Positions 1 to 64,000 of a stretch of 64,000 bases of DNA are shown here, piece after piece; within the stretch, counting starts at the first letter, position 1, and each line of letters begins with the position of its first letter. The notes below the pieces were generated by a model. It did not search any database, was not told the DNA's origin, and saw only the letters and a program-made list of their open reading frames with translations. The DNA is from Pseudanabaena yagii GIHE-NHR1. Its GTDB lineage: Bacteria; Cyanobacteriota; Cyanobacteriia; Pseudanabaenales; Pseudanabaenaceae. The stretch covers positions 3,467,501 through 3,531,500 of the forward strand of contig NZ_JAAVJL010000001.1 of the NCBI RefSeq assembly GCF_012863495.1. Direction: 5' to 3'. A program made the position numbers and the translations under genes.

Positions 1-430
1 TCCGTCTCTTACTAATTCCATGCTGCCGTGTTTTCCATTCCCCTTCGCCGTATACTTTGATCCCTGTCGAATCAACTACTACATGCACTGCTCCCTGTTT
101 CGGGATTACTGGTAAGGTCACACTTAAACTTGCTGTCCGTCTTGACACGGTGCTGTGGTCTGGTACTGGTAAATCTATTCCCATCAAGGCAAATATTGAC
201 TCTAACAGTCCTTGCGTTTGTCTTCCTGCTTGCTGATATACCGCTTTGACCGTGATAAATGTCGCTATTGCTATATCACTGTAATCTTTGGAAGCTCCCC
301 GTTTGCCACTTAATGTTTGATTTAACCATCCTTCAATTACTTCTTCGCTCATCCAAAAAGTCAGGCTTCCTCTTTGTTTTAGCCCTGCGTTATACTCTGT
401 CCAGTTGCGGATCTCATGTTTCTGTGTCAT
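1..430 (-). CDS. IS5-family transposase, N-terminal part (runs off the window)
   Basis: Reading the minus strand from the ATG at 430 gives an uninterrupted frame beginning MTQKHEIRNW. It contains RGSLTFWMSEE, the segment YSDIAIATFITVKAVYQQ and VDSTGIKVYGEGEW. These are the hallmark N-terminal and first catalytic-Asp (DSTG) motifs of IS903-like DDE transposases. About 143 residues are visible, and the second Asp and Glu lie outside. No stop interrupts the visible part, so the copy may be intact. It would catalyse cut-and-paste or replicative transposition of its own element. The plus-strand reading frame across the same DNA is its antisense shadow. Confidence 0.85.
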   Translation of the reverse strand, partial: MTQKHEIRNWTEYNAGLKQRGSLTFWMSEEVIEGWLNQTLSGKRGASKDYSDIAIATFITVKAVYQQAGRQTQGLLESIFALMGIDLPVPDHSTVSRRTASLSVTLPVIPKQGAVHVVVDSTGIKVYGEGEWKTRQHGISKRR

Positions 431-498
431 TTGCTGGGACTCCATCTCCTGATTTTTATCTAATTTACCTTCTCTTCCCCTTTTTATGCAACAACGCC
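1..498 (-). mobile_element. Partial IS5-family (IS903-group) insertion sequence
   Basis: The element runs off the left edge of the window. Its visible outer end is at 498, where the minus strand begins GGCGTTGTTGCATAAA. This closely resembles the GGCTTTGTTG-type terminal inverted repeats of the IS903 group. The transposase inside confirms the family. The other end and the expected 9-bp target duplication (candidate 499-507) cannot be checked here. Confidence 0.8.
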
Positions 499-954
499 AT
501 CTAAATTTATAATTTATAGGAGCAATGCTCAAAAGAATGATCTATCTTTTGAGTAAGTTAAGTGATGTAATTTCGACTGCACCTTGCAAAACAGTTCAAC
601 CAGAAAGCTTCATCACTTGCTTCCCATGTAGCTTTTAAAATGTCAAAAGTAAAAGCGTTGCTTAGCAACGCTTTTACTTTTGACATTTGAGAGAGGGTTT
701 GCTTAGCAAACCCTCTCTCAAAGATCGCTTCAAATTATCCCGAACTAGCGTTTACTAGCTTGAATTATTTAATGTGAGTACGATAGTGCTATTTGCGAGA
801 TGCTTCGCATCCCTTCATGTTTTCGTTGAACTGACGTTTATTTTAGGAACGCTATATTTCTTTGTATTTATATATACAGAAACTTCCTTTTCACTAACCT
901 TAAATAGAGGTTAGTCTTGTATACAGTATACATATTTATCCTTGCAAAGCAATA
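499..954. other. Gene-free stretch with two long hairpins
   Basis: No convincing gene was found. A near-perfect palindrome spans 638-688 (arms carrying TGTCAAAAGTAAAAGCGTTGC) and is followed directly by a second at 686-722 (arms TTTGAGAGAGGGTTTGC). The second resembles the hairpin at 39450-39490. A smaller GATGCTTCGCATC hairpin lies near 800. The last ~100 bases are AT-rich and presumably hold the promoter of the ABC importer operon. Confidence 0.6.
638..722. repeat. Pair of adjacent long hairpins
   Basis: Two back-to-back inverted repeats, each with an XGCTTAGCX-type core. The flanking text around 738-755 (CCCGAACTAGCGTTTACTAG) is echoed near 6547-6600 and 39550. This suggests a dispersed element with paired hairpins instead of a simple terminator. 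No gene ends immediately next to it. Confidence 0.6.
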
Positions 955-2106
955 ATGCGTCATATTTTTCAGAAGCAACTAAACAGAATTTTACTTATTG
1001 CCGCCTCGACTACGATTCTTGTAGCTTGTAATTCTGCTCCTCCTAGCAACACAAGCACTAATACAGTTTCTGGAGACAAGACTTCAGCACCAGCTACATC
1101 TCAAGCAGCTACTAGCCCTGACAAGAAAGGGAAGCAAGCCATTCGAGTACAATTGCCTTTTTTGAAACAAAGCCTTGATGCACCGCTAATTGTAGCGATT
1201 GAAAAGGGATACTTTGCGGAAGAAGGTTTAGATGTTAGTTACGAACGTGGGTTTGGGAATGCTGACACAATTAGCAAACTCGGGACTGGTAAGTATGATT
1301 TAGCGTTTAGCGATATGTATAACGCGATGGAGTTCAACGACAAAAATCCTAATGACAAAATTATTGCCGTTGCCATCTATCAAAACAAAGCTCCCTTCTC
1401 AATTGTTACTTTTAAAGCAAATGGTATTAAAAGTCCTGCGGAGTTAGTAGGTAAGAAACTAGGTGCTCCTGCTGGAGATGGTCCTCGCAAACTCTTTCCT
1501 CTTTTTGCTAAGGAAGTAAAAATTGCACCCGATTCGGTAACTTGGGAAACAATGGAACCAAAACTGCGTGAAACTTTTTTACTTCAAGGTAAAGTGGATG
1601 CGGTGAGCGGATTTTATACTTCTGTTGTGCCTTCTTTAATTAAGGGAGGAAAAACGATGGATGATATTCAGATCTTCTTCTACGACGAGTTTGGTTTGGA
1701 TTTCTATGGCAATGGTATTTTAGCGAAGAAAGACTTTGCTGATAAAAACCCTGAAGCAATTAAGTCATTTCTAAAAGCATACTTCCGTGGAATGCAGGAA
1801 GTTATTAAAGATCCTACTGCTGCATTGGATTTAGTTGTTTCTACAGATCAGAGCAAGCTGATGGATCGCGAAGCAGAAAAGCTGCGTTTGAAGCTAGCAA
1901 TCGAGAGGATGTATGTTACCCCAGAAGTAGAAGCTGCTGGTTTTGGAGGTGCTGACATGAAGCGTTTAGAAAAGAGCATCACCCAGACTGTTGAAGGATT
2001 TAAGTTGAAGCCTGTAACAGTTGCAGATATTTTTACCGATAAATTTCTACCACCTAAAGACAAAAGATTGGTTCCTTCGGCTAGCGATCGCAAACCATTG
2101 CTCTAA
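955..2106 (+). CDS. ABC importer substrate-binding lipoprotein, NMT1/TauA/SsuA-like
   Basis: The 383-aa protein starts with a lipoprotein signal peptide whose lipobox (ILVAC) places the lipidated Cys at residue 25. A Ser/Thr-rich linker follows. The mature part begins with RVQLPFLKQ and carries APLIVAIEKGYFAEEGLDV, the typical opening of the NMT1/THI5-like periplasmic binding fold used for sulfonates, nitrate, riboflavin or thiamine precursors. It should capture the ligand outside the plasma membrane and hand it to the permease encoded two genes on. The ATPase frame begins just after its stop, so the three genes form an operon. The ligand cannot be told from sequence, and no TPP-riboswitch-like leader was recognised upstream. 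Confidence 0.85.
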   Translation: MRHIFQKQLNRILLIAASTTILVACNSAPPSNTSTNTVSGDKTSAPATSQAATSPDKKGKQAIRVQLPFLKQSLDAPLIVAIEKGYFAEEGLDVSYERGFGNADTISKLGTGKYDLAFSDMYNAMEFNDKNPNDKIIAVAIYQNKAPFSIVTFKANGIKSPAELVGKKLGAPAGDGPRKLFPLFAKEVKIAPDSVTWETMEPKLRETFLLQGKVDAVSGFYTSVVPSLIKGGKTMDDIQIFFYDEFGLDFYGNGILAKKDFADKNPEAIKSFLKAYFRGMQEVIKDPTAALDLVVSTDQSKLMDREAEKLRLKLAIERMYVTPEVEAAGFGGADMKRLEKSITQTVEGFKLKPVTVADIFTDKFLPPKDKRLVPSASDRKPLL

Positions 2107-2130
2107 ATTCCTTTGCTCCCCAACGATAAA

Positions 2131-2955
2131 ATGGTACAGCCTCTAACATCTAGTTCTACCGAAAGCATTTCGCCTTCTATGCCCTTGCTGGAATTTGACA
2201 AGATCGGTTTAGAATATCCATTTGGTGATTCGATTCGTCGAATTATTCAAGAAATTACTCTCAGTATCAAACCAGGTGAGTTTGTTTCATTCGTTGGTCC
2301 AAGCGGATGTGGTAAGACTTCGATTTTGCGAATGGTTTCAGGATTGAGTCCTACCAAAATTGGTGAATTACGGTGTCATGGTCAACCTGTAACTAAACCT
2401 CTCAAAAATGTAGGCATTGCATTCCAAAATCCTGTGCTCCTTCCTTGGCGACGCACTATAGATAATGTATTGCTGCCATTAGAGGTAGTGCATCCCTATA
2501 AGCGCGATTTTAAAGTTAATCATGCTCATTATGTGGACATGGCTCAAAAGTTGTTACAAGCTGTAGGTTTAAAAGATTTTCAGCAACAATTTCCTTGGCA
2601 ATTGTCGGGAGGAATGCGTCAGAGAGCTTCACTTTGTCGTTCTTTAATCCATCAGCCTGAGATATTGTTGCTAGATGAGCCTTTTGGTGCTTTGGATGCT
2701 TTTACTCGCGAAGAAATGTGGGTGATGCTGCAAGATTTGTGGATGCAAGCAAAATGCGTTGGTATCTTGATTACCCATGATTTGCGAGAAGCCGTCTTTT
2801 TGTCAGATACAGTCTATGTTATGAGTCCACGTCCGAGCGAAATCGCCTTTGAACTAAAAATTGATCTGCCTCGTCCGAGAACGCTAGAAATGTGTCTCAG
2901 TGATGAATTTGCTCATCTAGCAGCAGAGCTCCGTCGCCATATTCATAAGAATTAA
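2131..2955 (+). CDS. ABC importer ATP-binding protein, TauB/SsuB-like
   Basis: It carries Walker A GPSGCGKTS (about residues 56-64), Q-loop AFQNPVLLPWR, signature LSGGMRQRASL, Walker B EILLLDEPFGALDA and the H-loop ITHDLREA. This is the full set for an importer ATPase of the nitrate/sulfonate/taurine class. It would energise the permease encoded downstream. The ATG at 2131 was chosen. A TTG at 2113 in the same frame would add six residues and an ATG at 2179 would remove sixteen, and none has a clear ribosome binding site. The gene lies 24 bp after the binding-protein gene. Confidence 0.88.
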   Translation: MVQPLTSSSTESISPSMPLLEFDKIGLEYPFGDSIRRIIQEITLSIKPGEFVSFVGPSGCGKTSILRMVSGLSPTKIGELRCHGQPVTKPLKNVGIAFQNPVLLPWRRTIDNVLLPLEVVHPYKRDFKVNHAHYVDMAQKLLQAVGLKDFQQQFPWQLSGGMRQRASLCRSLIHQPEILLLDEPFGALDAFTREEMWVMLQDLWMQAKCVGILITHDLREAVFLSDTVYVMSPRPSEIAFELKIDLPRPRTLEMCLSDEFAHLAAELRRHIHKN

Positions 2956-3050
2956 TCACTCATTCCATGAGCAACTTAACTCGTTAAGTTGCTCATTCCA
3001 TTTCAAAGACTTTTGATAATTAGTATTGTTTATGTTGATGAGGGTTAGAT

Positions 3051-3860
3051 ATGCAAGGGACTGTAGATAATGTGAGGCGAGCACCTAAAAAATTTGATTT
3101 TGATGCTTTTTTAAATACCAAAGCTGCGACTGTCATTTTGCCAGCGATCGCTACAGTTGTATTATTTATAGTTTGGGAAGCAGCAGTATGGATTTTTCAA
3201 ATTAAGCCCTTTAACTTACCAGCTCCTAGCGATATTTTAAAAGCTTATGTTAAATTTGCACCGCAACTAATGGAAAATTCTTGGCGAACGGTTTGGACAA
3301 CTTTCGCAGGATTTATTATTGCTAGTGTTATCGGAGTAGTGTTAGGTTTTTTGATCGGTTACTCCCGATTTATTTATCTGACGTTCTATCCATTACTAGT
3401 TGCCTTCAATACCATTCCTAAGTCAGCGCTAGTACCATTGCTAGCAGTTTGGTTCGGAGCAAATGCCATTCCTGCGATCGTCACTGCTTTTTTACTAGCC
3501 TTTTTCCCGATCGCAGTTAATGTGGCTTTAGGCTTAGAGACCATTGAGCCAGAAATGAAAGATGTTTTATATGCTTTAGGGGCATCAGATTTTGAGATTT
3601 TCCAGAAAGTGGGATGGCCGCATACCTTACCCTATGTATTTGCTTCTCTCAAGATTGCCGTTTCGTTTTCCTTTATCGGAGCTGTAATCGCTGAATCGAT
3701 CGCCTCTAATGCAGGTTTAGGTTATTTGATTGTACAAGCCGCATCAGACTTTAATGTACCACTAGCCTTTGCAGCACTAATTACTCTGGCTATTTTAGGA
3801 GTAATGCTCTATTCATTATTCGTAGCCATAGAAAAGAAAGTAATCTATTGGGCAAGATAG
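3051..3860 (+). CDS. ABC importer permease, TauC/SsuC-like
   Basis: A 269-aa hydrophobic protein with about six membrane segments. It has the cytoplasmic coupling (EAA-like) loop ALGASDFEIFQKVGWPHTLP around residues 176-196, typical of BPD_transp_1 permeases of the TauC/SsuC/NrtB type. It is the last gene of the binding-protein, ATPase, permease operon, 95 bp after the ATPase, and is followed by a strong terminator hairpin. It should form the homodimeric channel of the importer. Substrate unknown. Confidence 0.88.
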   Translation: MQGTVDNVRRAPKKFDFDAFLNTKAATVILPAIATVVLFIVWEAAVWIFQIKPFNLPAPSDILKAYVKFAPQLMENSWRTVWTTFAGFIIASVIGVVLGFLIGYSRFIYLTFYPLLVAFNTIPKSALVPLLAVWFGANAIPAIVTAFLLAFFPIAVNVALGLETIEPEMKDVLYALGASDFEIFQKVGWPHTLPYVFASLKIAVSFSFIGAVIAESIASNAGLGYLIVQAASDFNVPLAFAALITLAILGVMLYSLFVAIEKKVIYWAR

Positions 3861-3863
3861 AGA

Positions 3864-3916
3864 TAAATCTAAATAAAAAAAGGCTCGCTTAGCGAGCCTT
3901 TTTTTATTTAGATTTA
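3864..3916. terminator. Bidirectional terminator after the ABC operon
   Basis: A perfect inverted repeat with ~25-bp arms around core GGCTCGC-tta-GCGAGCC. It has an A-run before and a T-run after the stem, so it can terminate on both strands. The minus-strand small gene at 3904-4059 ends inside its right arm. Confidence 0.85.
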
Positions 3917-4059
3917 GGCGCAGGCAACCATGCCCAATGGCGATAGTTTTGATGGAGGTGTTCTTGGGGTTCATTACCTTTCAGTTCATCTTCAAATCTT
4001 TGGCGATCGCGATACTCGCTATTCCGTTGCTGTTTTTGAGTTTCACGAAGAGTCTTCAT
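3904..4059 (-). CDS. Small basic hypothetical protein (51 aa)
   Basis: The minus strand from the ATG at 4059 reads 51 codons: MKTLRETQKQ, a Gln/Arg-rich helix-like stretch, then a C-terminus with HWAWLPAPKSK and a TAA. The stop lies in the right arm of the bidirectional terminator, as expected for a gene convergent with the ABC operon. The composition is highly charged and hydrophilic, and a HIP1-containing segment is read as YRDRQRF. I do not recognise a family. The overlapping plus-strand frame (3930-4154) has a poor, Cys- and Ile-rich composition and no ribosome binding site. The minus reading is preferred, with moderate confidence. Confidence 0.5.
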   Translation of the reverse strand: MKTLRETQKQQRNSEYRDRQRFEDELKGNEPQEHLHQNYRHWAWLPAPKSK

Positions 4060-4180
4060 CTTTTTTAATTTCACAACTTAAGCTTTATATTTGTATTATA
4101 AACTACAAATGTTGTAGCAATGCCAAGAATATGTTTGTATTCGATGACATATAGCCATAGTCACCTGTATCAGGACAAAT

Positions 4181-4358
4181 TAAAAACCAAATATTGTAAG
4201 GCGGCGCGAAGACAATATTTGGTTTTTATGTCCTAACAAGAATGGTGACAGACATAAAAGCAAAAGAGAGTTGCAGTGCTTTGCACTGCAACTCTCTTTT
4301 GCTTTTACGTCATGTGGGACATGAATAAAGGTTTTATAGTAAAATCTTTATTCATGTC
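4181..4358. repeat. Three consecutive hairpins downstream of the porin gene
   Basis: Stem 1 (4181-4229) has arms AAAAACCAAATATTGT and a GGCGGCGCGAAG loop. It resembles the stem at 6611-6665. Stem 2 (4255-4308) has ~24-bp arms with core GTGCTTTGCAC. Stem 3 (4318-4358) has arms GACATGAATAAAG. They fill the space between the small gene and the porin stop and could act as terminators for the porin transcript, which comes from the right. Confidence 0.6.
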
Positions 4359-4377
4359 CGACTAAACTCTCGTTTGA

Positions 4378-6273
4378 TTAGAAGCTAAACTGAGTGCGGA
4401 GGTTACCAACAAATACCGTTGGATTTGTTGAAAAACTATTGGGGTTAAAGATGGCATAAAAAGCAGGGACAATCGCAATGTTTTTACTGATTGGATAGTA
4501 GTAAGACATCTCCAAATCATATTGAGTTGCGCCATCGCCACCGCCAGATACAAGAAAATTACGTCCACTAGAGTAGCTGTAGGGCACGACAAAGGAAAGA
4601 ACACCTAAAGCCCCTTCCTTAAATAAATCTGGGAATCCCAGTCCAAATTGGAAAGCATTCACATTAATACTTCCACCAGCAATCGCAGGATTGATTGGTG
4701 CAATATTTGTACTACCGTAGGAGTAACGACCAAATATACCAAAACCTTTAGAAATTAACCAATCAAAGTTCAAGATAATTGTGTCGGCTGTTGCATTGTT
4801 AATTCCTCCACCTTGACCATCATCAGCAATCCCATAGGGCAAAGGCTCAGCCGTTGCACCACCAATGCGATTGTTGTTAGTCTTGATATTGGAGCGAGTA
4901 TACAAAAAGCGGATATTGGCATCGCGGCTGGGTGAATATACTAACTCCGCCGTTAGAGTATTTGTGCCACCAAATAAGCCTTGTTGAGGATTACTTGAAG
5001 TGTTGAAGTTAGGGTTAGCGGCAGATAGAAACTCTGTATTTTCGCCTAAATAGGCAGCAGTTAACTTAAATTGAGAATCGATTGTCCAAGTTACTACCGC
5101 TCCTGAACCGCGATCAACAGCATTGGAAAGAGTACTGCCATTGGAGTTAAAACTAGTGGCTCCTGTCAAAAAGTTAGTAAAGCGATTACCATCAAAATAA
5201 CGATAGAAGTTCAAACGCGGACCAATCGCTATATTGACATTGCTAGCTACAGGGAAACTATAGAATAGTTCCCGAATGTTAAATACATTGGCTGTTGGTA
5301 CACCTGTTTGATCAAGGAATGGCGTTCCCCAAGAATTGGTATATCCCGCCGATGCAAAGTTGTTAGCGGGAGAGTTCCCATTGCCTGTGACTAATTGGGT
5401 AACCAGCGCGTCTTTGCCCGTGAAGGAAGTTGTTAAATTTAGAAATAGATAATATCCAAAAGTAATATTGGGACGTTGAGTGACAACTCGTGAAGGCTGT
5501 CTAGTAACTGGATCACGAGTTGGTGTAGCGAGTATATTAGTTGCACTAACACGCTCAGCAATTACATCGCCTGAAGCAGCAGCGCCAGTGAGGTTAAAGA
5601 ATGCTAAACCGCTCAATTTAGTGGTTGGAGAAAACTGCTGTGCTTCGAGAGTGGCAACTTTTTTGTCAAGGGTATCAATGCGTCCACGGAGAGTTGCAAG
5701 CTCAGCGGCAAACTCCTCTTGGAGTTTTCTCAATGTTGCGAGATCTTCTTTAGATACTTTATCGGCTAGACCTGCGGAGATAATTTCATTGATTTTATCT
5801 AAACAAGCGTTTAAGCCAGCCGCAAATTCATAGCGGGCTAGAGCTTTACCACCACGGAAAGTACTATTTGGATAACCAGCAATACATCCATAACGTTCTA
5901 CTAGAGATTGGAGAGCCGTGAATGCCCAGTCAGTAGGTCGTACATCCGATAATTGCGAAACAGAAGTAACTGCGGAAACTTCCGTCGGCTCAACCAGTTT
6001 ATCTACTTCTAAATTTGTGATGGAAGATGATGCCGATGACAAATTTTGTTGGAGCGTGACTGCGGCTTCTTGGCGATCAATTAGATTACTAATCGAGGTG
6101 GGAGCCAATGTTGATGGATTGCTTGATAAATTTGCTGTTGATAGATTAACAGAAGAATCTTTGGGTGAAATATTAGAAGCTTGAGGTGCAGCTTGTGCAG
6201 ATGCATCAGAAAAAATAGACAGCGCGACAAACATCGCCAGACATGAAAGCGAACTATTGAAAGCCTTTGACAT
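4378..6273 (-). CDS. SLH-domain outer-membrane porin (iron-uptake porin type)
   Basis: The 631-aa protein has a Sec signal peptide ending near SDASAQA. A low-complexity Ser/Asn segment follows. One SLH domain sits at about residues 110-160 (VRPTDWAFTALQSLVERYG, then GYPNSTFRGGKALARYEFA). A short coiled coil follows at ~175-215, with a repeated LATLR pattern. The rest is a Gly/Asn-rich OprB-type beta-barrel ending in aromatic RTQFSF. This is the layout of the abundant cyanobacterial porins (SomA/SomB family) implicated in inorganic-ion and iron uptake, tethered to cell-wall polysaccharide through SLH. It is a single transcription unit with an 18-bp-arm palindrome in its upstream region. Confidence 0.9.
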   Translation of the reverse strand: MSKAFNSSLSCLAMFVALSIFSDASAQAAPQASNISPKDSSVNLSTANLSSNPSTLAPTSISNLIDRQEAAVTLQQNLSSASSSITNLEVDKLVEPTEVSAVTSVSQLSDVRPTDWAFTALQSLVERYGCIAGYPNSTFRGGKALARYEFAAGLNACLDKINEIISAGLADKVSKEDLATLRKLQEEFAAELATLRGRIDTLDKKVATLEAQQFSPTTKLSGLAFFNLTGAAASGDVIAERVSATNILATPTRDPVTRQPSRVVTQRPNITFGYYLFLNLTTSFTGKDALVTQLVTGNGNSPANNFASAGYTNSWGTPFLDQTGVPTANVFNIRELFYSFPVASNVNIAIGPRLNFYRYFDGNRFTNFLTGATSFNSNGSTLSNAVDRGSGAVVTWTIDSQFKLTAAYLGENTEFLSAANPNFNTSSNPQQGLFGGTNTLTAELVYSPSRDANIRFLYTRSNIKTNNNRIGGATAEPLPYGIADDGQGGGINNATADTIILNFDWLISKGFGIFGRYSYGSTNIAPINPAIAGGSINVNAFQFGLGFPDLFKEGALGVLSFVVPYSYSSGRNFLVSGGGDGATQYDLEMSYYYPISKNIAIVPAFYAIFNPNSFSTNPTVFVGNLRTQFSF

Positions 6274-6309
6274 AACTCCTCAAACCAGTGATATGAGCGA
6301 CAGACTAAA

Positions 6310-6357
6310 AATCGCAACAGTCTGGATGCTGTATACAGTATCCAGACTGTTGCGATT
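6310..6357. promoter_or_regulatory. Long palindrome in the porin upstream region
   Basis: A perfect inverted repeat with 18-bp arms (AATCGCAACAGTCTGGAT ... ATCCAGACTGTTGCGATT) sits 36-84 bp in front of the porin start codon, with centre GCTGTATACAGT. It lies at a promoter and has no T-run in the porin direction. It may be an operator or a structured leader. No regulator is recognised. Confidence 0.45.
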
Positions 6358-6730
6358 AAACTTTAGATTTGAGATCAATTTCTGTATTCCAAATCACAAA
6401 GGTATAGAAGTTTAAGTTTTAACGGAAGTAAAATAATATGGTTATCCGTGCCTTGCTATGCAAGTCACAGATAACAAAAAACGGGAAGAATTGCTAGCAA
6501 TTCTTCCCGTTTTTTGCTTTAGTCGAACTGACTTTAGTTAACACGAGTTCGGGATAATTTGAAACGGTCTTTGAAAATTAACCCGAACTGATGTTAGTTT
6601 AGTGAAATTCAAAACCCAAATAGTGTAGGGCGGCGCTTCGCGCCACCCTACACTATTTGGGTTTTATGTCGACAGGTATATTTTCAATTTTGCATACTAG
6701 CCGAAAGAGAAGCTTTTCGTCTCTTTCGGG
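6358..6730. repeat. Intergenic hairpins between porin and phasin-like gene
   Basis: No gene was found. A perfect stem at 6475-6516 (CAAAAAACGGGAAGAATTGC and complement) looks like an intrinsic hairpin. A second at 6611-6665 has arms AAAACCCAAATAGTGTAGGG around GGCGCTTCGCGCC. Between them the sequence CGAGTTCGGGATAATTTGAAACGG is a relative of text near 736 and 39427, so this is probably another copy of a dispersed element. Confidence 0.55.
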
Positions 6731-7159
6731 TTAATTTGAGCGTAATTGTTCTAATTCAGAACGCAAACTTGCTAGCTGCTGTGTGAGTTCTGCAATCTCA
6801 TCACGCATACTCGCTTTTACCTTTTGCTCAACCTTTTCCGTAGACTGATCAACTCCGTTGTCATCAACGGTTTTCGCAGTAGTAGTTACTGTGGTCAAAC
6901 CTGTTGATTCCGAATCATTGGGAGACTTGCCGCTAACCTGCTGAGCAATAAAGCTATCCACATAGCTACGTGCTTCTGCCTCTGTTGTCACACCTTTCTC
7001 TGCAAGTGCTTGGGTAACTTCATCAAAATTACGCCCCAACAATCTCAAATTTTCTTCGCGTTTGATGGGATCTTGGATTACCTCAATTAATGATGATGTT
7101 GCACCTAGTGTGACGTAGTAGCCCCTTTGCAAAAGCTTTTCTAAGTCGATGGTATCCAT
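6731..7159 (-). CDS. Phasin-like small protein with C-terminal coiled coil
   Basis: The ATG at 7159 was chosen because GCAGGAG sits just upstream with ideal spacing; a longer frame from 7222 lacks this. The 142-aa product starts MDTIDLEKLLQRG. It has an amphipathic helical region (YYVTLGATSSLIEVIQ), then EEARSYVDSF-like text around residues 60-70, a Thr/Ser-rich linker and a C-terminal leucine heptad (AELTQQLASLRSELEQL). The pattern resembles COG3937 phasin-type proteins associated with polyhydroxyalkanoate granules. The match is by general pattern only, and no polyhydroxyalkanoate genes are nearby. It could equally be a cyanobacterium-specific coiled-coil protein. Confidence 0.7.
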   Translation of the reverse strand: MDTIDLEKLLQRGYYVTLGATSSLIEVIQDPIKREENLRLLGRNFDEVTQALAEKGVTTEAEARSYVDSFIAQQVSGKSPNDSESTGLTTVTTTAKTVDDNGVDQSTEKVEQKVKASMRDEIAELTQQLASLRSELEQLRSN

Positions 7160-7217
7160 AAAACTCCTGCAAATGTGTAGTTTTGTAATATATTCTAATC
7201 GATATTTTAGAAGTTCG

Positions 7218-7251
7218 TTCAAAGTGCTTTGCTTTGCAAAGCACTTTGAAT
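7218..7251. terminator. Hairpin after the CAP-domain gene
   Basis: The stem TTCAAAGTGCTTTGC / GCAAAGCACTTTGAA abuts the stop of the minus-strand CAP gene and lies in front of the phasin-like gene. It has no long T-run, so termination strength is uncertain. Confidence 0.5.
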
Positions 7252-7839
7252 TTAAGGCTTTAAAACATTGGCTGGAAACTGACCCTGTACATTTCCCGCA
7301 GGGCTGTAATGACAGACCACGTAGAAAGCGTTAAATCTTGTACCATTAAGCGTTTTCGTTCCTTTTGCCGTACCACAGCCTAACTGGTTACTAGACTTCC
7401 ACACCACCTGTGTGAAATGTCCTGTCGCGGAAGAAAATCCGGGGGCAGAATAATTGTATTGCTTCACCTCGTTATACCAAGAATCTACGGCATTCTTAGC
7501 AAGAGCATCTGGAGCGATCACAGATGCGGTTGTGTAGTAAACATATAGATTTTCCCCAGCACCATTGCGTTGAGAAGACGAGCTATGGGTAAATGTCCCC
7601 GTTGTAGCTAGCTGATTTGCCCAATTTTGGGCTGTGCTATTGGTGGAATTATTGATAACCATGGCAGGACTACGATGGATACCCCGATAAGTATTGTGCT
7701 TCGACAATGCAGTACTGCGAAAAGTAGTCAAGCTAGTCGTTTGTGCAGATGCGACATCGCAACTCAGAACGATTAGTGGCGCAATGGTGGCTAATCCTGC
7801 CAGAGTCGAACTGATATATCTTTGCTGATTGATTAACAT
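7252..7839 (-). CDS. Secreted CAP-domain (SCP/PR-1-like) protein
   Basis: From the ATG at 7839 the product starts with a signal peptide (MLINQQRYISSTLAGLATIA ... ASAQ). A CAP domain follows with LSKHNTYRGIHRSPAM, AQNWANQLATTG, FTHSSS, GENLYVYY, GHFTQVVWKSS, LGCGTA and YVVCHYSPAGN. The His pair of the CAP cavity (in NTYR..H and the later HFTQ/THSS positions) and the terminal CHYSPAGN are present. CAP proteins are extracellular and bind lipids or peptides; function in cyanobacteria is unknown. An in-frame start at 7917 would put 26 charged residues before the signal peptide, so the shorter start is preferred. Confidence 0.85.
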   Translation of the reverse strand: MLINQQRYISSTLAGLATIAPLIVLSCDVASAQTTSLTTFRSTALSKHNTYRGIHRSPAMVINNSTNSTAQNWANQLATTGTFTHSSSSQRNGAGENLYVYYTTASVIAPDALAKNAVDSWYNEVKQYNYSAPGFSSATGHFTQVVWKSSNQLGCGTAKGTKTLNGTRFNAFYVVCHYSPAGNVQGQFPANVLKP

Positions 7840-8034
7840 TTCGTAAAAAACACCAAATTTATTTAGTAGACATTCTAGCTTTTCTTTGAATATGGATGAT
7901 TGAACCACAAATCTCAATCTGAATCAAAACCAGATAATATGTTACAAGCCTTGATTTATAAGGTTTTTAATATATCTAGAAGAAGGATATGCGGCGTATA
8001 TCCTTACCCAATATAAGGACCACCTATTATTTTT

Positions 8035-8583
8035 ATGAACACCATGAGTTCAACTGCTCAATTAGATCAGCAATTAGAAGAAAAAATTATTTTAGTCGAT
8101 ACTAGCGATCGCCAGATTGGGACTGCTGAGAAATTACAGGTACACCGTGACGGACTGTTGCATCGTGCCTTTTCGATTTTCGTGTTGAATTCCCAAGGAC
8201 AGCTTTTGCTACAAAGACGCGCCAAGCATAAATATCATTCAGGTGGACTCTGGACAAATACCTGTTGTAGTCATCCTCGCAATGAGGAAACAACTTTGCT
8301 TGCCGCCCATCGTCGTCTGCAAGAGGAAATGGGCTTTGATTGTGACTTGAAGGAGTTGTTTAGTTTTGTCTATCGTGCTGAGTTAGATAATGATTTGATT
8401 GAGTATGAGTTTGATCATGTGTTTGTCGGTTATAGCGATCGCGAGCCAATTCTCAACCCTGATGAAGCCGATGATTGGAAATGGATAGATTTACAGGTTT
8501 TACAAACAGATATTCGCGAACATTCCGAAGCCTATACCTATTGGCTACGCGATTGCTGCGATCGCTTCATTGCTGCCCTATAG
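8035..8583 (+). CDS. idi: Isopentenyl-diphosphate delta-isomerase, type I
   Basis: The 182-aa Nudix protein interconverts IPP and DMAPP in isoprenoid synthesis in the cytosol. Visible features: ILVDTSDRQIGTAEK, LHRAFSIFVLN, LLLQRRAKHKYHSGGLWTN and the catalytic-Cys loop TNTCCSHP (about residues 74-81). It also has the Nudix-like helix AAHRRLQEEMGF and the second acid motif EYEFDHVFVG, followed by EWKWI-like DDWKWIDL. This is the type I enzyme, whereas many cyanobacteria carry the flavin-dependent type II enzyme. The start could also be the ATG nine bases later. Its stop codon TAG is part of the terminal TATAGCAG of the repeat that follows. Confidence 0.93.
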   Translation: MNTMSSTAQLDQQLEEKIILVDTSDRQIGTAEKLQVHRDGLLHRAFSIFVLNSQGQLLLQRRAKHKYHSGGLWTNTCCSHPRNEETTLLAAHRRLQEEMGFDCDLKELFSFVYRAELDNDLIEYEFDHVFVGYSDREPILNPDEADDWKWIDLQVLQTDIREHSEAYTYWLRDCCDRFIAAL

Positions 8584-8693
8584 CAGTTTTCATTTTGCCA
8601 TCGGCAAAATGAAAACTCCAAAACCTTACTGTGATTGATTTTCGGCTTTCAAACGAGTATGTACTTATTTGAAAACCGCTATAACTGTAGAAT
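8579..8693. repeat. MITE-like element, family D copy 1
   Basis: It begins TATAGCAGTTTTCATTTTG and ends GAAAACCGCTATA. The left half is a hairpin (CATTTTGCC-atc-GGCAAAATG) and the right half carries TTTCAAACGAGTATGTACTTATTTGAAA. A close copy lies at 24346-24450 and an inverted degenerate one at 62456-62570. Its first bases supply the stop codon of idi. A small palindrome (ATGCGTTAATGTAACGCAT) follows it directly. Confidence 0.75.
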
Positions 8694-8763
8694 GCGTTAA
8701 TGTAACGCATAAAGCAAGCCACATTCTAAGTTTACCTGCACCAACTGACTATGGAGGAAAATT

Positions 8764-9246
8764 ATGGATACTTATTCCGAAGAACAGGTTGATCAGATTC
8801 TCCGCTATGCTCTCGCCAAGAGAACTAATGGTCAAAACCTCACCAAACAGCAGATATACGAGATTGCCTCAGATATGGGTGTGAGTGAAGCTGATTTCCT
8901 CGCCGCAGTACAGGAATGGCAATCTAAGCAATTTGTACGCAAGGAGCAAGTGGAATTCGATAAATATAAAAAGAAGTCTTTTAAATCGAATTTGTTGAAA
9001 TTTGCGATCGTCAATTCTTTTTTAGTGGCGTTAAACTTATTTACCTCTGGTCAAATTGGGTGGGAAGTTTATCTACTTGTATTTTGGGGCTTAGGCGTAG
9101 CACTAGACGCATGGGTGACCTATCAAACCGATAGTGAAGAATATGAAAAACAATTTCAAAAATGGATGCAAAAACAAAAACGCGATCGCTTAACTGCTCA
9201 AATTACAGGCAAATTAACGACTAGCCTCGAAGAATGGTTGAAATAA
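8764..9246 (+). CDS. 2TM domain-containing protein
   Basis: It is preceded by a good ribosome binding site (GGAGG, 6 bp before ATG). The 160-aa protein has an N-terminal helical region with SHOCT-like character (EEQVDQILRYALAKR, then NLTKQQIYEIASDMGVSE). Two membrane segments follow at about 76-95 and 101-120, then a charged C-terminus with WMQKQKRDRL. The paired membrane helices with a short loop match the 2TM family, known as isolated proteins or fused to sensors. It stands alone between repeats, and its function is unknown. Confidence 0.75.
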   Translation: MDTYSEEQVDQILRYALAKRTNGQNLTKQQIYEIASDMGVSEADFLAAVQEWQSKQFVRKEQVEFDKYKKKSFKSNLLKFAIVNSFLVALNLFTSGQIGWEVYLLVFWGLGVALDAWVTYQTDSEEYEKQFQKWMQKQKRDRLTAQITGKLTTSLEEWLK

Positions 9247-9281
9247 TTTAAGGAAGCATTGCGAAGCAATGCTTCCTTAAA
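9247..9281. terminator. Bidirectional terminator between convergent genes
   Basis: The stem TTTAAGGAAGCATTGC-gaa-GCAATGCTTCCTTAAA lies between the stop of the 2TM gene and the stop of the minus-strand oxidoreductase, whose last codons overlap the right arm. Confidence 0.75.
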
Positions 9282-11544
9282 TATAAACCGCAATGGGAAC
9301 ACGCTTAAAGGCAGGTGTGCCGCAATGTTCGTCAATGGGAGCGCTAAAAATCGCATTGACTTCGGGATAAAACATTAAAGCTGAACCTTCGCGAATCTGT
9401 CCATAGATGATTTCTACATTTGCCATTTCACCTGCATTCCCCCTGACCGTTACGCGCTGATGTTCCTGAAAACCTGCGCGATCGCCATCGGCTTTACTCA
9501 TTAAAATGCAGTTGCGGTGAGGCATACCGCGATAGTAGTCACCATCCTTATACACAACCGTATTATGCTGCGAATAGCTGCGCCCTGTGCCAAGAATGAG
9601 TGCGATCGCTTTTGTATATTCAGGTAGATTAAAACTGGCAAGCGTTGGTATTTCTAGCTTGGGTAAAGGCGTGACAAACATCTTGGCTTTGCCCGATCGC
9701 GTCGGGAAGTTGGGCGTATGGAAGATGCGATTAGCGATCGTAAATTCTTGATTGGTATCGTCGATTTCGCCGATTTTGGCATAGTCGGGAATGGTTTTAG
9801 CAATGAGTTGGCGGATATATTTGGGATCTTGTAGCGATCGCCAATTAATGACATCGTGACCATGCAGGCGATCGGCAAGTTCGGAGAGAAACTCTACTTC
9901 AGAAATTAAATCTGTACCTTCGCGTTGATGGAGATGCGATGTCCCTTCATCATTGAGACGTACAAAGTTATTGCCAGACTCGGTTGTAGTTTTATGAGGA
10001 TTCTCAAAGCGGGCAAATACAGGCAGGATTAAAGTATTCTCTTTTGCGAGTCCATAAAAATGTCCGAGATTGGGCTTGGTGGAAATATAAATAATCGTTT
10101 CGATATTACCGAGAGCGCGTTTAGCTTGGGTGAGATCAGGATTTGCCGCATAGATATTGCCACCCAGACAGAGCAAAGTATCAATTTCATGGCGATCGCT
10201 TGCCTCGATCAGAGCACGAGTGTCATAGCCCTGTACCCGACTCAGCGATCGCTGCAATAATTGCTCTAAAGCCTGCATGATCTCTTCCTTGAGGCGAATT
10301 GTCACCCCCATCGAGCCAAAACCCTGCACATTAGAATGTCCGCGAATTGGCATCGTTCCTGCGCCTTCTTTACCTGCATTTCCTGTTAATAACGCGGTAT
10401 TAGCAATACTAAAAATATTGTCTACTGCATTAGAATGCTGCGTGATGCCCATCGCCCAAGCAAAGACCACCCGTTGCGAAGTGCCAATCATCTCGGCGGC
10501 AATTTCCAACTCTTCGCGAGAGACTCCACAGGTATTGAGAATATCTGCCCAATCTAGCGATCGCAACTGCTCAATGACTGCTTCCCAACCTTCTGTATGC
10601 TGCTGAAGGAATTCATAATTAATCCAATTATTCTCCAGCAAAGATTTTTGAATACCTAGCAAAACCGCAGTATCACTACCTGAAATCGGCTGAATGTAAT
10701 GGGAAGATATTTCTGAACCTTTGAGAAAGGATTTGATGGGATAGGCTGGTGAAGCGAATTTGACCAAACCCACTTCAATCAAGGGATTAATCACAATGAC
10801 TTTTCCTCCGCGATCGCGTAGTTTAATTAGTTCATTCATCAAGCGCGGATGGTTAGCAGGTGCATTAGAACCAATCAAGACGATGCAATCGCTCTGTTTC
10901 AAATCCGCAAGGCTGACCATTGAGGTTCCAGAACCAAATACTCGCTTCAATCCTACCGTTGAAGCTGAATGACAGAGATCGGAGCAGTCCGCAAGATTAT
11001 TAGAACCAAGCGATCGCATGAGCAATTGCAAAAGGTACGCTGCCTCATTAGATGAACGCCCTGAACTGTAGGATCCGAGACGCTCTGGTGCTTTTTGAAA
11101 GGCTTTGGTGACGATTGCATAGACCTCATCCCATGTGATCCGTTCGTAGCGATCGCTATTAGCACGTTTAATTACTGGAAAGCTCAACCGCCCCAAGCTA
11201 TCGGCTTGCATCGAATTTAATTTTTGCAGTTCAGGAATAGAATATTGCTCAAAGAAATGTTGCGGAATCGGTTCCATTAACTCTGAGGCGATCGCTTCCA
11301 CACTCTTGGCACAGCGCTGCAAATTTTCCTCATCCTCATTCTGAAATCCTCCCTTTTGTCCACCTGTTCCCCATGCACAGGATAGACAGGCACTCTTATG
11401 CAGCAACGTTTTCCAGAGCATTCCTCCTTTGACATCTAAGGTCTTTTCTGCCCAGTAGCTAATGACTTGCCATCCTCCACCCATCACAGGTTTACTAGTG
11501 TCTAGAGTAGGGGGCTCTGTCTCAGCGTTAAAAGGATTAGTCAT
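9277..11544 (-). CDS. FdhF/YdeP-family molybdopterin oxidoreductase
   Basis: The 755-aa protein resembles the formate-dehydrogenase alpha-like YdeP family. An N-terminal CLSCAWGTGGQKGG segment takes the place of the usual four-Cys Fe-S motif. RITWDEVYAIVTKAF, SYSSGRSSNEAAYLLQ, DLCHSAS, SDCIVLIGSNAPANHPR and the C-terminal molybdopterin-dinucleotide domain (LILGTGRSYSQHN) follow. No accessory electron-transfer subunit is nearby, so it is probably a soluble single-subunit enzyme. E. coli YdeP is linked to acid resistance; the substrate here is unknown. Confidence 0.85.
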   Translation of the reverse strand: MTNPFNAETEPPTLDTSKPVMGGGWQVISYWAEKTLDVKGGMLWKTLLHKSACLSCAWGTGGQKGGFQNEDEENLQRCAKSVEAIASELMEPIPQHFFEQYSIPELQKLNSMQADSLGRLSFPVIKRANSDRYERITWDEVYAIVTKAFQKAPERLGSYSSGRSSNEAAYLLQLLMRSLGSNNLADCSDLCHSASTVGLKRVFGSGTSMVSLADLKQSDCIVLIGSNAPANHPRLMNELIKLRDRGGKVIVINPLIEVGLVKFASPAYPIKSFLKGSEISSHYIQPISGSDTAVLLGIQKSLLENNWINYEFLQQHTEGWEAVIEQLRSLDWADILNTCGVSREELEIAAEMIGTSQRVVFAWAMGITQHSNAVDNIFSIANTALLTGNAGKEGAGTMPIRGHSNVQGFGSMGVTIRLKEEIMQALEQLLQRSLSRVQGYDTRALIEASDRHEIDTLLCLGGNIYAANPDLTQAKRALGNIETIIYISTKPNLGHFYGLAKENTLILPVFARFENPHKTTTESGNNFVRLNDEGTSHLHQREGTDLISEVEFLSELADRLHGHDVINWRSLQDPKYIRQLIAKTIPDYAKIGEIDDTNQEFTIANRIFHTPNFPTRSGKAKMFVTPLPKLEIPTLASFNLPEYTKAIALILGTGRSYSQHNTVVYKDGDYYRGMPHRNCILMSKADGDRAGFQEHQRVTVRGNAGEMANVEIIYGQIREGSALMFYPEVNAIFSAPIDEHCGTPAFKRVPIAVYI

Positions 11545-11722
11545 AGATTTGGATGAGTTCTACTACAAAAACTATATAGGAACACAATGCTCATTTGGTT
11601 AGTCTACATCTGTGGAGCAAAAATTATGTAAATTGCTATTACAATTTCACAAAATCCCGTAGATAAAATATTTTTGCGCTAAATTACTACCAGCTCAATC
11701 TTGAAATTTATCCAAAATCTAT

Positions 11723-12439
11723 ATGCCATTTTTCTCAGTTCTTCTTGCCTTACTGAGCGATCGCGATCAGTTCATCAAAGAAATTTATGATGACGTTAAA
11801 ATTAACACCAAAATAGTTGGCTTATTAATATGTAGTTCTATATTTTTAGCGATTTATGGTGGTTTAATTGGGGCGATTAGCTCTTGGATGCAGATCATCT
11901 CTTCCGCCGCAAAGCTACCATTTCTATTTTTAATTACCTTAGCAATTTGTTTACCAGCACTCTATTTCTTTAATGTTTATTTTGGCTCAAAAACTACTCT
12001 AAGCCAATATGCAGCAATTTTGCTTTGTGCGGTCACAATTACTAGTACATTACTATTTGGTTTTGCTCCAGTTACTTTGTTTTTCTTAATTACAGCCGAT
12101 AATTATTCGTTTTTCCTGCTATTAAATGTCGCCATATTTACTCTGACAGGCGTTATTGGGGTTTACTTTCTCTATCAGGTTTTACTACCAAAAACTGAAA
12201 CTATTATTGCCGACAAAGATTTGGCAATTGACGATACAGCCATTGATAAGAACCGCAAAATCCGCATCTCTATTCTTAAGTTCTGGCTAGGACTCTATGC
12301 TTTTGTTGGTAGTCAGATGGCTTGGACATTGAGACCATTTTTCGGTTCCTTTGGCTCTAAATTTGATATTTTTCGTCCCCGCGAAGGCAATTTTTATCTG
12401 GCTGTATGGAATGCGCTTAAGAGCTTATTTTTTACATAA
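11723..12439 (+). CDS. Multi-pass membrane protein of unknown function
   Basis: The 238-aa product starts MPFFSVLLALLSDRDQF and has about five hydrophobic segments between residues 35 and 155. A hydrophilic loop and a C-terminal Pro/Arg/Gly-rich tail (FDIFRPREGNF) follow. Similar cyanobacterial proteins are often labelled Yip1-like or actin-binding WH2 proteins, but I see no motif that proves either. It lies 21 bp before another membrane-protein gene on the same strand, so the two are probably co-transcribed. No strong ribosome binding site was seen at the chosen ATG. Confidence 0.7.
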   Translation: MPFFSVLLALLSDRDQFIKEIYDDVKINTKIVGLLICSSIFLAIYGGLIGAISSWMQIISSAAKLPFLFLITLAICLPALYFFNVYFGSKTTLSQYAAILLCAVTITSTLLFGFAPVTLFFLITADNYSFFLLLNVAIFTLTGVIGVYFLYQVLLPKTETIIADKDLAIDDTAIDKNRKIRISILKFWLGLYAFVGSQMAWTLRPFFGSFGSKFDIFRPREGNFYLAVWNALKSLFFT

Positions 12440-12460
12440 ATCTGAGACTACCTAACAACT

Positions 12461-13174
12461 ATGCAAACAGATATTAGGAATTTGCAGATTACGGAACAGG
12501 ATCTAGAGAGGGTTACAGGTAGAGAAATCACTCGTTTATTTATAGGTAGCGTATATCGAATTTCTCTATTAAATAATCCTAAATATTTAGTTCCTTTTTT
12601 GACAAGTGAGGCGATCGCTTTATTTTTGATTGCGATCTTTAGTCTGCCAATTAGCATTCTCCTATTTCAATCTCTTGGCAAGTCCATCGATACTCGGCAA
12701 GAGCAGATTGGGTTTGCTATTTTTGTGTTTCTGCTTATGTTAATTCTGTTTGCAGGTTGGAATTTTGTTGCTTGGATTCGTGCAAAAAAGATGTCTTGTT
12801 TGTCCCATCTGTTAGATGAGGTCGATAAATATAATCAGGTGATTGCGGCGGTAGATCTGTGCGATCGCCTGAAGTCTGTCGGCAATCAATCAGCAAATCT
12901 TAATCATCGTGAGGATATATTACAAGCGCTGGAGTTAACTAGAGATAGTCTCATTTGTGGTCTGACTACAGAAAAAATCCTACGAGAGCATCGTCGTTTT
13001 CTCAGTGGTCATCGTGAGCTTTTTCATAATATCGAGCAGAACCTCATCGCGTTAAAGTCCTTAGATGTGCAAAATCAGGCTGACCAATATAGTTCTCTAC
13101 TCAATGATGCGCTAGTGATTGGGATGAATGTGCAAACGGAAATGCTGAAGTTGCAGACAAGGGAAGTTGTATAG
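12461..13174 (+). CDS. Membrane protein with two helices and a cytoplasmic domain
   Basis: The 237-aa protein has membrane segments at about 50-72 and 85-107. A long charged alpha-helical C-terminal region follows (HLLDEVDKYNQVIAAVDLCD, then LREHRRFLSGHRELFHNIEQ). I do not recognise the family. It follows the preceding membrane-protein gene closely and is likely its partner in an operon. Confidence 0.65.
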   Translation: MQTDIRNLQITEQDLERVTGREITRLFIGSVYRISLLNNPKYLVPFLTSEAIALFLIAIFSLPISILLFQSLGKSIDTRQEQIGFAIFVFLLMLILFAGWNFVAWIRAKKMSCLSHLLDEVDKYNQVIAAVDLCDRLKSVGNQSANLNHREDILQALELTRDSLICGLTTEKILREHRRFLSGHRELFHNIEQNLIALKSLDVQNQADQYSSLLNDALVIGMNVQTEMLKLQTREVV

Positions 13175-13360
13175 ATATGGCGATCGCTTGATTATGAAAG
13201 TTGGCGATCGCCTAAACAAGTATCAGTAATTTAGCGGTTTAAAACTTCAGTGTCTTAAACTACTGCAAACTCTGTAAAATGCCGTAAAAAGTTTTAACTT
13301 CCACTGCGATTTTATTTTTGTCTTTCTCTGTTGCAAAAACTTCAAGAAATAGAAAGTTTA

Positions 13361-13424
13361 GATCTCCGACTTTTTCTTCACTATTAGAAGCAACTTTCAA
13401 AATCACCCCAAAAGTCGGAGATCT
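13361..13424. repeat. REP-like hairpin, copy 1
   Basis: Arms GATCTCCGACTTTT and AAAAGTCGGAGATC enclose a ~36-base loop. It lies ~55 bp before the start of the RAYT remnant, as is common for REP sequences mobilised by such transposases. Confidence 0.75.
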
Positions 13425-13480
13425 TGGCTTGAGGGTGAAGATTTATAATCTATATATGCTGTTTCTTTCCACAAAGCTAT

Positions 13481-13790
13481 ATGCAAGAGAATTACTACCA
13501 TGTTTATAATCGAGGGAACAACTACCAAGCAATATTTTTTGAAAGAGAAAATTATTTACATTTCTTGAGGTTAATTCGTCAATATTTAGTTTCTCAGAAA
13601 ATTGTGATTTTAGCCTACTGTCTAATGCCAAATCATTATCAGTGAATATGCAGGTTTAAGGCAAGGCACTTTACCACAATTAGGATTCATTCGCTCTCTG
13701 CTTAATTCGGAACTAGAATATCAATCCTTTTTGGAAGGAGATACACTACTCCATTCACCTCAAGTTCAGGCTTTGATGATAGACGAGTAG
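13481..13790 (+). pseudogene. REP-associated tyrosine transposase (RAYT) remnant
   Basis: The frame from the ATG at 13481 reads MQENYYHVYNRGNN, then a FERENYLHFLRLIRQYL segment and ILAYCLMPNHYQ, and stops at 13645. These are the N-terminal Y1_Tnp motifs (HVYNRG, and the MPNHxH metal site, here MPNHYQ). From 13644, in another frame, EYAGLRQGTLPQLGF resembles the C-terminal end of the same family and runs to a TAG at 13790. The middle part with the catalytic Tyr is missing, so this is an internally deleted, frameshifted remnant. It stands among REP hairpins that the intact enzyme would have processed. Confidence 0.8.
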
Positions 13791-13806
13791 GTATTGTAAG
13801 AGATGA

Positions 13807-13987
13807 AAATCTCCGACTTTTTGGGTGATTTTAAAGGTTATCTGTGATATTCGAGAAAAAGTCGGAGATCTGGACTTGGGTTAGAGGATGAAGATCTCCG
13901 ACTTTTTGGGTAACTTTAAAGGTTGCCTGCGATATTCAAGAAAAAGTCGGAGATCTGGGCTTGGTTTAAAGGATAAAGATCTCCGAC
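13807..13987. repeat. REP-like hairpins, copies 2 and 3 plus a partial copy
   Basis: Two complete ~65-bp hairpins lie in direct orientation, 83 bp apart start to start, followed by a half copy ending at 13987. The linkers between them (GGACTTGGGTTAGAGGATGA, GGGCTTGGTTTAAAGGATAA) are related too, so the repeating unit includes the linker. Only about 50 bp separates the cluster from the SNF2 gene's stop. Confidence 0.8.
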
Positions 13988-14035
13988 ATTCCGCTCTTAT
14001 TTGGTTTTAGCCTCTGTGATTGCCATAAGCGACTT

Positions 14036-17000
14036 CTAGATCTCATTAATCAATTGTAGCAACGCATCAGTCGAAACCTTGCCACTCATATCTGTACCTT
14101 CCAATAGGCTATCGGCAAGATCTCGCTTATGGTGATGCAGATCGACGATTTTCTCCTCGATCGTTCCCTTAGCCACAAGACGATAAATTGTGACAGGGCG
14201 CTTTTGTCCGATGCGATGGGCGCGATCGCTTGCTTGATCTTCCACCGCAGGATTCCACCAAGGGTCCATATGGATCACATAATCGGCAGCCGTGAGATTT
14301 AGCCCTGTACCTCCAGCCTTGAGACTGATCAGGAAGACATCACCTTCACCTGCTTGGAATGCTTCCACACGCTTTTTGCGATCTTTGGCGGGAGTACTGC
14401 CATCGAGGTATTGATAGCTAATTTTTTGGGAATCGAGATAATCGCGGATGATATGCAGATGATCGACAAATTGACTGAAGACTAGCGCCTTATGTTTGTT
14501 ATCTAGCAATTCGCTAACGACTTCACCAAAAAGTTGCAATTTAGAACTGGGTAAGGGAATATCGGGGCGTACTAGTTTGGTATTGCAGCAAGCGCGACGC
14601 AATTTCATGATTTCTGCGAGAACCTGTAAATGCTTTTGTCCTGCGTTGGCTGGGGTATCGGCAAGTTTAGCGATCGCCTCACGACGTAGCGCTTCATAAA
14701 AGGCAAGTTCTTCTTTGCTGAGTTCCACTTGTAATGTAACCTCAGTGCGCGATGGCAACTCTTGCAATACTTGGTTCTTCGTACGACGGAGAATAAAGGG
14801 CTGAATCAGCTTTTTCAATTGATTACGCGCTTCTCGATCCTGCGATCGCTCGATCGGGTTGGCATAGTTAGTATTGAAATTATCAAGGGAGCCAAGTAGT
14901 CCGGGGTTAATAAAGCGGAACAGATTCCAGAGTTCGCCAAGATGGTTTTCAATGGGTGTACCTGTGGTGATTAACTTGAAGCCACTTTGCAAATTCATCG
15001 CCGCTTGCGATCGCTTAGTTGCTGTATTTTTAATTGCCTGTGCTTCATCGAGAACAACGGTTTGCCATTCTACTTTTGCCAGCATTTCACCGACTTCCTC
15101 TTGCTGCATCAAGCCATAGCTACAGATCACCATGTCAAAGGGTTGGAGATTATCAAGCACCTTTTGGCGATCTCCTGTACCAAATACAATCACATTCAGA
15201 GTTGGCGCAAATTTGGCAGCTTCAGAGATCCAGTTCATACAGACGGAAGTAGGTGCAACAATCAGAGTGGCTCCATGCGGGGCGCGGGTGAGGATTAGCG
15301 CTAAAGATTGTAGGGTTTTGCCTAAGCCCATATCATCAGCAAGGCAAGCCCCCACACCCCAATGGGCTAATCTCGCTAACCATTGAAAACCTTCGATCTG
15401 ATAATCGCGGAGATCGGCTTGGAGTGTTGATGGCAACTGCGGCTCAAAGTTCCTCATTTCCTTGATTCTCTTAACATGGGCTTTCCAATGCTTATCGACT
15501 TTGAGATCATCAATTTCATCAACAAAATCTTCAAGGGCTAAAGCGGCTAAGGGATGGAATCTTGTGCCTTTGCCATGCTTCTCCGATAGGCGACGGAATT
15601 CATCTAAGCGTTTGCGGAACTGTTGGGTTAAGGCGATAAACTGACCATCACCAATGGGAATGAAGCGGCTAGGCGTTTTGTCCAGCAATTCCAATAGTCG
15701 CTGCATATCAATAACTTGGTCATCACCGAGGCGTAACTCGCCTTCGGCAGCAAACCAATCACGGCTTTGATTGATCGACATGCGGAAATCGCCAAAACCA
15801 GCACGATGACTGATTCGCATCTTTTCGCCTTCTGGCCATTCCAAAACAATGCGATCGCCTAAGGCTTGCAATTCTAGCAGGAGTTCTAAGCAAAACTCAG
15901 GATCATCAATGACCCATTCACTTTCTTCTTCTTCAAAGTTGCTGAGGGTGGGACAGGCAGCGATCGCTTCATTGGCAAGTTTTTTCTCTTCTTTTAAATT
16001 CCTTGTCGCTTGTAAACGTTTACCATCGATTTCGGCAAGTACGGTCGCACCACCAGTCCCCGGACGATAATAAGAGCCAGCATTAGCAAAGGGACGCGCT
16101 AGTATGGCAATCTTTAGCCCATCGCCTGATGGCAAAATATGCACATGGGGCTTGCTGTCCGATGGAACTTCCTCAGCATCACTCACACCACCACCAATAT
16201 CAGAATGCACCGTCACAATCGAAGAGATCGAATGAATTGCTTCTAAAACTTTATCTTTTGCGGCAACAGGAATTTCGAGACGATTTTTGCGCCCAATAAT
16301 TTCGGTGATGCGACGGTGGGATTCATTCACCTGTGTAACTTTGAGGCGGGTAGGGCTTTCCTTGGTGACGACAAAACTCTGACCATCCTTTAACTCTGGC
16401 GAAAACTCTAAAAATAGGCGATCGCCTTTTCCCGCCTTGACCAATAGTTCTGGTTCACCCTTAACAATATCCACACGAGTTGTAGGCGAGTCTTCCCAAA
16501 ACACAAGTGGATGTCCAATTAAAGCGCAGATTGTCTCTTCATCAAATTCATATTGCGACTGTCCATAATAGCCATAGGAGGAATAGGCTTGGATATGGGA
16601 ACAGGCAATAATATCCTGTGGTGTTAAATAGGGAAACTCATGACTATTTTCTTTGAGGCGTTTGAGAGCAATATTCCGTCCCGTACTCCAGACCCCTTTG
16701 GCATTAATCTTCTGTTCCTTCGGCTGCACGCTATAGCCACCCTTAACAAAGCTAATCAGCCATACTAGACGCTGGGGTGAATTATTGGCTGCCTTGCTTG
16801 TCTCCTGTGGCGATTTGGTGAGATTGAGCAACGCATTAAGGCTAAGTTCCCAAGTTTCTCTTGGACGGATGAGGTTTACAATTGTAGGGATTTGAGTCTC
16901 TTGGCGTAACTTTTGAGCGTGTTTTTGATGGATGGAATTAGGGGACAGTTCTCCTAAAAGTTCAGCAGTTTCCATTGAGAGCCAATGGTAGCCAGCCGTT

Positions 17001-18253
17001 ACTGACTGTTTGAGTAATGGTTGCAGAACCCTTGATAAATCCACTCGCGCTTTTTCAGGATTGACCCAATAGAGACAAAGCGCACTAAAAAACACTTCTA
17101 AACAATGGCTTTGAGTATGATCATGGAGATATTCATTACTGAGTAGATCCTTTTGAGGAATATCCCCCAGTTGAAACTTCAAAACCCTTTGCAGTCTGCT
17201 ATAGGTGGTTTGCAACCAATGGTGAGTTTGCTTTACCATCAGTGCGGCATAACCTTCAGCTTCACGCATACTCTCGGCTGTTCCCTCTTGAATCAGCGCT
17301 AGAATAAAAAACAATCCCGGTTCGCCACTGAAGTAGATTTGACGTTTACCTGTGGCTTTTCGGATCGATTTGAGGGATAGGCGAAATTGTGCGATCGCTA
17401 AAGCGCGATCGCCTTTCAGAAAATGTAGCCAAGAGAGTAAGGCATTGCCTGCCTCTTTGTAGTCACTGGACAGGCGATCATAGGCAGCTTGAGTAGTTTT
17501 TAAATCTGCACGCAATAGGCTTTGTTCGATTAATACCAATAGCAAGGGATCAGTGCAGCGATCGCTATTTTCTTGAAAACTTCTTTGCAATAGGGCTAAA
17601 GCCTGATCGGTATTTTTTAGCTTAAGCATTCCATTGCTAAGAATGGTGCTTAAGCCGACCTCATAAAATGTTGAATCTAGGGTTTGAAACCAGTCTGGAT
17701 CGAAGGGATTATTACAGATTTGAAATAGAATTGTATCTAAGGTGATTTTCTGTTGAGAATATCCAAATCGATAGAAATCATCAAATTGCTTAGCAACAAA
17801 ATCCACATCCTGCCGATAAATCCCAATTCTGACTTCGCGAATAAACTGTGATTCACTCCTGAAAGTACGTGAACCCATCTTGCCGTAGGATGGTACTGGG
17901 ATTTTTGCTTCGATTACTTCAACAATTGCTTCAAATTTTCCTTTCTGAATGGCATCGCGGACAGCAATATCGACCAACAACGAATTGCATTGCACTCCTT
18001 GAGAACGATCTTGATTGAGTAGGTTTAACTTTAAGAAGCGATCAATATATCCTTTTAAAGCAATGGGTGATAGAGGCTTATCCTTATCCTTAACTCCAAG
18101 GTAGATCAAGCAGTCCAGAATTACAGTACGATTCAGTGGTTCATAGGCGATCGCACAAGTGCGGATGATCTGTTGCTCTAACGCTGACAATTTATGATAC
18201 AGAGATGTTAAGGTCTCGTAGAGTTTGGCAGAATCAACTTGGAAATCAGGCAT
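14036..18253 (-). CDS. SNF2-family DEAD/DEAH helicase with long N-terminal TPR-like region
   Basis: The 1405-aa product has a large helical N-terminus (residues ~1-500, TPR-like repeats such as LALLQRSFQ). A middle SNF2-associated region follows, then a C-terminal SWI2/SNF2 motor from about residue 930. Motor motifs: [10 protein letters not shown] (Walker A, ~970), [10 protein letters not shown] (Walker B), [21 protein letters not shown]-type [35 protein letters not shown] and [17 protein letters not shown]. It is an ATP-dependent DNA translocase likely acting on protein-DNA complexes, and similar large SNF2 proteins are found in many cyanobacteria. No methylase or phage-defence gene accompanies it, so a defence role is not supported. 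It is transcribed alone. Confidence 0.9.
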   Translation of the reverse strand: [1405 protein letters not shown]

Positions 18254-18717
18254 ATCTAAAAGTTTGTATTGTGATTAGAGAAAGTTGCGATCATTAATTC
18301 TTGGAGATAGATGGAGATAGATACTTAGGATATCCTGTGGTTATTCTTGGTTCATAGTGACTCAATTAATTATGGTGTTTTTATATTACGAAATATTAAC
18401 AGTAACAAATATCTAGATTTCATCATAGTTCAAGATAGTTCAAGGTTTGGCAAGCTGATTTAAGTATTTTCCTGTAAGAGTCGCACAGTCAAATAAGAAA
18501 CCGATGTTTGGTAGCGTGGCGAAAACAAAAAATTTGGTTCTTGATTAAATCTAGATTCTAGAGATTGTTGAAGCTTGAAGTATTTTTTGAAAGCGTTACG
18601 AAGTAGTGCTTTCAAAAATTTCTCTGGTTTTTAATTCGGCGTAACGCGCTGTAGTGTCTATTTAATGCGTACAATACTAGATCTAGTATTTAACCAAGCA
18701 TTAAAAGATTTCGACTC
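18254..18717. other. Divergent promoter region between SNF2 and aminotransferase genes
   Basis: No gene was found. A hairpin at 18583-18621 (TTTTTTGAAAGCGTTACG...) resembles the central stem of repeat family B. A perfect 18-bp palindrome (AATACTAGATCTAGTATT, 18673-18690) sits 28 bp before the aminotransferase start. The rest is AT-rich. Confidence 0.55.
18673..18690. promoter_or_regulatory. 18-bp palindrome before the aminotransferase gene
   Basis: The perfect palindrome AATACTAGATCTAGTATT ends 27 bp before the ATG at 18718. Its position and symmetry fit a dimeric repressor operator or a short leader stem. The regulator is unknown. Confidence 0.4.
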
Positions 18718-19872
18718 ATGGAAGATAAGTTGATGTTAATGATCCCAGGTCCAACACCTGTGCCTGAACAGGCACTGTTGGCTCTGGCAAAAGCTCCGAT
18801 CGGACACCGTAGCGGCGATTTTAGCAAGATCATGGCAGATGTGACTGCTAAGCTCAAATGGCTGCACCAAACCACCAATGATGTATTGATTCTCACCACA
18901 AGCGGAACTGGGGCAATCGAAGCTGGCATCATTAATTTTCTAAGCAAAGGCGATCGCGTCCTTGTTGGTGATAATGGCAAGTTTGGCGAACGCTGGGTCG
19001 AAGTTGCTCAAGCCTATGGACTAAATGTTGAAGTAATCAAAGCGGAATGGGGCAAACCTCTAAATCCTGAAGATTTCCGCGTCAAGCTAGAAGCAGATAC
19101 CAATAAAGAAATCAAAGCTGTAGTTATTACCCATAGCGAAACTTCTACAGGCGTTCTCAATGATCTTGTCGCAATTAACAAATATGTGAAAGCCCATGAA
19201 AAGGCACTGATCATTGTTGATGCTGTCACCAGTTTGGGCGCAATGAATGTTCCTATCGATGAATTAGGACTAGATGTGGTTGGTTCTGGTTCGCAAAAGG
19301 GCTATATGATCCCCCCCGGATTAGGATTTGTGTCTGTTAGTCCAAAAGCATGGGAAGCTTACAAAACCGCAGATTTACCGAAGTACTATCTCGATTTGGG
19401 CAAAGCTCGCAAAGATGCTGCCAAAAATTCCACTCCTTTCACCACCTCGGTAAATATGGTGATTGCCTTGCAAGCTTCCTTAGAAATCATGCAGCGTGAA
19501 GGTTTAGAAAATATCTTTGCGCGTCACCTCCGCCATCGTGATGCAACCCGTGCCGCAGTTAAGGCTCTAAATCTGGGCTTGTTGGCTCCCGACGATGCCG
19601 CTAGTGCCTCGATTACCTCTGTTGTGCCTCCCGAAGGGCTAGAAGCAGAAAAGATTCGCGCCACGATCAAGAAGAAGTTTGATATTGTCATGGCTGGTGG
19701 ACAAGATCACCTCAATGGCAAGATTTTCCGCATTGGGCACTTGGGCTTTGTTAGCGATCGCGATGTTCTCACCGCTATTGCTGCCCTCGAAGCATCTATT
19801 GCTGCCCTTGGTTACACCAATTTCACCTATGGTGTTGGTGTCAAAGCGGCGATCGAAGTTTTAAACGGCTAA
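18718..19872 (+). CDS. Alanine/serine-glyoxylate aminotransferase family protein
   Basis: The 384-aa PLP-dependent class V aminotransferase starts MEDKLMLMIPGPTPVPEQ. It has the fold-type I landmarks LTTSGTGAIEAG, HSETSTGVLND, IIVDAVTSLGA and the Schiff-base Lys in GSGSQKGYM (about residue 194). In cyanobacteria these proteins are annotated as alanine- or serine-glyoxylate aminotransferase (older name: soluble hydrogenase 42-kDa subunit) and probably act in photorespiratory glyoxylate removal. It is a single gene, convergent with fbp. Confidence 0.9.
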   Translation: MEDKLMLMIPGPTPVPEQALLALAKAPIGHRSGDFSKIMADVTAKLKWLHQTTNDVLILTTSGTGAIEAGIINFLSKGDRVLVGDNGKFGERWVEVAQAYGLNVEVIKAEWGKPLNPEDFRVKLEADTNKEIKAVVITHSETSTGVLNDLVAINKYVKAHEKALIIVDAVTSLGAMNVPIDELGLDVVGSGSQKGYMIPPGLGFVSVSPKAWEAYKTADLPKYYLDLGKARKDAAKNSTPFTTSVNMVIALQASLEIMQREGLENIFARHLRHRDATRAAVKALNLGLLAPDDAASASITSVVPPEGLEAEKIRATIKKKFDIVMAGGQDHLNGKIFRIGHLGFVSDRDVLTAIAALEASIAALGYTNFTYGVGVKAAIEVLNG

Positions 19873-19880
19873 TTTTCTCC

Positions 19881-19921
19881 AACCTGAGTAGCATTGCGAA
19901 GCGCTGCTACTCAGGTTTTTT
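19881..19921. terminator. Shared terminator of the aminotransferase and fbp genes
   Basis: The stem AACCTGAGTAGCATTGC-gaa-GCGCTGCTACTCAGGTT is followed by a T-run on the plus strand. The TGA stop of the convergent fbp gene lies in the right arm. Confidence 0.8.
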
Positions 19922-20945
19922 GATGTAAAAAAGACTCTACTAGTTTGACATTTTCTGAACTTCCGATAATTAATGGTGTGCGACTATGCAATTTTTTGGG
20001 GATTACATCCAAAATCTCTTGAGTACCCGTAGTAGCTCTTCCACCTGCTTGCTCAACCAAAAATGCTAACGGTGCAGACTCATAAAGTAGGCGCAACTTT
20101 CCATCGGGATGACCGACTGTACCAGGGTAGAGAAACACACCACCTTGAAAGAGAATCCGATGGATATCTGCTACTAGCGCCCCTGAATAACGTGCCGAAT
20201 ATCCCTCTTGACGGTGAATATACTTGACATATTCCCGCATAGGTGGTTCCCACTGCCAAAAATTTCCTTCATTCACACTATAAGTGCAACCCTGTGCAGG
20301 AATATGAATATTCTCTTGAGATAGAATAAATTCTCCAATACTAGGGTCAAGAGTAAACGCATGGACACCAATACCAAGGGAATAAACTAACATTGTGCTT
20401 GTGCCATAGAGAATATAACCTGCACCAATTTGTTTGCGCCCTGACTGAAGCAGATCTAAAGCTTCTCCCGATTCGTCATTACCTTCCTGTTGGCGGATCG
20501 AAAAGATTGAGCCGATCGCTAAATTTACGTCAATATTGCTCGAACCATCAATAGGGTCATAGAGCAAGGTATAGCGACCAATGGGACAATTTTCAGGAAT
20601 ATAGTAAGGCTTTTCCATTTCCTCCGAGGCAAGCCGACAAACTAAGCCACTTTGCTCAAATGCCCTCAAAAATACTCGATTGGCATAACGATCCATATTC
20701 TTGACCGCTTCACCTTGGACATTTACCTCCCCTGTAAATCCCAATACATTTTCCATTAAACCTGCACGGCTAAGATGGCGAGCGATCGTTTTACCTGCTA
20801 AGCCAATTCGCCCCATCAATGCACTCAGATCATATGACTCAGGGGAAAATGTGCCACACTGGGAAAGGACATGTTGCGAGAGTGTCATAAAGTCACGACC
20901 AAGAGTAATCTCTTGAGCAGGGTTGAGTCTGGTAGAATCGGTCAT
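19911..20945 (-). CDS. fbp: Class I fructose-1,6-bisphosphatase
   Basis: The 344-aa enzyme hydrolyses fructose-1,6-bisphosphate to fructose-6-phosphate in gluconeogenesis and possibly the Calvin cycle. Metal and substrate motifs are present: [29 protein letters not shown], the mid-region [34 protein letters not shown], and the signature [21 protein letters not shown]. Length and ATG start match the family. Cyanobacteria also use the bifunctional GlpX-type FBPase/SBPase, so this class I enzyme may be the gluconeogenic isozyme. Confidence 0.95.
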
Positions 20946-21020
20946 GGGGGCGATTACTTTAATGCTTCTCCCCCATTATGAAGCCAATTTTTAACTATTG
21001 TGCCAATCTAGACATAACTT

Positions 21021-22247
21021 ATGAGTACCTGTCCTAGTTGCAACGCCATCAATCCCGATAATTATCAATTTTGTCAATTTTGTGGCTCTAAGCTTACTCA
21101 TGAATTTGTCAGTCAGGCATTGGAGGATTTTGAAATCGCTCCACCGCTATCCATAGATCTTGACTCTGAAGTATCGGAAGTAAATGAATCCCCCATAGAT
21201 AATCATCTGGATGATGTGGATCTTCAGCGTCAAGGAATAGACAACGAATTCGATGAATTTATAGATAATGCGATCGCCATTACTATTCCAGTCAAAATCC
21301 CCGAAGAGATTCTTGAAAAAGAGGAGATTAGACTACTGGAAACAGATTCTGTAAATAACTCCTTATCTTCTTTATCCGATGATGTATCTGATAATGCAAT
21401 AAATGTAGACCCATCTTTACAAAGTACGCTCATCATACCAAGCAAACATTTACAAAATGTCTACTATGCTGGCAAAACTGATGTCGGTAGAGACCGCAAT
21501 CGCAATGAGGATGATTTCGCTACAATCTTTCAAACTCGTAGTATCCAAGGCAAAAGTCAAATAAGAGATCGCAGTCATCGCGGTTTATTTGTGTTATGCG
21601 ATGGGATGGGTGGACATGAAGGGGGAGCCGAAGCAAGTAAGATGGCAGTAAATTCCATTATTGATCAGTTCCTTCCATTTTGGGTAGATACTTTACCTGG
21701 GGAAAAGAAATTAAATGAGATTATTACAAATGCCAATCAAGCCATTTTCACTAAGAATGAAGATGAGCAAAGGCTTGCCCTAGGAAGAATGGGAACTACT
21801 CTAGTAATGCTGGCATTACATGACTTAAACTTCGTAATTTCCCATGTAGGTGACAGTCGGATTTATCAAGTATCGAATTCCCAATTAGTCCAACTAACAC
21901 GCGATCATGAAGTCTGCAATCAATTAATGGATCTCGGTATGGATCGCGAATCGGCTATGGCGCGACCTGATGCCCATCAATTAACTCAAGCCTTAGGTCC
22001 CAATCCTAGCGATCGCCTTGAGCCTGCTATTCAATTCTTCAGCTTAACTGAGCCAACTCTATTTTTATTATGTTCTGATGGTTTGTGTGATAACAATGCG
22101 ATCGAGCAACACTGGCAAAATTACTTATTACCAATCTTAAATAAAGAAATTGACCTTGAGACTGGCTTAGACTATCTCATTGATCTGGGTAATAATATGA
22201 ATGGACATGACAACATCACAGCCATCCTTATTTTGTGTGAGTTGTAA
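21021..22247 (+). CDS. PP2C-type Ser/Thr phosphatase with N-terminal zinc ribbon
   Basis: The 408-aa protein begins with a zinc-ribbon (CPSCNAINPDNYQFCQFCG, residues 4-22) and an acidic linker to about residue 150. A PP2C domain follows: GKTDVGRDRNRNEDDF, LFVLCDGMGGHEGG, LGRMGTTLVML, VGDSRIYQV, LTRDHE, LLCSDGLCDN and GHDNITAILI. All the metal-binding Asp motifs are present, so it should be an active phosphoprotein phosphatase. A zinc ribbon fused to PP2C is a recurring cyanobacterial layout, probably for partner binding. Its own promoter lies opposite fbp. A hairpin follows the stop at 22300-22332. Confidence 0.9.
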   Translation: MSTCPSCNAINPDNYQFCQFCGSKLTHEFVSQALEDFEIAPPLSIDLDSEVSEVNESPIDNHLDDVDLQRQGIDNEFDEFIDNAIAITIPVKIPEEILEKEEIRLLETDSVNNSLSSLSDDVSDNAINVDPSLQSTLIIPSKHLQNVYYAGKTDVGRDRNRNEDDFATIFQTRSIQGKSQIRDRSHRGLFVLCDGMGGHEGGAEASKMAVNSIIDQFLPFWVDTLPGEKKLNEIITNANQAIFTKNEDEQRLALGRMGTTLVMLALHDLNFVISHVGDSRIYQVSNSQLVQLTRDHEVCNQLMDLGMDRESAMARPDAHQLTQALGPNPSDRLEPAIQFFSLTEPTLFLLCSDGLCDNNAIEQHWQNYLLPILNKEIDLETGLDYLIDLGNNMNGHDNITAILILCEL

Positions 22248-22299
22248 TTTTTGCTTAGCAATACTTCCATAACACTTTTCAAACAAGCTAATTACAGAG

Positions 22300-22332
22300 G
22301 TTAGTTTCTCCACCGAAGGTGGAGAAACTAAT
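22300..22332. terminator. Hairpin between the PP2C and antiporter genes
   Basis: The stem TTAGTTTCTCCACC-gaa-GGTGGAGAAACTAA lies between convergent stops. It has a weak T-run, so this is a probable two-way terminator. Confidence 0.6.
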
Positions 22333-22354
22333 TAGACTAGTAAACGCTACATAA

Positions 22355-24334
22355 TTAAGAGCGCCTTTTGAGGATATCCTTTGCCATATTCAAGAAATAA
22401 TCGGAATTAGAGGAAACTGCACCATTTTTCCCCTTCTGTAAACTAGAGGAAGTGGAATCACTGGTCTTTTGAGCAATGTCGAGATCAGAAAGCACTACTG
22501 GCGTGATATCAAGGGTATTGGGCGGCAATACTTCAAATTGAGCGGGGGGTAAAGTTTTGGGTGTATATAGCAAATAGACAATGCGATCGCCTTTTTCCCA
22601 ATTCATATCCGCCGAGACGATTTGTAATTGTCCTTTACGCTCGAATAGCAATGGCAACAACATTCCTGCATTAAATAGAGTGTTAAAGCGATTTAATTGC
22701 TCTTCAATTTCTTCAGATATCAATAGAAATTCTCCCACTCTCACTTCCCGTTGCAGAATATATTGATTCCAAGTTTTAATTGGTACACGTGCGCTAAAAG
22801 CTTGCTGGACTTCAGGCTGACTGCGATCGCTTTCCACTTCTTTGACATAAATAGCAAATACCTTCGGTGGATTAAATTCTTTAATGGCTAGCTGAGCAAT
22901 CACGATATTAACATCAGTATTAATCGTCAGAGCCACAAAGGTTCCTACAGAATCAAGCCCTGCTTCGGCGAGGGATTTCGCATCTAGTCCATTACTGACA
23001 AAGGCAGGAATATCATATTCGGCAGCTTGTTTACAAAGTTCAGCATTGGTATCAATCAGCGCGACCCTCTGACCATTGGCTTGAAAGAGACGCGCTACCA
23101 GAATGCCAATGGGATTACTTCCGACAATTACTAAGCCTGAGATATCACCTTGAGTAAGCCCCAATAACTTTGCTACTAATTTGGCAGACAATCCCTGCAA
23201 AAATACGGTCATTGCGATCGTCAGAAAGACCAGTGCTTTAATTGATTCCCCACCATTGACTCCTCGTTCCGTTAATAAAATCGAAAATAGCGAAGCAACG
23301 GAAGCCGCCACAATTCCCCTCGGCGCACACCATGCCAAGAATGCCTTTTGTCGCCATGTGAAACTACTATTCCATGTGCTGACGATGACATTAATTGGGC
23401 GTACAATCAACATCATAAAGAGCACCGTCTGCACGCCGCCCCAGCCGAGTGCAAAGATACTCGGAATAGATAGGTTAGCGGAAAGGAGAATAAATAGCAC
23501 TGACACAATCAGTGCTACTAACTGACTTTTGAACTTCAGCAAAGCGCGACTATTCGGAATTTCTGAAGCTCGGAGAATGATGCCCATGACCACGACTGCC
23601 GTTAGACCAGACTCACTCTGAATTTCTTGGGCAAGACCAAAGAGTGCGAGGACTGCGGCTACAACTACAGCACTTTTGGTGTCTTCCGCCAAAAATGTTG
23701 CCCGTTGCAAAAACTTACCGAGTAGCCATCCTGCGATCGCACCGACTGCACCGCCCACACCTAGCCGCAATCCCAGATCGCTAACCACCTCAAAGGCTCC
23801 TGCCGCAGGATTTAAGGCAACATCTAAAACTACAACTGCTAACACTGAGCCGATCGCATCAATCAGTACTCCCTCTCCCTCAAGAATTGTGGCAAGGCGG
23901 CGATCGAGTCCCACTTCTTCAACAATGGGATTAATTACCGTGGGACCAGTAACGACGACGAGGGCAGCATATAAGAAAGCGATCGTCCAAGGAAATTCGC
24001 TCAACCAATAGGCGGCAATACCACCACCAATCAAGGTAATTAGCGTACCAATGGTAATCAAATTGCGTAAACTTGCGGAAACCTTACCCAGTTCTTGAAG
24101 TTTGAGATTTAGTCCACCATCAAAGAGAATCAGGGCAACAGAAATTGAAACGATCGCTTCTAAACCATCACCTAATAGCCTTGGCTGTACTAAATTAAAG
24201 CCATTCCCCCCCAGAGCCACCCCAAACAGTAATAAAAAGACAATACTGGGCACACGGAAAAAGTTCGCAATGACACGAGCAGAAATCCCTGCGGTGATCG
24301 CGATAATAATGATTAAAGAAAGAGAACCTTCCAT
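22355..24334 (-). CDS. CPA-type sodium/proton antiporter with TrkA-N domain
   Basis: The 659-aa protein has an N-terminal membrane domain (about residues 1-400, ~12 segments) with the CPA motifs GLDRRLATILEGEGVLIDAIGSV-like text and AFLAWCAPRGIVAAS. A TrkA-N Rossmann domain (GLVIVGSNPIGILVARLFQ, about 390-410) and a hydrophilic C-terminus follow. It should exchange monovalent cations for protons at the plasma or thylakoid membrane, with nucleotide or redox control through the TrkA-N part. It is one gene, upstream of a repeat pair (family D then C). Confidence 0.88.
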   Translation of the reverse strand: MEGSLSLIIIIAITAGISARVIANFFRVPSIVFLLLFGVALGGNGFNLVQPRLLGDGLEAIVSISVALILFDGGLNLKLQELGKVSASLRNLITIGTLITLIGGGIAAYWLSEFPWTIAFLYAALVVVTGPTVINPIVEEVGLDRRLATILEGEGVLIDAIGSVLAVVVLDVALNPAAGAFEVVSDLGLRLGVGGAVGAIAGWLLGKFLQRATFLAEDTKSAVVVAAVLALFGLAQEIQSESGLTAVVVMGIILRASEIPNSRALLKFKSQLVALIVSVLFILLSANLSIPSIFALGWGGVQTVLFMMLIVRPINVIVSTWNSSFTWRQKAFLAWCAPRGIVAASVASLFSILLTERGVNGGESIKALVFLTIAMTVFLQGLSAKLVAKLLGLTQGDISGLVIVGSNPIGILVARLFQANGQRVALIDTNAELCKQAAEYDIPAFVSNGLDAKSLAEAGLDSVGTFVALTINTDVNIVIAQLAIKEFNPPKVFAIYVKEVESDRSQPEVQQAFSARVPIKTWNQYILQREVRVGEFLLISEEIEEQLNRFNTLFNAGMLLPLLFERKGQLQIVSADMNWEKGDRIVYLLYTPKTLPPAQFEVLPPNTLDITPVVLSDLDIAQKTSDSTSSSLQKGKNGAVSSNSDYFLNMAKDILKRRS

Positions 24335-24345
24335 GACCTAGCTCT

Positions 24346-24450
24346 TATAGCAGTTTGCGTTTTGTCGTAGGCAAAATGCAAACTAAAAACTCTTACTGGG
24401 ATTGATTTTTGGTTTTCAAATGATTACGCACCCATTTGACAGCCGCTATA
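24346..24450. repeat. MITE-like element, family D copy 2
   Basis: It begins TATAGCAGTTTGCGTTTTG and ends GACAGCCGCTATA. It shares with 8579-8693 the order left hairpin (GGCAAAATGCAAAC), ACTGGGATTGATTTTTGG and a right part TTTTCAAATGATTACGCACCCATTTGA. Confidence 0.75.
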
Positions 24451-24466
24451 GTAGATTAGCTGATTA

Positions 24467-24575
24467 GGGACTTGCTATTAATTAAAGTACCTGTGGCTTC
24501 GACTCCGCTCAGCCAACGTTAGCTGAGCGAAGTCGAAGCTAGATAACTTTGGTGGGATATTTTTTATCCGGTCCC
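24467..24575. repeat. MITE-like element, family C copy 1
   Basis: The ends are GGGACTTGC ... GGTCCC, and the centre is the hairpin GCTTCGACTCCGCTCAGC / GCTGAGCGAAGTCGAAGC. Related copies lie at 29341-29443 and 55826-55925, and a core-only copy at 47880-47932. Confidence 0.75.
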
Positions 24576-24595
24576 TTACGAAGTTCTAACTCGAT

Positions 24596-26179
24596 CTAAT
24601 CTAATGATACTGACAGCGTAACGTTAAACTGCGTTTCAAAGGGTTGTTTTTTATAATCGAGACTCCAAAGTTCTAGAGTACAGGGATCATGATGTTGTTT
24701 GGGGGTGAGTTGCAATGAGCAAGCACGGGTTCGAGGACTACAAACCACACGAATGGAGGTGATCGCTCCAATTTGACGACGATCTAAAGCTGTTGCCAAT
24801 CGCAAAAAGGTACTAGCTTGGCGAATAAATAACTTCAAGCGTTCACTTCCTAAACGTTGGAAATTATCATGTTTCTTCTTGGGTTCACTCTTACGATGAT
24901 AGCGAGCAAGATTGGCAATTACTTCAATTTCTGACTCGGTATAGCCCAATAATTCCCCATTGCGAATTAGGTAATAGGAATGCTTGTGGTGAGCGTCATG
25001 GCTGATGTGATGTCCCGAATTATGCAACATCGCCGCCGCCCAGAGCAAATGTCGCTCATTGTCACTCCATTCGTGGAATATACCTTTAGTTTGATCGAAA
25101 ATGCTCAGAGCATGATCGGCAACCTGTTTAGCATATTTAGTGTCAATGCCATATTTATCGGCAAGTTTGAGAATGCTGCGATCGCGAACAGTACTTTGAT
25201 AGCGCCAGCCATCTTCGATATAGCCATGCCGAATCATCCAATCGACGACTAAACCTTCGCGTAAAGCACTTTGGCAAAGGGTAATTTTGGGAATTCCCAT
25301 TAACCGCATTGTTTCTAATAAAATTAAGGCTCCCGCCAAAATAATTTCTGCTCTCTTTTGGCGTACCATCGCTGTACGTTCATCCAAATTCGCCCGACGT
25401 AACCGCCAAACAATATTTTCTAAATCAGCAAAGGGAATTTCATAACCTTGTAAAGGACTAGGAACTAAGCCCGTCTTTTCCTTAGAATGCAAAATCGCTA
25501 GCGTTTCAATGGTTCCCGATGTGCCGATCGCATTGATTGATTTGATATTTTTTTCCTGCAACAGCGATCGCAAATCATCCGTAGGTCGCTCAATCGAACC
25601 GAGAATATATCCCAATAGGCGATCATATTCCGTTTGGGAAACTGGATCGGTACTAATAAATAAATCCGTTAGCCTTACTGCCCCAATCTTAGTACTACTC
25701 AGATATTTTGGATCTCTTCCATCCCCCAAAATCATTTCTGTAGAACCGCCACCGATATCAATTAATAAATGTGGCTCATCCCTGAGTTCCATTGCCGAAA
25801 TTACACCCAAATAAATGCGGCGGGCTTCCTCTTGTCCAGAAATTACTTCAATATATAGTCCTAATTCTTCGTGAATGCGGCGAATAAACTCTGCCCCATT
25901 TGGAGCCTCGCGAGTGGCACTGGTTGCCACCGCCACAATTTCTTCCACTTTTTGAGTACGACAGATCTCTTGACATCGCCTCAAAGCTTCTAGCGATCGC
26001 TGCATAGCATCTTCAGTCAAATTTCCCGTTTGAGCACAACGTTCTCCTAGTCTGACGGTTGCTTTTTCCGACTCAATCACAGTAAAACTAGGAATCGAAG
26101 TCTTAATTTGTACAATTACCATATGAATGGAATTTGTACCCACATCGATCGCTGCTAGAGTTTTGACATCTGAGGTCAT
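24596..26179 (-). CDS. ppx: Ppx/GppA exopolyphosphatase
   Basis: The 527-aa protein has the ASKHA phosphatase fold (AAIDVGTNSIHMVIVQ at residues ~10-25, then LLIDIGGGSTEM and NAIGTSGT). A C-terminal HD-like helical domain follows (AAMLHNSGHHISHDAHHKHS, about 380-400). It would hydrolyse inorganic polyphosphate and possibly pppGpp in the cytosol. Family length and ATG start fit. The gene stands alone and divergent from the REC-histidine kinase upstream. Confidence 0.9.
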   Translation of the reverse strand: MTSDVKTLAAIDVGTNSIHMVIVQIKTSIPSFTVIESEKATVRLGERCAQTGNLTEDAMQRSLEALRRCQEICRTQKVEEIVAVATSATREAPNGAEFIRRIHEELGLYIEVISGQEEARRIYLGVISAMELRDEPHLLIDIGGGSTEMILGDGRDPKYLSSTKIGAVRLTDLFISTDPVSQTEYDRLLGYILGSIERPTDDLRSLLQEKNIKSINAIGTSGTIETLAILHSKEKTGLVPSPLQGYEIPFADLENIVWRLRRANLDERTAMVRQKRAEIILAGALILLETMRLMGIPKITLCQSALREGLVVDWMIRHGYIEDGWRYQSTVRDRSILKLADKYGIDTKYAKQVADHALSIFDQTKGIFHEWSDNERHLLWAAAMLHNSGHHISHDAHHKHSYYLIRNGELLGYTESEIEVIANLARYHRKSEPKKKHDNFQRLGSERLKLFIRQASTFLRLATALDRRQIGAITSIRVVCSPRTRACSLQLTPKQHHDPCTLELWSLDYKKQPFETQFNVTLSVSLD

Positions 26180-26489
26180 GATCTGTTTCCGCGAAATATC
26201 TCAAGTCATGGTAAATGAAAATCTGTAAGAATAAAAGCAGTCAGTTAATTTCTAGGATTGTAGAAAGTTAATTTAGGTACAGCACTTTGCACTAACATGA
26301 AAGTCCAGCAAAATTTATGAAACTAACACTTTGCCATGCTTTCAAAAATTTCATAAAGTGAATTAGTCACATAGCCAAATCTTTATCCTTATATTTAGAT
26401 ACAATCCTCTAGACTTACATTAAGTCAGTTAAGTCAGTCTCTAGTAGAAGTTAGACATTTCGTGCCTCCTAACTTTGAGTACAAGCAAC
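26180..26489. other. Divergent promoter region with a decayed repeat
   Basis: No gene was found. Around 26278-26360, CAGCACTTTGCACTAACATG and CATGCTTTCAAAAATTTCATAAAG look like a degenerate family-B element. GTCAGTTAAGTCAGTC near 26420 is a short direct repeat of unknown meaning. Confidence 0.45.
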
Positions 26490-27593
26490 ATGGGCAACCA
26501 ACCAGTAGTTTTAGTTATAGATGATGAACCAGCAAATTTTGATGTAATTGAAATTTTGCTGTTTAAAGAAGGATACGAGCTTTACTATAAAGACAACGGT
26601 GCAGAAGCACTCGACAGTATTTTAGAAATCAAACCCGACATTATTTTGCTAGATGTCATGATGCCTGATATGGACGGGATTGAAGTATGTCAGCATCTTA
26701 AAAAAAATCCAAAATTTCAGCATATTCCGATCATTATCGTCACAGCCCTATCGGATAAAGAAGACCTTGCCCGTTGTCTCGATGCTGGAGCCGATGATTT
26801 TATCAGCAAGCCCATTAACAGCATGGAACTACGCGCCCGCGTGCGATCAATGTTAAGGATCAAAAGCCAATACGATCGCATTCAAGACACCATGCACTTG
26901 CGCGAAGAAATGGTGCAAACCATAGTGCATGATCTTCGTAATCCCTTAATTGGGATCATGCTGGGATGTGACTCCCTCAAGTCGTTAGACATGCCTGATC
27001 GCGCCCAAAAAAGACTCGATCAAATTGGCAAAACCATTGAGCAAATGCGCCTCCTCATTGATGATATTTTGACGATTGGACGGATCGAATCGAAGAAACT
27101 TTTTCTCAATCTCAGCAAGGTCGATATCATCGCAATGGCAAAATCAGTAATTGATGATTTTGAACCATTGACCTTAAGTAAGCAAATCACCGTTTTAGGT
27201 AAATTCCCTCAGGAACCAGCTTATATTTCCGCCGATAAGAATTTAATTCGTCGAGTATTAGATAATTTGATGGATAATGCGATCAAATTTTCTCCTCAGC
27301 AAAGTTTTATTATTCTGCAAATCGATTGTTTACCGAAAAATCCTGATCGTCCAGATCTAATTAAAATCCAAGTAATTGATAGTGGCATTGGTATTAGCCC
27401 AGAGCAAAAACAAGTTATTTTTGAAAAGTATGAAGTGGGTAATATTGTGACGGGAGTCGCTCAAATTGGGCTAGGACTTTCATTTTGTAAAATGACTGTG
27501 GAAGCACATCAGGGAGAGATTTCAGCAACTAACAATCAATCCAAAGGTGCAACATTTACAATTTTGCTTAACCGTGCAGAACCTGATGAATAG
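26490..27593 (+). CDS. REC-domain sensor histidine kinase
   Basis: An N-terminal receiver domain (VLVIDDEPANF, phospho-acceptor in IILLDVMMPD about residue 57, and AGADDFISKPI) is joined to a HisKA domain (H-box IVHDLRNPLIGI, about 147). A HATPase domain follows with DNLMDNAIKFSP (N-box), IDSGIGISPEQ (G1) and GLGLSFCKM (G2). This receiver-first layout without a sensor domain is common in cyanobacteria and suggests a cytoplasmic relay protein. The ATG at 26490 was chosen over the in-frame TTG at 26475, and no strong ribosome binding site is seen for either. A similar kinase gene lies downstream. Confidence 0.88.
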   Translation: MGNQPVVLVIDDEPANFDVIEILLFKEGYELYYKDNGAEALDSILEIKPDIILLDVMMPDMDGIEVCQHLKKNPKFQHIPIIIVTALSDKEDLARCLDAGADDFISKPINSMELRARVRSMLRIKSQYDRIQDTMHLREEMVQTIVHDLRNPLIGIMLGCDSLKSLDMPDRAQKRLDQIGKTIEQMRLLIDDILTIGRIESKKLFLNLSKVDIIAMAKSVIDDFEPLTLSKQITVLGKFPQEPAYISADKNLIRRVLDNLMDNAIKFSPQQSFIILQIDCLPKNPDRPDLIKIQVIDSGIGISPEQKQVIFEKYEVGNIVTGVAQIGLGLSFCKMTVEAHQGEISATNNQSKGATFTILLNRAEPDE

Positions 27594-27833
27594 ATTAATA
27601 ATTAAAATCTGTTGAGATTATGTTAGGACTTACGCATCGAGTGGATATATAGCGGGCGAAGCCCGCTATATATCCACTCAAAACCCAGTAAATTCGTTAG
27701 CATTGCGTAAGTCCTATATGTGTCTCTAGGTGCTTACTCTCTTAAATTATTTAGAATTACAATAACAGTACTTTTCGAGGCTGATTGATCGCTGTATCTG
27801 GGTAACATAAGTATAAAAATAGTTGCAAAATTT
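27594..27833. other. Intergenic region with family-F repeat
   Basis: It holds the element at 27624-27716 and nothing else recognisable. The last ~100 bp are AT-rich and may hold the promoter of the next kinase gene. Confidence 0.5.
27624..27716. repeat. MITE-like element, family F
   Basis: Outer inverted ends TAGGACTTACGCA ... TGCGTAAGTCCTA enclose a perfect stem GAGTGGATATATAGCGGGC-gaa-GCCCGCTATATATCCACTC at 27639-27679. A related but damaged copy spans about 29101-29230; it shares CTCAAAACTTAGTAAATTACT and the right end TTGCGTAAGTTCTA. Confidence 0.7.
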
Positions 27834-28916
27834 ATGGCACGAATATTAGTCATCGAAGATGAAGACTTAATTCGAGATTCTCTTGAAGATTTACTCTTAG
27901 TTGAAGGTTTTGAAGTGATTACCGCCGAAAATGGGGAAAAAGGCGTATATCTAGCAAGTCAAAAACAACCTGACTTAATTTTATGTGATGTCATGATGCC
28001 CATACTCAATGGCTATGAAGTTCTAGAGCAGGTGCGTCAAGATAAGGAGCTTAGTACAGTTCCCTTTTTGTTTTTGACCTCTATGGTAGATCGCCATAGC
28101 AATCGTAAGGGTATGTCACTGGGAGCTGATGATTATCTCGAAAAGCCTTGCACAAAGGATGAATTGCTAGCGGCGATCGCTGTTCGTTTGGGGAAACAAA
28201 AAGTGATCGAGGAACGCATTGAGGAAAAGATGAATGCCTTGCGTAGCAGCATTACGTTATCTTTACCCCATGAGTTACAGACTCCACTTTCAGGAATTAT
28301 GGGACTATCCGAACTCCTGATGATGCAAAGTGAAGAAGTCACTGCCTCGGAGGTTTATGAATATGCTAACGGTATTCATCGTTCTGCCGAGCGTCTCTAT
28401 CGTCTGATCCAAAACTATTTGCTCTATAGCAAGTTATTGCTGTTGCGATCGCAAGGTCAGCCCAGATTCACTGCTCAGTATCCCTGCAATAGTTTTGTCG
28501 TCTTTAGCAATATTGGCGATCGCAAGGCTAGAGAATATGAGCGCCTAGAGGATTTGGAGCTAGACATTACTGAAGTTGATTTAAGAATGTCATCCGAAGA
28601 TTTAATTAAAATTGCCGATGAATTAATTGACAATGCGTTTAAATATTCCTCCCAAGGCACTAAGGTCTGCTTAAGCAGTTATGTCACTGATGCACATTGG
28701 GTATTGACAATCAAAGATCATGGACGGGGGATGACAAAAGCGCAAATTGCGAATATTGGTGCATATATCCAGTTTGAACGCCGATTTTACGAACAACAGG
28801 GGATGGGATTAGGTTTGGTCTTAGCGAAAACTTTAGTAGAGTTTTATGGCGGTAATATCAATATTCACAGCGAAGAAGCCTTAGGAACCAGCATCTGCAT
28901 TGCCATACCTCTTTAA
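27834..28916 (+). CDS. REC-domain sensor histidine kinase
   Basis: A receiver domain (ILVIEDEDLIRDSLED, Asp in LILCDVMMPI about residue 52, LGADDYLEKPC) is followed by a HisKA-like helix with H-box LPHELQTPLSGIMG (about 146). A HATPase domain with ELIDNAFKYSSQGT, IKDHGRGMT and QGMGLGLVLAKTLVEFYGG completes it. The layout is the same as the kinase just upstream, but the H-box and linker differ, so they are paralogues. It may form a phosphorelay with an unlinked response regulator; the signal is unknown. Confidence 0.88.
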   Translation: MARILVIEDEDLIRDSLEDLLLVEGFEVITAENGEKGVYLASQKQPDLILCDVMMPILNGYEVLEQVRQDKELSTVPFLFLTSMVDRHSNRKGMSLGADDYLEKPCTKDELLAAIAVRLGKQKVIEERIEEKMNALRSSITLSLPHELQTPLSGIMGLSELLMMQSEEVTASEVYEYANGIHRSAERLYRLIQNYLLYSKLLLLRSQGQPRFTAQYPCNSFVVFSNIGDRKAREYERLEDLELDITEVDLRMSSEDLIKIADELIDNAFKYSSQGTKVCLSSYVTDAHWVLTIKDHGRGMTKAQIANIGAYIQFERRFYEQQGMGLGLVLAKTLVEFYGGNINIHSEEALGTSICIAIPL

Positions 28917-28930
28917 AATGGCGTTAATAT

Positions 28931-29065
28931 ACCTGACGCACCCCCTCATCCCCCAACCCCTTCTCCCGCAGGAGAAGGGGAGTAAGATATTTTTCTTGTT
29001 TTCCTCTCCTGCGGGAGAGGGGCTAGGCGATGCACTGAGCCTGTCGAAGTGGGTGAGGGCAAAGA
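28931..29065. repeat. Long inverted repeat with CTCCCGCAGGAG stems
   Basis: Outer arms CACCCCCTCATCCC and GGGTGAGGG enclose two stems, CCCCTTCTCCCGCAGGAGAAGGGG and CCTCTCCTGCGGGAGAGGGG. This element type is widespread in cyanobacteria and other bacteria as a dispersed non-coding repeat. Confidence 0.7.
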
Positions 29066-29225
29066 GTTCTTTGGTGTGTCAAGTATATGAATACCTTTAA
29101 AATACGATGGTGAGGGCTTCGCCTGTGCCACATACACTCAAAACTTAGTAAATTACTCATGCTAAATAGGTAAGAATAGGCGGCACGAAGTGTCGTCCAT
29201 TCTTACCACAATATTGCGTAAGTTC

Positions 29226-29331
29226 TACAGCGCTTTGCTCTCAAAACCAAACCAAGATATTTTCTAAAAAGCTTGCGAAGCAAGCTTTTTAGAAAATATC
29301 TTGTGGTTCGTTTGATCGAAAATTGCTGTAA
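29226..29331. repeat. MITE-like element, family B copy 1
   Basis: Ends TACAGCGCTTTGCTCTCAAA ... TTTGATCGAAAATTGCTGTA surround a long perfect stem AAGATATTTTCTAAAAAGCTTGC-gaa-GCAAGC... Near-identical copies lie at 44607-44713 (inverted) and 47945-48050. Confidence 0.85.
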
Positions 29332-29340
29332 GGCTCTTGC

Positions 29341-29443
29341 GGATAAAAAATGTCCCACCAAAGTTGTCTAGCTTCGACTGCGCTCAGCTAACGTTGGCTG
29401 AGCGTAGTCGAAGCCATAGATACTTTAACTAATAGCAAGTCCC
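29341..29443. repeat. MITE-like element, family C copy 2 (inverted)
   Basis: Central stem GCTTCGACTGCGCTCAGC / GCTGAGCGTAGTCGAAGC with flank AAAATGTCCCACCAAAGTTG and end GCAAGTCCC, the reverse of the copy at 24467-24575. It follows family-B copy 1 with 9 bp between them. Confidence 0.75.
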
Positions 29444-29537
29444 TTAAGGTTAAAAGTAAGAGATTGGAGTCGCATCGTGACTCCAATCTCTTGACTGATA
29501 TGATCTACGTTAGATCCATATAGTCAGAAATAGCAAA

Positions 29538-30734
29538 ATGTCGGTTGTCCCATCCCATCGCAAGGCAAAGGGTCTCGCAGATGTCCAGCGTCGCCCCGCC
29601 AAAGAATTGTGCAGTGAATGTGGTCTCTGTGATACCTATTACATTCATTACGTCAAAGAGGCTTGCGCGTTTATCACTCAGCATATTGATGAACTAGAGA
29701 CGCAATCCCATGGGCGATCGCGTGATCTCGATAATGAAAAAGAGCTTTATTTCGGTGTGCATCAAGAAATGATCGCTGCACGTAAAACTGAACCGATCGA
29801 AGGGGCGCAATGGACAGGCATTGTGTCTACTTTGGCGATCGAGATGCTCGAAAAAGGTTTAGTCGAAGGCGTGGTCTGTGTGCAGTCTAGTGCTAGCGAT
29901 CGCTTTAAGCCCCAGCCTGTGATTGCCCGTACCCGTGAAGAAATTTTGGCGGCGCGGGTCAATAAACCGACGCTTTCGCCCAATCTCTCGGTGTTAGAGC
30001 AGATCGAGCATTCAGGGATCAAGAGGCTTTTAGCGATCGGTGTCGGCTGCCAAATCCAAGCCCTGAGAACGGTCGAGAAAGAATTAGGCTTAGAAAAGCT
30101 CTATGTACTAGGGACACCCTGCACCGATAACGTCACGCGAGAAGGATTACAGAAATTTCTGGATACCACTAGCCGATCGCCTGAAACCGTAGTGCATTAT
30201 GAATTCATGCAGGACTTTAATGTGCATTTCAAACATTCCGACGGTTCGACGGAGTTAGTGCCATTTTTTGGGTTAAATACTAAGGAACTCAAGGATGTAT
30301 TTGCCCCATCCTGCATGACTTGCTTTGACTACACCAATGCCCTCGCGGATATTGTCGTTGGCTATATGGGTGCAACCTTTGGCTGGCAATGGATCGTAGT
30401 GCGAAATGAGACTGGCAAAGAGATGCTGGAGTTAATCAAGGATCAATTACAAACTCAGCCAGTCATCTCTAATGGCGATCGCCGCGCCGCAGTGCAGCAA
30501 GGCATCTCGGCATACGATCAAGCCGTAACTTTGCCAATTTGGTTAGCTTGGCTCATTAGTTTTGTCGTGAATAAGATTGGTCCTAAGGGTTTGGAATATG
30601 GACGTTTTTCCATCGATTCCCACTTTGTCCGCAATTATCTCTACGTGCGCCGCAACTATCCCAAAAAGCTAGAAGCCCACGTCCCCGAATTTGCCAAGCG
30701 AATTATTGCTCAGTACCAGTTACCAAAAGTATAA
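29538..30734 (+). CDS. bciB: 3,8-divinyl (proto)chlorophyllide a 8-vinyl reductase, ferredoxin type
   Basis: The 398-aa FrhB-family Fe-S flavoprotein has N-terminal Cys motif CSECGLC (residues ~23-29), AIGVGCQIQALR, LGTPCTDNVTREG and the C-terminal APSCMTCFDYTNALADIVVGYMG. Length and motifs match BciB, which reduces the 8-vinyl group of divinyl chlorophyllide with ferredoxin during chlorophyll synthesis (known from Synechocystis slr1923). It is transcribed alone and ends at a clear terminator. Confidence 0.9.
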   Translation: MSVVPSHRKAKGLADVQRRPAKELCSECGLCDTYYIHYVKEACAFITQHIDELETQSHGRSRDLDNEKELYFGVHQEMIAARKTEPIEGAQWTGIVSTLAIEMLEKGLVEGVVCVQSSASDRFKPQPVIARTREEILAARVNKPTLSPNLSVLEQIEHSGIKRLLAIGVGCQIQALRTVEKELGLEKLYVLGTPCTDNVTREGLQKFLDTTSRSPETVVHYEFMQDFNVHFKHSDGSTELVPFFGLNTKELKDVFAPSCMTCFDYTNALADIVVGYMGATFGWQWIVVRNETGKEMLELIKDQLQTQPVISNGDRRAAVQQGISAYDQAVTLPIWLAWLISFVVNKIGPKGLEYGRFSIDSHFVRNYLYVRRNYPKKLEAHVPEFAKRIIAQYQLPKV

Positions 30735-30762
30735 AAAAGCGGCGCATTGCGCCGCTTTTTTA
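30732..30762 (+). terminator. Rho-independent terminator after bciB
   Basis: GC-rich stem AAGCGGCGC-att-GCGCCGCTT followed by TTTTTA, directly behind the stop codon. Confidence 0.9.
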
Positions 30763-30924
30763 TAGCACCTAACAATCTGTTAGGTATTAGGCATTTTCAA
30801 AATTCAAAAATCCCTAACAGCCTGCAAGGTGACGATCGCTCTTTAAGCACCTAATCTAAGTACATCGAAACAAACAAGTTATTCATGACTTAATTAAAAA
30901 GCTTGATTAGTTCAGGGCAAAACT

Positions 30925-31761
30925 ATGACTACCGCAGCACTCACTATCGAATCCGACATTCCCACTCAGTCGAGCATCACCACGCATAAGGTACGTGAGT
31001 TTTCGGCGGCAGACAAAACCACAACCCTCGAATTACTCAAGCAATATCGCAAAGCACCATCAGCATACCTACGCGATCGCATCGTGCGCTTAAATATTGG
31101 TCTCGTCAAAAAAGAAGTACATTTTTGGGCAGATCGTCACTCGGAGCTATATGACGATTTATTACAAGTGGGGGCATTAGGTTTAATCGGCGCAGTTGAT
31201 CGCTTTGAACTCAATCGCGGTTATGCTTTTAGCTCCTTTGCCGTTCGCTACATTCGCGGTGAAATTCAACATTATCTACGTGACAAAAGCTCCTCAGTTC
31301 GCATCCCTCGCCGTTGGCTAGACTTGCAACAGCAATCAATACGTGTGATGCAAAAGTTACGCAATACCTTACAAAGAGAACCTTCTGCACAGGAAGTTGC
31401 TAATGCACTAGGAATCACATTGATTGAATGGCAAGAAGCAAAACTTGCTTGTCAAAATCGCGCTCCTTTAAGTCTTGATGCTCCTATCCGTTCCGAAGAA
31501 GAAGATGCAGCTTCCATTGGCGATCTTGTCGCTGATCCTAAGAGCAATTTGCAATCGCAACAGGATGAGAAATTCCGTTTACATCAAGCTCTATCACTTT
31601 TAGAGCAACGTACTAGAGAGATTGTCGAGTTTGTCTTTATCGAAGATATGCCTCAAAGGGATGTGGCAAAGATGTTGGGGGTAAGTGCTGTCACAATTTC
31701 CCGTCAACTCAAAAAAGGCTTATCAACTTTACGCTGTGTATTAGAAGCTGAAGCTTGCTAA
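30925..31761 (+). CDS. sigF: Group 3 RNA polymerase sigma factor, SigF type
   Basis: The 278-aa protein has sigma region 2 (LLQVGALGLIGAVDRFE, with SFAVRYIRGEIQHYLRD), region 3 (EPSAQEVANALGIT) and region 4 (helix-turn-helix DVAKMLGVSAVTISRQLKKG, about 243-262). It lacks region 1.1, as expected for group 3. It belongs to the SigF/SigB-like class that in Synechocystis drives motility and stress genes. No anti-sigma gene is adjacent. The exact letter assignment is by overall resemblance. Confidence 0.82.
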   Translation: MTTAALTIESDIPTQSSITTHKVREFSAADKTTTLELLKQYRKAPSAYLRDRIVRLNIGLVKKEVHFWADRHSELYDDLLQVGALGLIGAVDRFELNRGYAFSSFAVRYIRGEIQHYLRDKSSSVRIPRRWLDLQQQSIRVMQKLRNTLQREPSAQEVANALGITLIEWQEAKLACQNRAPLSLDAPIRSEEEDAASIGDLVADPKSNLQSQQDEKFRLHQALSLLEQRTREIVEFVFIEDMPQRDVAKMLGVSAVTISRQLKKGLSTLRCVLEAEAC

Positions 31762-31794
31762 AAGAGAAGGGGCGCTTTGCGCCCCTTCTCTTTT
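31760..31794. terminator. Bidirectional terminator between sigF and the phosphohexomutase gene
   Basis: Stem AAAAGAGAAGGGGCGC-ttt-GCGCCCCTTCTCTTTT. It overlaps the stop codons of both convergent genes. Confidence 0.88.
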
Positions 31795-33271
31795 AGTTGA
31801 ATTGTTCTGCCCAATTGGAAATCCAATTGAGGGTTTTATGCACGAGTTCGGGAGTTTCGGCTTCGCAATAGAGACGCAGCAAAGGCTCAGTACCACTAAA
31901 GCGCACTAATAGCCAACTGCCATCTTCTAAACGGAACTTAAAGCCATCGGGAGCCTGAGCATCGATTACTTTTCGTCCTGCAATTTCTGTTAAAGAGAAC
32001 TGTTGAAGCGTAGCCACTAACTTCTCACGGGCTGCCATCCCTGAAAGCTTCTTATCGATGCGATCGTAATGGGAGAAGAAATTCGTTTGCTTTTGCAAGT
32101 CGCTATACAAAACGCTCAAATCTTTGCCTGATTGGGCGATCGCTTCCAATACATATAGAGCCGAAAGCAAGGCATCACGTTCTGGAATGTGATTGCCATA
32201 GCCAACGCCGCCAGATTCTTCGCCACCTAATAGACAAGGGACTCCCGACAGCATTCTCTCAGCAATATATTTGTAGCCAACAGGAGTTTCGTAAACAGGC
32301 AAATCAAAGAGAGCCGCGACTTTAGGCATCAAATCGGAACCGCTAATGGTTTTAATCAATTCGCCTTTAAAGCCACGATTTTTGGCGAGATGTTCTAAGA
32401 GAATCGGAATCAGAATTTGCGAACTCAAGAAATTTCCTTCGCTATCAGTCGCCGCAATGCGATCGGCATCACCATCAAAGACAAAACCTACCAAAGTTTT
32501 TTCAGGTTGCTCATAATGATAGGTTTTAACCTGACGGAAGAGATCGGCGATATATTTTGGTAATGGCTCAGGTGCGCCACCACCAAAGAGGGGGTCACTA
32601 TCACTATTGATTTCAATCAAATTAGTTTGGACATCGGCTGGCAATTCTAAAATTCTTGCTAAACCACTTGCGGCGGCTCCATGCATCACGTCTGCAAATA
32701 CCGTCAACTTTCCCAGCGAAATCGCCTCTTTAATCGCCTCAATATTTACCTTTTCACGCAAGGCTTGGCAATAACTTTCCCATGCATCAAAAGTCTCAAT
32801 TTTGCCCTTCTGAGGAGTTTCATAAACAAAGTCGCCACGTTCCAAAATTTCTTCAACCTTTGCCGTGATATCTGGCGAAACCGATCCACCAAATGCACCT
32901 TTGATTTTTAATCCTGAATAATTCGCTGGATTATGACTGGCGGTAATGACTAAAGCTCCTAAAGCCTTGCGATCATAAGCTGCCCAACTAAAAGCAGGAG
33001 TAGGCGCAAAATCATCGGCAAGAAGTACGTCAAATCCGATCGCAGCTACGACCTCGGCAGTACGTTTGGCAAAAGTATCAGACATGAATCGGCGATCGTA
33101 CCCAACAATGATCGTATTGCTGCCTGATTCACCAAAGGTTTCACGCAAAATATGGGCGGCGATCGGGGCAACTGCTGCTAAGCGATCGAAGGTAAAGTCA
33201 TCAGCAATGATACCTCTCCAACCGTCAGTGCCAAAGCGTATGGGGGGATACAATGGGAATTTGCCTTGCAT
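31793..33271 (-). CDS. Phosphoglucomutase/phosphomannomutase family protein
   Basis: The 492-aa alpha-D-phosphohexomutase has IRFGTDGWRGIIADDF at the N-terminus and the catalytic phospho-Ser loop VITASHNPANYSGLK (~112-126). The metal-binding loop DGDADRIA (~267-274), the sugar-specificity loop GGEESGG and the C-terminal phosphate loop RFSGTEPLLRLYCE complete it. It interconverts hexose 1- and 6-phosphates, most likely glucose, in cytosolic glycogen or polysaccharide metabolism. Substrate preference cannot be told from sequence alone. It shares a terminator with sigF. Confidence 0.9.
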   Translation of the reverse strand: MQGKFPLYPPIRFGTDGWRGIIADDFTFDRLAAVAPIAAHILRETFGESGSNTIIVGYDRRFMSDTFAKRTAEVVAAIGFDVLLADDFAPTPAFSWAAYDRKALGALVITASHNPANYSGLKIKGAFGGSVSPDITAKVEEILERGDFVYETPQKGKIETFDAWESYCQALREKVNIEAIKEAISLGKLTVFADVMHGAAASGLARILELPADVQTNLIEINSDSDPLFGGGAPEPLPKYIADLFRQVKTYHYEQPEKTLVGFVFDGDADRIAATDSEGNFLSSQILIPILLEHLAKNRGFKGELIKTISGSDLMPKVAALFDLPVYETPVGYKYIAERMLSGVPCLLGGEESGGVGYGNHIPERDALLSALYVLEAIAQSGKDLSVLYSDLQKQTNFFSHYDRIDKKLSGMAAREKLVATLQQFSLTEIAGRKVIDAQAPDGFKFRLEDGSWLLVRFSGTEPLLRLYCEAETPELVHKTLNWISNWAEQFN

Positions 33272-33334
33272 AAGCCTTTTAAAATTTCTTCTAGCTAAAG
33301 TTTATCGTGAATTCCCATTAAGAACCCAGAATTT

Positions 33335-33425
33335 ATGGCAATCCTAAATGTTTTGTAGAAGTGCACCCCAAAGGGGTGCGCTTCTACAAAAAACAAAAAT
33401 CTACAAATGATTTAGGACTGCTATA
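33335..33425. repeat. MITE-like element, family A copy 1 (inverted)
   Basis: Ends TATGGCAATCCTAAAT ... TTTAGGACTGCTATA enclose the stem TTGTAGAAGTGCACCCC-aaa-GGGGTGCGCTTCTACAA. It also has internal CAAAAATCTACAAATGA, shared with the copies at 47758, 60070 and 62163. Confidence 0.85.
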
Positions 33426-33492
33426 AGAAAAAAGAGAGTAAAATTGTAGCTTGCCAAATTGATGAACAAGCTGACGGCGCTGTGCGATCTGT

Positions 33493-35004
33493 ATGCAATC
33501 TGACTATTTAGAACGAATCCTCAAAGCTCGCGTGTATGATGTCGCGCAAGAATCTCCCTTAGAATATGCTCCCAATTTATCAGCAAGGTTAAATAATCGT
33601 CTGTTGCTAAAAAGAGAAGATATGCAATCAGTATTCTCTTTTAAATTGCGTGGTGCTTATAACAAGATGGCACAATTACCGCCCGATTTATTGGCTAATG
33701 GAGTGATTGCCGCTTCCGCAGGAAATCATGCACAGGGAGTTGCCCTCAGCGCTCGCGAACTTGGCACTAAAGCAATTATTGTCATGCCTGTGACTACACC
33801 ACTAGTAAAAGTGAATGCGGTAAAAATGCGGGGTGGGGAAGTAGTCTTGCATGGTGATACCTACGATGATGCCTATGCCCATGCCCGTCAACTAGAAGCA
33901 GAAAAGCATTTAACCTTTATCCATCCCTTTGATGATCCTGATGTCATTGCAGGACAGGGAACGATTGGGATGGAGATTTTGCGCCAATGTCAGAAGCCAA
34001 TTCATGCAATTTTTGTAGCGATCGGTGGTGGTGGCTTAATTTCAGGGGTGGCAGCCTATGTCAAACGCTTACGCCCTGAAATTAAAATTATTGGGGTAGA
34101 ACCGAAAGATTCTGATGCGATGTCCCGATCGCTAGAGGCAGGACATCGAGTTCGCCTCGATCAAGTAGGACTATTCGCCGATGGTGTGGCAGTGCGTGAA
34201 GTTGGGCAAGAAACCTTTCGCCTTTGTCAGCAATATGTTGATGAGATTTTATTAGTCGATACGGATAACACCTGTGCTGCGATTAAGGATGTTTTTGAAG
34301 ATACACGCTCGATTTTAGAACCTGCTGGCGCTTTAGCGATCGCTGGTGCAAAGGCTTATGTCGAACGTGAAGGAATCGAGGGGCAAACTCTCGTAGCGAT
34401 CGCCTGTGGTGCAAACATGAACTTCGATCGTTTACGCTTTGTTGCGGAACGGGCGGAACTTGGTGAGCATCGAGAAGCCATTTTTGCGGTGACAATTCCT
34501 GAACAGGCAGGCAGCTTACGAAAGTTCTGTGGACTTTTAGGTAAGCGCAACTTAACCGAGTTTAGTTATCGCATCGCCGATCAAGAAATTGCCCATATTT
34601 TCACAGGTATTCAAATTGTCAATCGCGCTGATGCTGCCAATCTAGCTAAGAATTTTGCGGAAAATGGATTTACGGCAATTGAAATTACAGATGATGAATT
34701 AACGAAACTGCATTTGCGGCATATGGTCGGAGGGCGATCGCCTCTTGCCCATAATGAACTACTCTATCGCTTTGAGTTTCCTGAGCGTCCGGGAGCCTTA
34801 ATGAAGTTTGTCGGCTCGATGAGTCCTCATTGGAATATTAGCTTGTTCCATTATCGAAATAATGGCGCTGACTACGGCAGAATCGTTGTGGGTGTGCAGG
34901 TTCCCCCTACAGAAATGCAAGAATGGCAAGCATTTCTCGATACCCTTGGCTATCGCTATTGGGATGAAAGCCAAAATCCTGTCTATAAGCTATTTTTAGG
35001 CTGA
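33493..35004 (+). CDS. ilvA: Threonine ammonia-lyase, biosynthetic
   Basis: The 503-aa PLP enzyme deaminates threonine to 2-oxobutanoate, the first step to isoleucine. PLP-Lys motif SVFSFKLRGAYNKM (Lys about residue 51), ASAGNHAQGVALSA, Gly-rich phosphate loop AIGGGGLISGVAA and VAIACGANMNFDR are present. Two C-terminal ACT-like regulatory domains (from about 325: IFAVTIPEQAGSLRKFCGLL, and from about 420: YRFEFPERPGALMKF) are the binding sites for feedback by isoleucine and valine. Length is normal for the biosynthetic form. It is followed by a terminator that also opens the FKBP array. Confidence 0.95.
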   Translation: MQSDYLERILKARVYDVAQESPLEYAPNLSARLNNRLLLKREDMQSVFSFKLRGAYNKMAQLPPDLLANGVIAASAGNHAQGVALSARELGTKAIIVMPVTTPLVKVNAVKMRGGEVVLHGDTYDDAYAHARQLEAEKHLTFIHPFDDPDVIAGQGTIGMEILRQCQKPIHAIFVAIGGGGLISGVAAYVKRLRPEIKIIGVEPKDSDAMSRSLEAGHRVRLDQVGLFADGVAVREVGQETFRLCQQYVDEILLVDTDNTCAAIKDVFEDTRSILEPAGALAIAGAKAYVEREGIEGQTLVAIACGANMNFDRLRFVAERAELGEHREAIFAVTIPEQAGSLRKFCGLLGKRNLTEFSYRIADQEIAHIFTGIQIVNRADAANLAKNFAENGFTAIEITDDELTKLHLRHMVGGRSPLAHNELLYRFEFPERPGALMKFVGSMSPHWNISLFHYRNNGADYGRIVVGVQVPPTEMQEWQAFLDTLGYRYWDESQNPVYKLFLG

Positions 35005-35009
35005 GTTTC

Positions 35010-35047
35010 ATAAAAAAAGCACCACCTAAAGGTGGTGCTTTTTTTAT
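35010..35047. terminator. Terminator AGCACCACC type, copy 1
   Basis: Stem AAAAAAAGCACCACC-taaa-GGTGGTGCTTTTTTT between ilvA and the FKBP fragment. The same stem recurs at 36309-36345, 37519-37556 and 38719-38756, each time behind an FKBP 3' end. It belongs to the duplicated unit and acts on both strands. Confidence 0.88.
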
Positions 35048-35328
35048 TATGAAATACGCAATAGTTCCACATCAAAAATCAAGGTGGCATTAGGAGGAAT
35101 AACTCCACCTGCTCCACGAGCGCCATAACCAAGGTCTGGAGGAATAATCAAGGTACGGCGATCGCCAACGCGCATATCTGCCAAACCTTCATCCCAGCCC
35201 TTAATTACCTGACCAACGCCAAGCTTGAAGGAAAAAGGACTATTGCGATCGCGAGAACTATCGAACTTAGTTCCATCTTCGAGCGTACCTGTGTAATGTA
35301 CAACTTTGCGCCGTGCGAGGCATGGCAT
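35047..35328 (-). pseudogene. Truncated FKBP 3' fragment, copy 1
   Basis: The frame encodes the PPIase core from [17 protein letters not shown] to FDVELLRIS, nearly identical to the intact protein encoded at 38754-39296. It lacks the membrane anchor and linker. In front of VVHYTG the text changes abruptly to MPCLARRK, which is unrelated to the intact gene. An open frame of 93 codons remains, so a small soluble FKBP domain could be made, but no ribosome binding site is seen. It is most likely a by-product of tandem duplication. Confidence 0.8.
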
Positions 35329-35781
35329 AAATAGCTATAAAAAAGAGAGAAATTTTTACGGTTCTAATCTAGTAGAAGAGCATTTTCAATCTTACATTCT
35401 GCTGATAGAGGAAGAAAAAATAATAAAGTGGCGAATTTTTAAGGTAAGTAATGCCCAACAAAAAGTATTAGAAATTAAAGATTGCAAAAGTAAAAACCTT
35501 ATACTAAAATTCCCATAGGAATAGGATGGTAAAAAATAGCATTTAATAATTTTAGTAATCCGAAGGAGCACCTTTTTAACTTTGTTGGAAAGATAATTTC
35601 GTATGACTAATCAGCGATTTTATAGATATGTAGAGATGAAAATTTTTAATTTCTTATATCTATTACATCTGTTTATCTATTATCTCTATTTATAAGTACT
35701 GTCCTTTTTAAAGAACATACCCTAATTGTATGTCTTCTCATCAAGAATTTAGATCATTTTCAATACATTTATGAGGTATTT
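35329..35781. other. AT-rich upstream region of small gene 1
   Basis: No reliable gene was found. The ~440-bp segment is repeated before each of the three small genes (also about 36621-37085 and 37830-38288) with very few changes. It probably carries the promoter; TATTTATGAGGT supplies the ribosome binding site right before each start. The high conservation of this non-coding part contrasts with the variable ORFs. Confidence 0.6.
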
Positions 35782-36141
35782 ATGCCCGAGTATTATTTAT
35801 TTTTTCTAGTTCGACACCAACATATGGGTGACCCATCAAGCATATGCTCTAAGCTTGATAAATCAAGTGATATTTTAAAGTGTCTTCCTGATGAATTATA
35901 TTTCAACGCAGGCGAGCACTCAAGGGGGCATTACATGATGTCAGAACCTTTCGTTACTCCTGATCCTCAAGGGTTTGCTCAAGAATTTTCTCACAAACTA
36001 ATTGCGCTTGCAGAGACTGACAAACAAGTGAAAAAGATACTGAGTTTTGAGGTAACAGGAATAGAACTACAACAGCGGTACAGCATGAACACTTGGAATA
36101 TCTCATTTCCCAAATTTAGATTTGGATCGGAGGACTTTTGA
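35782..36141 (+). CDS. Array-encoded small protein 1 (unrecognised family)
   Basis: The 119-aa product starts MPEYYLFFLVRHQHM and has no signal peptide. It contains ICSKLDKSSDILKCLPD, MMSEPFVTPDPQGFAQEF, SHKLIALAETD and GIELQQRYSMNTWNISFP. A good ribosome binding site (ATGAGGT, 5-6 bp before ATG) precedes it. Copies 2 and 3 of the same family lie at 37086 and 38289. Compared with copy 2, about 21 codons differ and all change the amino acid, mostly between E, K, Q, R, H, N and D. The C-terminal end differs: a GATTTGGATCGGAGGACT segment is duplicated there. I do not recognise the family. It could be an immunity or inhibitor protein, but that is inference from the variation pattern. Confidence 0.7.
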   Translation: MPEYYLFFLVRHQHMGDPSSICSKLDKSSDILKCLPDELYFNAGEHSRGHYMMSEPFVTPDPQGFAQEFSHKLIALAETDKQVKKILSFEVTGIELQQRYSMNTWNISFPKFRFGSEDF

Positions 36142-36308
36142 TTTGGATCGGAGGACTGATTATTTGCTTCGTGGGCGTACATGACAAAGCTTATACCGTT
36201 TCTCAATCTCAGTTTTTTTGCTCTCTTACTCGAAAGTTGCTAGTTCGAGATCACATACATCAAATTAAGATGATTAAAAAATTTGCAGCATAAATCCCTG
36301 CAATAATC

Positions 36309-36345
36309 AAAAAAGCACCACCTTTAGGTGGTGCTTTTTTGATTA
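36309..36345. terminator. Terminator AGCACCACC type, copy 2
   Basis: Stem AAAAAAGCACCACC-ttta-GGTGGTGCTTTTTT between small gene 1 and FKBP fragment 2; functional on both strands. Confidence 0.85.
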
Positions 36346-36618
36346 TGAAATACGTAATAGTTCCACATCAAAAATCAAGGTGGCATTAGGAGGAATAACT
36401 CCACCTGCGCCACGAGCGCCATAACCGAGATCGGGAGGAATAATCAAGGTGTAGCGATCGCCAACGCGCATATCTGCCAAACCTTCATCCCAGCCCTTAA
36501 TTACCTGACCAACGCCAAGCTTGAAGGAAAAAGGACTATTGCGATCGCGAGAACTATCGAACTTAGTCCCGTATTAGAGAGAACCAGTGTAATGTACAAC
36601 TTTGTGCCGTGCGAGGCA
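36343..36618 (-). pseudogene. Truncated FKBP 3' fragment, copy 2 (nonsense mutated)
   Basis: Near-identical to the intact FKBP 3' end, but GTLEDG is replaced by GSL-stop-YG (TAA within CTCTCTAATACGGG), so the frame from the MPCLARHK junction is broken. One Arg in GDRRTL has become Tyr (GDRYTL). It is a non-functional duplicate. Confidence 0.85.
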
Positions 36619-37085
36619 TGGCATAAATAGCTATAAAAAAGAGAGAAATTTTTACGGTTCTAATCTAGTAGAAGAGCATTTTCAATCTTACATTCTGCTG
36701 ATAGGCTGATAGAGGGAGAAAAAATAATAAAGTGGCGAATTTTTAAGATAAGTAATACCCAACAAAAAGTATTAGAAATTAAAGGTTGCAAAAGTAAAAA
36801 CCCTATACTAAAATTCCCATAGGAATAGGATGGTAAAAAACAGCATTTAATGATTTTAGTAAGTTAAATTAGTACCTTTCTAACTTTGTTGGGAAGATAA
36901 TTTCGTATGACTAATCAGCGATTTTATAGATATGTAGAGGTGAAAATTTTTAATTTCTTATATCTATTACATCTGTTTATCTATTATCTCTATTTATAAG
37001 TACTGTCCTTTTGAAAGAACATACCCTAATTGTATGTCTTCTCATCAAGAATTTAGATCATTTTCAATACATTTATGAGGTATTT
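36619..37085. other. AT-rich upstream region of small gene 2
   Basis: Duplicate of the region at 35329-35781 with a handful of base changes and small indels. No gene was found. Confidence 0.6.
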
Positions 37086-37445
37086 ATGGCCGAGTATTAT
37101 TTATTTTTTCTAGTTGAACACGAACGTATTATGCCTTACCTATCAAGCATATGCTCTAAGCTTCATAAATCAAGTGATATTTTAAAGTATCTTCCTGATA
37201 AATTATATTTCAGCCCAGGCAAGAACTCAAGGGGGCGTTACATGATGTCAAAACCTTTCGTTACTCCTGATCCTCAAGGGTTTGCTCAAGAATTTTCTCA
37301 CAAACTATTTGAGCTTGCAGAGACTGACGAAAAAGTGAAAGAGATACTGGGTTTTCAGGTAACAGGAATAGAACTACAACAGCAGTACAGCATGAACACT
37401 TGGAATATCTCATTTCCCGATTTCCCGGACTTTACATTTAGATAA
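37086..37445 (+). CDS. Array-encoded small protein 2 (unrecognised family)
   Basis: The ATG at 37086 was chosen because it aligns with the starts of copies 1 and 3 and follows the same ATGAGGT ribosome binding site; an open frame from 37011 would add 25 residues. The 119-aa product begins MAEYYLFFLVEHERIM. It keeps ICSKLHKSSDILKYLPD, MMSKPFVTPDPQGFAQEF and YSMNTWNISFPDFPDFTFR. Against copy 3 about 20 codons change the residue and only about two are synonymous, both in the variable middle (around residues 45-52). No membrane segment, no Cys cluster. Function unknown. Confidence 0.7.
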   Translation: MAEYYLFFLVEHERIMPYLSSICSKLHKSSDILKYLPDKLYFSPGKNSRGRYMMSKPFVTPDPQGFAQEFSHKLFELAETDEKVKEILGFQVTGIELQQQYSMNTWNISFPDFPDFTFR

Positions 37446-37518
37446 AGTTTATACCGTTTCTCAATCTCAGTTTTTTGCTCTCTTACTCGAAATTTGCAGC
37501 ATAAATCCCTGCAATAAT

Positions 37519-37556
37519 CAAAAAAGCACCACCTTTAGGTGGTGCTTTTTTGATTA
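37519..37556. terminator. Terminator AGCACCACC type, copy 3
   Basis: Same stem as copy 2, between small gene 2 and FKBP fragment 3. Confidence 0.85.
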
Positions 37557-37829
37557 TGAAATACGTAGTAGTTCCACATCAAAAATCAAGGTGGCATTAG
37601 GAGGAATAACTCCACCTGCGCCACGAGCGCCATAACCAAGGTCTGGAGGAATAATCAAGGTACGGCGATCGCCAACGCGCATATCTGCCAAACCTTCATC
37701 CCAGCCCTTAATTACCTGACCAACGCCAAGCTTGAAGGAAAAAGGACTATTGCGATCGCGAGAACTATCGAACTTAGTCCCGTATTAGAGAGAACCAGTG
37801 TAATGTACAACTTTGTGCCGTGCGAGGCA
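37554..37829 (-). pseudogene. Truncated FKBP 3' fragment, copy 3 (nonsense mutated)
   Basis: Carries the same GSL-stop-YG break and MPCLARHK junction as copy 2, which shows that copies 2 and 3 share a more recent ancestor or were homogenised. The rest matches the intact gene at 38754-39296 almost exactly. Confidence 0.85.
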
Positions 37830-38288
37830 TGGCATAAATAGCTATAAAAAAGAGAGAAATTTTTACGGTTCTAATCTAGTAGAAGAGCATTTTCAATCTT
37901 ACATTCTGCTGATAGAGGAAGAAAAAAATAATAAAGTGGCGAATTTTTAAGATAAGTAATGCCCAACAAAAAGTATTAGAAATTAAAGATTGCAAAAGTA
38001 AAAACCTTATACTAAAATTCCCATAGGAATAGGATGGTAAAAAATAGCATTTAATAATTTTAGTAATCCGAAGGAGCACCTTTTTAACTTTGTTGGGAAG
38101 ATAATTTCGTATGACTAATCAGCGATTTTATAGATATGTAGAGGTGAAAATTTTTAATTTCTTATATCTATTACATCTGTTTATCTATTATCTCTATTTG
38201 TAAGTACTGTCCTTTTGAAAGAACATACCCTAATTGTATGTCTTCTCATCAAGAATTTAGATCATTTTCAATATATTTATGAGGTTTT
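37830..38288. other. AT-rich upstream region of small gene 3
   Basis: Third copy of the conserved non-coding segment. Seen against copy 1, only about seven single-base changes occur over ~440 bp. No gene was found. Confidence 0.6.
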
Positions 38289-38645
38289 ATGGGTTATTAT
38301 TTATTTTTTCTAGTTCAAAACGAACATATGAAAAGTGAACCATCATGGATATGCTCTAAGCTTGATAAATCAAGTGATATTTTAAAGTGTCTTCCTGATT
38401 ATTTACATTTAATGGGAGGTAAACACAAATCAAGGGGGAATTACATGATGTCACAGCCTTTCGATACTCCTGATCCTCAAAAGTTTGCTCAAGAATTTTC
38501 TCACAAACTAATTGAGCTTGCAGAGACTGACGAAGAAGTGAAAGAGATACTGAGTGAGGTAACAGGAATAGAACTAAAACAGCTGTACAGCATGAACACT
38601 TGGAATATCTCATTTCCCGATTTCCCGGACTTTACATTTAGATAA
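38289..38645 (+). CDS. Array-encoded small protein 3 (unrecognised family)
   Basis: The 118-aa product starts MGYYLFFLVQNEHMKSEP. It keeps the fixed blocks ICSKLDKSSDILKCLPD, RGNYMMSQPFDTPDPQKF, AQEFSHKLIELAETD and YSMNTWNISFPDFPDFTFR. Variable positions are shared with the other copies: residues near 10-19, 38-52, around NYMMSQ, and the VKEILSEV stretch, where one codon is missing. Its ribosome binding site is ATGAGGT four bases before ATG. The downstream terminator and the intact FKBP gene are convergent with it. Confidence 0.7.
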   Translation: MGYYLFFLVQNEHMKSEPSWICSKLDKSSDILKCLPDYLHLMGGKHKSRGNYMMSQPFDTPDPQKFAQEFSHKLIELAETDEEVKEILSEVTGIELKQLYSMNTWNISFPDFPDFTFR

Positions 38646-38718
38646 AGTTTATACCGTTTCTCAATCTCAGTTTTTTGCTCTCTTACTCGAAATTTGCAGC
38701 ATAAATCCCTGCAATAAT

Positions 38719-38756
38719 CAAAAAAGCACCACCTTTAGGTGGTGCTTTTTTGATTA
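38719..38756. terminator. Terminator AGCACCACC type, copy 4
   Basis: Stem AAAAAAGCACCACC-ttta-GGTGGTGCTTTTTT between small gene 3 and the intact FKBP gene. Confidence 0.88.
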
Positions 38757-39296
38757 TGAAATACGTAGTAGTTCCACATCAAAAATCAAGGTGGCATTAG
38801 GAGGAATAACTCCACCTGCGCCACGAGCGCCATAACCAAGGTCTGGAGGAATAATCAAGGTACGGCGATCGCCAACGCGCATATCTGCCAAACCTTCATC
38901 CCAGCCCTTAATTACCTGACCAACGCCAAGCTTAAAGGAAAAAGGACTATTGCGATCGCGGGAACTATCGAACTTAGTTCCATCTTCGAGAGTACCTGTG
39001 TAATGCACAACGACGGTATCGCCCTTCTTAGGTGTTGCACCTGTACCAGCAGTGATTACTTGATATTTAAGCCCAGTGCCAGTTTCTTTGATTTCGGAAT
39101 CACTCATATTAATTAAAGGTGCTTCTGCTATTTTTACTTCTGTTTGATTTGGTACGCCTGTGGAGGGTACACCTGTAGACACACTAGCAACTGCGGTCTG
39201 TGCGCCCGTAATTTGGGCAAATACAATGACCAATACAGCGACTGCCATAATGCCAAAGCTAATCAAAATTCCTTTCAAGGCTATATCTCCAATCAA
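38754..39296 (-). CDS. FKBP-type peptidyl-prolyl cis-trans isomerase, membrane-anchored
   Basis: The 180-aa protein has an N-terminal hydrophobic segment ([18 protein letters not shown], a signal or anchor). A variable Thr/Val-rich linker follows, then a full FKBP domain: [62 protein letters not shown], and [26 protein letters not shown]. It would isomerise X-Pro bonds in the periplasm or lumen. The longest frame opens with TTG; an ATG 48 bp inside (39248) or a TTG with AAAGGA in front are alternatives. Its 3' half is the parent of the three fragments to its left. Confidence 0.88.
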
Positions 39297-39641
39297 TTAC
39301 GTGATGACTTCGCTTTTGGCATCTTATAACAATTACAGTGCTTTGCGCTGAAACCAGAACCAATAAATTTTTTGAAAGTGTTACAAAGTAACACTTTCAA
39401 AAAATTTATTGCGATTTTATGTAATGCGAGTTCAGCATAATTTAAAAAGGCGTTGAGAGAGGGTTTGCGTAGCAAACCCTCTCTCAACGCCCATAATCGA
39501 AAGACTTACTTCGCAAGTCTTTCGATTATGGGCTTATAAAACTTAAAAGATTAACCAGAACTGACTTTACTTAGTTCTCGAAAAATCAACAAATAGCTCA
39601 TAACAAAAAAGAGTTCGCGAAGCGAACTCTTTTTATAACTA
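39297..39641. repeat. Intergenic repeats between the FKBP and tRNA-Phe genes
   Basis: A family-B relative lies at about 39333-39412 (TTACAGTGCTTTGCGCTGAA, stem AAATTTTTTGAAAGTGTTAC). Then come two adjacent hairpins: 39450-39490 (GCGTTGAGAGAGGGTTTGC and complement) and 39491-39533 (CCCATAATCGAAAGACTTAC and complement). Text ending in CCAGAACTGACTTTACTTAG matches the flanks of hairpin groups near 638 and 6540. Confidence 0.65.
39605..39634 (-). terminator. Terminator of the tRNA-Phe gene
   Basis: Stem AAAAAGAGTTCGC-gaa-GCGAACTCTTTTT lies just downstream of the tRNA 3' end on its strand. Confidence 0.8.
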
Positions 39642-39714
39642 TGCCAGGAACGAGATTTGAACTCGTGACACGTGGATTTTCAGTCCACTGCTCTACCAAC
39701 TGAGCTATCCCGGC
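39642..39714 (-). tRNA. tRNA-Phe (GAA anticodon)
   Basis: On the minus strand the 73 bases start GCCGGGATAGCTCAGTTGG and end with CTCGTTCCTGGCA. The acceptor stem GCCGGGA/TCCTGGC pairs with one G-U. The anticodon arm GTGGA-CTGAAAA-TCCAC gives GAA, and the T arm is ACGAG-TTCAAAT-CTCGT. CCA is not encoded. All four arms close, so the call is firm. Confidence 0.97.
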
Positions 39715-39739
39715 TCGGCGCTTTTTTTAGCGCTTGATT

Positions 39740-39769
39740 AAGATAACACTATTTAGGATTTTCAAGCAA
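39740..39769 (-). promoter_or_regulatory. Candidate promoter of tRNA-Phe
   Basis: On the minus strand TTGCTT and TATCTT are separated by 18 bp, placing the start of transcription about 18 bp before the tRNA. The fit to consensus is moderate. Confidence 0.35.
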
Positions 39770-39812
39770 TAGTTTTTTTAAAATTGTCTAGAAATTTGGA
39801 GCATTTCCCCAA

Positions 39813-39847
39813 ACAAGAAGCCAGACCTCAGGTCTGGCTTCTTGTTT
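39813..39847. terminator. Terminator after the YdcF-like gene
   Basis: Stem CAAGAAGCCAGACCTCAGGTCTGGCTTCTTG abuts the minus-strand stop of the YdcF-like gene. Confidence 0.8.
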
Positions 39848-40400
39848 ATGAACCTGTAACTAGCCAAAACACTGATCGCAATCCATCGCGCAACGATTTT
39901 GTAGGGTTTTCTGACTTAATCGTTGAGGGAATGGTGACGGGGTACATTTCAATACCGCGACTACCTAACACAATTTTGCCAATCACTAGAGCACGGGGCA
40001 TATGAAAATCCGATGTAATCACATATACATCCGTAATATTACGTTTCTGAAGCTCCGATACCATAATCGTAAAGTTAGAAACAGTATCCACAGCCCGATA
40101 ATCCAAATGGATACGACTACGATCTACCCCTGCGCTATCAAACACATACTGAGCATATTCCTCTGGACTGCCTGATGATACAAAGATTGGCAATTTAGGA
40201 TGTTGTAAAGCAAATTGAGCAGCAAACTTTTCGCGGGTAGGAGAACCGCCTAATACTAAGATCGCCTGTGGCTCTCTTGTAGATGCACTGGCAATGATTG
40301 GGGGTAAGCATGGCAAACCAAAGATCATGCACCCAGACCCAATTAACCCAGATAAGGCTGTCATAGAACTTCTACTATGGAATGGGTTAATCATCATCAT
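39846..40400 (-). CDS. YdcF-like (DUF218) membrane-anchored protein
   Basis: From the ATG run at 40400 the ~184-aa protein has an N-terminal hydrophobic segment (LSGLIGSGCMIFGLPCL). A DUF218 domain follows: AILVLGGSPTREKFAAQ, PIFVSSGSPEEYAQ, LDYRAVDTVSNF and YVITSDFHMPRA. DUF218 proteins (ElyC, SanA, YdcF) act in envelope biogenesis or bind nucleotides, and the exact role is unknown. A TTG start at 40445 would add 15 residues, but the ATG fits better. The gene follows recR on the same strand, 99 bp further on, with a hairpin between. Confidence 0.8.
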   Translation of the reverse strand: MMMINPFHSRSSMTALSGLIGSGCMIFGLPCLPPIIASASTREPQAILVLGGSPTREKFAAQFALQHPKLPIFVSSGSPEEYAQYVFDSAGVDRSRIHLDYRAVDTVSNFTIMVSELQKRNITDVYVITSDFHMPRALVIGKIVLGSRGIEMYPVTIPSTIKSENPTKSLRDGLRSVFWLVTGS

Positions 40401-40462
40401 TCTTGTGTTGCAAACCAGCAAAATATTATCTGCATGATGGAACAATATGCAACAAGATATTT

Positions 40463-40511
40463 CTAGATTTTTGATAGCTACACCCGAAGGGTGTAGCTAT
40501 CAAAAATCTAG
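40463..40511. terminator. Hairpin overlapping the 3' end of recR
   Basis: Stem CTAGATTTTTGATAGCTACACCC-gaa-GGGTGTAGC... with 23-bp arms. The last codons of recR (LDF-stop) are inside the right arm, so the hairpin has shaped the protein end. It has no strong T-run on the recR strand. Confidence 0.65.
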
Positions 40512-41096
40512 TTCACGTCTGCCCTCGATCGCTTTGGCGAGTGTTACCTCATCTGCATATTCTAAATCACCGCCCATAGGAATACCAAAGGCAATTCGCG
40601 TAACTTTTGTAAATGGTTTTAATAAGCCACCGACATATAAAGTAGTGGTTTCTCCTTCGACACTAGGCGCGATCGCCATAATTACCTCAGTGACTTTATT
40701 GCCACTAACGCGACGGACAAGGCTTTGGATATTGAGTTGATCGGGACTAATGCCATCCATTGGTGAAATGAGACCACCGAGCACATGGTATTTACCTCGA
40801 TATTCGCGAGTTTTCTCTAGAGCAATGAGGTCACGGGAATCAGCGACTACACAAATAATCGAATTATCGCGACTAGGATGGGCGCAAATCTCGCAGATGG
40901 GTTCCGCCGATAAATGTCCACATACGGTGCAACTACCCACCTGTTGCTTGGCTTGAATTAATGCTTGAGCAAGGGCTTCGATCTCTTCAGTGGGACGCTT
41001 GATGATATGAAGGGATAAGCGTTGAGCAGTTTTTGCCCCCACTCCGGGGAGACGCTGCAATTGTTCGATGAGATTAGCGAGAGGTCGAGTATACAA
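40500..41096 (-). CDS. recR: Recombination mediator protein RecR
   Basis: The 198-aa protein has N-terminal HhH text [18 protein letters not shown], a four-Cys zinc finger [16 protein letters not shown] (about 55-70), a Toprim domain starting [16 protein letters not shown] and closing [20 protein letters not shown]. It works with RecF/RecO to load RecA on gapped DNA. The start is a TTG (VYTRPLANL-type position), matching family length. A stem ends its reading frame. Downstream on the same strand is the YdcF-like gene. Confidence 0.95.
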
Positions 41097-41135
41097 AACA
41101 GCGAAGACATAAGGTAACGTTACTAATTTTAACGT

Positions 41136-41214
41136 TACAGCGCTTTGCTCCGACTTGAATCACAGAGAGATTTTTGAAAGCGCGGCAAAGCCACGCTTTC
41201 AAAACACTTTATTG
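41136..41214. repeat. Family-B related element
   Basis: TTACAGCGCTTTGCTCCGAC at the left and the stem TTTTGAAAGCGCGGC-aaa-GCCACGCTTTCAAAA. The family-B left end is kept but the right end is missing. It abuts the stop of the HEMVH protein gene at 41209. Confidence 0.6.
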
Positions 41215-41793
41215 GTTGGTTTTGACAAAGCGACTTTGTAAATCATAGGCTTCGCGCTCCATGAGATTATTTTCGTACTTTTGCTTAGCGCGTTTATATT
41301 CCACAAAATATTGATAGCCGAATTGATCTAAGCCACCATTCTGAGCGCATTGGCGCACATGTACCATTTCATGGGCAATGATTCCTAATTGTTTTAGATC
41401 TTCGGGTTGATAGGGATCGCGTAAATAAATGCGATCGCAATAGGTTTGGGCGATCGTCTCTACTTTGCCAAAATGAACTGCAACATTGCCTAAGATCCAG
41501 CGATCCATCATTTGCGCGTCATAAATTACTGTCACCCGATCAAGATAATCAATGAAGTACCGACGTAGATAACGTTTTTGTACATTATCTAAAGGTTTGC
41601 CTTCACCATTTTTAGAGCGCATCGTTCTTGCCGCCGCTTGATAAGCGATCGAGCCTGCCTGTCCCCAAGCCTCCTCGGCTAGGGTAGATTTTGCCTCGGA
41701 ATTAGCGAAAAAACTCACATCCGAAAGCCCTATCAGCGCTACTACTGATAGGGTTAACAAAATTAAAAAGCTAATTCTCCGCAGACTATTCAT
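41209..41793 (-). CDS. Exported protein with HEMVH metal-binding motif
   Basis: The 194-aa product has an N-terminal signal or anchor (ISFLILLTLSVVALIGLSDV), then a basic region and IIAHEMVHVRQC (HExxH, about residue 137). It ends YFVEYKRAKQKYENNLMEREAYDLQSRF. The HExxH followed by an E-containing helix (EREAYDLQ) resembles the DUF4157/eCIS-core type of putative zinc peptidases. Activity is not proven. No partner is obvious; the PP2C gene lies 63 bp upstream on the same strand, so they may be co-transcribed. Confidence 0.72.
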   Translation of the reverse strand: MNSLRRISFLILLTLSVVALIGLSDVSFFANSEAKSTLAEEAWGQAGSIAYQAAARTMRSKNGEGKPLDNVQKRYLRRYFIDYLDRVTVIYDAQMMDRWILGNVAVHFGKVETIAQTYCDRIYLRDPYQPEDLKQLGIIAHEMVHVRQCAQNGGLDQFGYQYFVEYKRAKQKYENNLMEREAYDLQSRFVKTNQ

Positions 41794-41856
41794 AGGTTTC
41801 TAGATAACTAGACAAATAGAGGCGACGCAAAGCGAAACCTCTACCTATTATGAATT

Positions 41857-42594
41857 TTATGAATTTGGATTTAATTCGTTAGAAACAATTACTACAGTAA
41901 TGTTGTCACGTCCGCCGCGTGTCTTGGCTGAATCAATCAAGGCTTCAGCAGCTTGCTGACAATTACGAATGCTTTTGAGTTGATGGGTAATGCGATCGTC
42001 GCTCAGTTCCTCGGTCAAGCCATCACTACAAATCAAAAAGCGATCGCCTGGTTGCCACTCAATTTCACGGGCAGTAATCGATTTGAGATCTTCACGTCCC
42101 AAGCATTGCAAGAGCATATGTCGCCAAGGGTGGCTTTTGGCATCATCAGCATTTACCACCCCCGTTTGAATCGCACGCGCAATCCATGTATGGTCATCGC
42201 TAATTTGTTCCAGCTTTGCACCACGTAAGCGATACAAGCGCGAGTCACCAATATGACAAAACCAAGGCTGATCATCGCGAAAGAGGAGTAAAACAACCGT
42301 TGTCCCCATATCCGATCGCACAGGATTAGCCATTTGATCATTAATAATGGCTTGATTTGCCTTGTCGATCGCATCCTGCATCAGCTTTTGGGGATCTGTC
42401 TCAGCATCCCAGAGAGATTCTAGACAAGCTCGAATGGAATCTACAGCAATCTTACTTGCTACTTCCCCCCCTGCGTGTCCTCCCATGCCATCGGCAACTA
42501 CAAAAAATCGCCCATCTGGATCGATATAGTAAGAATCTTGGTTGGCTGATCTCACACAGCCCGTATCGGTTGCTCCCGCAAATAGACGCTTCAT
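41857..42594 (-). CDS. PP2C-type Ser/Thr phosphatase (PphA/Stp1 type)
   Basis: The 245-aa protein is almost only a PP2C domain: GATDTGCVRSANQDSYYID, FFVVADGMGGHAGGEVAS, SDMGTTVVLLL, CHIGDSRLYRL, ISDDHTWIARA, FLICSDGLTEELSDD and GGRDNITVVIV. The metal-binding Asp residues of M1-M3 are intact, including the flap region, as in cyanobacterial PphA that dephosphorylates PII. Whether this copy is the PII phosphatase cannot be decided. It is the second PP2C gene in the window and lacks the zinc ribbon of the first. Confidence 0.92.
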   Translation of the reverse strand: MKRLFAGATDTGCVRSANQDSYYIDPDGRFFVVADGMGGHAGGEVASKIAVDSIRACLESLWDAETDPQKLMQDAIDKANQAIINDQMANPVRSDMGTTVVLLLFRDDQPWFCHIGDSRLYRLRGAKLEQISDDHTWIARAIQTGVVNADDAKSHPWRHMLLQCLGREDLKSITAREIEWQPGDRFLICSDGLTEELSDDRITHQLKSIRNCQQAAEALIDSAKTRGGRDNITVVIVSNELNPNS

Positions 42595-42700
42595 GTTAGG
42601 TGGTTCGACTCGACGTATTTAATTGACCAGTTCTTCTACCGCAATCTTTAGTTTAACCTTCACAGGCAAAAACTACAGTAATATTCATAAACTATCATCA

Positions 42701-42755
42701 AAATCAAATTTAGTATTTGCAATGCTTAAAGTATTGCAAATACTAAATTTGATTT
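42701..42755. repeat. AT-rich perfect hairpin
   Basis: Stem AAATCAAATTTAGTATTTGCAAT-gcttaaagt-ATTGCAAATACTAAATTTGATTT lies between the PP2C start and the stop of the ABC1 kinase gene. It probably serves as terminator for the latter, but has no GC-rich base. Confidence 0.6.
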
Positions 42756-42764
42756 ATAAGGAAA

Positions 42765-44456
42765 TCATCGTTCAGGACGATCAATTCGCGATAGTAATCG
42801 TAATAAAACTAATACAAAAACTATGGCAAAGAGTGTTGCCACAATCGCGGGAACAAACCAGCCATTGACCAATAAAAGGGTGGCACATAGTAAACAAGTT
42901 GCTCCCAAGAGTGCATAAATTGCACCAATACCTACATTACTAAGGCGACGCAGGAGGCGATCGGTTTCTTGAGATTTAATTCTGACGCGAATATCACCAC
43001 GATCAAGCTTAGCAAGGGTGTCATCAATGCGTCGAGGTAAAGCGATCGCGGTATTACTTACCTGTGCTGCCTGTCTGCCTAGTTCACCGAAAAAAGCGGT
43101 GGATAAATTACCTGATTCCTTAGCACTACCATTTTCCATAAGATTTGTTGCGTAGGGTTTTGCGACTTCCATAAAGTTAAAACTAGGATCGAGTCCTTTA
43201 CCTAGACCTTCAAGGGTTGAGAGCGCTCTCATCACAAAGGTAAAGGTAGCAGGGAAACGAAATGGTTGGTCATAAGCAATATCGTACAAATCATCACTAA
43301 TAGCAGCTACGGATTGCTTATCCATAGGTTGCCCCATAAAGTTGTCGAGCATATACTGCACCGATCGCCGAATTGGTCCAATATCACCCTTAACTTCTAA
43401 GGCTCCTAGATCGATCAGCGAGTTCACTACTGCCTCCGCATCTTTTTGGGCGATCCCGAAGAATGTGCGGAGCAACTTGTCACGAGTAATCGTTTGGATT
43501 TGCCCCATCATCCCGAAATCATAGAAAATCAACTCTCCTTTACCAGTGACTGCTAAATTCCCAGGATGGGGATCAGCATGGAAAAAGCCATGATTGAGCA
43601 ATTGTTCAAGATATGATTCCGCGCCAATCCGAGCGATGATTTTGCGATCGATCCCTGCGGCTTCGAGAGCATCGTAGTTACTCACCTTGATCCCCGGCAT
43701 ATATTCCAGCGTGAGCACTCGTCTAGAGGCATAGCGCCAATAAACGCGGGGAACCATAATGCGGCGATCGCCTCGAAAATTGCGGCGAAAGGTGTCAGCA
43801 TTACGACCTTCATTGAGATAATCAGCTTCCTCGTAGAGAATTTTGCGACACTCTTCATAGATACCAACCCAATCACGCCCCCGACCATATTTAGGATGAT
43901 TTTGGAAATATTCCGCAATTTTTTTGAGAATCCCTAAATCGATCGCAAATAATTTTAATAATCCCGGACGTTGTACCTTGACAACGATTTCTTCACCCGA
44001 ATGCAATTGCGCCTTATGTACTTGTCCTAGGCTTGCGGCGGCGAGGGGAATGGGATCAAAGTAAGCAAACATTTGCTCGACTGGTTTACCTAAGTCTGAC
44101 TCAATAATTTGCTTGGCTTTTTCAGCAGTAAAGGCAGGAACCTTATCCTGTAACTTTGATAGTTCCTCGACAGACTCCGTTGGCAAAATATCAGCACGGG
44201 TAGAAAGCAATTGCCCAACTTTAATAAATGTGGGACCAAGTTGCAGCATTGATTCGCGTAGCCAGATCGCCCGTTGACGAGTGCGTTTTTTAACCTTGGC
44301 TTCAGTCTTGCCCCCGACATAGCTCCATTTTTTACCGTCAATCCAGATCATCCAAGAAAAGGTAAGAACAGTGCGCCAGATGTCTATGGTGCGGGCGAGT
44401 TCAGAGTAGTTGTCACGACTCCAGCGATAATTGGGTTCAGAAGATAAAGCTGACAC
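42765..44456 (-). CDS. ABC1 (AarF/UbiB) atypical kinase-like protein
   Basis: The 563-aa product has the UbiB family KxGQ motif (FIKVGQLLSTRADILP, about residue 77), the Ala-rich loop AAASLGQVHKAQL, VVKVQRPGL, LNHGFFHADPHPGNLAV (catalytic loop) and YDFGMMGQI. Two C-terminal membrane segments follow (IYALLGATCLLCATLLLV, FVPAIVATLFAIVFVLVLL). Such proteins act on lipid or quinone metabolism at membranes, including plastoquinone in cyanobacteria. The start codon is GTG. No kinase substrate can be named. Confidence 0.9.
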   Translation of the reverse strand: MSALSSEPNYRWSRDNYSELARTIDIWRTVLTFSWMIWIDGKKWSYVGGKTEAKVKKRTRQRAIWLRESMLQLGPTFIKVGQLLSTRADILPTESVEELSKLQDKVPAFTAEKAKQIIESDLGKPVEQMFAYFDPIPLAAASLGQVHKAQLHSGEEIVVKVQRPGLLKLFAIDLGILKKIAEYFQNHPKYGRGRDWVGIYEECRKILYEEADYLNEGRNADTFRRNFRGDRRIMVPRVYWRYASRRVLTLEYMPGIKVSNYDALEAAGIDRKIIARIGAESYLEQLLNHGFFHADPHPGNLAVTGKGELIFYDFGMMGQIQTITRDKLLRTFFGIAQKDAEAVVNSLIDLGALEVKGDIGPIRRSVQYMLDNFMGQPMDKQSVAAISDDLYDIAYDQPFRFPATFTFVMRALSTLEGLGKGLDPSFNFMEVAKPYATNLMENGSAKESGNLSTAFFGELGRQAAQVSNTAIALPRRIDDTLAKLDRGDIRVRIKSQETDRLLRRLSNVGIGAIYALLGATCLLCATLLLVNGWFVPAIVATLFAIVFVLVLLRLLSRIDRPER

Positions 44457-44713
44457 GGCTCACTAACGATGGAAGGACTGCTAAAACTTGTAACAAACCT
44501 TTACATCTTAACCCGAATATTTACACATTTTAATATTAGAAAATAAGTGTATATCCATCGAGAGAGTTTGCCCCCAAAAGCACAAACTCTCTCGATGGAT
44601 GATGCCTTACAGCAATTTTCGATCAAACGAACCACAAGATATTTTTTGAAAGGCTTGCGAAGCAAGCCTTTCAAAAAATATCTTGGTTTGGTTTTGAGCA
44701 CAAAGCGCTGTAA
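44457..44713. repeat. Intergenic stem plus family B copy 2 (inverted)
   Basis: A stem at 44552-44601 (ATCCATCGAGAGAGTTTG and complement) is followed by family B at 44607-44713: TTACAGCAATTTTCGATCAA ... CAAAGCGCTGTAA with inner stem AGATATTTTTTGAAAGGCTTGC. The element ends exactly one base before the TAG of the cyclase gene. Confidence 0.8.
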
Positions 44714-46420
44714 CTAAACTTGGTCAGATCCGACAGCGCGATCGCGTCCCAGTTCTTTCGCTTTATAGAGTGCCCGATCAGCCCTGATCAACAAATCTAA
44801 GCTAGAACCATCTTCAACGGTCATTGTTGCAATTCCACAGCTCAAGGTCACAATGTTACTGGTCTTCGAGCTTTTGTGAGGAATATTTAATGACCGCACA
44901 TTCATGACAATTCTCTCAGCAACAGATAAGGCTGCCTCAAAATCAGCATCAGGAAGCACAACAGCAAACTCTTCCCCCCCATATCTTCCCGCTAACTCAC
45001 CACTTCGCACCGATTTAGCAATAGCACTAGCAACCTGTTTTAAGCACAAATCCCCCGATTGGTGTCCATAGCTATCGTTGTAAAGCTTGAAATGGTCGAT
45101 ATCACAGAGAATTACCGACAAATCTTTTTTGGTATTGAAGTTTTTATGGAGAAAGCGATCGAAATAGCGACGATTAGCAATTTGGGTGAGTTCATCGATA
45201 TTTGAGGCATAGCGAAATTTTTCACTTAAATAAATGATGGAAATAACGCTACTGAATAGAAAGGAGAAGACAGTGGGAACTATGGGCAGCCATAGGCTCA
45301 GTAAAAAGGATAGGTAGCTAATTACTAACAGTCCAAAAACTGATATTGAAAGAAAAGTGATGATCCCAATAATGAATTGGCTTTTACCCAGACTACCTAG
45401 TCGCAGAAAGCTGGAAATCCCATTAACACCTACGAAAGAACTCAAGAGTACTAGTATGCCTTCTATCCATTTGGGGCTAGTTTGCAAGAATGGTCGTCCA
45501 TTAATTGCTCCATTCACAATTTGCGATATCAAGTTGGCATGAATATAAACCCCAGGAATCTTGCCATAGGGTGAGAGAAAGAAGTCGCGTAGACTTTCAG
45601 CAGTAGAACCAATCAAAACGATGCGATTTTCAAACAAATTTTGAGGATATTTACCAGCTAAAACATCGGTCATCGAAATTGACTGAAAACAATCCGTCCG
45701 ACAACGATAATTCATCAGAGTTTGATAGCCGCCATCATCAGTAAATTCATACCCCGATTGGTAAGGTAAGATTTTGGCTTTACCAAGAGTAACTGCGCGA
45801 TCGCTACCTGTACTAATCTGAGGGGATATATTTTCAGCCCGTAGATATTGCAAGGCGATCTTGATTGCAAAACTGTAAACTATTTCCCCGCCGTCCTTTT
45901 CCACTGATAGCAAGCCCCGTCTTACTATCCCATCCTCATCAACCATCACATCCACAAACCCAACTTGCTGATCGTAACTAATGTAATTAGGTGGCGACAC
46001 ACTGGGTTGAACAATTTTTTCGGCAACAATCAGATTTGGAGTAGATTGCAAAACACTTTTTAGCTCCTCAAAGCCTGAATCTACAGGTATATTACGGTAT
46101 ACATCCAATCCAATGACCCTAGGTTTGCCATTCCGCACCTTAGTAATCATCTTTGCTACTACCGCATCAGAAAATGGCCATTTCCCAATTTTAGAAATAT
46201 CCACATCATCAAAGGTAATCATAACAATTCGCGCTTCCATTCCCTCAGAAGCGCGAATTTGAAAGAATTTATCTAATAAATTAGATTCTAGTAATTCAAA
46301 TATGCCCGTTGTCTGTGCTGTAAAGATAATGATGGCGATCAGTATAGCTAGTGCAAATATACTACTTCTAAATCTATTAGCAGCACTGACAAACTTATTT
46401 AAGACGCGCAATAGGTTCAA
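44714..46420 (-). CDS. CHASE2-domain diguanylate cyclase
   Basis: The 568-aa protein has an N-terminal membrane helix (IFALAILIAIIIF). A periplasmic CHASE2 sensor follows at about residues 40-310 (SGFEELKSVLQ, GFVDVMVDEDGIVRRG, ENRIVLIGSTAESLRDFFLSP, GVYIHANLISQIVNG), then three membrane segments and a C-terminal GGDEF domain with RYGGEEFAVVLPDA (about 481). The GGEEF active site and DELTQIANRRYFD are intact, so it should make cyclic di-GMP in response to an external signal. It starts with TTG, has AAGGA in front, and overlaps the DUF928 gene by 26 bp, so the two are translationally coupled. Confidence 0.88.
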   Translation of the reverse strand: MNLLRVLNKFVSAANRFRSSIFALAILIAIIIFTAQTTGIFELLESNLLDKFFQIRASEGMEARIVMITFDDVDISKIGKWPFSDAVVAKMITKVRNGKPRVIGLDVYRNIPVDSGFEELKSVLQSTPNLIVAEKIVQPSVSPPNYISYDQQVGFVDVMVDEDGIVRRGLLSVEKDGGEIVYSFAIKIALQYLRAENISPQISTGSDRAVTLGKAKILPYQSGYEFTDDGGYQTLMNYRCRTDCFQSISMTDVLAGKYPQNLFENRIVLIGSTAESLRDFFLSPYGKIPGVYIHANLISQIVNGAINGRPFLQTSPKWIEGILVLLSSFVGVNGISSFLRLGSLGKSQFIIGIITFLSISVFGLLVISYLSFLLSLWLPIVPTVFSFLFSSVISIIYLSEKFRYASNIDELTQIANRRYFDRFLHKNFNTKKDLSVILCDIDHFKLYNDSYGHQSGDLCLKQVASAIAKSVRSGELAGRYGGEEFAVVLPDADFEAALSVAERIVMNVRSLNIPHKSSKTSNIVTLSCGIATMTVEDGSSLDLLIRADRALYKAKELGRDRAVGSDQV

Positions 46421-47132
46421 CTGATTGAAGTCCTTGATCTTTTAGCAATTTTTCCCAAGCTTTCGTTATTACTTGGGTATCAGGAGATTTCTCTCGACGC
46501 AATCTATTGAGATCACTGACCATGTCATACCAAATACCATTTTCGCCATATAAGGCAACTTTCTCCAGAGGTGAAGATGATTGCAGCTTAGAAGCAAGAG
46601 TTGGTGATTTAGTAGTCCGTTGAATCCAGCCTTCAATGGCAGGGCTATCTGGTCTGAGAGATTTTCCACAGATAACTACCATTGTCCACTTATATGTTTT
46701 ATTTGCAACTAATTCTGGTGCATCACTAGGCATTTTAATAGCCACAATTCCTGTATCTGATGGAAAAGGTAAGAAGGTTTGATAAACTAGCTCACCATCA
46801 TCACTTTTTAAGCTAAATAGCATTTGCTTAGCTGAAGTTTGCGCTTTATATATCAGGAATTCGGGATGGCTAGAGACTGTTAAGCCAAAACTTGACTGTG
46901 GCAAGATCGCTCCAGTTTGGACATCGGATTTTGAGAGATCATTTAAACAGGTTTTCCCGTCACGAGTGGCAGCACCAGTTGTTGTTTTAGGTGTACCTTG
47001 CTTAGGTGGCTTAAAAGAAATGCTCTCTGATGTAGGTCTGGCGAAACTATTCGGGTCTAAGTTAGGGATTGAGACTACCGAAAGTGGTAGTAAAACAAGT
47101 GTGAGGCATGTCAGACATATTTTATGGTTCAT
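46395..47132 (-). CDS. DUF928 exported protein
   Basis: The 245-aa protein has a signal peptide (ICLTCLTLVLLPLSVVS), a disordered linker and a DUF928 domain (TVSSHPEFLIYKAQTSAKQ, VYQTFLPFPSDTGIVAIKMP, YKWTMVVICGKSLRPDSPAI, EKVALYGENGIWYDMVSDL). DUF928 genes in cyanobacteria typically neighbour CHASE2, CHAT and two-partner-secretion genes, as here. Function unknown. It is the first gene of a pair with the CHASE2 cyclase. Confidence 0.85.
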   Translation of the reverse strand: MNHKICLTCLTLVLLPLSVVSIPNLDPNSFARPTSESISFKPPKQGTPKTTTGAATRDGKTCLNDLSKSDVQTGAILPQSSFGLTVSSHPEFLIYKAQTSAKQMLFSLKSDDGELVYQTFLPFPSDTGIVAIKMPSDAPELVANKTYKWTMVVICGKSLRPDSPAIEGWIQRTTKSPTLASKLQSSSPLEKVALYGENGIWYDMVSDLNRLRREKSPDTQVITKAWEKLLKDQGLQSVEPIARLK

Positions 47133-48056
47133 AAGACAGATGTAACGTATTCAAAATTATATTTTTAGCTTTAATATCAATCTAAAGATTAAGATTTTTA
47201 GCTATTTAAGAACTTTCACTAGCTCTAAAGTCTTGTATTTTTACTAGCTTCTTAAAAGGCTTCTGGAAATTGTTTATTCAACATGGTCTAAGCATCATAA
47301 ATCATTTTCAATAGTTTGCCTAACGAACGAAACGCGAAAAATGATTGAATAATTTATGAGGCTTTAGCGTTTAAATTAATTAAAAATTACATTCGCCTTT
47401 TATAAATACAATTATAGCTATTTAAAATAGATTGGATACATCGTAAAGTTATACAAAAAGTATAGTTTGGTTATATTGAATATTTCTTTAATCCCAAATC
47501 TAATAGTATTTCTGACTCATTGCAGGAAATACAGAAGATCATCTTACCCAATTTGTTTATATATTTACACACAGCAGTTTTTGTCAAGGAAATTCCTAAT
47601 TAAATCTTTAAAATGTTTTATAAATAACTCCTAAATGATGCCAGCTATCACTATTTTCTCATATTAATAGCGTCATTATCTTTGCATAGCCATCCTAGTC
47701 CATGATAGGAATGAAATTGTCGGAAAAATATATTGCAAATCAGAATTATTTTATTTATATAGCAGTCCTAAATCATTTGTAGATTTTTGAGTTTGTGGAA
47801 GCGCATCCCGAAGGGGTGCGCTTCCACAAACCATTTAGGATTGCTATATAACAGTCCTAAATCAGTTTTAAGAATCATTGGCTTCGACTTCGCTCAGCCA
47901 TCGTATGGTTTGGCTGAGCGAAGTCGAAGCCACTCACATCTCATTTACAGCGCTTTGCGCTCAAAGCCAAACCAAGATATTTTCTAAAAAGCTTGCGAAG
48001 CAAGCTTTTTAGAAAATATCTTGGGGTTCGTTTGATCGAAAATTGCTGTAGGATTG
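47133..48056. repeat. Repeat-filled intergenic region, nested MITE-like elements
   Basis: The first ~620 bp are AT-rich, without a gene or clear repeat. From 47758 to 48061 the DNA is almost only repeats: family A copy 2 (47758-47848), then TATAACAGTCCTAAATCAG (family A left end), a family C core stem (47880-47932) and family B copy 3 (47945-48050). AGGATTGCTATA (family A right end) follows at 48050-48061. Confidence 0.7.
47758..47848. repeat. MITE-like element, family A copy 2
   Basis: TATAGCAGTCCTAAATCATT at the left and ACCATTTAGGATTGCTATA at the right, with stem TTTGTGGAAGCGCATCCC-gaa-GGGGTGCGCTTCCACAAA. It is the cleanest copy of the family. Confidence 0.88.
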
Positions 48057-48061
48057 CTATA
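47846..48061. repeat. Split family A element with family C core and family B copy 3 inside
   Basis: The left end TATAACAGTCCTAAATC is separated by ~200 bp from the matching right end AGGATTGCTATA. Between them lie the C stem (GGCTTCGACTTCGCTCAGCC and complement) and a complete B element (TTACAGCGCTTTG ... AAATTGCTGTA). This looks like insertions into an older A copy. The right end provides the TAG stop of the CHAT gene. Confidence 0.65.
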
Positions 48062-50720
48062 GCCAACTACCAATTAATACAAAAGCTGCCCAATAGTAGG
48101 GATGTTGGTATTGACGATCTTTGAGGATAGAGATTTGTGCTTCTTGTAATGCTTCAGCTCTGGAGATATTTGCTTGTTTGAGGAGAATGTCATAAAAGTT
48201 GGACATTAACATACTGGTTGAAAGATCATTCACAGCCCATAGGCTGCCAATAGTACTCCTTGCACCCGATCGCAAAGCTAATCCTGCTAGTCCTAAAGTC
48301 GCATTGGCATCACCTTCGGCAGTTTTACAAGCACTGAGAATGAGCAGTTCTAAGGGATGGCTCCGATTGTTGGTGCGATCGCGCAAAAAGTTATAGAAAT
48401 CAGGAATGGTTAAGCGATCATCCCAAGCCAATATAAATGTTGAGTCTGGATTGGAGCTGAATTGACCATGTGTTGCCAAATGTACGATGGAGGTATCTTG
48501 CTTGGTTAGCCCTTGTTGGATCTTCGATTTAGTGAAATTAACATCTAGCTCTGTTTTCGTCGGAATTTTGAGAGCAATTTGTGCGGCTTCTAACTTGACT
48601 CCTTCAAGACCGACAAAGCCTTGGCGACTTTCAGTCAAGCCACCTAACCAGACACTCAGTTGATTACGATCTAAAGGCTTTGCTCCCAACAATTGTAAGC
48701 CCGGAGTTAAAGCCATACGATATTTCTCGATCGCATATTGTTTGCCATCATGCAGGGCTGCCATCGGCAGATTTCGCAAGGAGCTATCGAGCACGAAGAC
48801 CAGATTTTTGATTTGCTTCTCTACTAGGACTGGCTCCACAGGACGAATAATCCAATCGTAAAGTTTTTGAGAAACCTTTAAACGTTCGCGATCCGAAAAT
48901 GCGGGGTTAAGGGATTGGAGATATTCGTTGGCAGTTTTTTCTAAGTCTGCCTGAGATACTTCTATGGCGTGATACCTCAATGGGGCATTCGGAAAAGAGG
49001 TAATAATCGCTAAGCGATCGCTCAAAACCGTGGAATATAGAACTGCGGAACTCAAGTCAATGGCATCGATCTGCTGAGGTATAACATTCAAGCAAGCTGC
49101 TCGAAAGTAATTTTCCAATTCCACAACTTGCAAGGATTCTAGTGTCTGACGAGCTTGTTTGAGATTCTCTTGGGTTGGATGTTCGCTGCGTAATAGTAAA
49201 GAAACGAGTTCGCGATAGATCGGTTCGATGCGATCGCGAAAGGCAAACTGAACTTCTGGGGCTGTGGTGATCAGTTCTCGCCTTAGGGTTTGGATACTCT
49301 GTACAGCTTGCACATAGGAGGCGATCGCGCGATCGTATTCACCCTGTTGCTTTAAGACCCTGCCCGAAAGCCATTGCCAACGATAAATGAGATCATCGGC
49401 ATTTGACTCTTGAGCTAGTACCAATGCACGTTGGGCAAGCTTATTCGCATCAGCTAATTGGCGATTTTGTTCATAAAGTATACCTAGCTGACCGATCGCA
49501 AAGGATTCGGATCGGCGATCTTGTAATTCCTGTGCTTGACGGATCGCAATGGTTAGAGAATCCGCAATTTTGGATGAACTAATAAATTGTGGAGTTTGAG
49601 TATTGTTTTGAACCAATTTGGTTAATTTAATTAAACTATCGGCAAGATTGACCCGTAGATAAATGCTGCGCCGACTAGGTTGAAGATTCACGAGTTGCGG
49701 CTCGATCTGTTGCCACAAAGTTTGTACTTCGGCAAGGCGATCGCTTTCGATGAGCAGACTGATCTGTACTGCTTGAGCTTCTAGTCGCAAGATATTACTA
49801 GGAGCCAGCTTTGCCGCTTGTTCATAGTTTTTTAATGCCGATTCATAATCTTTAGTTAGTCGGAAATTATTGCCTAAGTTGAGCAGAGTAGAACTACTTT
49901 CTAAAGAGTTATTGAGCTGCTGAGAGATTTCTAAACTCTTTTCCAAAATCTTTTGCGACTGCGGCAGATCCCCAAGGGTCTGCAAAGTTGTGCCTAAGCT
50001 ACGCAATACAACCGCTTTGAGGATGGAGTCAGGTTGTTTTTGCAGGCGCAGGGCGATCGCCTCTAACTGTTCACTTGCTTGACGAAATAAACCTAAAGCT
50101 TGCAGGGCTTGAGCCTGATTGGTGAGGCTACCTAATTGACCAATCTCATCACCAATTTGAGTATATTGCTCTACAGCCATCTTCCAACTTTCGAGAGCCG
50201 CTTGGGGCTGCCCCTTAGCAAGTTGCAAGCTACCTTTATTGTTACTAATCCTTGCCGCTAGCTCTATGCCATCTTTTGTAGTTGATGACTGCTTGTTGAG
50301 TAAATCTAAACTTTGGGCGATCGCTATTTCCGCTTCTTGCCATGATCCTAAATCCTGATACGCAATCGAGAGATAGCTAAGACAAGCAACTTCATTTAAC
50401 TGATTTTGGGAACTGGAATCGGTACGTTGGCGATCTCGATAGATTTGGAGCGCCTCTTTCCATGCTGCCACCGCCTGCACCAGTTGACCTTCAGCATAGA
50501 AGCGATTGCCATCCTCCATTAATGTGTCAGCAGACTGGGCTAATGGAGCTATCATCACTTTTGCTGGATTATCCTGACGCTGCTGATTTGTAGCGATCGC
50601 AGGTTGCCCGATGGCGATTACTAAGCAAACTGCGATCGCCGCAAGCAAGCCCAAACCTAGCTTATATTTTTTTCTTATTCTCCGCCAGAGATTTTGAGAA
50701 GTAGCGATCGTCGGTTTCAT
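48057..50720 (-). CDS. CHAT-domain protein with TPR repeats
   Basis: The 887-aa protein has an N-terminal basic plus hydrophobic signal or anchor (LGLGLLAAIAVCLVIAIG). Several TPR repeats follow at about residues 60-450 (AVAAWKEALQIYRD, AIAQSLDLLNKQ, LGTTLQTLGDLPQSQKILEKSL). A C-terminal CHAT caspase-like domain runs from about 600, with IVHLATHGQFSSNPD (His) and LLILSACKTAEGD (Cys). Both catalytic residues are present, so a cysteine protease activity is possible. It lies next to the TpsA exoprotein gene on the same strand. Its stop codon TAG falls in the end of a family-A repeat. Confidence 0.9.
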   Translation of the reverse strand: MKPTIATSQNLWRRIRKKYKLGLGLLAAIAVCLVIAIGQPAIATNQQRQDNPAKVMIAPLAQSADTLMEDGNRFYAEGQLVQAVAAWKEALQIYRDRQRTDSSSQNQLNEVACLSYLSIAYQDLGSWQEAEIAIAQSLDLLNKQSSTTKDGIELAARISNNKGSLQLAKGQPQAALESWKMAVEQYTQIGDEIGQLGSLTNQAQALQALGLFRQASEQLEAIALRLQKQPDSILKAVVLRSLGTTLQTLGDLPQSQKILEKSLEISQQLNNSLESSSTLLNLGNNFRLTKDYESALKNYEQAAKLAPSNILRLEAQAVQISLLIESDRLAEVQTLWQQIEPQLVNLQPSRRSIYLRVNLADSLIKLTKLVQNNTQTPQFISSSKIADSLTIAIRQAQELQDRRSESFAIGQLGILYEQNRQLADANKLAQRALVLAQESNADDLIYRWQWLSGRVLKQQGEYDRAIASYVQAVQSIQTLRRELITTAPEVQFAFRDRIEPIYRELVSLLLRSEHPTQENLKQARQTLESLQVVELENYFRAACLNVIPQQIDAIDLSSAVLYSTVLSDRLAIITSFPNAPLRYHAIEVSQADLEKTANEYLQSLNPAFSDRERLKVSQKLYDWIIRPVEPVLVEKQIKNLVFVLDSSLRNLPMAALHDGKQYAIEKYRMALTPGLQLLGAKPLDRNQLSVWLGGLTESRQGFVGLEGVKLEAAQIALKIPTKTELDVNFTKSKIQQGLTKQDTSIVHLATHGQFSSNPDSTFILAWDDRLTIPDFYNFLRDRTNNRSHPLELLILSACKTAEGDANATLGLAGLALRSGARSTIGSLWAVNDLSTSMLMSNFYDILLKQANISRAEALQEAQISILKDRQYQHPYYWAAFVLIGSWL

Positions 50721-50788
50721 AAACTTTTAGATAGATTGTTTGATGGAAAAATTTGAGAAATGATTGTGAGAATGGCTATCCTTGAGCT

Positions 50789-53311
50789 TTATTTGGTGGG
50801 ACATACAACAGGGAGCCGCCAAGCGGGAATTGATGATGTTGTCGCACTTGCTAGCAGCTTTAAATGTCCGTTGCGATCGCTTTCCCATCCCTGAGCCTCG
50901 ATTTGTGGAAAGGGAGCGACGGCATTGGAGATTGACGGTGAATTAACAGCAGGACTTTCTGAAGGAATATTCGCTGTTTTCGTAATGTTAGATGATTGAT
51001 GAGCTTGTAGCCTTGACCATCGCAAATCTCGCCAAATGGAATTACTAGCTAGAGGTTGCGTCGCATCATTAGGAACACCTCCACGTCCAGTCACAATAAA
51101 TTCATTACCTCGAAACCTTTCACAGGATGCCGCAATTTGCTTGTCGGATGTTAGGTCAGTAGGCAGCTTAACTAAGCCTCGACTCAAATTATTCTCAGGT
51201 GAGAGAATTTCCACAGTGCCATTAAATTGCGAACCTAGAGCCGAAGTCGCCGTAATATCACTTAGTGGTGTTAGGACATTACTTGTCTGAAATCCAATCA
51301 CACCTTGGGCAGTGATAATAATCTGTCCTCCAAAACTATTGGCAGCATTTGCAGTGATATCGCTGTTTTCCGTAGGCACGGCAACCAGAAAATTAGTATT
51401 AATCGCAATGTTACCGCCGATCGCAGATCCCAAGGCGTTAGTAGAAATGAGACTGCCATTGCGTAGAACGATAAGTTGCGAATTCAAGTTGATATTGCCA
51501 CGATTGCCACCTGCGGAATCAATATTGATGCGCCCATTATCAAGCAGAATTGATGGTGTATTAATGGTGATATTCCCCACTAACCCAGTTCCCGCAGGAG
51601 CACCAGCAACACTAGGAAAGTTACTGGCACTGATAATGCCTCCATCACGAACACTAAGGCGATCGCTATTGACGACAATATTGCCTCCATTGCCAGTGTC
51701 AAAGATGGCGTTAGCAAATAAGCCACTACGTCCGCGAGTTACCTGTCCCGCAATATCAATCGTCTTAGCAGTGACCAATAATAGACCTGCATTGCCACTA
51801 CCAGCAGTACCAACTGAAATCTGCGCCCCATTCAAGATTGATAAATTATCCGTTGCAATATTTAGAATATTGCCATTTCCTGTAGCACCAAACTGGACGG
51901 CATTGGCAATTCCTGTTGGCTTAGTTGATGTCCCGATGAGATTAATATTTTTGGCGGCAATGTCAATTTTGCCTGTATTACCTATCCCAAAGGTAAGATT
52001 TGTCAGTTGAGCACCGTTAGAGATTTGCAAATTATTAGTATTGATTTGGATGTCGCCACTATTTCCTGTCACACCTGTATCAAGAACTTGAGAAAACACA
52101 CCGCTAACATAAAAATTTGAATTGGATATCCCAGATAGGGAAATATCATTAGCATTAATTTTGATATTGCCTGCATTACCAGTTCCTAGTACCCCAGCCG
52201 AAATCTGCGCCCCATTTGTTAACTCTAACCTGTTGGTAGCGATTGTGATATTGCTGCCATTGCCTGTAGAACTCGACCCTGTATCCGTAAATATCCCACC
52301 GGGAAAAGGAACCGTGGATTCTCCTGTTGCCGCGAGAAGTTCGATCGCACGGACAAATATTTCACCGCCATTTCCACTACCTAAGGTAGATGATAGAAGC
52401 ACGGAGCCATCATTCAAAGTTACTTGTCTGCCCTGTACCTGAATGCTACCCCCAGCATTACCACTCGTATCCGCCATCGCCGCTTGTTCTAGGCGAATAT
52501 TTCCAAGGTTTGGTGCATTGTCGTAGTTCAATAGCCAGCCACTAGCAGTTTGAGTAATTCCTACAAACCCATTGCCCTGCACACTCCCCAGTTCGATGCG
52601 TCCACTATCAGCAGTCAAATTCGCACCTGTCAACGTTACATCTCCACCAACAATCGCCAAAGTACGACCACTCGACACATTTAAAGATGGATTGCCAGAG
52701 CGCAAAATCTCTAAAAAGGTAGGAGGAGCAAAATCTAAGCCATTGCCATTGCCCTGTGCAGTGATCGCGCCATTCGTTAATCCTGAGAATTGCAGCCCTG
52801 AGGGCACGCTGACGAGCAGCAGGGGCGAAGTAATTTGTGTACTAGCATTGGCTCTAAATTCAGTACCATCAAGAAACCGCACACTATTTGCTGTAGTCCC
52901 TAAGAATGATCCCCCAATATTTAAGCTGGCATTTTGACCAAAAATAATTCCATTGGGATTAAGCAAAAATAAGTTAGCAGAGCCACTAGCTTGAATAGTT
53001 CCATCGATATTGGAAATAGAACTCCCAGTTACCCGAACGAGAATATTTTGGATAGAGAGAGCATTGTTGAAAAAGGCAGTAGACCCAGTAGGGACAGAAA
53101 ACTGGCTAAAGCTATGAAATAAATTATTGTTAGCCGTTGTCCCTCCTGTAATTGTAAACAAGGGATTGCCTGTGACCACGGAAGGATTTGGTAATGTGGC
53201 ATCTGGCGTAATTTGAGCAAATGTTGACTGAGGAATAAAAACAGCAGGGCTACTAGCAAAGACAAAGGCGGCGATCGCACCTCTTAGCCGATTCCATTGC
53301 AAAGTTTTCAT
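50789..53311 (-). CDS. Filamentous haemagglutinin-type exoprotein (TpsA)
   Basis: The 840-aa protein has a signal peptide (GAIAAFVFASSPAVFIPQSTFAQ) and an N-terminal TPS secretion domain with SGSANLFLLNPNGIIFG (NPNG motif) and LNIGGSFLGTTANSVRF. A long Gly/Asn/Thr-rich beta-helix repeat region follows (GNAGNIKINANDISLSG, then repeated GNGGNIVVNSDRLSV-like units). A GAGGAAGAC ribosome binding site precedes the ATG. It should be exported through the TpsB pore encoded divergently, 247 bp away. No enzymatic domain is seen; adhesion or matrix roles are likely. Confidence 0.9.
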   Translation of the reverse strand: MKTLQWNRLRGAIAAFVFASSPAVFIPQSTFAQITPDATLPNPSVVTGNPLFTITGGTTANNNLFHSFSQFSVPTGSTAFFNNALSIQNILVRVTGSSISNIDGTIQASGSANLFLLNPNGIIFGQNASLNIGGSFLGTTANSVRFLDGTEFRANASTQITSPLLLVSVPSGLQFSGLTNGAITAQGNGNGLDFAPPTFLEILRSGNPSLNVSSGRTLAIVGGDVTLTGANLTADSGRIELGSVQGNGFVGITQTASGWLLNYDNAPNLGNIRLEQAAMADTSGNAGGSIQVQGRQVTLNDGSVLLSSTLGSGNGGEIFVRAIELLAATGESTVPFPGGIFTDTGSSSTGNGSNITIATNRLELTNGAQISAGVLGTGNAGNIKINANDISLSGISNSNFYVSGVFSQVLDTGVTGNSGDIQINTNNLQISNGAQLTNLTFGIGNTGKIDIAAKNINLIGTSTKPTGIANAVQFGATGNGNILNIATDNLSILNGAQISVGTAGSGNAGLLLVTAKTIDIAGQVTRGRSGLFANAIFDTGNGGNIVVNSDRLSVRDGGIISASNFPSVAGAPAGTGLVGNITINTPSILLDNGRINIDSAGGNRGNINLNSQLIVLRNGSLISTNALGSAIGGNIAINTNFLVAVPTENSDITANAANSFGGQIIITAQGVIGFQTSNVLTPLSDITATSALGSQFNGTVEILSPENNLSRGLVKLPTDLTSDKQIAASCERFRGNEFIVTGRGGVPNDATQPLASNSIWRDLRWSRLQAHQSSNITKTANIPSESPAVNSPSISNAVAPFPQIEAQGWESDRNGHLKLLASATTSSIPAWRLPVVCPTK

Positions 53312-53558
53312 GTCTTCCTCACATACTTACAAAATAACTACTAGTAAATGTCACTTTTTGTCGCTATGATACAGCGCTTAAAGTCCAAATTTGAGATTCA
53401 GTGATTCATCTTAATTAAAGAAGTGATGATTTGCCTCACTATGCGAGACAAATCATCACACTAAAATCATTAATTCTTTAATTTCCTAAGGTTATAAATT
53501 ATTGGGGAATTGATTCTGTGAACGTAAGTCAAGCTATATGAATGGAGATATTTCATAG
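53312..53558. other. Divergent promoter region of tpsA and tpsB
   Basis: It contains one hairpin at 53423-53459 (GTGATGATTTGCCTC / GAGACAAATCATCAC with short loop) and otherwise AT-rich sequence. The stem may be a shared regulatory site for the divergent pair. Confidence 0.5.
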
Positions 53559-55280
53559 ATGCGGTTACCTTTTATATCTATTGTTATGAAACCTATTGTT
53601 TTTGGCACAATCGCCTTATCAGCTTGGTGGGTTGCCATAACTCCCATTCTCGCCCAATCGCTGAAGCCATCCGATTTAGTACCAACGACACCTACCGCCC
53701 CAGAAGTTCCCCCACAATTTCTGCCGCCTGTTGACAATCTATTAAAACCAAATAACCAACAAACTAATCCGTCTCTAGAATCGCCCGATCCTAGCAAAAC
53801 TTTTGTTGTCCGAGAGTTTCGCGTAATCGATAGCACGGTGTTTTCTGCCGATGAGTTGGCTGCTGCTGTGAAGCCTTTTACAAATCGTCCGATTAGATTT
53901 GCAGACCTATTACAAGCTAGAGTTGCGATCGCTGATTTGTATATTCGTAATGGCTACATCACCTCAGGCGCTTTTATCCCTCCCCAAGAAACAAATAATG
54001 GCATAGTCACAATTCAAGTAATTGAAGGCAAATTAGAAGATATTCAGATTACAGGTACTAATCGACTTGATCCCAGCTATATCAGATCGCGGCTAGAAGT
54101 GGCAACTGGAGCACCATTAAATCGCGATCGCCTACTTAATGCCTTGCAACTACTGCAAATCGATCCTCTATTAGAATCCGTCTCAGCCGAACTAAAGGCT
54201 GGACAGAAATTAGGGACAAATGTATTGGCGATTAAAGTTACTGAAGCAAAATCATTTAGCGTAAGGGCAAATCTAGATAATTCCGCTCCCGCAAGTGTTG
54301 GTCAATTACAACGCCAAGTGGAAGTCAATGAGCGAAATGTCAGTGGTGTAGGCGATCGGCTTGCCCTCATTTACGGTAATACCGATGGGCGTAGTCAGTA
54401 TAATCTCAGCTATACCATTCCTATTAATCCTTACAATGGCTCTCTCAGCCTGAGTTTCAATAATGCCAATAGCAACATTATCACTCCAGAATTTAAGAGC
54501 CTTGATATATTTTCCAACTCAACGGTTTATGATCTAACCTTCCGTCAACCTCTGGTGCAAACACCTGCCCAAGAATTTGCACTGGGAGCGACACTTTCCC
54601 ATAGCGAAAGCTTCACCACTCTACTTAAGCTACCAATTCCAATCTCATCTGGGTCTGACGATTTTGGCAGAACTAAGCTGACCACCTTTCGCTTTTTTCA
54701 AGACTACACACAGAGGAGTAGTCAGGATATTCTCGCCTTGCGATCGCAGATTAGTTTTGGCTTAGGTGGGGTACTCAATTCTACAATCAACGCCAATTTC
54801 CCCGATAGCCGTTTTGTTGCTTGGCGGGGACAAGCTCAATATATTAGACAGCTAGACGATGATGCCTTACTAATTGTGAGCGGTGGCTTACAATTTGCAG
54901 ATCGTCCCTTGCCTGCGATAGAACAGTTTAGTGTAGGCGGGAGCCTAACTGGACGAGGATATCGCCAAGATGCACTAGTTGGAGATAACGGTATGAACGT
55001 TTCCATTGAAGCCCGTCTACCTGTTGTGAGCTTTCAAGAAATTCGCGGCTTATTGCAGATTGCCCCCTTTATTGATGTTGGTACAGTGCAGAACCAAAAT
55101 AGTTCAGATACTTCCTCCAACACTTGGCTAATAGGAACGGGTTTAGGATTACGTTGGCAAATGGGCGATCGCCTAATTGCTAGATTTGACTACGGATTTC
55201 CGCTAATTCCCATTAAAGGAAGCCGTAACTCATGGCAGGAAAATGGTATTTATTTCTCGCTTTCCTATGGACTGTTTTAA
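53559..55280 (+). CDS. ShlB/FhaC-type two-partner secretion transporter (TpsB)
   Basis: The 573-aa outer-membrane protein has a signal peptide (a second ATG at 53586 begins MKPIVFGTIALSAW), a Pro-rich linker and a POTRA domain at about 80-165 (FVVREFRVIDSTVFS, YIRNGYITSGAFIPPQE, QVIEGKLEDIQITGTNRL). A 16-strand barrel follows, with QFSVGGSLTGRGYR and the closing GLRWQMGDRLIARFDYGFPL and YFSLSYGLF. It would export the TpsA protein encoded opposite. The gene ends 60 bp before a convergent small-peptide gene. Confidence 0.92.
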   Translation: MRLPFISIVMKPIVFGTIALSAWWVAITPILAQSLKPSDLVPTTPTAPEVPPQFLPPVDNLLKPNNQQTNPSLESPDPSKTFVVREFRVIDSTVFSADELAAAVKPFTNRPIRFADLLQARVAIADLYIRNGYITSGAFIPPQETNNGIVTIQVIEGKLEDIQITGTNRLDPSYIRSRLEVATGAPLNRDRLLNALQLLQIDPLLESVSAELKAGQKLGTNVLAIKVTEAKSFSVRANLDNSAPASVGQLQRQVEVNERNVSGVGDRLALIYGNTDGRSQYNLSYTIPINPYNGSLSLSFNNANSNIITPEFKSLDIFSNSTVYDLTFRQPLVQTPAQEFALGATLSHSESFTTLLKLPIPISSGSDDFGRTKLTTFRFFQDYTQRSSQDILALRSQISFGLGGVLNSTINANFPDSRFVAWRGQAQYIRQLDDDALLIVSGGLQFADRPLPAIEQFSVGGSLTGRGYRQDALVGDNGMNVSIEARLPVVSFQEIRGLLQIAPFIDVGTVQNQNSSDTSSNTWLIGTGLGLRWQMGDRLIARFDYGFPLIPIKGSRNSWQENGIYFSLSYGLF

Positions 55281-55343
55281 TACAATTACAGAACTTTGCA
55301 TTGATATAAAACGTTTTGCATCCACTTAAAACTTGAAGATGCT

Positions 55344-55568
55344 TTACCACCATCCACAAAAAGGAATAGTACAAACTCTTCCCGATGGGTCTTCTTCATC
55401 TGATAACGCCGCAATCTTTTGTGTAGATTGTGCGGATACCTTAGGAGACTGAGATTCTAAATTTGAAGCTATATTTTTAGGCTGAGAAAGTGCCAAGGTC
55501 ACAGTACTTAAAGTAATTAGGCTAGATGCAGCGATCGCGGAAGCAGAAAAGAAAGAAGAGATTTTCAT
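55344..55568 (-). CDS. Small secreted peptide with C-terminal CGWW, copy 1
   Basis: The ATG at 55568 was chosen; an upstream TTG four codons earlier is less likely. The 74-aa product has a signal peptide (MKISSFFSASAIAASSLITL, then TVTLALS). A hydrophilic linker follows (QPKNIASNLESQSP) and it ends CTIPFCGWW. Copy 2 at 55997-56224 has the same order: signal, QPSNIATNLESQ and C-N-VKNPLCGWW. Two Cys spaced by 4-6 residues before WW could form a disulfide. I do not recognise the family. It is convergent with tpsB. Confidence 0.6.
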   Translation of the reverse strand: MKISSFFSASAIAASSLITLSTVTLALSQPKNIASNLESQSPKVSAQSTQKIAALSDEEDPSGRVCTIPFCGWW

Positions 55569-55996
55569 GGCTAACCCCAAGTGTTTTACAATTTGATTTC
55601 AAGGGAACTAATTTTAGAATCAAGTTAACAAATTGTCTTGATTCTCCCACCCCATGCACATAGATAAAAAATCAGAAAAACTTGTCTCAATATCCATTTT
55701 TATGGATATATAAACCAGTGTAATTGAGAAAAACTTCGTAGTAATTAACTACAAAATTACTATATTCTATTTCGAGAGTTAATGTCTATACTAGCAAGTT
55801 ATAGAAAAGTTATTACAGTATTTTTTTAATTAAAGTACCTACGGCTTCGACTTCGCTCAACCAACGTTGGTTGAGCGAAGTCGAAGCCATACAAAATCGG
55901 TGGTACCTTTTTTCTCATCAAGTCCCTAAGTATTATAAATATCAAAGGGATATTCAAGTCTATTTGAATATCCCTTTGATATTTATCAAATTTGTT
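55569..55996. repeat. Intergenic region with family C copy 3 and a perfect hairpin
   Basis: Family C lies at 55826-55925 (TAATTAAAGTACC, stem GGCTTCGACTTCGCTCAACC and complement, end GGTACC...CAAGTCCC). A perfect stem AAATATCAAAGGGATATTCAA / TTGAATATCCCTTTGATATTT follows at 55938-55985 and can terminate the peptide gene transcribed toward it. The first ~240 bp show nothing recognisable. Confidence 0.65.
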
Positions 55997-56224
55997 TTAA
56001 GATAAACTCGCCAAAAAGTCTTCAATAATACTCCACCATCCACAGAGCGGATTTTTCACATTACAATCTCTGCCTGCAATTTTTGAACTAGAAGGTGTAG
56101 ATATTTGAGAAGGTTGAGATTCTAAGTTAGTAGCAATATTAGACGGTTGAGAAAAGGCTAAAGCAATGGCGCTTAAATTAGAAGCAGCGATCGCAACAAC
56201 AAAGCCGATAGATGAAGGTTTCAT
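55997..56224 (-). CDS. Small secreted peptide with CGWW motif, copy 2
   Basis: A clear ribosome binding site (AGGAG, 6-7 bp before ATG) supports the 75-aa product. It has a signal peptide (MKPSSIGFVVAIAASNLSAI), the linker FSQPSNIATNLESQPSQIS shared with copy 1, and the tail CNVKNPLCGWW followed by SIIEDFLASLS. The extra amphipathic tail after CGWW is missing in copy 1. It lies in the same direction as the metalloprotease genes upstream and may belong to their regulon. Confidence 0.65.
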   Translation of the reverse strand: MKPSSIGFVVAIAASNLSAIALAFSQPSNIATNLESQPSQISTPSSSKIAGRDCNVKNPLCGWWSIIEDFLASLS

Positions 56225-56626
56225 AATTAACTCCTAAAAGTATAAGGTTTGAGTTCAAGTAAAATTTCAAATCAGTTAAGTAATTAAGTTCTAGAGCAAC
56301 ATTGACAGGGAGTCATACTACTGATGAAGTCAGACATAATCGATTAATTCTCTAAATCTTTACTAAAGTATTTAATTGGGTTTCCCTCCCTTGAAATCGG
56401 TCTATATTATAATAATTTTGTGAAAAATTTAGCCACACATAATTATTAGATTAAGTATTATCTAATAACTCAATAATGGAATCATATAGCCGTTTGAATT
56501 TTTTGTCAGCAGTAAAAAGTTATATATAAGTGATAAATTTCACTAGATTATGCAAGATCATATTTGATGGCTAAACATCTCTCTAAAGAATCTTGCTAAA
56601 GAGAGTACTTAAATCGATCTTTTATA
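56225..56626. other. Gene-free AT-rich stretch
   Basis: No gene, stem or known repeat was recognised; AT content is high. The last part contains the 3' flank of the 74-aa gene. Confidence 0.5.
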
Positions 56627-56851
56627 TTAAGTTGAGATACTATTTTTATGAATAGCTAATAACTGATCAGCTTGATAAACTAAATATTTAGACTCATCAA
56701 TTAACTCTGCAATGGACAAATTTATAGTCTTTTGCTCCATATACTCTGGTAAATGTGAGAATTTCTTATCAAGATTAGAATGAACTGAATTATTTGATTT
56801 ATCCATTTGACTCTTAACTGGTGAATTAGTATCAATATTTTTGTTACACAT
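56627..56851 (-). CDS. Small hypothetical protein (74 aa)
   Basis: The ATG is preceded by TAGGA at fair spacing. The product begins MCNKNIDTNSPVKSQMDKSN and is hydrophilic. It ends in a helical stretch (INLSIAELIDESKYLVYQADQ) and has no signal peptide. It follows the disrupted metalloprotease gene by 47 bp and is likely co-transcribed with it. Family not recognised. Confidence 0.5.
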   Translation of the reverse strand: MCNKNIDTNSPVKSQMDKSNNSVHSNLDKKFSHLPEYMEQKTINLSIAELIDESKYLVYQADQLLAIHKNSIST

Positions 56852-57529
56852 AATTTTGATCCTATTACCACATATTATTTATTCTTCCTGAGAAACAACT
56901 AGTGGAAAGACCACAAAGCTCCTTCACTCAACCACCAAAGTCCAAAGGATCTAGAGTCATCTAACTTAAAATTGTTGGATGTGCTAGCAGTTAATTGCAA
57001 ATTGTCTTTATTACCAAAACTCACAGTATTAGAAAGAGCCGAGCTGATTGGGGCGATCGCATTAATATCAAAGTCATTATTAAAAATTTGCTGAGAGATC
57101 GCCAGAGAGTCGTTATTCTGTGAATTGGAAGATACTGAGAAGAAATCTAAATTGCCAGATTGAGAAGTATTGCTCATAGAGAGCTGATATTTACCCAATT
57201 CTTCTCCCACTAAGGATTTTCCATCTTCTTTACCAGTTAGAGGATTGGTAGCTATATTTGAAATATCCTGATTTGGAGAAAGATTTTGGCTATCTAGTCC
57301 ATCATCTAAAGTTTCAAAAACGGACTGCTCTGAAACGACTTGGCTAAACTGTTGCCACCAATTAGTACTACGTGCAAAGCTCTCTTGCCACCAACTACCT
57401 GTTCTAGCATTAGTAGTAGAAGGAGTAAATGTATTGAATGGGAGATAAATATCGCTACTATCAAGCATCAATCCTAACGCGCTGGAGATATCTTGTTTTG
57501 TCTTAGTATTTGCAGATTGTTGAGCTTGT

Positions 57530-57538
57530 GTATATAAC
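57530..57538. repeat. 9-bp target site duplication, left copy
   Basis: GTATATAAC directly left of the IS; the same nine bases lie at 58850-58858 on the right side. Confidence 0.9.
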
Positions 57539-58849
57539 CTGATTGACTGACAAAAGTCTATGAAGCATAGTCGAGAGTAGAAGCATAGAACTCAATGCGG
57601 AATAATTTCTGAAGATGTTTTCGACGAGAAGCAATAGCAGGGTGAGAGTCAAGATAAGAAGTAAAAGAGTAGAAAGGCAAGAAAGCCCAGTTTTTAGTGA
57701 TAGCGGTGTGAATCCAGTTCCAGCCAATCTTGAGATAACTAAGCCCACGAAACCAATGAGGATCAACCAAACGACGATAGCCAGAATCAGCAACCGCCAG
57801 TCCTTGAGCCGTTAAAAACAAGGTGGTCAGTGCTATCACAAAACAAAGGCGAGAAATGGCAGGAGCCGAACGTAAACGCGAAGATTCTAAATCAAAGCCA
57901 TTAGATTTATCATCCAAGAAATTCTCCTCAATATCGAATCTCAGACCATACTCCCAAAAAGTTTGGAGTGTGGTAGGTTCAGTACTGAGAATATACCAAT
58001 ACTCTCGGCTCCCAGATTCCCAAGCCGCCGCAATATGCACATCGGTAAGACGCTTGGACTCAGTTTTGTGAACTTTAACATTGTGGATCAACTTAGCTTC
58101 ACCAAGACGAAGATGTAATTGTTTGACTGTTTGCCAGCCATGCTTGGGGCATATATCCAGAAATTACCCTTGATCCGAATCCGACATTGCCATTTTAATT
58201 CCCACACATAGCGCACCAGTTCTGGATTAGCAAATGCTCGGTCTGCTAATAAAACTACTTTGACATTCACGGGCAACAGTTTCGATGCGCGTTTGAGCAT
58301 GTCTTGATAGCTACTCATCTCCACACTACTACTGCGATGTTTGATTACACGCCAACATAACGGTAAAGCTCTTCCCTGATGAACTACACACAATCGGATC
58401 ATGCTGTATTCTTCCCACAGTTGACTGGTATCAAAACTCAGATATATTTCTGGCTCTTTCCATTTAGCGATTAACTCTTTGATTACTGGACTGTATAGCT
58501 TAGCTGGATTTATGCGCGGATTGTTCAGCCATCTTGATAGTTGTCTTTGCGTGCTTTGGGCGATCAATGCTTTTGTGTTGATATGGCTTAACCACTTCGT
58601 TAAATTCACACTCCCTGTGGCGATCATTCCCACCATCATCCACGCCATTACTCCCAAATGGCGCACATCTGACCACTGGCTGTATTGACTCCCGAATTTT
58701 ATTAGTTCATTATAGATACGTGAGGCGTTTTGGGTCATTTGTCCTATGCTCCTTTTTCTTCAAAAAACAGCATACGCCTCTTTTTTACTCAAATTCAATC
58801 TCTGTATACTTTCTCGCAACTTCTCTTACCACTTTTGTCAGTCAATCAG
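57539..58849 (-). mobile_element. IS4-family-like insertion sequence, complete (1311 bp)
   Basis: Terminal inverted repeats CTGATTGACTGACAAAAG and its complement lie at the two ends, flanked by the 9-bp duplication GTATATAAC. The ends start CTGA and a 9-bp duplication is made, as in the IS50/IS10 branch of IS4. It carries one transposase gene split by a frameshift and lies on the minus strand inside the metalloprotease gene. Confidence 0.9.
57558..58738 (-). pseudogene. IS4-family transposase, frameshifted
   Basis: The first frame (58738-58088) reads MTQNASRIYNELIKFG, then YLSFDTSQLWEE (first Asp), VVLLADRAFANPELV (second Asp) and GNFWIYAP. It then loses frame at a CCCC run near 58148. The other frame continues as PKHGWQTVKQLHLRLGEAKL, then HNVKVHKTESKRLTDVHIAA and YGLRFDIEENFLDDKSNGF (Glu region), and ends at 57558. 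One lost base, or a -1 slip at the C-run, joins the two into one transposase of about 390 aa. All three catalytic residues exist across both frames. A programmed frameshift is possible but simple decay is more likely. Confidence 0.82.
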
Positions 58850-58858
58850 GTATATAAC
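58850..58858. repeat. 9-bp target site duplication, right copy
   Basis: GTATATAAC directly right of the IS. Confidence 0.9.
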
Positions 58859-59805
58859 TGACTATAGTTAAGGGCGCTAGTAGCTTGAGAGTTAATGTCC
58901 CAACCAATGACATTAAAAGCATTCAAGTCTTGTTGAGAAACTACCGCAACTGCTCCTTTTTTTATCTCGGCATTCATGATTCCACCCGAAACCCAATGGC
59001 TTGCTTGCAAGCCATTTCCTCCTAGTTTGGCATTAGAACCTTTCTGAAAACTACCTAACGAATTAGTTCCATCTAAAGAAAAGAAAGGGTTTGAACCGGG
59101 GGATAAATCAACTTGATACTTACCACTACGATAGGAATAACGGAAAAGATCTAGGGGAGTAGCAATATCTGGACGCATCATCGCCTTTGATGAGTACAAA
59201 TAGGAGCTTGGATCATCCCAAGGTTGATCGACACTGCTTTGAAAGCCTAATATATGACCGATTTCATGCAGTGCAACGCCAATAAAGTCGATGGTATTGT
59301 TTGGTGTCGTATTTGTACGGCTGAAGTTGTAATCCCAAGTAGTCTTTTGTCCTGTCAAATCGCGCATGACTACATAGCCATCTAGTACGCTCTGCCCATT
59401 TATGGGATAGAGATTGAGAGCCTTGACATTCGCACTATTTAACTCCACCATCGTTCCAATTTGCGAGCTATCAACAAGCTTATTCGGATTGAATATATCG
59501 ATATTCTGAACGTCAGCATTAAAGTAGCTACTAAATATATCAGCATTGGATTTTATCGCCGAACTGTCAATGCTAGATGAGACATCATAACCAAGCGCTT
59601 GTTTAAAAATATAGTATTGATTTTCATTGGCACGAGCAACCGAACCAGCAATAATGTTGTCATTAGGGAAAACAGATTGAATATCAACACCAATATTGAC
59701 AGTAACATTATCAGTTAAGTACGAAGACCAAATTTTTCCTGCAAACTCAAATGCGGTCATTTGAGTCTGTGATACCCCTTGAGAATAGCTAAAGTTAAAT
59801 TGCAT

Positions 59806-60174
59806 TGCTTGTTCACCCTAAAAAATTACATATATCCCCCACAAGCTATTTTTTCTTACTTTGATTTCATAAAGTCAGATTTAAACTGTCTAAAAATATT
59901 ATTAGATTTAGAAGATTTAGATATCTAATCTCAATCAAACAAGATAGTCATATAACGATCACATAATTATTATGTTGAATTCTTTAAATCTGTTGACTAA
60001 ATAATTCAATAAATTAGATATAACAGGATTTCAATCTTTTAACTATTCCTAAAAGTTATTAGTAAGTTATATACAGTCCTAAATCATTTGTAGATTTTTG
60101 GATTTGTGGAAGCGCAGACCGAAGGGGTGCGCTTTCACAAATCATTTAGGATTGCTATATCTTTTTATCAATAA
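59806..60174. repeat. Intergenic region with family A copy 3
   Basis: Family A lies at 60070-60159: TATACAGTCCTAAATCATTTG ... CATTTAGGATTGCTATA with stem GTGGAAGCGCAGACC-gaa-GGGGTGCGCTTTCAC. The left ~260 bp are AT-rich and carry the promoter of the disrupted protease gene. Confidence 0.75.
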
Positions 60175-61767
60175 CTAACGGACAGTCCACCAAGATACTT
60201 CTCTGAGCCACCAAGGAGCCAGTGAATTTGAGTCATCTGTTAGATTAAATTTATCTAATGTGCTAGAAGTCCCTTGTAAGTTGTCTTTATTTCCTAAGCT
60301 GATATTAGAAAGAGCCGAGCTGATTGGCGCGATCGCATTAATATCAAAGTCATTATTGAAAATTTGCTGAGCGATCACTAGAGAGTCGTTATTCTGTGAA
60401 TTGGAAGATACTGAGAAGAAATCTAAATTGCCAGATTGAGAAATATTGCTCATAGAGAGCTGATATTTACCCAATTCTTCTCCCACTAAGGATTTCCCAT
60501 CTTCTTTACCAGTTAGAGGATTGGTAGCTATATTTGAAATATCCTGATTTGGAGAAGGATTTTGGCTATCTAGTCCATCATCTAAAGTTTCAAAAACGGA
60601 CTGAGCTGAGAGGGTTTGACTAAATGTTTGCCACCAATTAGTAGTACGGGCAAAGTATTCTTGCCACCATGTACCTGACCTTGCAGAAGTTGTTCCTAAA
60701 GTTTCGGCTCCTGTAAGTTGAAGATAAACATCACTACTATCAAGCATCAATCCCACTGCACTAGAGAGACTTCCTTTGGTTTTAGTGCTAGCAATTTGTT
60801 GAGCTTGTGTATATAACTGACCGTAGTTAATTGCCGTATTAACACCTTGGGGATTCACATCCCAGCCGATCGCATCAAAGGAATTCAAATCCAATTGAGA
60901 AATCTTAGCAACCGTTCCTTTCTTAATCTCTGCATTCATGATGCCACCCGTAGTCCAGTGGCTACCCTGTAAGCCATTGCCACCTAAGACAGTATTAGAG
61001 CCTGTTTGTAGATTACCTAAAACGGTATTACCATCTAAAGAGAAGAAAGGATTTGCCCCAGGAGATAGATCCACTTGACTATTGCCGCCACGGGAGGAAT
61101 AACGGAACAAATCGAGAGGAGTAGCAATATTGGCACGATTACCAATGCTTTGAGTATATAAATCGCGATTGACTGTCGGATCAATCCAAGGTTGATCGAC
61201 ACTACTTTGAAAGCCTAAAATATGACCGATTTCATGCAGAGCAACGCCGATAAAGTCAACAGTAGTTGTAGAGCTGCCACTTGTACGACCGAAGTTGTAA
61301 TCCCAAGACGTACCCGTACCAGTTAGGTCGCGCATGACGATATAGCCATCAAGTACACTTGCACCATTAGTAGGATTGAGATTCAGGGCTTTGGCATTGG
61401 CACTGTTTAACTCCATGTAATTACCCATCTGTGTGCTATTGATGAGTGCCCCAGTTTGGTAGTTTACTGCCTGAAGGTCAGCCGCAAAGTTGCCACCTCT
61501 ATTTGCTTTAGAGCCAATTGCCGAGCTGTCAATGCTAGATTTAGTGTCAGCTTTGAGCGCGTTATTAAATGTTGTGTATAGGCTTTGATTGGCGCGAGCC
61601 ACCGAACCTGCAATAACATTAGCGATCGGAAAACTGGCTTGTAGGTCAACAGCAAGATTAACTGTAATGTTATCTGTCAAGTACGAAGACCAAATTTTTC
61701 CTGCAAACTCAAATGCAGTAATTTGAGTTTGTGATACTCCTTGAGAATAGCTAAAGTTAAATTGCAT
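60175..61767 (-). CDS. Secreted metalloprotease with W-rich C-terminus, NF038122-like
   Basis: The 530-aa protein starts MQFNFSYSQGVSQTQITAFE, has AAKIWSSYLTD-like FAGKIWSSYLTDNITVN, and a zinc site HEIGHILGFQSSVDQPW (about residues 185-201). GGIMNAEIKKGTVAKISQLD and NSFDAIGWDV follow, typical of cyanobacterial NF038122-type metalloproteases of the metzincin kind. The C-terminal ~230 residues hold WW pairs (TWWQEYFARTTNWWQTF), a conserved block with SVFETLDDGLDSQ, and end APWWLREVSWWTVR. No classical signal peptide is seen, so it may be exported by another route, for example type I. It is intact, unlike its neighbour. Confidence 0.85.
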   Translation of the reverse strand: MQFNFSYSQGVSQTQITAFEFAGKIWSSYLTDNITVNLAVDLQASFPIANVIAGSVARANQSLYTTFNNALKADTKSSIDSSAIGSKANRGGNFAADLQAVNYQTGALINSTQMGNYMELNSANAKALNLNPTNGASVLDGYIVMRDLTGTGTSWDYNFGRTSGSSTTTVDFIGVALHEIGHILGFQSSVDQPWIDPTVNRDLYTQSIGNRANIATPLDLFRYSSRGGNSQVDLSPGANPFFSLDGNTVLGNLQTGSNTVLGGNGLQGSHWTTGGIMNAEIKKGTVAKISQLDLNSFDAIGWDVNPQGVNTAINYGQLYTQAQQIASTKTKGSLSSAVGLMLDSSDVYLQLTGAETLGTTSARSGTWWQEYFARTTNWWQTFSQTLSAQSVFETLDDGLDSQNPSPNQDISNIATNPLTGKEDGKSLVGEELGKYQLSMSNISQSGNLDFFSVSSNSQNNDSLVIAQQIFNNDFDINAIAPISSALSNISLGNKDNLQGTSSTLDKFNLTDDSNSLAPWWLREVSWWTVR

Positions 61768-62162
61768 TACTTAATTCACCCCGAAAAATTAAACGTATCT
61801 CCCCCATTCAACAGTTGTTTTTAGCCTCAGCTTATACTCATATTCCTCAAATTAGCTAAAAATCTAATTAGATTTATATGCTTGGTTTCGACTAAATTCA
61901 AGATCAAATCAAATAGTCATATAACAGTCATATAACTTTTTTGTTTGATTCTTTAAAACAATTAAATCGCTTCAACCATATGAATATACAGGAGCTTACA
62001 GGTTTTAACAATCTCTAAAAGTTATTACTAAGTTATATGTTTATTAATAGTTGATAGATGTTTGATTAGTACTTGGCTAATAGGTATAAAGGTCTTCTAG
62101 CATGTCACAAAAATAGAATTTTGCTCTAATCAATAACCCCCAAAAACTATTTTTCTCGCCAA

Positions 62163-62253
62163 TATAGAAATCCTAAATGGTTTTTTGAAGCACGCCTCGA
62201 ATGGGTGCGCTTCAACAAACCTAAAAATCTACAAATGATTTAGGAGTGCTATA
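62163..62253. repeat. MITE-like element, family A copy 4 (inverted)
   Basis: TATAGAAATCCTAAATGG at the left and ACAAATGATTTAGGAGTGCTATA at the right; the inner stem TTGAAGCACGCC ... GGGTGCGCTTCAA is damaged. Confidence 0.8.
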
Positions 62254-62581
62254 TAGCGCAACGCGCTTAAACTCCAGAGTAATTTTTGAAGGCGCAGGGT
62301 TCTTAATTTTACGGCACGACCTGCCAAAAAATACAAATAAGTAGCTGGGCATAATTAAAAACCAGAGTCAAAAGCTGTGGCGCACGCTGCGCGTGCGCCA
62401 CAGCTTTTGGGTTTTATATTTAATTGCGCCTTACTTATGGCGATCGCACTTTCACTACAGCATTTTTCAAATGAGTGCGTACTCATTTGAAAACAAAACA
62501 TCAATTCCCATAAAAGTTTCGAGATTTCACTTTGCCTACGGCAAAATGAAAAATACCTGCAACAGAATAGAAAATGCCAAG

Positions 62582-62636
62582 TAGTCCTAAAGAGGATAGG
62601 CGGCGCGCCGCGCCGCCTATCCTCTTTAGGACTACC
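62582..62636. repeat. GC-cored perfect hairpin
   Basis: Arms TAGTCCTAAAGAGGATAGGC and complement flank GGCGCGCCGCGCC. It resembles the GGCGGCGC stems near 4190 and 6611, a further family of structured repeats. Confidence 0.65.
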
Positions 62637-62850
62637 AAAACGTCATTGCTGCATAGGGATTGCTTGCAGTAAAGTATGCACAAAAATTGTTCATACTCAG
62701 GTTTTGACATAGGTTTATAGATTTTTTATGGATTTATTTGTACTGAAATGAGCACCGCAGGACATTTATTGCTAATCTTGCGTTAACTTAAAGCAAGATC
62801 TTGGAATCTTTAGAAACAACTATCGCGTAGGCGCGTTACCTGTCATTTTT

Positions 62851-63126
62851 ATGGAAGCTTTCAATCCGATTCCTCCAGAGTGGGTCGAAAAGGCTACACA
62901 TGCCCATAGTTTTTGTTGTCCTAAATGTGGGCAGCCACCAAGTAAAGCTGAGGCTGTGTGGATTAACCGTCGATCGCCTGTTTATACGGAAAACCATCAA
63001 CGCAAGTGGCAAGAATTTTATCAATGTGAGTGCCAATCGGCTTGGTGGGCTTGGAGCAACGATCGCCCACCATCAGAATTTAGCGATCGCGCTCTGCGGA
63101 ACAACTATGATGACAATTTGAATTGA
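62851..63126 (+). CDS. Small Cys-rich putative zinc-binding protein
   Basis: The 91-aa product reads MEAFNPIPPEWVEKATHAHS, then CCPKCGQPPSKAEAVWINRR and YQCECQSAWWAWSNDRPP. CPKCG and the later CEC provide four Cys for a zinc site, and Trp/Pro clusters suggest a compact fold. Similar small proteins occur near comEC in cyanobacteria, but I do not recognise a named family. It ends 4 bp before the comEC start, so the two are translationally coupled. Confidence 0.7.
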   Translation: MEAFNPIPPEWVEKATHAHSFCCPKCGQPPSKAEAVWINRRSPVYTENHQRKWQEFYQCECQSAWWAWSNDRPPSEFSDRALRNNYDDNLN

Positions 63127-63130
63127 GTAA

Positions 63131-64000
63131 ATGAGGAGATCGCAAGTTGTCTTAGTTTTAGCTTTGTTTTTTGTGGCAGGGGCATATGCTAGCTTTTTGC
63201 CAGATTGGACAGGCTTTTATACGGTATTTGGCATCGGCTTTGGCTTGTCGCTGGTGGTTCCTGCTGTCTGGAGATTAGGACCTAAGCGTTGGGTATATCT
63301 ATTAGCAACCTTGATTGCAATTTTTGCTTGTTTCTATGTCAAACTTCGCACGCCCCAGCCCCAAGCAAATGACATTTCTAAATATGCACCTCTCTCTAAT
63401 GTGATCGTGCGAGGAAATGTGGTGGAAGCACCTAGTTTGACTCGTAGTGAGAGAGCCAAGTTTTTGTTAGAAGTTAAAGAAATTAACACCTCTGGCAAGT
63501 TAAGTGTGAAAGATTCTAGGCAAAATACCGAGAATCAGCCTAATGCCGCAAATGTGAAGCCTGATGAAGCAAATAAGTTTGTGGCAGCGTCAGGTAAGTT
63601 ATATATCACTGTGCCATTGATTGAGGTGACGGGTTTACGGTCAGGACAAGCGATCGAACTTTCAGGAAGATTGTATTTGCCCAGTCGTGCCGATAATTTT
63701 GGAGCCTTTGATTTTAAATCCTATTTAGCACGTCAAGGTGTATTTGCGGGTTTGAGTGGGCGATCGCTAGTTTTGCAAGGCGATCCACCAAGTTTTGGAG
63801 AATGGTGGTTTATCAGCAAGATTGTCCGCGCCCATGTCATGGGGGCAGGTGTCCCCGAAGGTTCGCTACTTAGCTCCTTAGTCTTGGGTAGTCGAGCAGT
63901 AGATTTACCTAGTGATTTAAAAGATGCCTTTATCCAAGCGGGATTAGCAGCAGTATTAGCAGCTTCAGGTTTTCAGGTGACATTAGTACTAGGAGCTGCG
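63131..64000 (+). CDS. comEC: ComEC/Rec2-family DNA-uptake channel, N-terminal part (runs off the window)
   Basis: From the ATG at 63131 an open frame of 290 codons reaches the window end. It starts with hydrophobic segments (VVLVLALFFVAGAYA, GIGFGLSLVVPAVWRL, LLATLIAIFACFYVKL). An OB-fold-like DUF4131 region with VIVRGNVVEAPSLTR follows, then SSLVLGSRAVDLPSDLKDAF and GLAAVLAASGFQVTLVLGA, the start of the competence domain. It would carry single-stranded DNA across the plasma membrane during natural transformation. The rest, including the beta-lactamase-like domain, lies outside. Confidence 0.88.
   Translation, partial: MRRSQVVLVLALFFVAGAYASFLPDWTGFYTVFGIGFGLSLVVPAVWRLGPKRWVYLLATLIAIFACFYVKLRTPQPQANDISKYAPLSNVIVRGNVVEAPSLTRSERAKFLLEVKEINTSGKLSVKDSRQNTENQPNAANVKPDEANKFVAASGKLYITVPLIEVTGLRSGQAIELSGRLYLPSRADNFGAFDFKSYLARQGVFAGLSGRSLVLQGDPPSFGEWWFISKIVRAHVMGAGVPEGSLLSSLVLGSRAVDLPSDLKDAFIQAGLAAVLAASGFQVTLVLGAA

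What the first reader, a model, noticed from the sequence alone, without database searches (positions are those of the whole stretch)
55344..56224. Two small secreted CGWW peptides next to W-rich proteases
Two paralogous ~75-aa precursors with signal peptides share the linker (QP.NIA.NLESQ) and a C-terminal Cys-x4-6-CGWW. They lie downstream of metalloproteases that carry WW-rich tails, on the same strand. A secreted peptide plus protease set, possibly with processing of the precursor, is a plausible small system that I do not recognise.
Basis: partly seen in the sequence, partly recalled or inferred. Interest (0 to 1): 0.6.

Follow-up and report, generated by a model that had tools for sequence, protein, structure and literature searches.

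The report
Secreted CGWW peptides in matrix regulon
Two neighbouring genes in a Pseudanabaena cyanobacterium encode small, apparently exported peptides ending in or near Cys-Gly-Trp-Trp; they belong to an unnamed family seen only in this genus, sit beside one adhesin-secretion gene cluster, and carry the same DNA control box as the nearby metalloproteases and several slime-coat genes, so they are probably part of the cell's extracellular matrix programme.

Summary
Two paralogous precursors (74 and 75 aa, minus strand) share a signal-peptide-like leader, QP.NIA.NLESQ and C-x4/6-CGWW. The family is real: 15 full-length copies in 9 of 26 Pseudanabaena genomes, dN/dS below 1, with Cys, Cys, Gly, Trp invariant. 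No Pfam, NCBIfam or PADLOC model matches. The genomes with the peptide are exactly those with one orthologous TpsB gene, and the peptides sit beside that CHAT/TPS/TpsB cluster. NF038122 proteases adjoin the peptides intact (or IS-split) in only 3 of 9 loci; three others keep relics.

The new evidence is regulatory. Peptides and WW-tail proteases share an upstream box, TAACTT-N5-TAACTT. In 294 kb of loci chosen around these genes there are 23 sites at that spacing and none at any other spacing from 0 to 15. Genus-wide a stricter form occurs 111 times (3 in the control), often before HepC-like exopolysaccharide sugar transferases, STAS proteins and PEP-CTERM-type exported proteins. Best reading: small exported matrix/biofilm peptides in an exopolysaccharide regulon. 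Their activity is inferred.

The parts
55344..55568 (-). Peptide A precursor, 74 aa: signal-peptide-like leader, SQPKNIASNLESQ, linker, C-x4-CGWW at the end
   Evidence: family members
55997..56224 (-). Peptide B precursor, 75 aa: same type of leader, C-x6-CGWW followed by SIIEDFLASLS; AGGAG before ATG
   Evidence: family members
55796..55812 (-). TAACTT-N5-TAACTT box upstream of peptide A
56515..56533 (-). One-mismatch box (TCACTT-N5-TAACTT) upstream of peptide B
55617..55644 (.). Dyad GAATCAA-N14-TTGATTC between box and start codon of peptide A; present at the same place in most other family members
56627..56851 (-). Third small ORF (74 aa, LIDESKYLV... motif) between proteases and peptides; relative or remnant found at all nine peptide loci
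60175..61767 (-). Intact NF038122 metalloprotease (530 aa): no signal peptide, HEIGH motif, WWQ repeats and APWWLREVSWWTVR C-terminus
60053..60069 (-). TAACTT-N5-TAACTT box upstream of the split protease
62019..62035 (-). TAACTT-N5-TAACTT box upstream of the intact protease
58846..59805 (-). N-terminal part of the second NF038122 protease, cut by an insertion sequence
56899..57471 (-). C-terminal WW-rich part of the split protease (76.7% identical to the intact protease over 215 aligned positions)
53559..55280 (+). TpsB outer-membrane transporter (ShlB/POTRA_2), the constant neighbour of the peptides
50789..53311 (-). TPS-domain (filamentous-haemagglutinin-like) secreted protein
48057..50720 (-). 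TPR-CHAT protein of the same cluster

Best explanation
The two genes encode small Sec-exported peptides of about 32-60 residues after leader removal. The two conserved cysteines probably form a small C-terminal disulfide loop that presents a Gly-Trp-Trp end. They are made as part of an extracellular-matrix / exopolysaccharide programme, switched by a regulator that binds TAACTT direct repeats (11-bp period, typical of OmpR/PhoB-type response regulators). The same programme drives the WW-tailed metalloproteases and exopolysaccharide genes. In the matrix the peptides most likely act as small structural or adhesive components, or as biofilm-promoting factors, together with the neighbouring two-partner-secretion adhesin or with polysaccharide. 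Shown by sequence: the family, its conserved features, the synteny and the shared box. Inferred: export, disulfide, the regulator type and the matrix role.
For: Family conservation and purifying selection. Peptide presence equals TpsB-orthologue presence across the 26 genomes (9 and 9), with the TPS cluster adjacent in every peptide locus (in G013 that tpsB copy is broken). Exact TAACTT-N5-TAACTT about 240 bp upstream of 10 of 15 peptide genes, one-mismatch forms at two more, and exact at all seven WW-tail protease genes or remnants examined. 23 sites at spacing 5 and 0 at the other spacings 0-15 in 294 kb of selected loci; by my mapping 22 of 23 lie at peptide or protease genes or their relics. 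Genus-wide 111 exact sites of the stricter form against 3 in the reversed control. Downstream genes recur: HepC-like sugar transferases, STAS proteins, PEP-CTERM-type exported proteins, a BcsA-like glycosyltransferase. The conserved block also holds a CHASE2-GGDEF protein.
Against: No expression or secretion data. Signal peptides were judged by eye and a crude script, not a trained predictor. AlphaFold models were uninformative (peptide pLDDT 52, protease 28). The TPS genes tested lack the box, so adjacency to them may only reflect inherited position. G013 has a second, intact CHAT/TPS/TpsB block without peptides. Some box targets (a menC-like gene) do not look like matrix genes. Two peptide copies (G016a, G010b) have no recognisable box.
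Confidence: 0.45

Rival explanations
1. Secreted antimicrobial (bacteriocin-like) or signalling peptides: a constant leader exports a variable linker and a Cys-loop end that acts on competitors or siblings.
For: Tandem copies with variable linkers. In lw0831 (G020) two copies share about 300 bp of identical upstream DNA plus the leader start but have different C-termini, as gene conversion would give. Some pairs show relaxed dN/dS (about 0.6-0.8).
Against: No recognised immunity or modification gene at the loci (not exhaustive); the peptide end is nearly constant rather than variable; the characterised small secreted cyanobacterial proteins carry double-glycine leaders, not Sec-type ones (PMC4997328).
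Confidence: 0.2
2. Peptide and protease form a functional pair: the metalloprotease processes the peptide, or the peptide inhibits or escorts the protease (as Inh does for serralysins; own knowledge).
For: Adjacent on one strand, shared control box, relics showing the pairing is old in several lineages; all three genomes with intact WW-tail proteases also carry peptides.
Against: Six of nine peptide-bearing genomes have no intact protease of the family, yet the peptides persist. The third WW-tail protease of this genome has no peptide gene nearby.
Confidence: 0.2
3. Accessory factor of the two-partner secretion system, for example a periplasmic helper or surface partner of the TPS adhesin.
For: Perfect co-occurrence and adjacency with one TpsB orthologue group, none at the paralogous TpsB loci scanned.
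Against: The TPS genes tested lack the shared box; the second G013 TPS block has no peptide while the G013 peptides remain beside a broken tpsB copy.
Confidence: 0.15

Closest known systems
EbfG1-4 small secreted proteins of Synechococcus elongatus (PMC4997328)
   Same: Several small secreted cyanobacterial proteins; EbfG are required for biofilm development, the role proposed here
   Different: EbfG carry double-glycine leaders and need the PteB peptidase-transporter; these carry Sec-type leaders and a C-x(4-9)-CGWW end; no sequence comparison with EbfG was made
NF038122 (metallo_LGF) metalloproteases (the neighbours)
   Same: The neighbouring proteases score well over the family cutoff
   Different: Distant cyanobacterial relatives have signal peptides and PEP-CTERM-like ends; the Pseudanabaena group starts at the domain and ends in a WW-rich tail
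SphR/PhoB Pho box of cyanobacteria (PMC1906773, PMC11126600)
   Same: 8-bp direct repeats with 3-bp linker, 11-bp period
   Different: Core is ATAAC, not TTAA(C); no recognisable phosphate gene among the downstream genes examined
Inh / serralysin inhibitor pairs (own knowledge)
   Same: Small secreted protein beside an M10-type protease
   Different: Here the small gene persists in genomes without the protease; no sequence comparison was made

Membership tests
NF038122 metalloprotease (neighbours) | Score over the curated cutoff and HEXGH zinc motif | tested here: met
   224 and 218 bits against 80; HEIGH in the alignment
EbfG / double-glycine secreted proteins | Double-glycine leader (and PteB-type transporter) | tested here: not met
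   Leaders are Sec-like with AxA-type ends and no GG in the leader; presence of a PteB homologue in the genome was not tested
Known peptide or defence families (Pfam, NCBIfam, PADLOC) | Match to a curated model | tested here: not met
   0 families for both peptides
Pho box / Pho regulon | 8-3-8 direct-repeat layout | tested here: met
   TAACTT repeats with 11-bp period, no other spacing; layout from PMC1906773
Pho box / Pho regulon | TTAA core in each repeat and phosphate genes downstream | tested here: not met
   Core reads ATAAC; no pst/pho gene recognised downstream of the sites examined; promoters of this genome's own phosphate genes were not examined
Post-translationally modified (RiPP) peptide | Modifying enzyme in the locus | tested here: inconclusive
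   None recognised at the nine loci, but most of those ORFs were not scanned against families
Sec-exported peptide | Cleaved signal peptide and location outside the cytoplasm | not testable with these tools
   Leader is typical by eye; no trained predictor or proteomics available

The most novel reading that the evidence does not exclude
A new family of diversifying extracellular signal or antagonistic peptides with a disulfide-closed Gly-Trp-Trp end, co-expressed with proteases and slime-coat genes and reshuffled by leader-and-promoter gene conversion.
Probability: 0.2. Interest if true: 0.7.

Novelty: new variant of a known kind. Interest (0 to 1): 0.5.

Why it matters
It adds an undescribed exported peptide family and a candidate genus-wide control box linking exopolysaccharide genes, PEP-CTERM-type exported proteins, metalloproteases and small peptides in Pseudanabaena. 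The box makes the matrix programme of this genus, and its unknown regulator, directly testable.

Tried and rejected
Peptide/protease co-dependence: rejected as obligate because six of nine peptide-bearing genomes lack an intact protease. Whole-promoter homology between peptides and proteases: only the box is shared; sequence downstream of it is mostly at shuffle level. Pho regulon: layout fits, core does not. TAACTGA heptamer repeats (PMC4679880): contiguous 7-mers, a different repeat. Rfam: no hit in 55200-62840. AlphaFold of peptide and protease: too poor to use, so no fold search was run. The GAATCAA dyad as a genome-wide operator: most other sites have long complementary arms like hairpins or terminators and were not followed.

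Full report
What is there. The window (G000:C1:3467501-3531500) lies in a genome whose peptide-bearing relatives in the named collection are Pseudanabaena sp. and 'Phormidium tenue' FACHB-1050. Two minus-strand ORFs encode 74- and 75-aa precursors. Both begin MK, have a hydrophobic leader, then [LF]SQP.NIA.NLESQ, and carry C-x4-CGWW (A, at the very end) or C-x6-CGWW plus an 11-residue tail (B). No Pfam, NCBIfam or PADLOC family matches them; the best solved-structure hit of the family profile is at E 0.088.

It is a family. A genus search (26 genomes) and a profile search (38 genomes of the taxonomic family) find 15 full-length copies in nine genomes, G000, 005, 010, 012, 013, 015, 016, 019 and 020, plus one truncated copy in G013. 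Cys, Cys, Gly and the first Trp are invariant; the second Trp is Phe in one copy; the spacing between the cysteines is 4-9; 12 of 15 end right after the motif and three have a short tail. Pairwise dN/dS runs from about 0.2 to 0.8. Of 386 genomes drawn from the phylum only weak hits fall outside the genus. From matching contig lengths G019 is FACHB-1050, G020 is Pseudanabaena lw0831 and G016 is UWO311.

Neighbourhood. In every one of the nine loci the peptides sit beside an orthologous tpsB, with a TPS-domain protein and a TPR-CHAT protein beyond it; in eight of nine a 91-aa ORF and a large ORF follow on the other flank. The nine genomes with this tpsB group (69% identity or more) are exactly the nine with peptides; tpsB paralogues at 56% identity or below have no peptide in the flanks scanned, about 1.5 kb each side. 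G013 is the partial exception: its peptide-linked tpsB copy is broken, and an intact second block elsewhere has no peptide. Since the block is inherited as a unit, this co-occurrence is not independent evidence of function.

Proteases. NF038122 matches in the genus are four in G000, one in G016, two in G019 and a fragment in G021. Those next to peptides in G000, G016 and G019, and an unlinked one in G000, have WW-rich tails; the fourth in G000 has a signal peptide and a PEP-CTERM-like end. G005 keeps a fused remnant, G010 a box with a few protease-like codons, G020 a protease-type box, G021 a fragment with its box. A further conserved small ORF (LIDESKYL... motif) lies between proteases and peptides, with a relative or remnant in all nine loci. 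Distant relatives of the protease in other cyanobacteria start with signal peptides and end in PEP-CTERM-like tails.

Shared control box. About 236-248 bp upstream of 10 of 15 peptide genes lies an exact TAACTT-N5-TAACTT; G000b and G015 have a one-mismatch form about 305 bp upstream, G013a a weaker one, and G016a and G010b none that I recognise. All seven WW-tail protease genes or remnants tested have it, including the unlinked third protease of this genome. In 294 kb of loci fetched around these genes, spacing 5 gives 23 sites and every other spacing from 0 to 15 gives none; the reversed control gives none. Because those loci were picked around peptide and protease genes, the density there is not an unbiased background. 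The genome-wide counts are: 19 sites with up to one mismatch in G000 against 2 in the control, and 111 exact sites of TAACTTNNNNATAACTTTT in 26 genomes against 3 (my sum of its rows). The box was first noticed in the peptide and protease promoters and then searched for, so the genus-wide count against its control is the cleaner test.

What else has the box. I read the longest ORF downstream of the sites that were fetched as loci, not every site. Recurrent targets are sugar transferases (Pfam Bac_transf; best NCBIfam model HepC, 126 bits on a partial sequence, cutoff 140), STAS proteins, exported proteins of PEP-CTERM type (one confirmed as NF038130), a BcsA-like glycosyltransferase and a menC-like gene. 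This is the basis for calling it a matrix/exopolysaccharide regulon; it is an inference from gene content. The sites also occur in genomes without peptides, so the regulon is older or wider than the peptides.

How it most likely works. A regulator of OmpR/PhoB type (inferred from 11-bp direct repeats; compare PMC1906773 and PMC11126600) turns on exopolysaccharide genes, proteases and these peptides. The peptides are exported, may form a disulfide loop, and act in the matrix. The protease is not needed for the peptide to be kept in evolution, so processing by it is at most optional. Rivals are given in their field.

Limits. E-values come from one-genome searches; export and disulfide are unproven; structure predictions failed; the TPS genes tested lack the box, so their link to the peptides may be positional only; the nine genomes are close relatives, so the conserved synteny counts few independent events.

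Noticed in passing
57530-58858: Insertion sequence 57539-58849 with inverted ends CTGATTGACTGACAAAAGT and a 9-bp target duplication GTATATAAC splits the second protease; its two transposase-like ORFs had no Pfam hit at E 0.001.
   Followed up: partly
L033:8260-8640 and 8830-9215: In lw0831 two tandem peptide genes have identical upstream DNA (about 300 bp) and leader starts but different C-termini, suggesting gene conversion.
   Followed up: partly
55838-55890: Palindromic repeat with GCTTCGACTTCGCTCAACC arms between the two peptide genes (read).
   Followed up: no
L072: G021 has a protease fragment with its box beside a CHASE2-like gene start and no peptide, as if the block between had been deleted.
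   Followed up: partly
60175-61767: WW-tail proteases contain repeated AR.G.WWQE units before the tail.
   Followed up: no
44714-47132: CHASE2-GGDEF and DUF928 genes belong to the same conserved block in several loci.
   Followed up: no
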